Source of the DNA: a virus
IMG/VR virus record: IMGVR_UViG_3300020202_000174
Location: 1 to 34,044 of that record
Length of the DNA: 34,044 nucleotides
Reading direction: 5' to 3' (one strand)
Positions 1 to 34,044 of this stretch are shown in pieces (position 1 is the stretch's first letter; each line of letters opens with the position of its first letter). The notes below the pieces were generated by a model that did no database searches, was not told the origin of the DNA, and saw nothing but the letters and a program-made list of their open reading frames with translations. The position numbers and the translations under genes are program-made.

Positions 1-1
1 C

Positions 2-112
2 GCCTCCGCTCGTCTCAAGGGCCTGGCAGATAAGGGCCTCATTCGTGATAGCGGCGCTCGGCGCAAGACGCGATCGGGGAGAGCGGCCAGGGTTTATGTG
101 GCGGTGGCGTGA
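2..112 (+). CDS. C-terminal end of a winged-helix-like phage protein (5' truncated by window)
   Basis: An open frame enters from the left edge and stops at the TGA at 110-112. The 36 visible residues include the stretch RLKGLADKGLIRDSG followed by RKTRSGRAARVYV. This is the layout of the last helix and basic wing of a winged-helix DNA-binding domain, as in many phage regulators and early-region proteins. The start and most of the domain are missing, so no specific role can be assigned. The stop overlaps the next start (TGATG), which supports it as a real operon member. Confidence 0.6.
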   Translation, partial: ASARLKGLADKGLIRDSGARRKTRSGRAARVYVAVA

Positions 113-279
113 TGGATTATCCCACCAAAGACGACCCGCCCAACGGCTTTGAATTGTTCTGCACAATTCTCGCGTTTGCGTTCTTAGTGCTGCCATTCTT
201 CGCCCTGGTTGCAAGCGGAAGCGTGCTCATCATTTATGTGGTTCTGCGGTTTGCTGCCCGCCTTGTGGGGCTCGCATGA
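112..279 (+). CDS. Small membrane protein, 55 aa, unknown function
   Basis: ATG at 112 overlaps the previous stop, and the TGA at 277-279 overlaps the next ATG at 276. After an acidic, proline-rich head (MDYPTKDDPPNGFEL) comes a long hydrophobic run of about 40 residues (CTILAFAFLVLPFFALVA, then VLIIYVVLRFAARLVG). That is enough for one or two membrane helices. The family is not recognised. Coupling at both ends is the main reason to believe it is translated. Confidence 0.6.
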   Translation: MDYPTKDDPPNGFELFCTILAFAFLVLPFFALVASGSVLIIYVVLRFAARLVGLA

Positions 280-644
280 GGCTCCACCCCACCGAGGAAC
301 AGATACAGGGCGCCGTGGCCGACTACCTCGACCGCGCGCTGCCGGACGATGCCGTGTGGTTCCACGCGCCCAATGGAGGCCATCGCCATCCCGCCGTGGC
401 TGCCAAGCTCAAGTGGCTCGGCGTCAAACCTGGTGTGCCGGACATCTTCATCGTGTGGCGTGGGCGCTCGATCTGCATCGAACTGAAGGCGCACAAGGGA
501 ACGCTGTCGGATGCCCAGAAGGCGATGCAGCAACGGCTGATCTTGTCGGGGGCTGTGGTGTTCGAGGTCGCCCGCTCTGTCGATGAGGTTGAAGCGTTCT
601 TGCGCGGGGTTGGTCTTCCATTGAATGCGACGGTGTCACCATGA
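276..644 (+). CDS. VRR-NUC domain nuclease
   Basis: The 122-residue protein is almost entirely a stand-alone VRR-NUC domain, a PD-(D/E)XK-type nuclease fold found in phages and in FAN1. The core is visible as PGVPDIFIV (Asp about 56), then CIELKAHKG (Glu about 69, Lys 71), then S-D-A-Q (Gln about 81). The N-terminal EEQIQGAVADYLD helix and the HAPNGG turn are also typical. In phages such proteins sit in the replication/recombination region and probably cut branched or flap DNA. That role is inferred from the family. It overlaps both neighbours by 4 nt. Confidence 0.88.
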   Translation: MRLHPTEEQIQGAVADYLDRALPDDAVWFHAPNGGHRHPAVAAKLKWLGVKPGVPDIFIVWRGRSICIELKAHKGTLSDAQKAMQQRLILSGAVVFEVARSVDEVEAFLRGVGLPLNATVSP

Positions 645-1069
645 CCGCGCCTGACCTCTTCGCCAAGGGAGAGCCGCCGCGCCGAGGCACTCGGTTGCCG
701 TCCGATTGGAAGCCCACGCTTGAGGCTGCCAAGTTTGCGCGCGACCTGGGGCTGGATGTGCAGGCTGTCGCCGACCAGTTCCGCGACTACTGGATCTCAC
801 GCGCTGGCGCTGGTGGCGTGAAGCTGGATTGGCTCGCGACATGGCGCAACTGGTGCCGTGTGACTGCGGAGCGCAACGCCAACAAGCCCAAGCCTCGTGT
901 CAGCCAGTTCAACCTGCCGCCGTCTGCACCGCCTGAGACTGAGTGGTGGCCGAGGCTGCGCGGTTACAAGGCCGGTGGGTGGTGGTCTCCCATGTGGGGG
1001 CCGAGGCCGGAGAGCGGGAAGTGCTGGGCACCTGCGGCGGATATAGCCCGATGGAAAGCCCTCCAATGA
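641..1069 (+). CDS. Phage protein resembling the C-terminal region of replication initiators
   Basis: The 142-residue protein has the pattern RLPSDWKPT...FARDLGL...FRDYWIS...G.KLDWLATWRNWCR. I recognise this from the C-terminal DNA-binding tail of phage DnaT/replication-O-like proteins. Here it stands alone, without the usual N-terminal winged helix. The C-terminal third is Trp/Pro/Gly-rich. It follows a VRR-NUC gene with a 4-nt overlap, so a role in DNA replication is plausible but inferred. A gene split from a larger initiator is an alternative. Confidence 0.72.
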   Translation: MTAPDLFAKGEPPRRGTRLPSDWKPTLEAAKFARDLGLDVQAVADQFRDYWISRAGAGGVKLDWLATWRNWCRVTAERNANKPKPRVSQFNLPPSAPPETEWWPRLRGYKAGGWWSPMWGPRPESGKCWAPAADIARWKALQ

Positions 1070-1070
1070 C

Positions 1071-1184
1071 CTACTTCAGCCCCTTCTCGATGGCCCGGCA
1101 TATGGTCTCGGTGATCGACACCTTGTCCGCCTTGGCCCTGCGCAGGATCGCCTCCCGCAGCGCCTTGGGCGGCCGGAATGCCAT
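1071..1184 (-). CDS. Ribbon-helix-helix (Arc/CopG-like) regulator, 37 aa
   Basis: The reverse strand encodes MAFRPPKALREAILRRAKA, then DKVSITETICRAIEKGLK. This is a short beta-strand, helix, turn and helix as in Arc/CopG repressors, which bind DNA as dimers through the strand. ATG at 1184 has GGGGTGA upstream at reasonable spacing. An in-frame GTG at 1196 would add four residues. The gene ends one base after the rightward gene that stops at 1069, so the two converge. It lies beside the putative promoter of the downstream operon and may control it (inference). Confidence 0.7.
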   Translation of the reverse strand: MAFRPPKALREAILRRAKADKVSITETICRAIEKGLK

Positions 1185-1237
1185 GAGTGGAGTCACCCCG
1201 GTTGCTGGGCGGCCCCTCTTTTTCTGTAAAACAGTTA

Positions 1238-1264
1238 TTGACCTAGCCATTTAATCGTTATACA
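1238..1264 (+). promoter_or_regulatory. Possible promoter/operator for the 1303 operon
   Basis: The AT-rich gap between the leftward RHH gene and the ATG at 1303 holds TTGACC (1238-1243) and TATACA (1259-1264), 15 bp apart. This is shorter than the ideal 17 bp. TTATTG (1235-1240) gives 18 bp instead. CTGTAAAACAG (1224-1234) is a small palindrome just upstream. The gap is the only clearly AT-rich stretch nearby, so a regulated promoter is plausible but unproven. Confidence 0.35.
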
Positions 1265-1302
1265 ACAAATCCATCGTAAGTACAGCCCCTAGGGAGACGG
1301 TT

Positions 1303-1491
1303 ATGACCGACCGCGAAGAACTCGAAAAGCTGATGATCCAGGCCTGCACCAAGGGCGCCAACATCACGGTCGAGCGCGACACGACTGGCTACCCGACCAC
1401 CATCACGGTCAGCGGCGGCCTCAAGGGGGTCGGCCCTTGCCCGATGTCGCCGATCTACTTCGCGGAGAAGATGCGGGAGGTGCTGCGATGA
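1303..1491 (+). CDS. Small hypothetical phage protein, 62 aa
   Basis: ATG at 1303 follows a good Shine-Dalgarno, AGGGAG at 1291-1296. The protein begins with a charged helix (MTDREELEKLMIQACTKG), then a beta-rich centre (ITVERDTTGYPTTITVSGG) and a C-terminal helix (IYFAEKMREVLR). The family is not recognised. It is the first gene after the putative promoter, and its TGA overlaps the next ATG at 1488. Confidence 0.65.
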   Translation: MTDREELEKLMIQACTKGANITVERDTTGYPTTITVSGGLKGVGPCPMSPIYFAEKMREVLR

Positions 1492-1778
1492 GCCCCCGCT
1501 ACACCAAGCGCTTCGTCCTTGAAGGCGAGTGGAGCGGCTACACGTCTGCCCAGCGCCGCATCGTCCATCGCGAGGTCATCGGCCCCAAGCGCGCCGAGAA
1601 GATCAGAACCAACGGCCCTCACGTCATCACCTACACGGACGGCACAAGCCTGTTCCTTGACGTGCGAGAGGCCAAGCCGCGCGAGGTAATCAAGCCGATT
1701 AACGGCTCCGGCGACCTGATCAGCAAGGCCGAGCGGCGCGGTGGCACCCACATCAGCGTCATGGATTTGCGGTCGTGA
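1488..1778 (+). CDS. Hypothetical phage protein, 96 aa
   Basis: I choose ATG 1488 because it overlaps the previous stop (ATGA). An in-frame ATG at 1437 would run deep into the upstream gene. The protein is basic (MSPRYTKRFVLEGEWSGY, then QRRIVHREVI), with a beta-rich middle (HVITYTDGTSLFLDVRE). No catalytic motif or known family is apparent. Its position in a run of short coupled early genes suggests a host-takeover or accessory role, which is speculative. Confidence 0.65.
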   Translation: MSPRYTKRFVLEGEWSGYTSAQRRIVHREVIGPKRAEKIRTNGPHVITYTDGTSLFLDVREAKPREVIKPINGSGDLISKAERRGGTHISVMDLRS

Positions 1779-1987
1779 ACATCTTTGATGATCCCGAGGC
1801 TATGGAGGCCGTGCGGGTCCTTCGAGACAAAGGATACACCGCCGACCACGTCAAGGACTACATGCGCCTTCTCGAACTACACAGGAAGGCTGTAGCGCGG
1901 TCCGCAAACTACAAATGCACTCATGGCCATGACCAGTGCTGGTCGATGTATCCCGGACCTGAGTGCCCAACCTGCGAGAGGCGATGA
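1775..1987 (+). CDS. Small Cys/His protein, 70 aa, possible zinc knuckle
   Basis: GTG at 1775 overlaps the previous TGA (GTGA). The first 40 residues are helical (AMEAVRVLRDKGYTADHVKDY). The tail carries KCTHGHDQC and ECPTC, a C-x6-C plus C-x2-C arrangement with two His that could bind one zinc. Function unknown. The stop overlaps the ATGATG of the following gene. Confidence 0.62.
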   Translation: MNIFDDPEAMEAVRVLRDKGYTADHVKDYMRLLELHRKAVARSANYKCTHGHDQCWSMYPGPECPTCERR

Positions 1988-2373
1988 TGAGCGACGAATT
2001 GTTCCCGGTTTTGCGCGGGGTTGTTTTGAACAATGGCCATATCGATCCCGTCACTGGCCCGCGATGCATGGTGAAGATGAGCGAGGGCCCGCATCGAGGC
2101 AAATACGTCATCGCGCACACCGATAGTCTGTTGGCGGGCGGCATCGAAGTTCATGTTCAGGAGAAGGGGAAGCGGAAGGCGTGGCCATGCGGCCACACTC
2201 CGGATCCGAATGGGCCGCCGCCCCTGGAGCGTTGGCACCCCGAGGAACTGGGCTGGCAGCGCATAGGCCCGCGCGCATGGGAGAGGCCGGACGGCACGCG
2301 GCATGAGTTCCCCGTGGGATGGCGCGAGGAGGTTTTGATAAGGCCGCCGCTTAGAAAAGGCGGTGTTCTATGA
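1984..2373 (+). CDS. Hypothetical phage protein, about 129 aa
   Basis: Tandem ATGs at 1984 and 1987 follow GAGAGGCG; either could be used. An upstream in-frame ATG at 1963 lacks coupling. The protein has a beta-rich N-terminal half (LFPVLRGVVLNNGHIDPVTG, MSEGPHRGKYVIAHTDSLLA) and a Trp/Pro-rich C-terminal half (LERWHPEELGWQRIGPRAWE). No recognised domain. It overlaps both neighbours by 4 nt. Confidence 0.62.
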   Translation: MMSDELFPVLRGVVLNNGHIDPVTGPRCMVKMSEGPHRGKYVIAHTDSLLAGGIEVHVQEKGKRKAWPCGHTPDPNGPPPLERWHPEELGWQRIGPRAWERPDGTRHEFPVGWREEVLIRPPLRKGGVL

Positions 2374-2642
2374 TCGATCTCTTACGCATCGCTGAGTTGG
2401 CTGACGAGTACACATTCCCGGATCACGCGATGGCGGGCCGCGTTGGTGGCACGCTGACGATTGGAGAGCTTCGGGAAATGCTGAGCATCGTGGCGTTCAC
2501 CCTTGAGGCGCAAGAGATCGGCCGGTCCGTTATTCGCGACGAAGAGCCGTTCGCGAAGACTGCTGCCACACCGCTCGAATCGCGGGTGACGTACCTGGAA
2601 AGGCTGGTCGGCGAACTCAAGGGTTGGAGACTGGAGGAATGA
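2370..2642 (+). CDS. Small hypothetical protein, 90 aa, mostly helical
   Basis: ATG at 2370 overlaps the previous TGA. Residues 1-40 contain LLRIAELADEYTFPDHAMAG, and the C-terminal third looks like a short coiled coil (LESRVTYLERLVGELKGW). No family recognised. It ends at TGA 2640-2642, within the ATGATG that starts the next gene. Confidence 0.6.
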   Translation: MIDLLRIAELADEYTFPDHAMAGRVGGTLTIGELREMLSIVAFTLEAQEIGRSVIRDEEPFAKTAATPLESRVTYLERLVGELKGWRLEE

Positions 2643-2869
2643 TGGCTGAGTCGAGCATTGAAGCTGATTGGGGCGACGCATGGCATCCAATCGAGACGGC
2701 GCCGAGGGATGGGACGCGGGTCCTGTTCTGCGCGTCACCCGACTACCGTGGCGACCGCGTCCACATCGGCTGGTTCAACAAGTGGGGTGAGGCTTGTTGG
2801 CAGGGTCTCGCCCACAACCCGACGCCGGTAGCATGGCAGCCCCTGCCAGAACCGAAAAAATCACCGTAG
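2642..2869 (+). CDS. DUF551-like small phage protein, 75 aa
   Basis: The sequence DAWHPIETAPRDGTRVLFCA followed by HIGWFNKWGEACW and VAWQPLPEP is the DUF551 signature. That signature is W-x-P-I-x-x-A-P-x-D-G-T followed by a W-x-P-L-P ending, and the function is unknown. ATG 2642 is favoured because GGAGGA ends at 2638; ATG 2639 is directly abutting. A second copy of this domain is embedded in the large leftward gene at 32524-33981. This is the last gene before the structured noncoding region. Confidence 0.78.
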   Translation: MAESSIEADWGDAWHPIETAPRDGTRVLFCASPDYRGDRVHIGWFNKWGEACWQGLAHNPTPVAWQPLPEPKKSP

Positions 2870-2935
2870 AATCGCGCTTTCACAGCGTTTGTTCTCGACT
2901 CGTTCTCACAGATGGAGTAGACCAGAAAAGCGAAA

Positions 2936-3382
2936 GGGCTCAACCATTACGTGAGCCCCTTCGGAGTCGGATGTAGTTCCAGCTACGAGCCGCCTCGATG
3001 GTCGAACCACCTACCCGGATAATAGGTTAGATGGCGACACTATTCAACCCGCATGCTGGCCCGGCTCGAACCGGAACATGGGATCTCCGTCGCCCACCAA
3101 TAGGACGGTCAAATGCGGGCTCTCCTTGCCAGGAACCCGCGACCTGTACGGTGCCGCAACTGCGGTCTGGGACGGTAGGGGGCCATTTCTTCCAGCGAGC
3201 GTGACTTCTCGCAATATGGATGGCCTCGGGTAGCCCTATAGCTGCCCAAAGTGGAGCCGCGGTGGAAATACGCGGTGCTCGCGAGCGAAAGCAACCGAGC
3301 GAAGGCACTGAGTACACGAGCCGCGAGGCTTCCCCCTAGTCAGGGGCTATCGAAGAGGGACCTGTACCCTCACCGGTAGGTG
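2936..3382 (+). ncRNA. Candidate large structured noncoding RNA (about 450 nt), undescribed as far as I can tell
   Basis: No credible gene covers 2870-3408. Reading + strand RNA, perfect or near-perfect stems follow one another: 2936-2942/2952-2958, 3009-3013/3023-3027, 3033-3038/3089-3094 (enclosing 3048-3055/3077-3082 with one bulge, enclosing 3061-3064/3071-3074), 3115-3119/3136-3140 (enclosing 3123-3126/3131-3134), 3154-3157/3162-3165, 3181-3186/3220-3225 (enclosing 3195-3199/3208-3212), 3228-3234/3241-3247, 3257-3261/3271-3275, 3275-3282/3299-3308, 3318-3322/3327-3331, 3333-3336/3343-3346, 3355-3359/3367-3371, 3371-3374/3379-3382. Two tetraloops are GNRA (GCGA, GAAA). Such nesting recalls the ornate phage RNAs GOLLD and ROOL, but I cannot match either. 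Strand and ends are inferred; 3' leader use for the 3409 gene is possible. Confidence 0.55.
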
Positions 3383-3408
3383 GAAAAGGCAACGCTATGG
3401 AGAGAACG

Positions 3409-3669
3409 ATGAGAGTGCCCGACTTGAAGAGCGCAGAACGCAAGAGACTAGAGACACGACGACAACGTGACCGAGATCTACGCGATTGGGCGCAGCCTGA
3501 ACTGCGCAAGTGCGAGGCCAAAGACGAGGACACTTGCCGAGCACTGTACTGCCCGAAGCATCGACAGCGACTCGCGTACTGCCCGTGGGAGAAAAACGGC
3601 CACGTCACGCCTCCCGGCGAGTCCGGCTGCCGCGTGCCAAAGCATCTTATCCAAGGAGGAACAGCATGA
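3409..3669 (+). CDS. Small basic Cys-containing protein, 86 aa
   Basis: ATG 3409 is preferred because GGAGAG sits five bases upstream. ATG 3397 is in frame but has only AAGG upstream. The N-terminal half is very basic and helical (KSAERKRLETRRQRDRDLRD). The second half has several Cys and His (CEAKDEDTCRALYCPKHRQR, YCPWEK), possibly a metal site. It is the first gene after the structured RNA, 26 nt downstream of the last hairpin. Function unknown. Confidence 0.58.
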   Translation: MRVPDLKSAERKRLETRRQRDRDLRDWAQPELRKCEAKDEDTCRALYCPKHRQRLAYCPWEKNGHVTPPGESGCRVPKHLIQGGTA

Positions 3670-3860
3670 GCATACCATCCAGCGCAGATATGGAAGCCGC
3701 CCGCGAATGGGTCCTGAAGACCGAGGAATGGTCAGAGACGCCAAAGGAAGGCGTTCTCGGCCCCAGCGGCATGATGTGGCGTGAACTGCACTGCTCGCGC
3801 TGTGGCGAGGATTTCTGGTCGTGCCGCGCGGGCCATGACCATTCGTGCCAAAGCATCTGA
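3666..3860 (+). CDS. Small hypothetical protein with Cys pair, 64 aa
   Basis: ATG 3666 follows a very strong AAGGAGGAAC ribosome site and overlaps the previous TGA, so this start is firm. The C-terminal half shows LHCSRCGEDFWSCRAGHDHS, a C-x2-C with later Cys and two His, compatible with a small zinc ribbon. Family not recognised. Confidence 0.62.
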   Translation: MSIPSSADMEAAREWVLKTEEWSETPKEGVLGPSGMMWRELHCSRCGEDFWSCRAGHDHSCQSI

Positions 3861-3879
3861 TTACGACTGGAGGGACGGC

Positions 3880-4098
3880 ATGAGTGAGCGTTTCGACCCA
3901 AGTGACGGTGAAGGGCAGTACGCCGATCCCCGCGTCTTCGTATGCCAGGGGCCGCCCGTGTGTGAACTGCAGGACGAAGATGCCGTTCGCGCCCAACAGA
4001 TGCGGGCGGCAGGCATGAAAGAAGGCTGCCCATGGTGCAAGGTCATCACCGTTCACCCGGATGGTAGCGAGACGACAGAGGCGCCGGGGCGCGCATGA
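3880..4098 (+). CDS. Small acidic hypothetical protein, 72 aa
   Basis: ATG 3880 has GGAGGGAC upstream. An earlier in-frame ATG at 3781 would overlap the previous gene without a ribosome site. The protein is acidic at its start (FDPSDGEGQYADPR) and has Cys near both ends (VCQGPPVCE, GCPWCKV). No family recognised. It overlaps the HNH-like gene by 4 nt. Confidence 0.58.
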   Translation: MSERFDPSDGEGQYADPRVFVCQGPPVCELQDEDAVRAQQMRAAGMKEGCPWCKVITVHPDGSETTEAPGRA

Positions 4099-4361
4099 TC
4101 CGCATCGCATTCCTCCTGCTTATCCTCTCATTCCCCACCCACGGGAGAGACCGGAACGTCCCGGCCGCTTTCCAGCGCGAGTTTCCCTGCCCCTCAACAG
4201 GCAAGACGACCGGCGCCTGCCCTGGCTGGACCAGAGATCATTGGATTCCGCTTGCCTGTGGTGGGCCTGACACGATCGACAACATGGTTTGGCAGACCAC
4301 GGAAGAAGCCAAAGCCAAGGACAAATGGGAGCTGAAGGGATGCCGAAGAAAGGCGAAGTAA
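4095..4361 (+). CDS. HNH-like endonuclease with N-terminal hydrophobic leader, 88 aa
   Basis: Residues 1-17 ([17 protein letters not shown]) look like a signal peptide or membrane anchor. The rest carries [20 protein letters not shown], then [18 protein letters not shown]. That gives a D-H pair, a G-G-x-D-x-x-x-N turn and a downstream [14 protein letters not shown], the order of an HNH/treble-clef nuclease. Export of a phage HNH enzyme is unusual and fits a periplasmic nuclease, though this is inference. ATG 4095 overlaps the previous stop. The last 22 nt overlap the following HNH-type gene in another frame. Confidence 0.68.
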
Positions 4362-5062
4362 TTGATCTGACTGGGCGCGGTTTTGGTCGGCTGACCGTTC
4401 TTGGGTATTCCGGCACGAACCGAAAGCGCAGTGCGCAATGGCACTGCCTGTGTTCCTGCGGGTCGACCAAGACCATCGACGGGATGTCGCTGCGAAAGGG
4501 CGATACGACCTCATGTGGATGCTATCAGCGCGAATCCTCTGCCGCTCGCAACGCGGTGCTGAAGGTCACGCACGGTCATACGGGGACGCCAGAATATCAT
4601 TCTTGGCGGGCCATGATGGCTCGCTGTCGGAATCCTAAGCACGACGCGTTCTCGCGATATGGCGGTCTCGGCATCGCCGTATGCGATCGGTGGGAGAGTT
4701 TCGAGAATTTCTTGGCCGACATGGGGCCGCGACCTGTTGGGATGACCCTGGAGCGAATCGACAACGGCGCCTCCTACGAACCAAGCAACTGTCGATGGGC
4801 AAGTCCCATTGAGCAGGCGCGGAACCGTAGGTGCAACCTTGGGCCGGTGACGGCCTTCGGGGAGGTCCGTCCGATCTGGGAATGGGTGGTTGATCCAAGG
4901 TGCCGCGTCACTGAGCGAACGCTACGCAAGCGGTTGGCCGCTGGCTGGTCGGGAGAACGGGCACTCACCGGGACGGAGTCTGAATTGCGACACATTGCGT
5001 CCGTTGCTCGCGAGCGCGCCAAGAAGCTCAAGACCCGCGTTGCACCCCTCCCTTGCCAATAG
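4340..5062 (+). CDS. Homing-type HNH endonuclease, 240 aa
   Basis: ATG 4340 has GAAGGG just upstream; the frame is open further left but inside the previous gene. Residues 8-65 form a Cys-rich domain ([25 protein letters not shown]). Residues about 90-170 hold the phage homing-nuclease pattern [41 protein letters not shown], then Q-A-R-N-R-R. The C-terminal part looks like a DNA-binding helix set ([18 protein letters not shown]). These enzymes usually spread themselves and are not needed for growth. It lies between early genes and the packaging operon. Confidence 0.8.
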
Positions 5063-5070
5063 GAGAAGCG

Positions 5071-5316
5071 ATGACTATGACCGACATCACGATCGAGAAG
5101 GGCATACCCTTCCCCCAGCCCACCCTCCGTCCCAAGGGCCGCCCCCTGGTCCATCGCTGGGACCTCATGGAGGTGGGAGACTCACGCCTCATGCCCACCC
5201 AGGGCTCTGCGAGGTGCGCCATTGACTGGGGCCTGCGTAACGGCCGGGTGTTCCTGATGGCGAAGGAGAAGACAAAGAAGCCGCCGTATGGATGGCGAGT
5301 GTGGCGCAAGACTTAG
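5071..5316 (+). CDS. Small phage protein of the common MEVGDS type, 81 aa
   Basis: ATG 5071 follows AGGAGAAGCG. The sequence DITIEKGIPFPQP, HRWDLMEVGDSRLMP and the ending YGWRVWRKT match a short protein seen widely in phages (I recall it as a DUF7303-like family; the name needs checking). Function unknown. A beta-rich fold is likely. It is the last gene before the packaging operon. Confidence 0.68.
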   Translation: MTMTDITIEKGIPFPQPTLRPKGRPLVHRWDLMEVGDSRLMPTQGSARCAIDWGLRNGRVFLMAKEKTKKPPYGWRVWRKT

Positions 5317-5341
5317 TATCGGATATTCGCAGGGTGTAGCG

Positions 5342-5360
5342 CACTATACTGGCTATAGTG
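5342..5360. promoter_or_regulatory. Perfect inverted repeat upstream of the late operon
   Basis: CACTATA-CTGGC-TATAGTG has perfect 7-bp arms and a 5-bp spacer, and lies about 40 bp before TerS. It contains two overlapping -10-like hexamers (TATACT 5345-5350, TATAGT 5354-5359). No convincing -35 is visible. It could be an operator or an activator-dependent late promoter. Confidence 0.4.
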
Positions 5361-5401
5361 ATACTGCGCTCGTTCATCTTCCCCACGGATGACGAGGCAT
5401 A

Positions 5402-5782
5402 ATGGCCGAAAGAGGCCGCCCTTCCATCTTCTCCGAAGAGTTGGCGACTCGCATCTGCGAGCGTCTTGCTGCGGGCGAAACGCTCCGCGCAATCTGCCGT
5501 GACGATGATATGCCGGATGAGCGCACTGTCCGCACTTGGGCGCGGGACAACGAGGTATTTTCCCCGCAGTACGCGAAGGCCCGTGAGATCGGCTACCAGG
5601 GGATGGCCGACGAAATCATTGTGATTGCAGATGCCAGCGATGACGCACGCTTGCAGGTCGATACACGCAAGTGGCTGATGAGCAAGGCGCTGCCGAAGAT
5701 CTACGGCGACAAGCAGACCATGGAGCACGAGGGCAATATCACTGTCGTCGTCCGCAAGTTCTCGGAAGAAGCGATTGGCTGA
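5402..5782 (+). CDS. Terminase small subunit (TerS)
   Basis: The 126-residue protein begins GRPSIFSEELATRICERLAA, then AICRDDDMPDERTVRTWARD. This is the helix-turn-helix that recognises the packaging site. It continues to RLQVDTRKWLMSKALPKIYGDK, the conserved end of the helical core in phage terminase small-subunit-like proteins. The C-terminal tail (GNITVVVRKFSEEAIG) likely contacts the large subunit. Small subunits form rings that load the motor on concatemeric DNA. It is translationally coupled to TerL by an 8-nt overlap. Confidence 0.9.
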   Translation: MAERGRPSIFSEELATRICERLAAGETLRAICRDDDMPDERTVRTWARDNEVFSPQYAKAREIGYQGMADEIIVIADASDDARLQVDTRKWLMSKALPKIYGDKQTMEHEGNITVVVRKFSEEAIG

Positions 5783-7103
5783 AATCGCTCTCCCGAATGG
5801 CTGGTCGCCGCGCCCGTACCAACAGCCCCTATGGAGATACCTGGAGCAGGGCGGCAAGCGAGCGGCAGCATGCTGGCATCGTCGCGCCGGCAAGGATGAT
5901 ATTGGGCTGAACTACGCCGCCACAGCAGCATTCGAGCGTCCGGCCAACTACTGGCACATGCTGCCCGAATACAAGCAGGCCCGGAAGGCCATCTGGACGG
6001 CCGTGGATGCCAAGACGGGCAAGCGTCGCCTCGATCAGGCTTTCCCGAAGGCTCTTCGCCGTCGCACCAATGACAACGAAATGTTCATCGAGTTCGTCAA
6101 CGGTGCGACATGGCAGGTCGTGGGGTCCGACCGATTTGACTCGGCCGTAGGCGCCGGCCCGGCTGGCATTGTGTTCTCTGAATGGTCGCTCTCAAACCCG
6201 AGAGCCTGGGGAACGCTTGCCCCGATGCTGGAGGAGAACGGCGGCTGGGCGCTGTTCATCTACACGGCGAGGGGCGCGAACCACGGTGAATCCACCATCA
6301 AGATGGCGAAGGAAACGCCTGGCTGGTTCGGTGAGATCCTGACGGCGAGAGACACCGGCATTTTCAATGACGAGCAATTAGCGCGCATCAGGACCGAATA
6401 CATCAAGCTGGACCCGCAGAGCGGCGAGGCGCTGTTTGAGCAGGAATATTTCTGCAGCTTCGCATCAGCCACGCACGGGGCCTATTGGGCCAAGGAGGTC
6501 GCCGTTGCCGACGCCGATGGCCGAATCTGTGACGTGCCGGTCGACATTGAGCAGCCTGTGCATACCGCGTGGGATCTGGGGGTGAGAGATGCCACGGCCA
6601 TATGGTTCTTTCAGGTATTGGCGGGTGGACTCAACATCGTCGATTTTTACGAGGCTTCAGGTGTGGGTCTCGATCACTACAACGATATTCTTCGCTCAAG
6701 GGCGCGTGTTGGGGGCTACCAGCTCGGTACCTGTCACGTCCCACACGACGCGAAGGTCAAGGAATGGGGCTCGGGCAAGACTCGCCTGGAGCAGATGGAA
6801 GCGCTCGGGCTCGCGCACGAAGTCGTCCCCGACCACAGGCTGATGGATGGCATTGGCGGCGCGCGTGAGACGCTGGCTCGTGTGCGCTTTGACCGCGAGC
6901 GCTGCAAGGATGGCGTAGAGGCCCTGAAGCAGTACCGCGCCGACTACGACGAAGAGCGCAAGGTCTTAAAGCCCACGCCTCGGCACGACTGGACGAGCCA
7001 CGCTGCCGACGCATTCCGCTACCTAGCGATGGGCTGGCGCGACTTCAGCGAGCCTAGGGAAGACGACGCGCCCGCGCCCCAGGCTGGATGGATGGCCGCA
7101 TGA
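5775..7103 (+). CDS. Terminase large subunit (TerL)
   Basis: TTG 5775 is the start, with GGAAGAAG upstream; no ATG lies in the N-terminal ATPase region. The 442-residue motor has an atypical Walker A (WHRRAGKDD, Lys about 40), Walker B (GIVFSE, Glu about 136), then a coupling region. The RNase H-like nuclease starts at HTAWDLGVRDATAIW (Asp about 267) and ends with a late acidic residue in HAADAFRYL. ATP hydrolysis drives DNA through the portal and the nuclease makes the headful or site-specific cut. This WHRRAGKDD type is common with P22-like portals. Confidence 0.93.
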   Translation: MAEIALPNGWSPRPYQQPLWRYLEQGGKRAAACWHRRAGKDDIGLNYAATAAFERPANYWHMLPEYKQARKAIWTAVDAKTGKRRLDQAFPKALRRRTNDNEMFIEFVNGATWQVVGSDRFDSAVGAGPAGIVFSEWSLSNPRAWGTLAPMLEENGGWALFIYTARGANHGESTIKMAKETPGWFGEILTARDTGIFNDEQLARIRTEYIKLDPQSGEALFEQEYFCSFASATHGAYWAKEVAVADADGRICDVPVDIEQPVHTAWDLGVRDATAIWFFQVLAGGLNIVDFYEASGVGLDHYNDILRSRARVGGYQLGTCHVPHDAKVKEWGSGKTRLEQMEALGLAHEVVPDHRLMDGIGGARETLARVRFDRERCKDGVEALKQYRADYDEERKVLKPTPRHDWTSHAADAFRYLAMGWRDFSEPREDDAPAPQAGWMAA

Positions 7104-7258
7104 TCCCCGAGCACGCCCGCCTGGAAGCCCTCCTGCGCGACCTGATGCGCCAGCGGCCCTTCGAGAACTACGTCGACCAGCCCGACACGGCCGAGCGCAC
7201 GCGCCTTGCGGTGCAGGCCATCCCGTTCGCCCTGCCGGAGAAGAAGACCGATGGCTAA
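7100..7258 (+). CDS. Small hypothetical protein between TerL and portal, 52 aa
   Basis: ATG 7100 overlaps the TerL stop (ATGA), and the TAA at 7256-7258 overlaps the portal ATG at 7251. The peptide reads MIPEHARLEALLRDLMRQRP, then ENYVDQPDTAERTRLAVQAI. It is helical and charged. It is too short to classify. Coupling on both sides argues it is translated. Confidence 0.6.
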   Translation: MIPEHARLEALLRDLMRQRPFENYVDQPDTAERTRLAVQAIPFALPEKKTDG

Positions 7259-9446
7259 ACCAGCCCAGCGCGACTCCGGCCCCAGCGGCAGCGCCAGCAC
7301 ACGCTCTGCCGGCCAGCGCAGCAGCACTGACGCCGCCGACTCCAAGGACATCCTTGCTGAGGCCAAGCGCCGCGCTGATGAGGCGTGGCAAGCCGAGCAC
7401 AACAACATCAACGAGGCCCGCGACTGCCAGCGCTTCTACGTCGGCGGCAAGGCCCAGTGGGACGAGAAGGCCTGGAACAGCCGCTTCCAGAAGAACCGGC
7501 CGACCGTCACCATCAACCGCCTGCCTCAGTTCGCCCGCCAGGTGACGGGTGAGATCCGCAAGAACCCGCCCAGCATCAAGGTCACCCCGTCCAAGGGCGG
7601 CGCATCGCAGGCCACGGCAGAGACCTACGCGGGCATCATCCGCAACATCGAGCAGCAGAGCCGGGCCACTGACATCTATGTCAAGGCCGCCGAAAACCTG
7701 GTGCAGACAGGGCAGGGACCGTTCCGGATCGTCGTCGAGTACAGCAGCAACGACGCCTTCGATCAGGACATCCGCTTTAAGGCCATCAAGGACCCGCTCG
7801 GCGCCCTCTGCGATCCCTTCGCCCAGCGCCTGGACGGGCTCGACAAGCGCTATGCCTACGTCTTCGACCACATGTCGATCCACGACTATCAGGAGACCTA
7901 CCCCGGCAAGGCCATTGTGGACGTGACCGTTGATGGCTGGGCGACGCACGCATTCCCCTGGCGCGTGGGGGACACGGTGCGCATTGCCGAGTACTGGCGG
8001 CGCGTGCCGGTCAAGAAGACGCTGTATCTCATGCCGGACGGCACGGTGCAGGACGATGCGGCGGTCAAGAAGCTCACGCCCGAGGTTCAGGCGGTCATTG
8101 AGCAGGGTGTGGATGCCGGCGAGGTCCGTACACGCGATGTCGATGACTGGAGGGTGGAATACTACATCATCAGCGGTGCTGACGTGCTGTCCGGCCCCCA
8201 CAAGTGGGCAGGCCGATACATCCCCGTCTTCATGGCGGCCGGCGAAGAGATCACCATGGACGGCAGCACCGTCCGCAAGGGCTTGGTGCACGACGCTCGC
8301 GATCCGCAGCGCATCCTGAACTACTCCAAGTCAGCCTCGGTCGAGGTGATCGCCCTGCAGCCCAAGGCGCCGTTCATTGCGACGGTCGATCAGGTGAAGG
8401 GGCGCAAGGAGTGGGCGACGGCGGGCAGCGAGAACCATTCGGTACTGCTCTACAATCCGGACCCCAAGGTCGCCAATCAGCCGCCGAAGCGCTCCGAGCC
8501 CGCCCTTGCCTCGCAGGGCCTCGATAACCTGATGTTGATGTCCAGCCAGGACCTGAAGGACGTGACGGGCATTCAGGACGCCTCGCTGGGCACGCAGAGC
8601 AACGAAACGTCGGGCATTGCTATCGCCAACCGCCAGCGTGAGGGCGACACGGCGACCTACGTCTACGTGGACAACCTGCGCCGGGCCATCAGCGCGGCCG
8701 GTGAGGCTCTGGTGGACCTGATCCCGCGCATTTACGACACGCCGCGGCAGGTCGCGATCCTGAAGGAGAGCGGCGAGTCCCAGATGGTGGCGGTCAACAC
8801 GCCAGAGGGGAAACTGCCGACGGACAAGGACGGCAAGCCCGTGCATCCGGTCTTCAACCTGGCTGATGGCGAGTACACGGTGGCCGTCACTGTCGGGCAG
8901 AACTTCGCGACGATGCGCCAAGAGGCCGTCGTCAACATGCTGGAGGCCTTCAAGCTCAAGCCGGACCTGCTCGGCATCGCGGGAGACCTGCTGTTCAAGA
9001 ACATCGACGGACCCGGCGCTGCGGAGCTTGCCAAGCGCATCGCCAAGACGATCCCAGCCCCGCTGAGGGACGACAACGTGGATGAGCTGCCCCCGCAGGG
9101 TCCACCGCCGGACGTGATGGCCGAGGTCGAGAAGACCGCAGCGGAGACGGGCAAGATCCAGGCGGAAACCGAGGGCAAGCAGATTGAGAACGTGGCCATG
9201 CTGATGCAGATGCAGGCCACGCTGCAGAGCATTCAACAGATGCTGGCGGGCGGTGCGCCGATGGGTCCGGCTGGCCAGCCTCCTCCTGGTGGCCCGATGC
9301 CGGCGCCCCCGCCGGCGCCCCGTAGTGAATTGGGGCCGCTCATGTCCAATGGCGTCCCCGTGCCGAGCGAGAACATCTCGTTGGCGCCCAACGACGGCCT
9401 GCCGCCGATGGTGGAGATCGAAACACTTCCTGAAGGAGTCACATGA
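7251..9446 (+). CDS. Portal protein, P22-like
   Basis: I choose ATG 7251 (MAKPAQRDSG) rather than the earlier in-frame start because it follows the coupled small gene. The 731-residue protein has the P22-type portal pattern: RCQRFYVGGKAQWDE-like start with RPTVTINRLP, an INxLPQFxxQVxGE-type segment (INRLPQFARQVTGEIRKNPP), and later DVTGIQDASLGTQSNETSG and IANRQREGDTATYVYVDNLR. A long C-terminal Gln-rich helix (about 630-690) precedes a Pro/Gly tail, like the P22 barrel. Twelve copies would form the DNA channel at one capsid vertex. It overlaps the scaffold start by 4 nt. Confidence 0.93.
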   Translation: MAKPAQRDSGPSGSASTRSAGQRSSTDAADSKDILAEAKRRADEAWQAEHNNINEARDCQRFYVGGKAQWDEKAWNSRFQKNRPTVTINRLPQFARQVTGEIRKNPPSIKVTPSKGGASQATAETYAGIIRNIEQQSRATDIYVKAAENLVQTGQGPFRIVVEYSSNDAFDQDIRFKAIKDPLGALCDPFAQRLDGLDKRYAYVFDHMSIHDYQETYPGKAIVDVTVDGWATHAFPWRVGDTVRIAEYWRRVPVKKTLYLMPDGTVQDDAAVKKLTPEVQAVIEQGVDAGEVRTRDVDDWRVEYYIISGADVLSGPHKWAGRYIPVFMAAGEEITMDGSTVRKGLVHDARDPQRILNYSKSASVEVIALQPKAPFIATVDQVKGRKEWATAGSENHSVLLYNPDPKVANQPPKRSEPALASQGLDNLMLMSSQDLKDVTGIQDASLGTQSNETSGIAIANRQREGDTATYVYVDNLRRAISAAGEALVDLIPRIYDTPRQVAILKESGESQMVAVNTPEGKLPTDKDGKPVHPVFNLADGEYTVAVTVGQNFATMRQEAVVNMLEAFKLKPDLLGIAGDLLFKNIDGPGAAELAKRIAKTIPAPLRDDNVDELPPQGPPPDVMAEVEKTAAETGKIQAETEGKQIENVAMLMQMQATLQSIQQMLAGGAPMGPAGQPPPGGPMPAPPPAPRSELGPLMSNGVPVPSENISLAPNDGLPPMVEIETLPEGVT

Positions 9447-10342
9447 GCGACGAAGTTGCCACCATCGAGGATATTGACAAAGGCGCCGCTACAGTTATTG
9501 TAGCGCCTGCGCAGCCCCCAGTTGGGGGAGCGCCTGCTAGCAACCCGGCCGACTCAGCACCGGTCAATCAGGCGGAAACGCCTGCGGTCCCCTCGCAAGA
9601 GGGTCCGGCGGATGCTCCAGCTCAGACCGAGCAGGAGAAGTTCCACGAATCACCAGCCTTCAAACGAATTCAACGCCAACGTGCGAACGCAGAACGACGC
9701 GCCTTGCGCGCGGAGGCCGAGCTAGCCGCCCTGAGGTCAAACCCTCAGCCGCAGCCAGCCGCTCCAGCGAAGAGCGCTAGCGAACAAACCAAGGCGTCGG
9801 ACTTCGCGAGTTATGACGACTACGTGCGCCATCAGGCTGCAGAGGCAGCCAGGCAGGCAGCCCGTGAGGTGGTGACCGAGTCCCGGCAGGTGCAAGCCCA
9901 AGGGGACGCGGCTGCCGCAGCCAAGCAGGCGAGGACGACTTTCGAGAGAGAGGCGACCAAGCAGGCCCAGGTTGCGGGCATCGATTTCCAGGAGGCGTGG
10001 GAGACTCTGTTAGAGCTTCCTCCCGAAGACGTTTCCGACGCATTCGCTGCTTACCTCTACCAGGCGGCCGAGAACAAGGCGGCGTTAGTCGATCACTTCG
10101 CGAAGAATCCAGACGAGGTTGCGCGCATTTCAAGTCTGCACCCAGCGGCGGCGTTCAAGGAACTGGCAAAGGCCGATCTCCAGATGGGGGTCAAGCCCAA
10201 GCCTCCCATAACCAAGGCGCCGCCGCCCGGTCCAACGGTCGGAGGCCGGGGTGTCACGCAGAAGTCTGTCGCCGACATGGGCATGGATGAGTTCGCATCT
10301 CACTTCATGAACGAGCAAGAGGCCAGACTAAAGCGCATGTAG
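9443..10342 (+). CDS. Scaffolding protein
   Basis: The 299-residue protein lies between portal and coat, the standard scaffold position. Residues 1-70 are Pro/Ala-rich and disordered. Then come a long charged coiled coil (RIQRQRANAERRALRAEAEL), an Ala/Gln/Arg-rich helix and an acidic helical region. The C-terminus is basic and short (EQEARLKRM), as in P22-like scaffolds that bind coat through a helix-turn-helix. Identity rests on composition and gene order. The C-terminal MGMDEFASHFMNEQE piece is a common ending in this group. Confidence 0.82.
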   Translation: MSDEVATIEDIDKGAATVIVAPAQPPVGGAPASNPADSAPVNQAETPAVPSQEGPADAPAQTEQEKFHESPAFKRIQRQRANAERRALRAEAELAALRSNPQPQPAAPAKSASEQTKASDFASYDDYVRHQAAEAARQAAREVVTESRQVQAQGDAAAAAKQARTTFEREATKQAQVAGIDFQEAWETLLELPPEDVSDAFAAYLYQAAENKAALVDHFAKNPDEVARISSLHPAAAFKELAKADLQMGVKPKPPITKAPPPGPTVGGRGVTQKSVADMGMDEFASHFMNEQEARLKRM

Positions 10343-10352
10343 CCCGGCACGG

Positions 10353-10370
10353 TGCCTAACCCTCAAGGCA
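10353..10370 (+). promoter_or_regulatory. Hairpin that could cover the coat ribosome site
   Basis: TGCCT (10353-10357) pairs with AGGCA (10366-10370) across an 8-nt loop. The only SD-like AAGG before the GTG start of coat is partly inside the 3' arm. Coat is the one late gene here with a real gap from its upstream neighbour (35 nt), so independent control of its translation is conceivable. This is an inference from sequence alone. Confidence 0.3.
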
Positions 10371-10377
10371 TCCCACA

Positions 10378-11625
10378 GTGGCAACCAACACGACTCTCAC
10401 GAATGACATCATCCTGAAGTACGGGGTGATGCATTTCTTCAACAACCTGGTGGCGACCAAGCTCGTCAACCGAGACTACGAAGCCCAGTTTGGCGGCTCG
10501 TCTGCCAAGAACGGCTCGACCATCCGCATCGCTCGCCCCATCCGCGGCCAGGTCCGCACGGGCGCCACGATGCAGGCTCAGGACATCACCGAGGGCCGCA
10601 CCGCTCTGACGGTCGCAACCCAGTTCGGCGCGGATCTGGAGTTCACCTCCGAAGAACTGACCTTGGACGTGGACAAGTTTCAGGAGCGCATCCTGAAGCC
10701 CCAGATGATCCGGCTGGCGAACTACGTCGATGACCTGATCATCACGGAGCTGACCAACCAGGCCTACAACTGGGTGGGCACGGCCGGCAACGTGATCGAC
10801 GCCGCCGCCGACTTCTTCAAGGGTCCGGAGCGTCTGGACAACCTCGGCGTCCCGACCGACTCGCGCGTCGGCCTGCTCTGCCCCGGCGACTACTGGGGCT
10901 TGGCTGGCACGCTGACTGGCCTGTATATCAACGATGTCGCTACGAGCGCCTTGAAGCGCGCGAAGCTGCCCATGATGGGCAACGTCGACCTGTACATGTC
11001 GCAGAACGTGCTGAGCCACACCAACGGCGCGTGGGCGGCCCAGGTCACGGCGATGGCCATCACGGGCACGGGCCTTTCGACCACCTACGCGGCGGCGAAG
11101 GACTCGACGTACTTCGTGATGTCGACCCAGATCAACGGCGGCACGGCCACAACCGGCGTCGTGAACAAGGGCGACGTGTTCCACATCTCGGGCGTGTTCG
11201 CGGTCAACCCGATCACCAAGGCCACGCAGGACTTCCTGCAGCAGTTCACCATCCAGGCGAACGCGACGGCTGACGGCTCGGGCATCTTCTCAGTGTCGAT
11301 CGCGCCGGCCATCATCACCTCGGGTCCGTACCAGACCGTCTCTGCGGCTCCGGTTGCTGGCTCCGCGGTGACCTTCAAGGGCTCGCCGAACACCACCTAC
11401 AAGCAGAGCCTCTGCTACCACAAGGACGCTGCCACGCTGGCCATGCCTGCGCTGCAGAAGCCGCAGGGTGCGGCATGGGCCGAGTCCAAGACCTACGAGG
11501 GCATCAGCCTTCGTCTGGTCCAGGGCTACGACATCAACAACGACGTTCAGCAGTGGCGCTTCGATGGCCTGATCGGTGTGCTCGCGCACAACCCCGGCGC
11601 CATCACCCGCGTCAGCGGCACGTAA
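10378..11625 (+). CDS. Major coat protein, P22 gp5-like
   Basis: The GTG start at 10378 gives MATNTTLTNDIILKYGVMHF, then NNLVATKLVNRDYEAQFGG. This is the hallmark N-terminus of the P22 coat family (HK97 fold). GSTIRIARPIRGQVRTGATM and LTLDVDKFQERILKPQMIRL follow, and the end RWRFDGLIGVL-like motif appears as QWRFDGLIGVLAHNP. The length, 415 aa, fits. An insertion-like Gly/Thr/Ala-rich segment lies about 250-330. AAGG at 10365-10368 is the likely ribosome site and sits inside a small hairpin. Confidence 0.93.
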   Translation: MATNTTLTNDIILKYGVMHFFNNLVATKLVNRDYEAQFGGSSAKNGSTIRIARPIRGQVRTGATMQAQDITEGRTALTVATQFGADLEFTSEELTLDVDKFQERILKPQMIRLANYVDDLIITELTNQAYNWVGTAGNVIDAAADFFKGPERLDNLGVPTDSRVGLLCPGDYWGLAGTLTGLYINDVATSALKRAKLPMMGNVDLYMSQNVLSHTNGAWAAQVTAMAITGTGLSTTYAAAKDSTYFVMSTQINGGTATTGVVNKGDVFHISGVFAVNPITKATQDFLQQFTIQANATADGSGIFSVSIAPAIITSGPYQTVSAAPVAGSAVTFKGSPNTTYKQSLCYHKDAATLAMPALQKPQGAAWAESKTYEGISLRLVQGYDINNDVQQWRFDGLIGVLAHNPGAITRVSGT

Positions 11626-11638
11626 GGAGGCTGATCAC

Positions 11639-11923
11639 ATGAAGTACCTCACCAACCTCCCGAGCGATGGCACGGTTCTTGGCCAGACCGTCTCGGACAA
11701 GATCGGCTTCTACGGCCTCACCACCGCGATCGTGCAGCCCTCGGCTTCGGCTCAGGCGGCGGTCACGGCGACTGTGACCACGACCACGCCGACCATCACC
11801 GCCTTCGGGTTCACCTCGGCGCAGGCCGGGCAGATCATCACGGCGGTCAACGAGAACCAGGCGCTGGTCAACGCGATCCGCAACGTCTTGGTCAATCTCG
11901 GCCTCATGAAGGGCAGCGCCTAG
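11639..11923 (+). CDS. Small virion-associated protein after coat, 94 aa
   Basis: ATG 11639 has AAGGAGG upstream at 11624-11630. The layout VLGQTVSDKIGFYGLTTAIV, a Thr/Ala-rich middle, then GFTSAQAGQIITAVNENQAL and VNLGLMKGSA at the end is common in small proteins placed directly after capsid genes. There they are annotated as head fibre, head decoration or unknown structural proteins. It may decorate the capsid; that is inference. Confidence 0.68.
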   Translation: MKYLTNLPSDGTVLGQTVSDKIGFYGLTTAIVQPSASAQAAVTATVTTTTPTITAFGFTSAQAGQIITAVNENQALVNAIRNVLVNLGLMKGSA

Positions 11924-11924
11924 A

Positions 11925-13199
11925 GTGGTGCTGCCGCAAAACCTGGAGGGGCTTGTAGACTTCAAGGTCTACATCCCCTCCTTGAAAGCCTGGTTTCGGA
12001 GGGAGTGGCATCGGCTTAGCAGCCAGCCGCCCCCTCCGGGCCGCGGCGTTCTGATGGGCTGCCCCCTGTGGGGCGAAGAGTACATCGACCGCTTCTTTTA
12101 CTTCGGCCTGCCCAGCATTCGGGCGCCCAAGAACCTTGAGGCCTTGCAGGCCAACGGCTGCCGAATGGTTCTCTACACCGACGACGCGGGCTTTGACCGC
12201 TTGTGGGTGATGAAGCGCGACATGCGCAAGAAGGGCATCGACGTGCAGATCCATGTGATCCCGCAGGAGATCATGGCTCAAGTGCCTGACAAGCCGCTGA
12301 ACAAGTATTGGCTGCTTGGCACGGTTCAACAGCTTCTCATTCAGGAAGCGGCCGAGTCCGGCATGGGCTTCCACGCCCTGCATCCCGATCACCTCCATAG
12401 CGACGCGTACTTCGCAAACCTGTTCCGCCTGGCCTTGGATAACGACTGCATCGCGCAGACCAGCATCAGCGGCGACATCGAGAAGTGCGTACCTGAACTG
12501 GAGCAGTGGCGGCAGGAGGATGGATCGCTGGCTATTCCCGCCGTCGAGGTTGGTGACATGGGGTGGCGGCATATGCACGGCCAAACCCGCTACAACCTGA
12601 TGAACGGCGTCGACATCTCCAAGGAGTTCCCGAACACGCATTTTCAGTGCTGGCAGGGCAAGGACAAGCTCTATCTCTACTGCTGCCACATGAACGCGAC
12701 GTGGATGGCGGCATCAGTATGCCGTGAGGCGCCTGTCCGGCTGCACAATGCGCTCGATACGGAGCTGCCGTACTTCATGCCGCCCAACGCTACTGTCTGC
12801 GTGCCCGAGGCATCTGACGGCATGACGTTCATTGAGCTGAGCGACGATGCCAAGCTCGGCGGTGCCGGCATGGTGCCGTTTGCCGACTTCGCGGCGCAGT
12901 GCTGGCAGACCGTCCATTTCCGAGACGATTGGCTGCCCTTCTTCAAGGTGGCCAATGAGGTGCCGATCAAGGAGCAGGCTGAGTTCCTTGCGGAAGATGA
13001 CATCTATAAGCGGCAGAATTCGATTGTGCAGGCGCTGATCAACGTCAAGCCGATCATCCAGAAGCACGTCGAGGAAGTCCGGGAGACGTTGGCCGCGAAG
13101 GCGTCTCAGGCGAAGGACAGAGACGCCGCCACCAGGGCTGAACAGAAGCGCGCACGGAAGGCGGCGAAGCGTATGGTCCTGGCAGAGGCGGCTGACTGA
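11925..13199 (+). CDS. Glycosyltransferase-like protein in the capsid cassette, 424 aa
   Basis: GTG 11925 (next codon also GTG) begins one base after the previous TAG. The pattern LMGCPLWGEEYIDRFFYFGL, then PSIRAPKNLEALQANGC, then MVLYTDDAGFD looks like the nucleotide-binding half of a GT-A-like glycosyltransferase. HALHPDHLHSDAYFANLFRL resembles the following D-x-D-like acidic segment. The tail (about 390-424) is a basic Ala/Arg coiled coil (EQKRARKAAKRM). I have seen this type in phage structural cassettes as hypothetical. A sugar-transfer role on capsid, tail or host surface is inference. Confidence 0.55.
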   Translation: MVLPQNLEGLVDFKVYIPSLKAWFRREWHRLSSQPPPPGRGVLMGCPLWGEEYIDRFFYFGLPSIRAPKNLEALQANGCRMVLYTDDAGFDRLWVMKRDMRKKGIDVQIHVIPQEIMAQVPDKPLNKYWLLGTVQQLLIQEAAESGMGFHALHPDHLHSDAYFANLFRLALDNDCIAQTSISGDIEKCVPELEQWRQEDGSLAIPAVEVGDMGWRHMHGQTRYNLMNGVDISKEFPNTHFQCWQGKDKLYLYCCHMNATWMAASVCREAPVRLHNALDTELPYFMPPNATVCVPEASDGMTFIELSDDAKLGGAGMVPFADFAAQCWQTVHFRDDWLPFFKVANEVPIKEQAEFLAEDDIYKRQNSIVQALINVKPIIQKHVEEVRETLAAKASQAKDRDAATRAEQKRARKAAKRMVLAEAAD

Positions 13200-13405
13200 T
13201 GCTGAGCGCCGCCGCACGCCACAAGTTCAACCGCTGCATCGCAGAGATGCGCCGCGGTCGCGTGTCTTCGTCCGACTTGGCGGCAGACGTGCTCGGGCGC
13301 CTTGAGAGTTGCGGTCTCAGTGTGTCGGAAACCGAGCCTGACCTTAAGGCGATGGCCGAGGCGCTTGTGGAAGCTGGCTATCAGGTGGTGCCTCCCGATG
13401 CCTAA
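13199..13405 (+). CDS. Small hypothetical protein, 68 aa
   Basis: ATG 13199 shares its A with the previous TGA. The peptide starts basic (MLSAAARHKFNRCIAEMRRG) and contains two short helices, ending LKAMAEALVEAGYQVVPPDA. The C-terminal EALVEAGYQVVP pattern is similar to the ending of other small phage proteins. No family assigned. It overlaps the next gene by 8 nt. Confidence 0.58.
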   Translation: MLSAAARHKFNRCIAEMRRGRVSSSDLAADVLGRLESCGLSVSETEPDLKAMAEALVEAGYQVVPPDA

Positions 13406-13742
13406 CCGTGTCCACTTCGACGTTTACCAGGGCGAAGACCGCACGCTTACGGTGGCCGCGCGGAACAACGCCAATGCCGCACTCAGCCTGACGGGCGCCA
13501 CGCTGTCATGGCGTGTCGGCCGCAATCCCTACCGGCTCGATTCGTCTTGGCCGATCTTCACCAAGACCGGGACCATCAGCGACTCTGCCAACGGGCAGTT
13601 CACCGTGTCGATTTCTGCCGTTGATACGCAGTACATGGCCGGCGACTACATGCACCAGGGATGGGCCACGATCTCGGGCCAGACCTACGTCGTGGCTGAA
13701 GGCCGCTTCCGGGTCCGCCCCTGGATTGAGAGCGGGGCGTAG
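13398..13742 (+). CDS. Beta-rich structural protein, Ig-like (BppU N-terminal-like), 114 aa
   Basis: ATG 13398 (MPNRVHFDVYQGEDRTLTV) overlaps the previous gene by 8 nt. The longer in-frame start at 13302 would overlap too far. The pattern VYQGEDRTLTV, LTGATLSWRV, GQFTVSISAVDTQYMAGDYM and VAEGRFRVRPW is an Ig/fibronectin-like sandwich, as in the N-terminal domain of baseplate upper proteins. It probably is a small head or tail decoration piece. The match is by pattern, not search. Confidence 0.6.
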   Translation: MPNRVHFDVYQGEDRTLTVAARNNANAALSLTGATLSWRVGRNPYRLDSSWPIFTKTGTISDSANGQFTVSISAVDTQYMAGDYMHQGWATISGQTYVVAEGRFRVRPWIESGA

Positions 13743-13744
13743 TC

Positions 13745-14149
13745 ATGGCCACCCGCACCGCCCGCCAAGTCATCACCGACGCCTTCCACCGAATGGGCTT
13801 CATCTCGGAGGATGAGGCGCTGACAGCAGAGCAGGCCTCGCGGGCCCTCACGGTAATCAACGACATGATGAACGGGTGGACCGCCGAGGGCATCGAGTAC
13901 GTCCACAGCGACCTAACGCTGGATACGGTCGTCAACGTGCCTGACAAGTTGGTGCGCTCCACCATGTGGCTGCTCTGCGATGAGTTGGCGATGGAATACG
14001 GCAAGGCCCTGAGCGATCGGCAGCAGATGCAGGTCGACCGGGCTAAGAACGCCCTGCAGGCCTACTACTTCCGTGTCTCGCCGGCTCAGTTGGATGAGGG
14101 CCTGCGCCCGAGTTGGCCGCCCGGCTACTTCGACATCCGGAGGGGCTGA
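13745..14149 (+). CDS. Tail accessory factor, P22 gp4-like head completion protein
   Basis: The 134-residue helical protein has TARQVITDAFHRMGFISEDE, then LTAEQASRALTVINDMMNGW and ALSDRQQMQVDRAKNALQAY. This is the typical P22 gp4 family order. In P22 gp4 binds under the portal ring after packaging and starts tail assembly. Its place directly before the gp10-like gene matches P22 order. The stop overlaps the next ATG at 14149. Confidence 0.86.
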   Translation: MATRTARQVITDAFHRMGFISEDEALTAEQASRALTVINDMMNGWTAEGIEYVHSDLTLDTVVNVPDKLVRSTMWLLCDELAMEYGKALSDRQQMQVDRAKNALQAYYFRVSPAQLDEGLRPSWPPGYFDIRRG

Positions 14150-15555
14150 TGCCGCGCGCGCCGCTCGCCCTTGGCAAGGCATCGGGCCGGTCCCGTCCGA
14201 TCAACCCGTCACGGCTCCTGAACTTGTACGCCGAACCGGCTCCGCCCGATTCCATCTCACCGTGGATTCTCTTTGGCACGCCGGGGCAAAAGGCCTTCTC
14301 CACCGCAGGCAGCGGCGACATCCGCTGCGGCCTCTATGCATTGGGCGCGGCCTACGTCCTGTCAGGGCAGACGGTCTTCCGCATCGACATCAACGGCAAT
14401 GCCACGGCCTGCACGGGCGATACGCCATCGGCCACCGGTACCGCCATGATGAAAACAAACGGCGTCCAGCTTGGCCTGCTGGTTAACGGCCGCATGTTCT
14501 ACATCGCTGCCGCCACGCCAACGGTCGTCACGGCGGTCACGGATGCGCAGTACCCGGCGGATGGCGCGACCAGCTTCGACTTCATCAACGGCTACGGTGC
14601 CTTCACCAAGGGCGGCACGGATGGGGAATGGTTCCTGTCCGATCTCTACGACTTTGCGGCCTTCGATGCGGCGGACTTCGCCACGGCAGAGTCGAGCCCT
14701 GATGGGCTGTTGCGCTGCTTGGCGAATCACAACGAAATGTGGCTCTTCGGCGTACACACGACTGAGGTGTGGAACCTCACGGGAGCGGTTTTTCCCTTCG
14801 AGCAGGTTCCAGGCTCCCTCATGGACCGTGGCATTGCGGCCCCGCTCTCGGCGGCCCTGATGGACAACGCGCCCTACTGGCTGGGCGACGACCGGATCGT
14901 CTACCGCGCCAACGGCTACACGCCGCAGCGTGTGTCCAACTTCGCCGTGGAGGAAATCCTGCGCTCGGGCACCGTGGCCGACGCGGAGGCGAGCACGCAC
15001 ACCATCGGTGGCCATCACTTCTACGTCCTGAAGCTGCCGACGCTGGGGCGCACGCTGGTCTTGGATGCGGCGACCCAGATTTGGCACGAGCGCCAGTCCG
15101 GAACCGATGTCACCCCGGCCGTATGGGCGGTCAACTGCATCTTCACCGCCTTCGGCAAGACCCTGGTGGGCCTTAATGACGGCCTTATCCGGGAACTGGA
15201 TCTCGACACGTTCAAGGACGGCACGACGCAGATCAGGCGGTCGCTCACGTCCTTCCCGGCCTACAACGGCCGGCAGGGAATCCTTCGCCACATTGAGTTG
15301 GAGTGTGAGCGCGGAGTCGGCCTGAATACGGGGCAGGGCTCGGACCCCCAGTGGATGCTGCGCTTCTCTCGCGACGGCGGCATGGCTTTCGGTAACGAGA
15401 AGATGGCTTCAATGGGCGAAGCAGGTCGCCGCCGCGCGCGCGTCATGTGGGACCAACTGGGGCGCTTCCAGAACGGCGCGGTGGAAATCTCCATCGCCGA
15501 CCCGGTGAAGGTCGCGGTCTACGGCGGCAACTACGAGACGGAGGGCCTCAATTGA
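14149..15555 (+). CDS. Packaged-DNA stabilisation protein, P22 gp10-like tail hub
   Basis: ATG 14149 (MPRAPLALGKASGRSRPINP) overlaps the gp4-like stop. The 468-residue protein matches P22 gp10 in size and pattern: NPSRLLNLYAEPAP, TPGQKAFSTAG, LLRCLANHNEMWLFGVHTTE, VWNLTGAVFPFEQVPGSLMD, YWLGDDRIVYRANGYTPQRV. In P22 six copies plug the portal with gp4 and connect to the needle and tailspikes. Many WLFG/VW repeats are consistent with a beta-propeller. Confidence 0.9.
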   Translation: MPRAPLALGKASGRSRPINPSRLLNLYAEPAPPDSISPWILFGTPGQKAFSTAGSGDIRCGLYALGAAYVLSGQTVFRIDINGNATACTGDTPSATGTAMMKTNGVQLGLLVNGRMFYIAAATPTVVTAVTDAQYPADGATSFDFINGYGAFTKGGTDGEWFLSDLYDFAAFDAADFATAESSPDGLLRCLANHNEMWLFGVHTTEVWNLTGAVFPFEQVPGSLMDRGIAAPLSAALMDNAPYWLGDDRIVYRANGYTPQRVSNFAVEEILRSGTVADAEASTHTIGGHHFYVLKLPTLGRTLVLDAATQIWHERQSGTDVTPAVWAVNCIFTAFGKTLVGLNDGLIRELDLDTFKDGTTQIRRSLTSFPAYNGRQGILRHIELECERGVGLNTGQGSDPQWMLRFSRDGGMAFGNEKMASMGEAGRRRARVMWDQLGRFQNGAVEISIADPVKVAVYGGNYETEGLN

Positions 15556-15812
15556 ATCCGCTTGAGCCCATCGTGCAGAACGGAAGGGCCACCCGGTCGT
15601 TCATGGCCAAGGTCAACGGCTTCCGCGTCACGGCAACCAACCCTCTCTTGAATGCGAACACGGTCATCGTGGACGAGCAGGGCCGCCCGCTGCGGACGCT
15701 GATCGCCGTCCTCAATGCACTCATCAGCAAGGCCCCGGTGGCGAGCCTGCCGATCGTCGACCCAAAGACAGGCCGCCCGACCCGCGAATTTCTGAGGTTG
15801 ATGGAGTCATGA
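15552..15812 (+). CDS. Small hypothetical structural protein, 86 aa
   Basis: TTG 15552 overlaps the gp10-like stop (ATTGA) and is favoured by this coupling; an internal ATG at 15603 is the alternative. The centre reads FMAKVNGFRVTATNPLLNAN, and the end IVDPKTGRPTREFLRLMES. P-x-x-D-x-x-T-G-x-P-T-x-E-F is a recurring motif in small phage tail-associated proteins. Role unknown. No needle (gp26-like) gene is obvious nearby, so this could fill part of that position, but length argues against it. Confidence 0.6.
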   Translation: MNPLEPIVQNGRATRSFMAKVNGFRVTATNPLLNANTVIVDEQGRPLRTLIAVLNALISKAPVASLPIVDPKTGRPTREFLRLMES

Positions 15813-16279
15813 TCCGCGACGCCACCCAAGAGGACGCCGAGGCCCTAGTAAGGATGGGCGCGGCCTACGTGGAAGAGGCGGGCCACCTTGAGCGGTTCGG
15901 CGCCGAGTTCTGCCCGCAGTCCTTCCTGACGACCTGTGAGGCGCTGGCCCGTACAGGCGTCATGATCGTGGCTGAGCACGACGGAAGGGTCGTCGGCATG
16001 CTCGGCGCGGCCTTCATCCCGGTCCTGTGGAACTACAAGGTTTTGCTGGCCCAAGAGACGTGGTTTTACGTCCAGCCTACAAAACGCAAGGGCCTGCGCA
16101 AGGAGACGAGCGAGGCGCTTTTAAAGGAATACGAGGAAAGGGCTACTGCCCAAGGGGTATCCTTTGGTGGTATAGTGCAGGAACTAGGCCCGCGCAGATC
16201 TGCTGTGGGCCGGCTGTACGAGGCCAAGGGCTACGCCCCCGCCGAGTCCGTTTATTTGAAACGGTTGGCGGCGCACTGA
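15809..16279 (+). CDS. GNAT-family N-acetyltransferase
   Basis: The 156-residue protein begins MIRDATQEDAEALVRMGAAY, the classic first strand and helix of GNAT enzymes. It has VMIVAEHDGRVVGMLGAAFI (beta 2-4) and ETWFYVQPTKRKGLRKETSE, the acetyl-CoA loop region with a Q/R-x-x-G-like turn. AVGRLYEAKGYAPAESVYLK ends it (GNAT C-terminal Y-x-x-x-G-Y/F). It probably moves an acetyl group from acetyl-CoA to an amine; the target is unknown. GNATs sit in this late-gene position in several podoviruses, where they may modify virion or host proteins (inference). Confidence 0.85.
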   Translation: MIRDATQEDAEALVRMGAAYVEEAGHLERFGAEFCPQSFLTTCEALARTGVMIVAEHDGRVVGMLGAAFIPVLWNYKVLLAQETWFYVQPTKRKGLRKETSEALLKEYEERATAQGVSFGGIVQELGPRRSAVGRLYEAKGYAPAESVYLKRLAAH

Positions 16280-16776
16280 TGGCCGAACTCCTTACCCTGC
16301 GGGATACCACCGTCATACCGGCGATGAGCGATGCGTCGATCGCGAAGGTGCGTCACCTGACGGACCTGTCGCTGCGCCACCTCCCGCAGATTCCGTTCGT
16401 CACCGAGCACCGCCTGCACGCAGGCATCTACACGCGCACCGTGACCATCCCGGCCCCTCCCTTTGGGGGAAAGGCCACCGTCTGCACGGGCGTGCTGGTC
16501 AAGATCCCAACCCAACTCATCATCAGCGGTGACGTGATTGTCTACATGGGCGAAGGCGAAGCCCCCGCGCATGTGAACGGTCAGAGGGTGTTTCTGGGCA
16601 GCCCCGGCCGCAAGCAGGCATTCCTGGGCAACGGCGAATACACGATGACCATGTGCTTCGCCACCGACGCAAAGACGGTGGCTGAGGCCGAGGCGCAGTT
16701 CACGGACGAAGTAGACCTGCTGTGCCCCCTTTCCGAAACCGAACGCCACGACATCATCGTGGGAGAAGTATCATGA
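16279..16776 (+). CDS. Cupin-like phage protein, 165 aa
   Basis: ATG 16279 overlaps the GNAT stop. The second half reads GIYTRTVTIPAPPF, VLVKIPTQLIISGDVIVYMG, VFLGSPGRKQAFLGNGEYTM and CFATDAKTVAEAEAQFTDE. This is the double-stranded beta-helix order of small phage cupins of unknown function, which end in HATD-like residues before an E-rich helix. The usual metal-binding His cluster is mostly lost here, so it may be structural. It sits between GNAT and the first ejection protein. Confidence 0.6.
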   Translation: MAELLTLRDTTVIPAMSDASIAKVRHLTDLSLRHLPQIPFVTEHRLHAGIYTRTVTIPAPPFGGKATVCTGVLVKIPTQLIISGDVIVYMGEGEAPAHVNGQRVFLGSPGRKQAFLGNGEYTMTMCFATDAKTVAEAEAQFTDEVDLLCPLSETERHDIIVGEVS

Positions 16777-17837
16777 GCGGTCTTATTGCTGCTGGCGTTA
16801 TTGGTGCCGGCGCCTCCCTCATGGCGGCCAAGATGTCGGCCGATGGCGCGAAGGCGGGCGGCGAGGCTGCTGCCAGAGGAGCGATGGAGGGCGCTGTGTT
16901 CGGCGCCAACATCGCACGCGACCAGCGGATGGAAAACCGCGTGGACGCATCGCCGTATCAGTCACTCGGCATCAATGCGGCCGATGAACTCGGCCAACTC
17001 TTCGGCTGGGGAAGGCTCTACACGGGCGGCGGCCACGATCCATGGTACTTCAGCGGAGGCGCGCAGGGTCGCCATTTCGCGGGTGACAGGGGCGGCGCAA
17101 TGCCCTCTGGCGCGGCTGGTGGAGGCTGGGAGAGCCTCATCATGCCAGACGGAACGAGCGCCTACACCCCAGAGGAGCTTCGGGCATTCGGTGGAGGGGG
17201 CGGCGCGGGTGGCGGCTCGGCCGGCAATCTCCTGCGTCTAGCCAACCTCGTTCCCCGTCCGGGCAATCTGCCGACGTTCAATCGGCTCAATGTGTCGGAC
17301 AAGTTCGAGGCAGATCCGGGCTATGCCTTCCGCCAAGCTGAAGGGCAGAAGGCCCTTGAGCGCGGTGCTGCCTCGCGCGGCAAGCTGCTGTCGGGCGAGC
17401 AGTACAAGGCGCTGTCTGACTTCAACTCGGGATTGGCTTCGCAGGAATACGGCAACTGGTGGAACCGCTATGCCGGCGGGACGCAGTTCAACAACGCTGC
17501 GACTCAGCAGGAGTTCGCCAACAGTCAGGTTGACTACCAGAACGCCTACGGGGCAACCCGCGATGTGATGGGCGACTGGATGAAGCTGGCTGGCATTGGC
17601 AGCGGCGCGAGCAACAGCCTGGCGGGAACCAACTCCGGTTTAACGGCCAATACCGCAAACGCTTTCGCGAATGCGGGCATTGCTGGCGGCAGGGCGCTTG
17701 GCGCCGCAGAGGCGAACTCCGCCAATGCATGGGCGTCTGGCATCGGCTCTGCATACAACAACGCCCTAACGGGCGCCTACATGGGTGGCCTCTTCGGCGG
17801 CCGAAAGTCCGGCTACACCGGAGGGGCGGCGCCGTGA
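16773..17837 (+). CDS. DNA ejection/injection protein (internal virion protein)
   Basis: ATG 16773 follows GGGAGAAG. The N-terminus is hydrophobic and Gly/Ala-rich (IAAGVIGAGASLMAAKMSAD), as in P22 gp7/gp20-type ejection proteins. The segment DPGYAFRQAEGQKALERGAA, then SRGKLLSGEQYKALSDFNSG and GLASQEYGNWWNRYAG is a widely shared motif of phage proteins released with DNA. The C-terminus is Ala/Asn/Gly-rich. It likely travels with DNA into the cell envelope. Length 354 aa. Confidence 0.83.
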   Translation: MSGLIAAGVIGAGASLMAAKMSADGAKAGGEAAARGAMEGAVFGANIARDQRMENRVDASPYQSLGINAADELGQLFGWGRLYTGGGHDPWYFSGGAQGRHFAGDRGGAMPSGAAGGGWESLIMPDGTSAYTPEELRAFGGGGGAGGGSAGNLLRLANLVPRPGNLPTFNRLNVSDKFEADPGYAFRQAEGQKALERGAASRGKLLSGEQYKALSDFNSGLASQEYGNWWNRYAGGTQFNNAATQQEFANSQVDYQNAYGATRDVMGDWMKLAGIGSGASNSLAGTNSGLTANTANAFANAGIAGGRALGAAEANSANAWASGIGSAYNNALTGAYMGGLFGGRKSGYTGGAAP

Positions 17838-17839
17838 CC

Positions 17840-18022
17840 CTAGTAGCAGTGAATCATGGTCCCGACCTGGCCGCACATCAGCGGCTGCCGGTACATGGGC
17901 GGGGGTGGCGTCCAGACCTGGAACGAGCTGGGGCCGTACATCACGGGCGGGCCGGGATCGTATGTGCCCCCGCCCTGGCACGCGGCGAGAGCCACAAACA
18001 GGGCGAGCGTAAGTCTCTTCAT
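17840..18022 (-). CDS. Small secreted lipoprotein, 60 aa, reverse-strand moron
   Basis: Reading leftward, MKRLTLALFVALAACQGGG is a clear lipoprotein signal with lipobox LAAC (Cys 15). It is followed by a Pro/Tyr-rich linker and the ending LMCGQVGTMIHCY. A strong ribosome site (GGAGGGA) lies about 8 nt before the ATG at 18022. It fills the 243-nt gap between two rightward ejection genes and points against them. It is probably exported to the outer membrane. A role in superinfection exclusion or host-surface change is speculative. Confidence 0.75.
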   Translation of the reverse strand: MKRLTLALFVALAACQGGGTYDPGPPVMYGPSSFQVWTPPPPMYRQPLMCGQVGTMIHCY

Positions 18023-18080
18023 GGTGTAGTCCCTCCTGCCCCCGCAACCGGACACTACCACAAAGTGGGGGACCTGTAAC

Positions 18081-20255
18081 ATGGCCGGCGTGGTTTTCCC
18101 CTCGATCGGCAACGCCCTCCTGCCGCTGGTCCAGATGGACCGGCAGCGCGATCGGGACGAGCGGGACTTTGCCCAGCGCACACAGGAGCGAGCCGACAAT
18201 TTGGCCTTCCGCAAGGAAGAGTCCCAGTACCGCCGCGAATCCCTGGACGAGCAGCGGGCCATGCGCCTCCAGTCGCACATCGCGACCCTGGATGAAAAGA
18301 CGCGCGCGAAGGTAAAGGACTTCTCCGAGTTCCGGGCGCGCGGCGGCATGGCGGTTCTGAGTGCGCCGCCCGAGCAGCGGCCACAAGCCTACGCAATGTA
18401 TGTGCAGGAGGCCAAGGCACGCGGCTACGACATGAGCCTGTTTCCCCAGCAATGGGACCCGTCGACAGAGCGTCGGCTGCAGTTCGATGTCGACCAGTCG
18501 AAGCCGTTTGCGGACTTCTTCAACCAGCCGCAGGCGATGCCACCCGCTGGCGGGGGCGCTCCGGCGTCGAGTGCCGCGCCGAACCGCGACCAGTTCATCC
18601 AATCGATGATGCCCCATGCGATGGAGGTGTCACGGCAGACGGGCATCGACCCGCGCCTGGTGGTCGCGCAGGCCGCGCTGGAGACGGGCTGGGGGGTGAA
18701 GGCACCGGGCAACAACTACTTCGGCATCAAGTCGCATGGGCAGCCGGGCGGCCAGACGCTGGCGACCAATGAGGCGGGGCCAGGCGGCGAGATGGTCCCC
18801 ACACAGGCATCGTTCCGCACCTATGCGAGCCCCGGCGAGAGCGCACAGGACTACGGCAACTTCCTGAAGACCAACTCACGCTACGCTCCCGTGATGGCGG
18901 CGCAGGGATTGGATGCGCAGATTGATGCCATGGGCAAGTCGGGATATGCGACTGACCCGCAGTACGGCGCGAAGCTGCGCCAGATCGCTCAGGGCATTGG
19001 CGGTCCGCAGCCGGCGATGGGCGCACCTCCCGCTTCCATGGTGGCGCAGGGTGCTGGCGCGGCTCCGATGCCCAACGTCTCGCCGCAGCAGGTTGGAGCG
19101 CTTCCCGGTAACCCGGCGGCGATGCCCGGTGGCTTCACGCCGACGAACACACCCGCCAGCGCCATGCCGCTTCCACAGATGCCACCAGGCGTAGAGCAGG
19201 GCGGCGGTGAAGGTCCCAGGCGGAACGATGTAATGGTCCCGCCTGGGGCTGCGCCTCCGCAGGGACCGCAACAGGAGGTGTTCGAGGTTCGGCGCTGGCT
19301 CAATACGGCCATCCCTGGAGCCGTGCCTTTCGCCGTCAAGGGCCAGCCCGTCTACGATGCGCAGAAGAACCTGATGGTGCGCATGCCTGACGGCTCGACG
19401 GGTTGGGTGCCGTTGCCCAAGCCGAAGGAGCCGCGACAGGAAGGCCCCAAGACGCTGGAAGAGCGAGACCGCGAAACGCTGCTGAGGGGCGACCCCAACA
19501 CCCCCGAGTATGCGGCGGCGTATGCACAACTCGGCGCCGAGCGCGTCATTCCAGATCCCAACAGCCCTGGCGGCTTTCACCGCATCAGGCCGGACCTTTC
19601 TTGGGCACGCAAGCCGACTTTTGCCGGAGCCAATGCCCCGCAGCCAGCGACGCCACCGCTGCCGGGCGGCAAGCTCGTGGAGACTGATCCCGGCCGCGGC
19701 AAGCCGCTCGACAACTCGGCGCGCGATGATCTCGTGAAAGCGGCCCGGCCAGTTTTGGAAATGACCGAGCTGCTTAAGTCGTTCGATCCGGACTTTGGCG
19801 GTTACATGTCTGGAGCCGTTGGCGATGCAGCCAACTTCGCCAAGCGCAACCTACCGGACGTTCTCGGCGGCGCTGACCCTAAGGGGCAGGCGCAGTGGTG
19901 GCAGCGTTACAACATGTTCGCCAACCTAGAACGTAACGTCCTGTTCGGCTCGGCTTTGACGCCGACCGAGAAGGCGGCTTTCGAGGCGGCCATGGTGAAC
20001 CCCGGCATGAAGCCGGACCAGATCAAGGCCAACCTGAGCCGGCAAACGGAGATTGCCAACAAGGCGCTGTCTCGCATGACCAACTCCATGGTTGCGGGCG
20101 GCACCAACAAAGAGGCGATCGAAGCCATAACCGGCACTCGCATGAGTGACCTGCCCGACCCCATCGGCGGCGTCCCGCAGGGTCCGCCTCCGGGTGGCTC
20201 GGCCGACAAGGCCAAGCAGCAGTTCGACATCAAGAAGAAGTACGGGCTCGACTGA
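18081..20255 (+). CDS. Ejection protein with FlgJ-like glucosaminidase domain, 724 aa
   Basis: Residues 20-80 are a highly charged coiled coil. Residues about 170-315 form a GH73-type N-acetylglucosaminidase: QFIQSMMPHAMEVSRQTGID, then VVAQAALETGWG (catalytic Glu about 201), NNYFGIKSHG and ASFRTYASPGESAQDYGNFL. The rest is Pro/Gly-rich, then helical. It should cut peptidoglycan locally at infection, and so fits an internal virion enzyme rather than a lysis protein. It lies between two other ejection genes, and its TGA overlaps the next ATG. Confidence 0.87.
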   Translation: MAGVVFPSIGNALLPLVQMDRQRDRDERDFAQRTQERADNLAFRKEESQYRRESLDEQRAMRLQSHIATLDEKTRAKVKDFSEFRARGGMAVLSAPPEQRPQAYAMYVQEAKARGYDMSLFPQQWDPSTERRLQFDVDQSKPFADFFNQPQAMPPAGGGAPASSAAPNRDQFIQSMMPHAMEVSRQTGIDPRLVVAQAALETGWGVKAPGNNYFGIKSHGQPGGQTLATNEAGPGGEMVPTQASFRTYASPGESAQDYGNFLKTNSRYAPVMAAQGLDAQIDAMGKSGYATDPQYGAKLRQIAQGIGGPQPAMGAPPASMVAQGAGAAPMPNVSPQQVGALPGNPAAMPGGFTPTNTPASAMPLPQMPPGVEQGGGEGPRRNDVMVPPGAAPPQGPQQEVFEVRRWLNTAIPGAVPFAVKGQPVYDAQKNLMVRMPDGSTGWVPLPKPKEPRQEGPKTLEERDRETLLRGDPNTPEYAAAYAQLGAERVIPDPNSPGGFHRIRPDLSWARKPTFAGANAPQPATPPLPGGKLVETDPGRGKPLDNSARDDLVKAARPVLEMTELLKSFDPDFGGYMSGAVGDAANFAKRNLPDVLGGADPKGQAQWWQRYNMFANLERNVLFGSALTPTEKAAFEAAMVNPGMKPDQIKANLSRQTEIANKALSRMTNSMVAGGTNKEAIEAITGTRMSDLPDPIGGVPQGPPPGGSADKAKQQFDIKKKYGLD

Positions 20256-22012
20256 TGGCCGACATCGATCGCATCAAGGGCAACCTTGGCAAGATGATCG
20301 ACCAGGGGGCGCCTGAGCCGGACATCAACGCCTACCTGTCGACGGAGGGCTTCGCATCCCCCGAGGCATGGCGTTCGGCCATTGCGCAGCCCGGCGCCAA
20401 GCCCAAGACGGTCGGTGCCGCGATGGTGCAGGAGTCGCCGCGCCTGGAGCCAGGCCCGCGCACCTCCACAATGCCGGATGTGCAGCCGACGTGGGGACAG
20501 GTCGCCGGCAACGCGCTGAAGAACTTGCCGAGCAGCCTTTGGAACGATGTTGCGGTCCCAACCTACAAGGCCGTCACGGAGCGCCCGGTAGAGACGCTGT
20601 CGGCCATCCCCAAGGTGATCGTCGGCGGGCTGGAGAACCTACCGCAGCCACGAGGAACCGATAAGCGGCGCGAGGAACTTTCTGCCACCCGTCCAGAGTT
20701 CGTGAACGCCCTGCGCGACTCCAAGGCGCTGGCTGGCGCGGTTGGCCAAGATTTCGTGGACGCTTACGGCAGCGAGAACGCGCTGAAGCACACGCTGTCA
20801 GAGCACCCCGGCCGTGTCCTGATGGACGTGGCGAGCGTGGGCACTGCGGGCGCCGCCCTGCCGGGCAGGGTGGGCCAAGCAGCCAGCGTTGTTTCCAAAC
20901 TCGACCCGCTTACCATGGGTGGTAATGCGCTGAAGCTCGCCGGCAAGGGCGTGGATGCGGCAGGCTCTAACGTGCTGGGCATGACGACTGGCGCCGGCAC
21001 TGACTCCATTCGCGCGGCCGGCAGGGCTGGTCGGGAGGGCGGGGAAGCGGCGGGGGCACTCACTGAGAACATGCGCGGCGCTCCAGTGTCCGAGGTCGTG
21101 GACCGCGCACGCACGGCTCTCGACCAGATCCGGCAGGAGCGCTCGGCAGCCTACAAGGGCGACATGGCCAAACTGGGCCAAGACGACACGGTCCTGAACT
21201 TCGACGCCATTGACGGAGCCGTGGGCAAAGCGTCCCAGGTGGGCTCCTTCAAGGGCGTGTCGATCGAGCCTGCGGCGCAGGAAGTCGTCACCCGCATGGC
21301 CAAGCAGATTGAGGACTGGAAAGTCCTTGACCCGGCAGAGTATCATACGGCGGTAGGCATTGATGCTCTTAAGCGCTCTCTCGGCAATCTTCGCGATTCG
21401 ACTGGCCCGAACACCCCCGAGCGAGTGGCGGCCGATCGTATTTACAATGCTGTTCGAGCGGAGATAGTCAGCCAGGCGCCGGACTACGCCAAGACGATGG
21501 AAGCCTACAGCAGGGCTTCCGACACGATCAACGAAACCAGCAAGACATTCTCGTTAAACAGGGCGACTGGCGACGACACGCCGGCCCGCAAGCTGCTGTC
21601 TGCCACTCGGAACAACGTCCAAACTAACTACGGCGAACGCGGACGGCTGCTGAACGTGCTGGCCGAGAAAGACCCAACCCTTCCTGACGCCATTGCTGGG
21701 CAGTCCCTGAACGCCCTTACGCCGCGCGGTCTTCCTGGTCGCGGCGGCGCCGTGCTGGCCCTGGGTGGCATGGCCGTTGATCCAGTTTCCTCTCTCGCAT
21801 ACCTGGCAGCATCTTCGCCCCGCATCGTTGGTGAAGCCGTCTATGCCGGCGGCAAGGTCATCGGCACCGTTGAAGATGTGGCCGGCGCTCTTGGCGTCAC
21901 TCCGGCCCGCATCCGCGCGCTTGGTCAAGCCGGCTATCAAGCTGGGCGCCCCGAGGACATCCGGCAGCGCGCCATGTCCCTCCGTCAATCCAACGCATTG
22001 GCAGCACCCTAA
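20255..22012 (+). CDS. Ejection (internal virion) protein, 585 aa, no known domain
   Basis: Position and composition (Ala/Gly-rich, helical, repeated small hydrophobic segments such as VASVGTAGAALPGRVGQAAS) match the large late ejection proteins of P22-like phages. Residues 1-45 (RIKGNLGKMIDQGAPEPDIN) look like a short domain found at the start of other virion proteins. The middle (about 290-440) is helical and charged. There is no catalytic motif that I can see. Coupled to both neighbours by overlaps. Confidence 0.68.
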   Translation: MADIDRIKGNLGKMIDQGAPEPDINAYLSTEGFASPEAWRSAIAQPGAKPKTVGAAMVQESPRLEPGPRTSTMPDVQPTWGQVAGNALKNLPSSLWNDVAVPTYKAVTERPVETLSAIPKVIVGGLENLPQPRGTDKRREELSATRPEFVNALRDSKALAGAVGQDFVDAYGSENALKHTLSEHPGRVLMDVASVGTAGAALPGRVGQAASVVSKLDPLTMGGNALKLAGKGVDAAGSNVLGMTTGAGTDSIRAAGRAGREGGEAAGALTENMRGAPVSEVVDRARTALDQIRQERSAAYKGDMAKLGQDDTVLNFDAIDGAVGKASQVGSFKGVSIEPAAQEVVTRMAKQIEDWKVLDPAEYHTAVGIDALKRSLGNLRDSTGPNTPERVAADRIYNAVRAEIVSQAPDYAKTMEAYSRASDTINETSKTFSLNRATGDDTPARKLLSATRNNVQTNYGERGRLLNVLAEKDPTLPDAIAGQSLNALTPRGLPGRGGAVLALGGMAVDPVSSLAYLAASSPRIVGEAVYAGGKVIGTVEDVAGALGVTPARIRALGQAGYQAGRPEDIRQRAMSLRQSNALAAP

Positions 22013-23049
22013 TGGCCACAGTCATTTTCCCCTTCGTAGCGGTAGACGGCAACGGCAACGTCCGGGCCAGCGCCAAGCTCTATTTCTACCAGACGGGCAC
22101 GTCCACGCCGCAGGCGACCTATTCCGACAGCGCCCTGTCGGTGACGAACGCCAACCCGGTAGTCGCCAACTCTGACGGCCTATTCACCGGCATTTACCTG
22201 GGGGAAGCCCCCACGTTCACGGCCTACAAGGCCGTCCTGAAGGACAGCAACGACGTGACGATCTGGACGCAGGACCCGATTGCGGGCGCGCCGATCGCTG
22301 CGCCCATCTCGGCTTCGATCCTGCGCGGTTACATCTCGGGACTTGAACGCACGGGCAGCACAGGGACTACCTACTCCAGCGGGGCGGGCGTTGCGGCGGA
22401 CGACACCAACGCAGTCATGCTGTCGATGGTATCCGGAACCATCAACTGTGCCACGGTCGGCGCGGATGGCTTGGATGCGGGCGCGCTGGCCGTCACTACG
22501 TCCTATCACGTATTCGCCATCGGCAAGACAGACGGCACGACGGCGCGGCTTGCATCCACCAGCCCATCATCTCCGATCATGCCAAGCGGCTACACCTACA
22601 AGCGCCGCACGCAGAGCTTTAAGACCACCGTGTCCTCTCAGATCATCGGCTACGACCAGCGCGGCGACAACTTCATGCTGTCCGCGGTGGTGCTTGAGTT
22701 CGCCCTGACTGGCGCAGGCACAACGGCAGTGACGCGCACGCTGACCGGGGTGCCTTCCGGCATCGTTGTTGAGCCGGTCATGTCGGTCAATCTGGACATC
22801 GCAGCGGGCGGCTCGGGCGAGCAGATCTATCTTTCATCTCTGTCGCAACCCGACGCGACGGCGGATAGCACCACGTCGCAGGTGGCGGTCTCCCAGAGCA
22901 CCAATGTCGTCACCTTGAATGGGATGGTCAACGGCGTGTTCACCGACACATCCGCGCGAATCCGCACGCGGCAGGCCCAAGGCGGCACCGCACAGTTGGT
23001 TCGCCTCAAGACTCACGGCTGGGTCGATCCACGCGGGAAGGACGGATGA
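22012..23049 (+). CDS. Tail fibre/tail appendage protein, 345 aa
   Basis: ATG 22012 overlaps the previous TAA. The N-terminal 85 residues (VDGNGNVRASAKLYFYQTGT, then STPQATYSDSALSVTNANPV, then LFTGIYLGEAPTFTAYKAVL) are the virion-attachment domain seen at the start of many phage tail fibres and spikes. The rest is Ser/Thr/Gly-rich beta structure. It is too short for a P22-type beta-helix spike, so the receptor-binding part may be supplied by the genes at 23297 and 23617. Confidence 0.78.
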   Translation: MATVIFPFVAVDGNGNVRASAKLYFYQTGTSTPQATYSDSALSVTNANPVVANSDGLFTGIYLGEAPTFTAYKAVLKDSNDVTIWTQDPIAGAPIAAPISASILRGYISGLERTGSTGTTYSSGAGVAADDTNAVMLSMVSGTINCATVGADGLDAGALAVTTSYHVFAIGKTDGTTARLASTSPSSPIMPSGYTYKRRTQSFKTTVSSQIIGYDQRGDNFMLSAVVLEFALTGAGTTAVTRTLTGVPSGIVVEPVMSVNLDIAAGGSGEQIYLSSLSQPDATADSTTSQVAVSQSTNVVTLNGMVNGVFTDTSARIRTRQAQGGTAQLVRLKTHGWVDPRGKDG

Positions 23050-23051
23050 TG

Positions 23052-23258
23052 TCAGCCTCGGGCGCGATCAATACGAGACGGCGGCTCGGACGAGAGGAGC
23101 GCATTGAGCGCGGCCAGTGTCCTGCGTTCGTCGTCGGTCAACGTGGGGTCGTTGTCCAAAAGGCGCGACATCAGCGCATCGCGCGTCTGGACGAGCGACA
23201 GGCCCCGAAGGTCCCCGGTGCGGATGTACTCGGCCATGTCGTCGACCAGTTTGCTCAT
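23052..23258 (-). CDS. Small reverse-strand protein, 68 aa
   Basis: The peptide MSKLVDDMAEYIRTGDLRGL, then SLVQTRDALMSRLLDNDPTL, then DDERRTLAALNALLSSEPPS is a balanced amphipathic helical protein. The overlapping rightward frame (23046-23285) has a shadow-like Arg/Gln/Val composition. There is no clear Shine-Dalgarno; a GGGGG run abuts the ATG at 23258. It interrupts the tail-fibre genes in reverse orientation, like the other morons here. Function unknown. Confidence 0.55.
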   Translation of the reverse strand: MSKLVDDMAEYIRTGDLRGLSLVQTRDALMSRLLDNDPTLTDDERRTLAALNALLSSEPPSRIDRARG

Positions 23259-23296
23259 CCCCCGACCGTATCACACAGCATCTAAGGAGCAAGCCA

Positions 23297-23620
23297 ATGG
23301 CAACCACAGTTGAACAGACGCCCGGCAAGACGTGGCCGGTTGAAAGCGGCAAGCAGATTTTGTCGCCCACCATCAGCACGGCGGTCACCCTGACCCCGCC
23401 CAAGGGGGCATCATGGGCACTGGCGCAGGCCCTCAGTGCCCCTATCCGCTGGTGGGATGACGGCAGCGCGCCTACGGTCTCGCAGGGCTTTCGGTTGGCG
23501 GCCGAGCAGTACCTTGAGATCACAAGTGATCTTAGGGCGTTCAAGGCCGTTGCGGAGTCAGGTACGCCCACCCTCAACGTGACCTACTACAGGTCCAGCC
23601 CATCGGAGACTCAGTCGTGA
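23297..23620 (+). CDS. Small virion/tail protein, 107 aa
   Basis: ATG 23297 follows AAGGAGC at 23284-23290. The protein is beta-rich: MATTVEQTPGKTWPVESGKQ, then PIRWWDDGSAPTVSQGFRLA, then YLEITSDLRAFKAVAESGTP. It resembles small phage proteins that carry a sandwich domain in tail-tip regions, but I cannot name it. It is coupled to the next gene by GTGA. Confidence 0.6.
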   Translation: MATTVEQTPGKTWPVESGKQILSPTISTAVTLTPPKGASWALAQALSAPIRWWDDGSAPTVSQGFRLAAEQYLEITSDLRAFKAVAESGTPTLNVTYYRSSPSETQS

Positions 23621-24024
23621 GGGTCTTCGGCGGCTACCTCCCCCTCTCTGGCGGGACGCTCACGGGAAGTCTGACGATGGCGACAGGCTTCAACATCATG
23701 GGCTCCTCGACCAGCGTCGTCAGCGGCTTTGCGAACTACATCGCCACTGCCGCCGGGGCGCATTACTGGGTGACTCGCGCCGTCATGCGCTCGCCCGCTG
23801 ATGGCTCAGTTCGGCTGTCCAACAACGCCGAGAGCGGCTTTACGTCGCTGCTGTTCGCGACCGGGGCTGGCACAGACATCGGCACCTATGTCGGCGCCGG
23901 TAGTCCAGAGGGCGCTGTCACGGCTCGCATCGGGTCGACCTACTGCCGCACAGACGGCGGCGCCGCCACCAGCTTTTACGTCAAGGAAAGCGGCACGGGC
24001 AATACGGGTTGGGTGGCCAAGTGA
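23617..24024 (+). CDS. Tail fibre tip/short tail protein, 135 aa
   Basis: GTG 23617 overlaps the previous TGA. GGYLPLSGGTLTGSLTM is the fibre repeat motif (Y-L-P-L-S-G-G-T-L-T-G). The C-terminus GSPEGAVTARIGSTYCRTDG then FYVKESGTGNTGWVAK is a recurrent end of receptor-facing tail proteins. It is probably part of the host-contact apparatus with the 22012 product. Confidence 0.72.
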   Translation: MRVFGGYLPLSGGTLTGSLTMATGFNIMGSSTSVVSGFANYIATAAGAHYWVTRAVMRSPADGSVRLSNNAESGFTSLLFATGAGTDIGTYVGAGSPEGAVTARIGSTYCRTDGGAATSFYVKESGTGNTGWVAK

Positions 24025-24179
24025 ACGGTCTTGACTTCCTTCTGAAAGCCATCGGGAGCCTGCACGCTGAGATTGCGGCGCAGATCGATGCTGGCTTGGC
24101 CAAGGACGCCCGCATCGCCGAGCTGGAGGCGCTGCTACGCAAACAAGAAGGCAAGCGCGAGAAGGGCGCCGAGGAATAG
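24021..24179 (+). CDS. Small coiled-coil protein, 52 aa
   Basis: GTG 24021 overlaps the previous TGA. The peptide MNGLDFLLKAIGSLHAEIAA, then KDARIAELEALLRKQEGKRE is one long amphipathic, charged helix. It may cap or trimerise a tail fibre, or be an unknown accessory. The last 45 nt overlap a tiny gene on the other strand. Confidence 0.5.
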   Translation: MNGLDFLLKAIGSLHAEIAAQIDAGLAKDARIAELEALLRKQEGKREKGAEE

Positions 24180-24224
24180 CAGGATGATCAGGCTGCCGGT
24201 GCCTTCGACAAAGAACGTGAGCAT
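24135..24224 (-). CDS. 29-aa hydrophobic membrane peptide, reverse strand
   Basis: MLTFFVEGTGSLIILLFLGA then LLALAFLFA is one membrane helix. A good ribosome site (AGGAG) lies about 8 nt upstream of the ATG at 24224. It is the last gene of a leftward set (24708, 24379, 24224) and overlaps the end of the rightward coiled-coil gene. Too small for homology; the ribosome site and uninterrupted hydrophobic run are the evidence. Confidence 0.5.
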   Translation of the reverse strand: MLTFFVEGTGSLIILLFLGALLALAFLFA

Positions 24225-24280
24225 GTATCGTCTCCTGCCCCCGCAGGGCGACGATAGCGAGGCGAGCGCAAACGTTCAAC

Positions 24281-24379
24281 CTACAGCGGCCAGCCGCCGG
24301 GGATTGCCAGAGCCACGAGGTCAAGCAAGCCCCACAGGGCGAGGGCATGCACGATCACGGTGTACAGGACGGCCCTCAT
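24281..24379 (-). CDS. 32-aa hydrophobic membrane peptide, reverse strand
   Basis: MRAVLYTVIVHALALWGLLD then LVALAIPGGWPL is a single membrane segment. Its ATG at 24379 overlaps the stop of the upstream HExxH gene (ATGA), so translation is probably coupled. Function unknown. Confidence 0.5.
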   Translation of the reverse strand: MRAVLYTVIVHALALWGLLDLVALAIPGGWPL

Positions 24380-24708
24380 GGATGCCACCTGCCGCCGGTC
24401 GCGGGGTGCAGCTTGGCCATCAGCGCATGGCAGCGCTCATGATGCACCGCGTCGGTGTACTTCCAGCCAGTGAGCTTGCGGCTCACCAGGATGATGTCAG
24501 CGCTGCCGCCGATGCTTGGCACGTACAGGGCCTGCATGTTGGGGTTGGGGAAGCCGTCGACTGGGACGATCAGCGCCTTGATGGCGGACAGATCTCGCCG
24601 GCACTCGGCCGGATAGGCGTTTCCGGCTTGGTCGGTCGCGGGGTACTCGGCCGCCATCACTGGCAGCGCAAACGCGAACAGAATCGTGGTAAGGAATGCC
24701 TTGGGCAT
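24376..24708 (-). CDS. Secreted HExxH-motif protein, 110 aa, reverse strand
   Basis: A signal peptide (MPKAFLTTILFAFALPVMAA) starts at ATG 24708, with GGAG 8-10 nt upstream. The mature part ends DAVHHERCHALMAKLHPATG, then GRWHP. H-E-R-C-H is an HExxH zinc-protease-type motif. The ending TGG-x-WH is, as I recall, shared by small phage secreted proteins of this kind. It may act on the cell envelope in the periplasm. No third zinc ligand can be assigned with certainty. First gene of the leftward trio. Confidence 0.7.
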   Translation of the reverse strand: MPKAFLTTILFAFALPVMAAEYPATDQAGNAYPAECRRDLSAIKALIVPVDGFPNPNMQALYVPSIGGSADIILVSRKLTGWKYTDAVHHERCHALMAKLHPATGGRWHP

Positions 24709-24937
24709 GACCAGCTCCAATCTGGTTGTGCGGCTTTCGGGCCGGCCGGGCGGGGTGTTGCAAGCACCTCGTTCGGCCCCAAAACAATGCCCCCAACATC
24801 CGGCTATTTCAAGGCAAATCGCAACCCATGCGGGAGGCGAAGCCGTGCGGGCGTAGCGTGAACAGGCGGCCCCGGACCACTGCTTGCGGTAGCGGCCCGG
24901 AGCCTCACCACCAACCGACCCCGAGGGAGGCCGGCTA

Positions 24938-24955
24938 ATGGCTAGCAAAAGATGA
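24938..24955 (+). promoter_or_regulatory. Five-codon leader ORF before the holin-like gene
   Basis: GAGGGAGG precedes ATG 24938, which reads Met-Ala-Ser-Lys-Arg-stop. Its TGA (24953-24955) overlaps the ATG (24952) of the next gene. That next gene has no good ribosome site of its own. Re-initiation from the leader could set the low, timed level of a lysis protein. The gap 24709-24937 otherwise shows only GC-rich hairpin-prone sequence. Confidence 0.4.
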
Positions 24956-25164
24956 CCACATCGACCGAAGAACGGCTAGCCCGCCTTGAGGCCCTGTTTG
25001 AGACGCAGGGCGAGGACATCAAGGACATCAAGGGCGACGTGCAGGATCTCGTGCGCGCCATGCACACGGGGAGGGGTGCGCTGTGGCTGCTGCTGAAGAT
25101 CGGCGCGGTCCTGCTCGGCATTGTCGCCATCGCCAAGCTCGTCCTCGACTTGGTGAAGCACTGA
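24952..25164 (+). CDS. Holin-like protein with cytoplasmic coiled coil and one membrane helix, 70 aa
   Basis: Residues 1-40 form a charged coiled coil (STEERLARLEALFETQGEDI, KDIKGDVQDLVRAM). Residues 45-66 are a membrane helix (ALWLLLKIGAVLLGIVAIAK), with a short basic tail. This layout is that of XhlA-type haemolysin/holin partners. Followed directly by a second membrane protein and an endolysin, so a lysis role is likely. Whether it is holin or antiholin is open. Confidence 0.68.
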   Translation: MTTSTEERLARLEALFETQGEDIKDIKGDVQDLVRAMHTGRGALWLLLKIGAVLLGIVAIAKLVLDLVKH

Positions 25165-25394
25165 TGAAGAGCCTGGCTCCAGCCATTTGCAGCGCGCTCG
25201 CGGTCTTCGTGTTCGCCGGCTTCGTGGTGCTGCTGTTCCTGAAGGCCATTCCCGAGGGGATGAAGGACCCACTGATGCTTCTCGCGGGCGCCGCGTCTGC
25301 TGGCTACGGGCAGGTGCTGAGCTACTGGCTCGGCTCCAGCGCGGGCTCGGCAAAGAAGGATGAAGCAATCTCCAAACTGAGCGAGAAGCCATGA
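25164..25394 (+). CDS. Holin candidate, 76 aa
   Basis: ATG 25164 overlaps the previous TGA. Two membrane segments are visible: SLAPAICSALAVFVFAGFVV with LLFLK, then LMLLAGAASAGYGQVLSYWL, followed by a polar tail (GSAKKDEAISKLSEKP). The layout fits a class II holin. It would form the membrane lesion that lets the endolysin reach peptidoglycan. Coupled to the endolysin by a 4-nt overlap. Confidence 0.75.
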   Translation: MKSLAPAICSALAVFVFAGFVVLLFLKAIPEGMKDPLMLLAGAASAGYGQVLSYWLGSSAGSAKKDEAISKLSEKP

Positions 25395-25843
25395 AGACGA
25401 GCGAACAGGGCCTCAAGCTACTGCACGGGCGCGAGGGCAAGCGCAACAAAGCGTACCTCGACAGCGTCGGCGTGTGGACGATCGGCTACGGCCACACCGG
25501 CCCGGATGTTCACGCCGGACTCGTCTGGACTGACGAGCAGGTCGAGGCGGCGTTTGCCAAGGATCTGGAGCGCTTCGAGAGGGCGGTTAACGAGGCCGTC
25601 AAAGTCCCCATTCCCCAGCACGCATTCGATGCGCTGGTGTCGTTTGCCTACAACGTGGGCGTGGGGGCCTTCAAGTCATCGACGCTGGTGCGGGTGCTGA
25701 ACGCGGGCGACATGGCCGGCGCCGCTCGGCAGCTCGATCGCTGGCACATCCCGGCCGAGATCACGTCACGCCGCAACGGCGAGCGCGAGCAGTTCAAGGG
25801 CACTGCATTCCAAGCCCGCATTCACGAAGAGGTAGTCGCATGA
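25391..25843 (+). CDS. Endolysin, GH24 (T4/P22-type) lysozyme
   Basis: The 150-residue enzyme has the GH24 active site, REGKRNKAYLDSVGVWTIGY then GHT. Glu 15, Asp 24 and Thr 30 have the E-x8-D-x5-T spacing of T4 and P22 lysozymes. The body ends with QHAFDALVSFAYNVGVGAFK and RRNGEREQFKG. It cuts the MurNAc-GlcNAc bond. No signal-anchor sequence is visible, so release depends on the holin. Confidence 0.95.
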   Translation: MKTSEQGLKLLHGREGKRNKAYLDSVGVWTIGYGHTGPDVHAGLVWTDEQVEAAFAKDLERFERAVNEAVKVPIPQHAFDALVSFAYNVGVGAFKSSTLVRVLNAGDMAGAARQLDRWHIPAEITSRRNGEREQFKGTAFQARIHEEVVA

Positions 25844-25941
25844 CCTACGTACTGATTGCGGTTGCGTTCGCAGCCGGATGCTTCACGCCAAAGACCTACG
25901 CCAAGTTGAAGGCGAAGCTGGTGGATTGGGCCAACGGGTGA
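25840..25941 (+). CDS. 33-aa membrane peptide in the lysis cassette
   Basis: ATG 25840 overlaps the endolysin stop. MTYVLIAVAFAAGCFTPKTY is a short hydrophobic segment and the rest is basic and helical (AKLKAKLVDWANG). Its stop overlaps the next GTG. Such tiny peptides are common between endolysin and spanin genes. Function unknown. Confidence 0.5.
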   Translation: MTYVLIAVAFAAGCFTPKTYAKLKAKLVDWANG

Positions 25942-26180
25942 ACCCGCTCACGCTCCTAAAGGCGGTCCCGTGGGTGCTGGCACTGGCTGGCATGGCCGCT
26001 GCCGGCTTCCTGTTCTGGAGGCTCAATGCAGCCCACGAGCGGGTAGGGGCTCTGGAGCAGGCCAACAAAGCCTATGCGGCTGCACTGGCTGCCAAGGCAG
26101 AGGCTACCAAGAGCAGAGCGGTGACACAGCAGCGAGTCCGGCAGATGGCTCCGGCTGAGAAGCTGAAGGGACTTGAGTAG
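25938..26180 (+). CDS. Inner-membrane spanin (Rz-like) candidate, 80 aa
   Basis: GTG 25938 overlaps the previous TGA. Residues 3-28 are a membrane anchor (LTLLKAVPWVLALAGMAAAG, FLFWRL). The rest is a periplasmic coiled coil (ERVGALEQANKAYAAALAAK). This is the Rz layout, directly after endolysin. No embedded Rz1 is seen in the other frames; the probable partner lies 205 nt downstream, past a tRNA on the other strand. Confidence 0.7.
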   Translation: MNPLTLLKAVPWVLALAGMAAAGFLFWRLNAAHERVGALEQANKAYAAALAAKAEATKSRAVTQQRVRQMAPAEKLKGLE

Positions 26181-26182
26181 GA

Positions 26183-26257
26183 TGGAGCGTCCGGCAGGAA
26201 TCGAACCCGTCGTCATCGGTTTGGAAGACCGAAGCTCTGCCATTGAGCTACGGACGC
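26183..26257 (-). tRNA. tRNA-Gly (anticodon TCC)
   Basis: The reverse strand folds as a full cloverleaf: acceptor GCGTCCG/CGGACGC, D-stem GCTC/GAGC with loop AATGGCA, and anticodon stem TCGGT/ACCGA with loop CTTCCAA. The anticodon TCC is at 26223-26225. The T-arm has loop TTCGATT. The T-stem has a mismatch at the outer pair and one G-T pair. The discriminator T and CCA are encoded (26183-26186). It reads GGA and sits between the two spanin genes on the opposite strand. Confidence 0.93.
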
Positions 26258-26385
26258 TTTGGAGCGAGAGCGCCGACTGCGATGCGCCGACGCGAGTTAG
26301 CCCGAATATCACCCACGTTCATCGGCCGACGCCCTCATGTGGTAGAACGGGCGGGCGCGGCTATCGCTCGTGGTCTCTCGCAGGA

Positions 26386-26592
26386 GTGGCAATTCTACTC
26401 CTGTCCGCCTGCTCAAGCAACCCGCCGATCATCAGCGGCGACACTTCTTGCGAGCGCTTCCGCCACATCAGCGCCACGCCCGCCCAGATCAAGGTCTTCG
26501 CTGACAACTGGGAGGTGATGGAGACCTACGCGGACCAACTCGTAGTCCACAACCAAGTCTACGACGCGTATTGCCTCGGGGTGGCGCCGTGA
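26386..26592 (+). CDS. Outer-membrane spanin (Rz1-like) lipoprotein candidate, 68 aa
   Basis: The frame reads VAILLLSACSSNPPIISG, a lipobox (LSAC) signal. Then come TSCERFRHISATPAQIKVFA and METYADQLVVHNQVYDAYCL. The C-terminal I-x-x-H-N-x-x-Y pattern is common in phage lipoproteins of this sort. GTG 26386 is my best start; the frame is open upstream through the tRNA region but has no good ribosome site there. It is probably anchored in the outer membrane facing the 25938 product. Confidence 0.6.
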   Translation: MAILLLSACSSNPPIISGDTSCERFRHISATPAQIKVFADNWEVMETYADQLVVHNQVYDAYCLGVAP

Positions 26593-26894
26593 AGCACATC
26601 CCGGCCGCTATGATCTTTGTCGGCCTCATGCTGATGGCTGTCGTGGCATTCGCTCACGACCCCTACACCGACTGGAAGACCCGGCACGGCATGTCGTGCT
26701 GCAACCAGAACGACTGCGCCCCCACGACTGCTTGGCAGGACATGGAGGGTAACTGGTTCGTGCGATCGGCCGGGGTGACCCATCCTGTCGATCCGCTCGC
26801 GATACTCCCCATCCCATCCCCTGACGGCCGCAGCCATGCCTGCATTCTTGGCGGTCGGGTGATCTGCTTTGTTCCCGGCGAAGTGCGAGGCTGA
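26589..26894 (+). CDS. Small secreted Cys-rich protein, 101 aa
   Basis: GTG 26589 overlaps the previous TGA. A signal peptide (HIPAAMIFVGLMLMAVVAFA) precedes HDPYTDWKTRHGMSCCNQND and HACILGGRVICFVPGEVRG. The S-C-C-x-x-x-D-C motif and C-terminal C-F pattern recur in small exported proteins of alphaproteobacteria and their phages, as I recall. Function unknown, probably periplasmic. Confidence 0.65.
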   Translation: MKHIPAAMIFVGLMLMAVVAFAHDPYTDWKTRHGMSCCNQNDCAPTTAWQDMEGNWFVRSAGVTHPVDPLAILPIPSPDGRSHACILGGRVICFVPGEVRG

Positions 26895-27887
26895 ATGTCT
26901 ATCCATTCTGGTGTCAGTGACGATCGCTTTATCGCCCTCTGGCGCGAAACCGGCGGTCGCGCCAAGGCCATCCACGAAGCCACCGGCATTGCTCTCCGCA
27001 ACGTCTACGAGCGGCGAAACAAGATCGAGGCCCGTCGCGGCATCACCCTGCCGAGCGCTGGTGATGACGGAAAAAGGGGGAGGGGCGACGCAGGGCAATC
27101 CCCCAACGACTACTTGTCCCGCATCCCAGTGGACGGCTTCACGGGGAGCATGGTCGTCTTCTCCGACGCGCATTACTGGAAGGGGCAGCCACCATCAGTG
27201 GCGCACCAAGCGTTGATCGAGGTGATCCGAGAGATCAAGCCCAAGCTGGTCATTGCCAACGGCGACATTTTCGACGGCGCCAGGATCTCACGGTTTCCCC
27301 GCAATGGCTGGGAAAACCTGCCGCGCATATCGGAGGAGCTGGAGGAGGCTACCGAGCGGATGGCTGAGATTCGCCACGCTGCCGGCCGCGCCAGGCTTAT
27401 TCGCAGCATTGGCAACCATGACATCAGGTTCGACCGCTACCTGTCCATGAACGCATCCGAGATGGATGGGATTGCCGGTTTCCGGCTGGCCGATCACCTG
27501 AAGGCGTGGCCGGAGTGCATGAGCATTGCCGTCAACGGCCATACGATGATCAAGCACCGCTTCTACGGCGGCATCCACGCGGCCTATAACGCCACGCTGC
27601 GGGCCGGCTGGAGCACCTTCAACGGCCACACCCATCACCTCGAAGTGAAGCCCTGGGGCGACTACAACGGCCGACGCTATGGCGTGCAGACAGGCGCGAT
27701 TGCCGAGGTGGGCGGCCCACAATTTGCCTACGCAGAAGATGGCCCAAGCGCGGGCTGTAGCGGCTTCGCGGTCGGCACGTTCGACGGGGCCGGCCGCCTG
27801 CTCATGCCGGAACTGTGCGAGGTGATCGAGGGCGTTGCCTACTTCCGCGGACAGCGCGTCGCGGGAAAGCGTCGGGTAGCCGCATGA
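26895..27887 (+). CDS. Calcineurin-like metallophosphoesterase with N-terminal HTH-like region
   Basis: Motifs in order are FSDAHYWKG (Asp 91, His 93), NGDIFDG (Asp 124), GNHD (173-176) and NGHTHH (243-248), all with expected metallophosphoesterase spacing. Residues 5-48 (DDRFIALWRETGGRAKAIHE, then ATGIALRNVYERRNKIEA) look like a helix-turn-helix, suggesting nucleic-acid targeting. Phage enzymes of this group may act on DNA, RNA or nucleotides; the substrate is not knowable here. Begins right after the previous gene and is coupled to the next. Confidence 0.86.
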   Translation: MSIHSGVSDDRFIALWRETGGRAKAIHEATGIALRNVYERRNKIEARRGITLPSAGDDGKRGRGDAGQSPNDYLSRIPVDGFTGSMVVFSDAHYWKGQPPSVAHQALIEVIREIKPKLVIANGDIFDGARISRFPRNGWENLPRISEELEEATERMAEIRHAAGRARLIRSIGNHDIRFDRYLSMNASEMDGIAGFRLADHLKAWPECMSIAVNGHTMIKHRFYGGIHAAYNATLRAGWSTFNGHTHHLEVKPWGDYNGRRYGVQTGAIAEVGGPQFAYAEDGPSAGCSGFAVGTFDGAGRLLMPELCEVIEGVAYFRGQRVAGKRRVAA

Positions 27888-28126
27888 CCGCCGCGCAACG
27901 CCGCCTGAAGGCATGGTCCCGCATGACCTCCAAGCAGAAGCTGGCCGACATGGAGAAGGAAGACCGCAGGCGGAAGGGGATGCTGCGGGCCGGTCGCAAC
28001 TCCGGCTTCTCCGCTGCCTGCTCCCGAGCATCCCTCCGTCGAGGGGCGGGTGACAGGATTAGCTTACGCAGTGCGTGTGCTGATCACACCGCCGCAGCGC
28101 AACCCTTATACCACAAAAAGCCATGA
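27884..28126 (+). CDS. Small basic hypothetical protein, 80 aa
   Basis: ATG 27884 overlaps the previous TGA. The first 45 residues are helical and basic (TAAQRRLKAWSRMTSKQKLA, EDRRRKGMLRAGRN). The C-terminal third is low in structure and could be read-through of non-functional sequence. Overlaps the next ATG by 4 nt. No family recognised. Confidence 0.5.
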   Translation: MTAAQRRLKAWSRMTSKQKLADMEKEDRRRKGMLRAGRNSGFSAACSRASLRRGAGDRISLRSACADHTAAAQPLYHKKP

Positions 28127-28383
28127 GTAAGAAACCCGCCGAGCCGATGAAGATGGTCCTGGTGGAGTGGCTGGACGCTTACACCCACGACAGCGGCTGG
28201 AAGTCGCTCAAGAGCCTCCGCAAGCAAGGGCCGGTGCTGGTCCGCTCTCTCGGCTTCCTCGTGAAGGAGGCGGACGACCATGTGACGGTCGCGGCGAGCC
28301 ACGTCCCGCTGGACGACCACTGCGACGGCGACTGCGTGATCCCGCGCGGCATGATCAAGAGCATTGTGGAGTTGAAGGCGTGA
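28123..28383 (+). CDS. Small hypothetical phage protein, 86 aa
   Basis: ATG 28123 overlaps the previous stop. The pattern KMVLVEWLDAYTHDSGWKSL, then VLVRSLGFLVKEADDHVTVA, then CDGDCVIPRGMIKSIVEL is shared by small phage proteins (VEWLDA start, IP-x-x-M-I-K-x-I end), function unknown. Coupled by GTGA to the following gene. Confidence 0.65.
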   Translation: MSKKPAEPMKMVLVEWLDAYTHDSGWKSLKSLRKQGPVLVRSLGFLVKEADDHVTVAASHVPLDDHCDGDCVIPRGMIKSIVELKA

Positions 28384-28568
28384 CCCAGCCCCGAGAGGCC
28401 ATCATCCGAGTCATCGACGTGGAAGGTGAGCCCCTCCGGCTCACGGCGCTGGAGCAGCCTGTAAGGGAAGGCGGCTACCACAACTTCGTAATCACCAACT
28501 TCCCCAACTTGGTCATAGAGCTTGCCGAGGCTTGGGCGCGGAGAGAGTGGGCTAAGGGGAAGAGGTAG
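28380..28568 (+). CDS. Small hypothetical protein, 62 aa
   Basis: GTG 28380 overlaps the previous TGA. The peptide MTQPREAIIRVIDVEGEPLR then LVIELAEAWARREWAKGKR has beta then helix character. It ends 13 nt before the stop of a leftward gene. No obvious terminator between them. Function unknown. Confidence 0.55.
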   Translation: MTQPREAIIRVIDVEGEPLRLTALEQPVREGGYHNFVITNFPNLVIELAEAWARREWAKGKR

Positions 28569-28581
28569 GGTTCACTTCGTA

Positions 28582-28800
28582 TCATTCTTTCGCTTCCGTT
28601 GACGCCTTGGAAGCGGGGCCTTCTGCAAGAGCGGCGCGAAGCATCCGGCGCGCCTCCCATAACGCCGCCGCAGTCGACCTCCTATTTCCGGCACTAGCCA
28701 CGGAGATAGCCATGCGCGGCCTGTTTAATGGCCCGGCATACCCGCCATAAACCGCGTAGAGTTTACGGCCTGCAAGATCGATGGTTTTACGCAGCATCAT
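28582..28800 (-). CDS. Small basic protein in the leftward regulatory operon, 72 aa
   Basis: ATG 28800 (or 28797) overlaps the stop of the Cro-like gene, so it is the next gene of the same leftward transcript. The peptide MMLRKTIDLAGRKLYAVYGG then AALWEARRMLRAALAEGPAS is basic and helical at the end. Family unknown. Confidence 0.6.
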   Translation of the reverse strand: MMLRKTIDLAGRKLYAVYGGYAGPLNRPRMAISVASAGNRRSTAAALWEARRMLRAALAEGPASKASTEAKE

Positions 28801-29003
28801 ACGCTTCCCCGTATATTTTCCCGATATACGGTCTCCCGTATAAGGCCGATGGCCTGACAGATGGTTTCAGTCAGGCCGCGCCGACCGTGCAGGACATCGC
28901 ACACGAATTGCGGGGAGACGCCGTGCTTCTGCGCCCACGCTTTCTGGCCGCCCGCCTTCTTAACCGATTGATGCAGGCGCTCCAGCGCCTCCGCCTCAGT
29001 CAT
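28797..29003 (-). CDS. Cro-like helix-turn-helix regulator, 68 aa
   Basis: The sequence ALERLHQSVKKAGGQKAWAQ, then KHGVSPQFVCDVLHGRRGLT, then ETICQAIGL is a full XRE/Cro-like five-helix domain, with the recognition helix around VSPQFVCDVLHGR. Small phage Cro/YdaS-type proteins bind operators as dimers. The gene sits in a leftward operon near the integrase. The 3' half of its DNA is packed with inverted repeats, so it may control itself. CI is not visible. Confidence 0.83.
   Translation of the reverse strand: MTEAEALERLHQSVKKAGGQKAWAQKHGVSPQFVCDVLHGRRGLTETICQAIGLIRETVYRENIRGSV
28809..28842. repeat. Alternating heptamer repeats CCGTATA/TATACGG/CCGTATA
   Basis: CCGTATAT (28809-28816) and ATATACGG (28824-28831) are perfect 8-bp arms with a 7-bp spacer. 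The TATACGG half then pairs again with CCGTATA (28836-28842) across 4 bp. Three half-sites in alternating orientation sit in the last codons of the Cro-like gene. They could be operators or a switching RNA hairpin. Confidence 0.6.
28851..28877. repeat. Perfect 8-bp inverted repeat inside the Cro-like gene
   Basis: GGCCTGAC (28851-28858) and GTCAGGCC (28870-28877) flank an 11-nt spacer. It lies nine bases from the heptamer cluster, within the same coding sequence. Stable hairpin potential in either strand. Confidence 0.6.
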
Positions 29004-29013
29004 TGGTAGTGTC

Positions 29014-29190
29014 TCAATCGTTACGAGCGTGCGGGTATTCGCAGCGGCTCGGATTGCCCTGCTTGCAAGGCTTCTGTCCGGAGCCGCAGTAGGCGCAGTT
29101 GTGGTCGCGGAACATCGGGTGCGGCGGGTTCGCGCGCGGCCCCATGGCCTTCTCCATCTCGCGATATTCGTCGGTCTGTCGGGGCATCAT
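29014..29190 (-). CDS. Small Cys-rich zinc-binding-like protein, 58 aa
   Basis: ATG ATG at 29190 follows TAGGAGACG, a strong ribosome site. The tail NCAYCGSGQKPCKQGNPSRC EY has C-x2-C, then C-x7-C spacing, enough for a zinc knuckle. The first half is MPRQTDEYREMEKAMGPRAN. It is the first gene of the leftward operon, 11 nt before the Cro-like gene. Confidence 0.62.
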   Translation of the reverse strand: MMPRQTDEYREMEKAMGPRANPPHPMFRDHNCAYCGSGQKPCKQGNPSRCEYPHARND

Positions 29191-29245
29191 CGTCTCCTAT
29201 AAGTCAATGTTGGAATTACACAGCCGAGCGAAGCGAGGGAACCCC

Positions 29246-29498
29246 ATGCCCAACCCCACCGCCATAGCCGACCATCTCTGCGCTCTGATTACCGAGATGA
29301 CCAAGCGCAGGAGAACCCGAGGCCCCGCATTGGATCTCCGTATCCGACCTTGAGCGGGAACTGAGGCGGCATGGCATATCAGTCACCCACGATGATCTGC
29401 AATCCGCTATCGGAATATGCGTCGAGCGGTGCGTGCTGAAGACGGCGGGAGACCCCGTGCATTCGATAGCGCCTTGGCAGAAGGACTGGGATGTCTAG
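29246..29498 (+). CDS. Small rightward gene that needs a +1 frameshift to be full length
   Basis: ATG 29246 (after GAGGGA) reads MPNPTAIADHLCALITEMTK then RRRTRG and stops at 29351-29353. The +1 frame is open from 29301 to TAG 29496-29498 and reads EPEAPHWISVSDLERELRRH, then GISVTHDDLQSAIGICVERC and IAPWQKDWDV. That is clearly protein-like but has no start codon. Joining them in 29301-29350 gives an approximately 83-residue protein. Tandem rare-type Arg codons AGG AGA at 29309-29314 lie in the window. It may be programmed shifting, a real mutation or a base error. Confidence 0.5.
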
Positions 29499-29809
29499 CC
29501 CTGCTTGGGAGCGGCGGACAGGGCGCGGATGCGATCGGCAATTGAAGCGGCTTGCGCGTACAGGCTAGTCCAGTGAGCCCATGCCGGCTTCCCGTCAGCA
29601 ATCCCCGCTCTCTGGGTTAGGCAATACGAGGCTTGCTCTTCCGCCACCCCGGCTGCTTTCTCCAGGATATCCACCGGGACCACCTTGAACCCCGCAGACT
29701 CGATCGCAGCCAGAGCGGCGCGGGCCTGATCTCCCAGCGTGCCGCCGGAAGATTTGTGAAGCGCAAGCGCTATGATCTTCTCCACCAGTCCCGCGTCATC
29801 CTGCATCAT
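29495..29809 (-). CDS. Hypothetical phage protein, 104 aa
   Basis: ATG ATG at 29809 follows AGGAGACTC. The sequence DAGLVEKIIALALHKSSGGT, then LGDQARAALAAIESAGFKVV, then PVDILEKAAGVAEEQASYCL has the helix-rich D-Q-A-R-A-A-L-A-A-I-E-x-A-G-F/Y pattern. That pattern is common in leftward phage accessory genes. Its stop uses the CTAG that is also the stop of the facing gene. Confidence 0.6.
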   Translation of the reverse strand: MMQDDAGLVEKIIALALHKSSGGTLGDQARAALAAIESAGFKVVPVDILEKAAGVAEEQASYCLTQRAGIADGKPAWAHWTSLYAQAASIADRIRALSAAPKQG

Positions 29810-29934
29810 GAGTCTCCTGGGTGAACGGGCGCGGAACAAAATCCCGCCGGATTCCCGCGAATCTCGCGCTTGTCCACAGCAAGCGGCGCAGTTTCACGAC
29901 TGATTTTGACAGAGATGATAGTAGCGCGAAACAG

Positions 29935-29956
29935 CGATAAAAGCTATATTTTATCG
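29935..29956. repeat. AT-rich perfect hairpin beside att
   Basis: CGATAAAA (29935-29942) and TTTTATCG (29949-29956) are perfect 8-bp arms around GCTATA, 12 nt from the tRNA-Glu fragment. It could be the terminator that followed the ancestral tRNA gene, or part of attP. The flank 29810-29967 has no gene. Confidence 0.55.
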
Positions 29957-29967
29957 GTGTTTTTCGG

Positions 29968-30016
29968 TGGCGCTCCCTACGGGATTCGAACCCGTGTTTC
30001 AGCCTTGAGAGGGCCA
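29968..30016 (-). other. Probable attP core: 3' fragment of tRNA-Glu (anticodon CTC)
   Basis: On the reverse strand are anticodon stem TGGCC/GGCTG with loop CTCTCAA (CTC at 30007-30009), T-arm ACGGG-TTCGAAT-CCCGT, acceptor half AGGGAGC, discriminator G and CCA (29968-29970). The 5' half (acceptor, D-arm) is absent. The fragment lies 21 nt past the integrase stop. Phages that integrate in tRNA genes carry the 3' half to restore the host gene, so this should be the crossover region. Confidence 0.82.
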
Positions 30017-30037
30017 AGCCGCATTGTGTCGAATCAA

Positions 30038-31078
30038 TCACTTGGCCTTCCTCTCCCGCAGGATTCCCGCCAAAGCGCCGGCCTCGCGTCCGGGGATCGG
30101 CGTCGGCCTGACGTGCTGGTAGCGATGCAGGGAGCGAGCGTCGCGCCACATGCCCAGCTCGGCGGCCCGCTTGTCCGGGATCTGGGCGGCGTCGGCGGCG
30201 GTCGCCAGAGCATGCCGGCTCATGTGCGGGGTGTAGGCGACGCCCAGCCGCTCCCGCAGGGGCTTCAGCCAAGCGTAGACCCCGCGCCGCGTCTCCCATG
30301 GGAACAGCCGCCCTTCCTTCTTCGGCAGATTGGCAAGCATGGTGACGACGGCAGGCCCCACCTCAAGTGTCGCCCAGTCGTCGGTCTTGCCGATCTGCAC
30401 CGACACCTTGCCGGCCCGCAGGTCGATGCGTTCCCAGTCGATCTTGAGATAGTCGGTGATCCGCAGCCCCAGCTCGTACAGCATGGCAATCAGGATGCGC
30501 TTGTAGGCCACTTGATGATCGCGCTTCCTGCCCAGCTTATTTGCCCGTGGAGGGGCTTCAGCGTTCTCCATGAGCAAGGCCATGGTTTCCTCTGGCGCCG
30601 CCTGGCGGGGCGATTTACGGCTCACCCAGAGCTTCTTGATGCGCCGGTAGTCGCACCACTCCTGTTCGGACGCATAGTGCAGGATGGCGGCTCCCACGCC
30701 GATGACCTTGCGATTCTTGGTAGCGTCCGACCGTCCGGGCTTCAGGGCGTCGGCGGCGGCCACCAGGGCGGCATGGTTGACGGCTCGGCAATCGACACGC
30801 CCGATGTGGGCGGCGACGGCATCCACGAGGGCAATGTCGCTCGTTGAGAGGTGTGGTTTGGCGGCCTTGTAGAACTCGGCGGCGTCGGCGAAGGCTACCG
30901 TCTCTCCCCGGCCGGGAACGCGACGACGCGCCCGCTCGGCGAGGTAGTCCTGTGCGAACGCCTCAGCGCCGCGGCGATCCCGCCGTCCCGTGGAGACCTC
31001 AAACCTGCCCGAGGCATCGCGACCGCTGATATACCACGAGGCGCCGCGCTTGCCGGGTGGGATGTACTTGATCCGCAT
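30038..31078 (-). CDS. Tyrosine integrase, 346 aa
   Basis: ATG 31078 (MRIKYIPPGKRGASWYISGR) follows AAGGAG; the frame is open further upstream but overlaps the Xis-like gene and reads as nonsense. An N-terminal beta arm-binding domain (1-50) and core-binding helices (60-160) precede the catalytic part: Arg 206 (YELGLRITDY), Lys 231 (QIGKTDDW), His 285/Arg 288 (PHMSRHA) and Tyr 320 (LHRYQH). It would join attP to a tRNA-Glu gene. It runs toward the att fragment. Confidence 0.93.
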   Translation of the reverse strand: MRIKYIPPGKRGASWYISGRDASGRFEVSTGRRDRRGAEAFAQDYLAERARRRVPGRGETVAFADAAEFYKAAKPHLSTSDIALVDAVAAHIGRVDCRAVNHAALVAAADALKPGRSDATKNRKVIGVGAAILHYASEQEWCDYRRIKKLWVSRKSPRQAAPEETMALLMENAEAPPRANKLGRKRDHQVAYKRILIAMLYELGLRITDYLKIDWERIDLRAGKVSVQIGKTDDWATLEVGPAVVTMLANLPKKEGRLFPWETRRGVYAWLKPLRERLGVAYTPHMSRHALATAADAAQIPDKRAAELGMWRDARSLHRYQHVRPTPIPGREAGALAGILRERKAK

Positions 31079-31248
31079 GCCGTCCGCTCCTTGGCCTCCA
31101 AGGCCTTGTAGTCGTCTTCGGTGATGCGCGCGGCTCTCCCCCGCCCGATCGGCGCGATGTTGTGTACGGCCAAACGGGATTTCAAGAACCGCACGGACCA
31201 CTGTAGGCGGCTGGCGGCTTGGGGGAGGCTTAGGCGCTTGTCGCTCAT
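30895..31248 (-). CDS. Xis-like small HTH protein overlapping the integrase, 117 aa
   Basis: The first 55 residues, MSDKRLSLPQAASRLQWSVR, then FLKSRLAVHNIAPIGRGRAA and RITEDDYKALEA, look like a MerR/excisionase-type winged helix. The frame then continues as a Ser/Ala/Arg-rich tail for 184 nt inside the start of integrase in another frame. As I recall, similar long overlaps occur in related phages, so the tail may be real. It probably bends DNA to steer integrase toward excision. Confidence 0.68.
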   Translation of the reverse strand: MSDKRLSLPQAASRLQWSVRFLKSRLAVHNIAPIGRGRAARITEDDYKALEAKERTACGSSTSHPASAAPRGISAVAMPRAGLRSPRDGGIAAALRRSHRTTSPSGRVVAFPAGERR

Positions 31249-31739
31249 CCAAACCTCGCAAATTCCGGGTCAATCTCCATCGCCGCCTTGCAATAGGCTG
31301 CATGGGCTTCGGCGGCGGTGGCGAAGCAGCCAAGATGGCGCTGCCGGCCGTCGCGCCGAATTTTCGCCATCCAGCGCTTGTCCCTGGTGTTAAAATGAAC
31401 ACCCTTAAACCCGGAGGCATTGTCGCGCCGCTTGCGAGAATTTCGTTGATTTTGGGTGCCTGTTGCCTCGCGCAGGTTGTCGAAACGATCGTTGTTGCGA
31501 ACGCCATCTCTGTGATCAATCTGAGCGGCCGGCCACTCACCCGTCATGTAGAGCCACGCCAGCCGATTCGCGCAATGGTGCACGCCGTCGATGGTTATCT
31601 GCCGATAGCCCTCTCCATTGAGCCAGCCCGCGATGGAGTCCGCCGCAACGCCGGGGCGCCTGACGATCCAGGTGAAGACGCCTGTCTCCGGGTCATAGTG
31701 CAGAAGCTCTCTCAGGTATTGCGCTGTCAGCTTCTTCAT
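31245..31739 (-). CDS. HNH endonuclease with AP2 domain, 164 aa
   Basis: Residues 1-90 carry LLHYDPETGVFTWIVRR and RLAWLYMTGEWPAAQIDHRD, GVRNNDRFDNLREAT. This is the H-x-x-x-x-x-x-N-D-R-x-x-N-L-R pattern of phage HNH nucleases. Residues about 108-155 (ASGFKGVHFNTRDKRWMAKI, LGCFATAAEAHAAYCKA) are an AP2 DNA-binding domain. Typical selfish nuclease. Its start overlaps the stop of the upstream gene. Confidence 0.88.
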   Translation of the reverse strand: MKKLTAQYLRELLHYDPETGVFTWIVRRPGVAADSIAGWLNGEGYRQITIDGVHHCANRLAWLYMTGEWPAAQIDHRDGVRNNDRFDNLREATGTQNQRNSRKRRDNASGFKGVHFNTRDKRWMAKIRRDGRQRHLGCFATAAEAHAAYCKAAMEIDPEFARFG

Positions 31740-32089
31740 TTCTCGTCCTCGACCCCGGGAGAGAGGAGGGCGCGGGCGAGGTAATCGCGAGCGGCGTGGA
31801 TGCGATCCTTCAGGGGATTGTCATCGGACACGCGACAGCAAAGCTCATGGATGTGCGCCTCAATCCCCCTCAGCGCCGCTTCCCGCGCATTGGGAGAGGT
31901 GGGGGTGTCCTTCGCTTCGCTCAGTCCGGGAGAGCCAGGACGGCCACCTTCCTGCTCCGGTACGGAGAGGGCCGCGTCGATGCGGGCAATTTCATCGCGA
32001 ACTAAACCGTCGCGGAACGGGCTCGCCCCATATTCGTGCATGAGGGAGTTTCGCCGCTTCTCCAACGCCTCTCTACGTGCGCTCGGCAT
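31736..32089 (-). CDS. Hypothetical phage protein, 117 aa
   Basis: The frame starts at ATG 32089 (MPSARREALEKRRNSLMHEY) and is charged and helical, with a disordered Pro/Ser middle and an end of IHAARDYLARALLSPGVED. Its start overlaps the end of the Cys-containing gene at 32073 by 17 nt, and its stop overlaps the HNH start. No known family. Confidence 0.6.
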   Translation of the reverse strand: MPSARREALEKRRNSLMHEYGASPFRDGLVRDEIARIDAALSVPEQEGGRPGSPGLSEAKDTPTSPNAREAALRGIEAHIHELCCRVSDDNPLKDRIHAARDYLARALLSPGVEDEK

Positions 32090-32276
32090 GCTTCACCGCC
32101 TTTCGATCCTTTGGTGCGTGCCTGCTGCACCACAGCAGTCCCGGCACACCATGCTGCGTGCCCGTCACCGTAGCTCGGTACCTGCATATGTGATGGATGC
32201 CGGGACTTGTGATGACTACCGCGATGCATCTTGGTATGGGTGCGTCGCGCACAGGTTTGTTGGCCCGCGTGCTCAT
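32073..32276 (-). CDS. Small Cys/His protein, possible zinc binder, 67 aa
   Basis: ATG 32276 overlaps the previous stop (ATGA). The pattern RCIAVVITSPGIHHICRYRA, then HGVPGLLWCSRHA matches a small class of phage proteins with C-x13-C...C-x2-H spacing that I recall as zinc-ribbon-like. Function unknown. Confidence 0.55.
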   Translation of the reverse strand: MSTRANKPVRDAPIPRCIAVVITSPGIHHICRYRATVTGTQHGVPGLLWCSRHAPKDRKAVKHAERT

Positions 32277-32527
32277 GGCTTCCCTCCCTTCCCATCCGGC
32301 TTGGTGCCCTTCGGCCAGTCCGAAATCTCGATGCTGCGCGGGTTGTTGTATGACGTGCCGGTGCCGCGAGGATCACTGACGGCGTCCCGCCTTGGCGCGG
32401 CGCCCTTGGTTGCTTCTGCGTCGGCAAGGATTCGCAGCATCGCTATATCCACGAACATCTCGACGGTGCCCGCCTCGGGTTGCCCGGCTAGCGCTTCAAG
32501 CGCCCATTCTCTGGCTTTGTTCTTCAT
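32273..32527 (-). CDS. Hypothetical phage protein, 84 aa
   Basis: ATG 32527 (MKNKAREWALEALAGQPEAG) overlaps the previous TGA. An earlier in-frame start is inside the upstream gene. The N-terminal half is helical; the end is Gly/Pro/Lys-rich and probably disordered (KGTKPDGKGGKP). No family. Confidence 0.6.
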   Translation of the reverse strand: MKNKAREWALEALAGQPEAGTVEMFVDIAMLRILADAEATKGAAPRRDAVSDPRGTGTSYNNPRSIEISDWPKGTKPDGKGGKP

Positions 32528-33981
32528 TTCCCGTCTCCCTTCCCATCCGCTCCTGCAACAGGGATGGGGGTGCAACGCAGCGATGACGCCGCGTTGTCCT
32601 GTTCCCCTCCTGCAACGGCTGCGACCTGCTCGCGGCGAAGCATTTCAATGATGTCATCGAGTTCGCTGACGTACTCCTCCTGCGCGACGGTGCCTTCCCA
32701 GTCGCCGCCGTTGCCGATGCTCTTGCAGTTCTCTCGGATGTAGGTTTCGCGTCGCTTTTCGATGAGCTTGATCGCCAAGCTCACGCCGTCGTGGGACATT
32801 TGCTGTGCAGCAGGTGTTTCAACATCAAGTGGCATTTCAGCGTTTGCTGAAAACACCTCGTCGGGAAAAGCTGCGGCAAACTTCTGGAATGCAACAGAGA
32901 TCGCGTTCAAGCTAATCTTGGTGGCGTCGAGATGATGCCCCTTGGCTTCTTCAGCGTAGGCATCAGCCTCACGTAGAGCCATTCGGCTGTAGACTTGCAA
33001 TGCGCGTGCAGCGCACGTATTGGCGAAGGCGACAAGACGGTGGTTGGTCCCTTTGTTGCCGAGGAAGAACTCAGGCAAATCACACTGGCGCCAGATACGC
33101 GTTACCTCCGCGTCATCACAGGCATTCTCATCCCTGAACATCGGGCATCCTTCGTTGTTGCAGCCGTTGTCACACATACGGCGCGCCGCTATCTCAGACG
33201 CCGTAAGATCACAGGCTGGACAGTCGTTAGGCCCGAAAGGAGCCGCCCCTGCGGCTGAACCCCCATCCGCTCCTGCAACAGGCGGGGCAGGGAGAGGCTG
33301 CCAGTGGGTGGGCTGTAGGCCGGGATAGTCGGCGCACGTCCAGAAGTCCTTGCCGTCATCCCAGCGCCAGACGACGCCCATGCGGCCCTTGTGGTCGCCC
33401 TCGGTTGCTTGGTAGCCGATGATGGCCGTCCCACCACCCGGCGCGCTCGCGATGTCTCTCCATCCATCCGCTCCTGCAACAAGACCTTCCTGCTTGAGGG
33501 CGGACGCAATCTCGTTGATGACCCGCCATCCGTCGCCGTAGCAGCCGCATTCATCTGCCACCATGCAGATGTCGCGTTCGGGGCAGCGAGCACGAATGGC
33601 GTTGAACACTGTCTTGAACAGTGCCCCATCGGTTTCTCTGCGCTTGGCGAGCGCCTTGCGAACCTTAGCCAGCAGGTCCAGCCCTTCGTGAGCGCGGCCG
33701 ACAGGGGCGACCAAGTACCGCTCCACTTCCTCCAGCACCGTCCTGTGGCGTTCGTCAGATGGTGCGTCGCGACCCGATAGGCACTCCAACTCTCCCCCTC
33801 CCCCGTCTGCGGGAGTGAGGGCGGCGCGGGCTTTAGCGTCAGCCTTCGCAAGACGCTCTATCAACTGCTCGACGGTTTTGGGCAAACGCTCTGTGCCCGC
33901 GTCGCGACCTAAGAACGCAATCGCCACGACAATCTCTTGGCGCGCCGCCTCCAGCGCCTCTCTCATTCTCTCATCTCTCAT
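32524..33981 (-). CDS. Large mosaic accessory protein with DUF551-like segment, 485 aa
   Basis: This is a leftward gene with a patchwork of parts. The first 55 residues are helical (EALEAARQEIVVAIAFLGRD, VEQLIERLAKADAKARAAL). A Cys-containing block (CPERDICMVADECGCYGDGW) follows. A DUF551-like unit (WRDIASAPGGGTAIIGYQAT ... THWQPLPAPP) lies about residues 175-235. A second Cys-rich block (CPACDLTASEIAARRMCDNG) and a helical tail come next. Three V-A-G-A-D-G linkers encoded by an 18-bp repeat separate parts. Ea22-like proteins of lambdoid phages have this style. Role unknown. Confidence 0.68.
   Translation of the reverse strand: MRDERMREALEAARQEIVVAIAFLGRDAGTERLPKTVEQLIERLAKADAKARAALTPADGGGGELECLSGRDAPSDERHRTVLEEVERYLVAPVGRAHEGLDLLAKVRKALAKRRETDGALFKTVFNAIRARCPERDICMVADECGCYGDGWRVINEIASALKQEGLVAGADGWRDIASAPGGGTAIIGYQATEGDHKGRMGVVWRWDDGKDFWTCADYPGLQPTHWQPLPAPPVAGADGGSAAGAAPFGPNDCPACDLTASEIAARRMCDNGCNNEGCPMFRDENACDDAEVTRIWRQCDLPEFFLGNKGTNHRLVAFANTCAARALQVYSRMALREADAYAEEAKGHHLDATKISLNAISVAFQKFAAAFPDEVFSANAEMPLDVETPAAQQMSHDGVSLAIKLIEKRRETYIRENCKSIGNGGDWEGTVAQEEYVSELDDIIEMLRREQVAAVAGGEQDNAASSLRCTPIPVAGADGKGDGK
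32543..32560. repeat. 18-bp repeat copy 1 (CCATCCGCTCCTGCAACA)
   Basis: First of three identical copies inside one gene, near its 3' end. It codes a V-A-G-A-D-G linker on the reverse strand. Confidence 0.85.
33263..33280. repeat. 18-bp repeat copy 2
   Basis: Identical to the copies at 32543 and 33464. It sits at the joint after the DUF551-like unit. Confidence 0.85.
33464..33481. repeat. 18-bp repeat copy 3
   Basis: Identical to the other two copies. It sits just before the DUF551-like unit, so that unit is flanked by repeats 2 and 3. Confidence 0.85.
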
Positions 33982-34044
33982 GATTATGTATCCTTTAGGG
34001 TTCGCTCGTTCGCTGCGCTCTCCAAATGATGAGCGTTGTGGTGT

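Follow-up and report, generated by a model that had tools for sequence, protein, structure and literature searches.

GOLLD and ROOL form homo-oligomeric RNA cages, and the put and late-leader RNAs of lambdoid phages sit at the early/late junction, before the late genes. Both GOLLD and ROOL are large structured RNAs of phages and prophages whose function is unknown, and they are often encoded near phage tRNA islands (PMC12286853). We analysed an IMG/VR virus record of 34,044 bases (the window, that is, the whole stretch of DNA), in which a non-coding block (Table 1) shares with GOLLD and ROOL a large predicted structure and a phage setting. The block is, however, not beside a tRNA island, the only tRNA gene being 23 kb away. 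Like the put and late-leader RNAs, it lies at the early/late junction, on the + strand and directly before late genes; it differs from them in being several times longer, in having no sequence match to them and in that no regulator was identified beside it.

A cmscan search against all Rfam 15 families, run with strict and with permissive filters, gave no match of useful score on the block, which bears out the view of a preliminary description that it falls into no known class. That description had likened the block to GOLLD and ROOL; neither covariance model matched even with permissive filters, and the stem density on which the likeness was argued does not separate the block from shuffled sequence. 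The Rfam models of group I and group II introns, HEARO and OLE likewise had no match in the block. A hairpin at 3254-3281 that resembles intron domain V was rejected because its stem lengths are wrong for that domain. Neither ARAGORN nor RF00005 found a tRNA or tmRNA cloverleaf in the block, and the idea that 3033-3098 resembles a tRNA ending in CACCA was dropped, having no ARAGORN or model support. Y RNAs are marked by a conserved stem that binds Ro60; their YrlA model (RF02553), which finds Y RNA in Rhizobium phages, had no match in the window. In the block, GGCGA at 3033 and UCGCC at 3090 would pair much as the foot of the Y-RNA stem does, but this likeness covers 5-6 bp and could be chance. 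DUF3800 RNA motifs had no Rfam model match in the block, and no DUF3800 gene was found in the window record.

By its gene content the window is a temperate tailed phage, since terminase, portal, scaffold, coat, head-closure, ejection and endolysin genes were identified in it together with an integrase, and it is probably P22/Sf6-like. In an annotated phage collection, its terminase best matches those of Bradyrhizobium, Rhizobium and Acetobacter phages (48-53% identity); the nearest uncultured relatives reach 55-56%, and searches with neighbouring genes brought no relative closer than 56% for the large terminase or 41% for the capsid protein. All genes from the 3' side of the block through the terminase are on the same strand. 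Between the block and the terminase genes we observed an HNH endonuclease gene (4340-5062, +) and a short HNH-like ORF (4095-4361, +); relatives of the endonuclease sit just before the terminase in two related loci (L017 and L035). Elsewhere, the sole tRNA gene of the window, a complete tRNA-Gly(TCC) gene (26183-26257, -), stands amid + strand genes, and a weak partial tRNA match at the 3' end of the integrase gene (29979-30047, -; 23.3 bits, under the gathering score) is perhaps an attachment site.

The gene-free gap of about 540 bases first described was confirmed, at 527-539 nt between the end of one ORF at 2869 and the start of the next at 3397 or 3409, of which the ATG at 3409 is the better placed, with a Shine-Dalgarno-like GGAGAG. 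All six frames scored negative in a hexamer model trained on the window phage and its relatives, and in a simple gene-finding HMM 2840-3453 was the longest non-coding segment of the window. The promoter-like site is the sole + strand match within 2300-5800, with a predicted RNA start near 2879.

Our judgement is that the block probably encodes a phage RNA at the early/late junction, though this is unproven; the RNA falls into no class and has no demonstrated relation to any known family. In the reading that we favour, at a probability of roughly 0.4, it is a phage RNA locus giving a + strand RNA of about 450-500 nt that has several hairpin domains and acts as RNA. Such an RNA would be transcribed from a promoter near 2843-2872, in a locus set between the early/replication genes and the packaging (late) genes; it would fold into its hairpin domains and would probably act in trans, perhaps after excision from a late-operon leader. 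This reading is patterned on the small-RNA island that Rhizobium phages carry upstream of the terminase, with a Y-RNA core, a DUF3800-VIII-like RNA and tRNA-like units. Transcription, processing and action in trans are inferred for the block, as is any kinship with the Rhizobium RNAs, of which sequence comparison gave no sign.

Table 1. Coordinates of the block, its predicted structural elements, genes of the window and the islands of Rhizobium phages.
Feature	Location	Strand	Basis or remark
75-aa ORF, last gene before block	2642-2869	+	no Pfam match
Promoter-like site CTGCCA-18-TAGAAT	2843-2872	+	consensus match only
Non-coding block, candidate structured RNA	2870-3408	+	hexamer model, HMM, family searches
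Strong 5' hairpin CGAAAGGGCTCA/TGAGCCCCTTCG	2931-2963	+	12-nt arms 2931-2942/2952-2963; fold and inverted repeat
Long-range closing stem, 5' side	3007-3018	+	pairs with 3373-3383; probability 0.84-0.89
Closing stem, 3' side	3373-3383	+	fold prediction
Nested stem of the preliminary description	3033-3094	+	outer probability ~0.4, inner CCGG/CCGG 0.85
Hairpin GCGGG/CCCGC and TCCT/AGGA	3107-3144	+	probability 0.47-0.99
Hairpin	3153-3166	+	fold prediction
Hairpin GGGGCCATTT/GGATGGCCTC around GCGAG/CTCGC	3179-3227	+	arms 3179-3188/3218-3227; probability 0.85-0.95
Hairpin GGGTAGC/GCTGCCC	3228-3247	+	probability 1.00
Long imperfect hairpin	3253-3332	+	arms 3253-3279/3304-3332; probability 0.92-0.97
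Two small hairpins CCCCT/AGGGG, GAGGG/CCCTC	3333-3371 (3333-3346, 3355-3371)	+	probability 0.94-1.00
Cys-rich ORF 3' of block	3397-3669	+	start likely 3409; no family
Small terminase (Sf6-like)	5402-5782	+	family searches
Large terminase	5775-7103	+	family searches
Integrase	30038-31540	-	family searches
Rhizobium phage island	L112:6366-7070		RHph_I3_18
Rhizobium phage island	L115:3610-4302		N3_2
Rhizobium phage island	L116:4597-5021		Y25
Rhizobium phage island	L117:4600-4976		N2
Rhizobium phage island	L118:4708-5107		I1_23
Rhizobium phage island	L119:4597-4877		Y1_10
Rhizobium phage island	L120:4600-4976		RHEph18

In the predicted architecture, the hairpins from 3107 to 3371 are all enclosed by the long-range closing stem, whose core is a 9-bp inverted repeat (CCACCTACC/GGTAGGTGG, 3007-3015/3375-3383) of which about one is expected by chance on our own estimate. 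Short direct repeats of 12, 10, 9 and 9 nt also occur. The structural details of the preliminary description fared unevenly. Its nested stem can form through GGCGAC/GTCGCC (3033-3038/3089-3094) and CCGG/CCGG (3061-3064/3071-3074), but the outer pairing has a probability of only about 0.4. The two GNRA loops that it reported were not recovered, the minimum free energy (MFE) fold having no GNRA tetraloop among its hairpin loops; GCGAAAGC near 3285 could make one on a 2-bp stem. Its repeated 9-mer, ACGAGCCGC, is present at 2985, with the second copy at 3316 rather than 3317, and about one such pair of repeats is expected by chance in 531 nt (our own estimate, from base composition).

Second, and close behind the stand-alone phage RNA, comes a cis-acting late-operon leader, that is, a 5' untranslated part of the packaging transcript that would serve antitermination (put-like), attenuation or translation control; we hold this to be possible, though doubtful. 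It would fit two features: the last predicted stem ends at 3383, leaving 26 nt before the likely start codon (3409) in which no intrinsic terminator was found, and the genes from there through the terminase share one strand. A switch-like arrangement also favours it: 3374-3379 may pair locally with 3347-3352 in competition with the closing stem, which gives 3347-3379 two mutually exclusive pairings. The length of the block argues the other way, known put-type elements being far shorter. So do the Rhizobium islands: they too stop immediately 5' of a ribosome-binding site, yet they hold Y-RNA- and DUF3800-type units that resemble stand-alone RNAs.

The MFE fold of the block has 19 helices of at least 4 bp; dinucleotide shuffles average 19.1 (s.d. 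2.2) and other tiles of the window genome 19.4. Longer helices, of at least 6 bp, show a mild excess (10 versus 7.0 in shuffles, 97th percentile). The named stems among the dozen or more originally described can form, but their density is that of shuffled sequence, and a good deal of the folding that made the block conspicuous is at chance level. Folding energy gave a different result from the stem counts: on the + strand the block had a z score of -2.61, below all 100 shuffles (-2.1 to -3.1 in repeat runs), and in a separate run its MFE was lower than that of all but 1 of 150 shuffles. An energy no better than shuffled sequence, named beforehand as evidence against an RNA, is thus not what we found. 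On the - strand z was -1.97, and the ensemble was more defined on the + strand (entropy 0.69 versus 1.20). Among the 76 non-overlapping 450-nt + strand tiles of the genome, the block ranks eighth by energy z, seven other tiles, mostly coding, having lower values; because of this rank in its own genome, we take the folding energy as mild support and not as proof.

Because its folding is not exceptional for the window genome, the block could instead make no functional RNA and be a spacer, a decayed gene or a region of DNA control, such as a promoter, an operator or a signal for packaging or replication. Its folds would then be incidental to GC-rich sequence, a reading that we consider somewhat unlikely. 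The shuffle-like number of stems, the modest energy rank, the chance expectation of about one 9-bp long-range inverted repeat and the failure to find conservation are all in keeping with it. A stretch of this length is, however, long for a densely coded phage, and the + strand both has an energy below nearly all shuffles and folds in a better defined way.

A DNA similarity search of phage, plasmid and E. coli collections returned nothing like the block, and blastn and nhmmer searches found no homologue in some 100 loci whose terminase or capsid genes are related, or in the non-coding blocks of those loci, records very near the window's own being possibly excluded from the homologue searches. 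Exact-pattern searches, made with five parts of the block in IMG/VR and with one in GTDB genomes, gave either nothing or short matches in unrelated sequence. A match of E ~1 in one related locus (L035) was set aside, as it falls among small genes and its folding does not surpass that of shuffles; so were 21-mer matches in two others (L171 and L172), which have only 24 nt in common and look like a peptide, FRFEPGQ, on the other strand. As no related copy was found, the candidate RNA cannot yet be proved.

Upstream of their terminase genes, the Rhizobium phages of Table 1 carry an unannotated block of about 280-750 nt. RHph_I3_18 was found through its related terminase and the others through the gene adjoining the island, a conserved 216-aa gene of no Pfam family that lies directly 5' of it (in N3_2 the island is one HNH gene further on). 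The islands are mosaics: a 67-nt unit is present at about 95-99% identity in five of six distinct phages and at about 74% in RHph_I3_18, the 3' end is common to some, and the remainder differs even between phages sharing those units, with middle parts exchanged. A linker CAACGAGATC also belongs to the mosaic. In the 67-nt unit the Rfam YrlA model found the Y-RNA core but not the tRNA-like module, at scores short of the gathering cutoff (E = 3.8e-5 and 7.8e-4 in 68 kb), and the Y25 island has a DUF3800-VIII match that misses its cutoff by 0.8 bits. Stretches that resemble tRNA and end in ACCA also occur, among them one in N3_2 that reads by eye as a diverged tRNA-Tyr ending in ACCA and that ARAGORN does not call. 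No TROVE/Ro60 or DUF3800 genes were found in these phages.

A unit of the Y1_10 island (L119:4762-4844) is homologous to a stretch upstream of the terminase in an uncultured phage (L020:7719-7809). All 14 tested pairs are kept between these two sequences, 3 of them with changes on both sides, compared with 35-54% of pairs in slid controls; shuffles do as well in 60 of 500 cases.

Used as positive controls, the Rhizobium islands had + strand z scores of -2.6 to -3.8, and the window block -3.0 in the same run. Like the block, they lie upstream of terminase genes on the same strand, are predicted to form multiple hairpins and have no terminator before the next ribosome-binding site. The two share no common sequence or model link, however: the block is without the Y-RNA core, the DUF3800-VIII RNA and the CAACGAGATC linker. 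A pattern search for that linker gave mostly chance matches. The Rhizobium islands are the best support for an RNA at the block, though of an indirect kind, and are themselves a stronger lead than the window block. A structured RNA at the block is plausible, because the block is non-coding, has a better and more defined fold on the + strand and a promoter-like site, and belongs to a phage whose relatives carry RNA units upstream of the terminase.

Of the 48 related loci whose sequence reaches at least 3.5 kb 5' of the large terminase, 15 (counting the window) contain a non-coding segment of more than 300 nt within 5 kb upstream of that gene. Such segments cluster upstream, making up 5.7% of the first 2 kb there and 0-1.4% downstream; by itself this clustering is weak evidence, because some segments are missed genes and several fold no better than shuffles. 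The same observations weakened the idea of a structured gap in all relatives.

Other features were seen upstream of terminase genes in relatives. In two uncultured phages, non-coding stretches at L071:5840-6190 and L081:7430-7800 are 68% identical over 365 nt. At L098:8432-8800 there are two stretches, each closed by a long stem and each with a good sigma-70-like promoter on its 5' side (TTGACG-17-CATAAG and TTGACC-18-TATAAG); the first reads by eye as a diverged tRNA-Gly that no program calls. An element GCGCAAATCAGT(T/A)ATC recurs in three phages (L112:6273, L105:6193 and L006:631), followed in two of them by CATATA at a similar distance, and is possibly a late-promoter or operator element.

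A broader proposal, which we rate as unlikely, is that phages with related terminases keep a fast-changing island of structured RNA between early and packaging genes, with a different set in each phage; the ~450-nt RNA of the window would then form a separate class and might be directed against host factors, either as a decoy or by mimicking tRNA or Y RNA.

A small protein gene missed by the family searches and the coding model is improbable. The block does hold open frames of up to 92 codons on the + strand and of 102 and 76 on the - strand, and a laxer HMM setting shrinks its non-coding part to 2860-3053. Against this, the open frames matched no Pfam family, their single PHROG match was to a family of unknown function (E = 0.006), and every frame scores negative. 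A divergent GOLLD or ROOL cage-forming RNA, to which the phage location, a size somewhat under that of ROOL and the long-range closing stem might point, is very improbable given the lack of a cmscan match with permissive filters and of a tRNA island adjoining the block.

Non-coding RNAs of phages are poorly annotated, and the known large ones have no established function. The significance of the window alone is modest, because a single copy without homologues is not provable by computation. If related phages do keep a variable RNA island at a fixed place, that site could become a source of new RNA classes, and in the cultured Rhizobium phages the function of such islands would be open to experiment.
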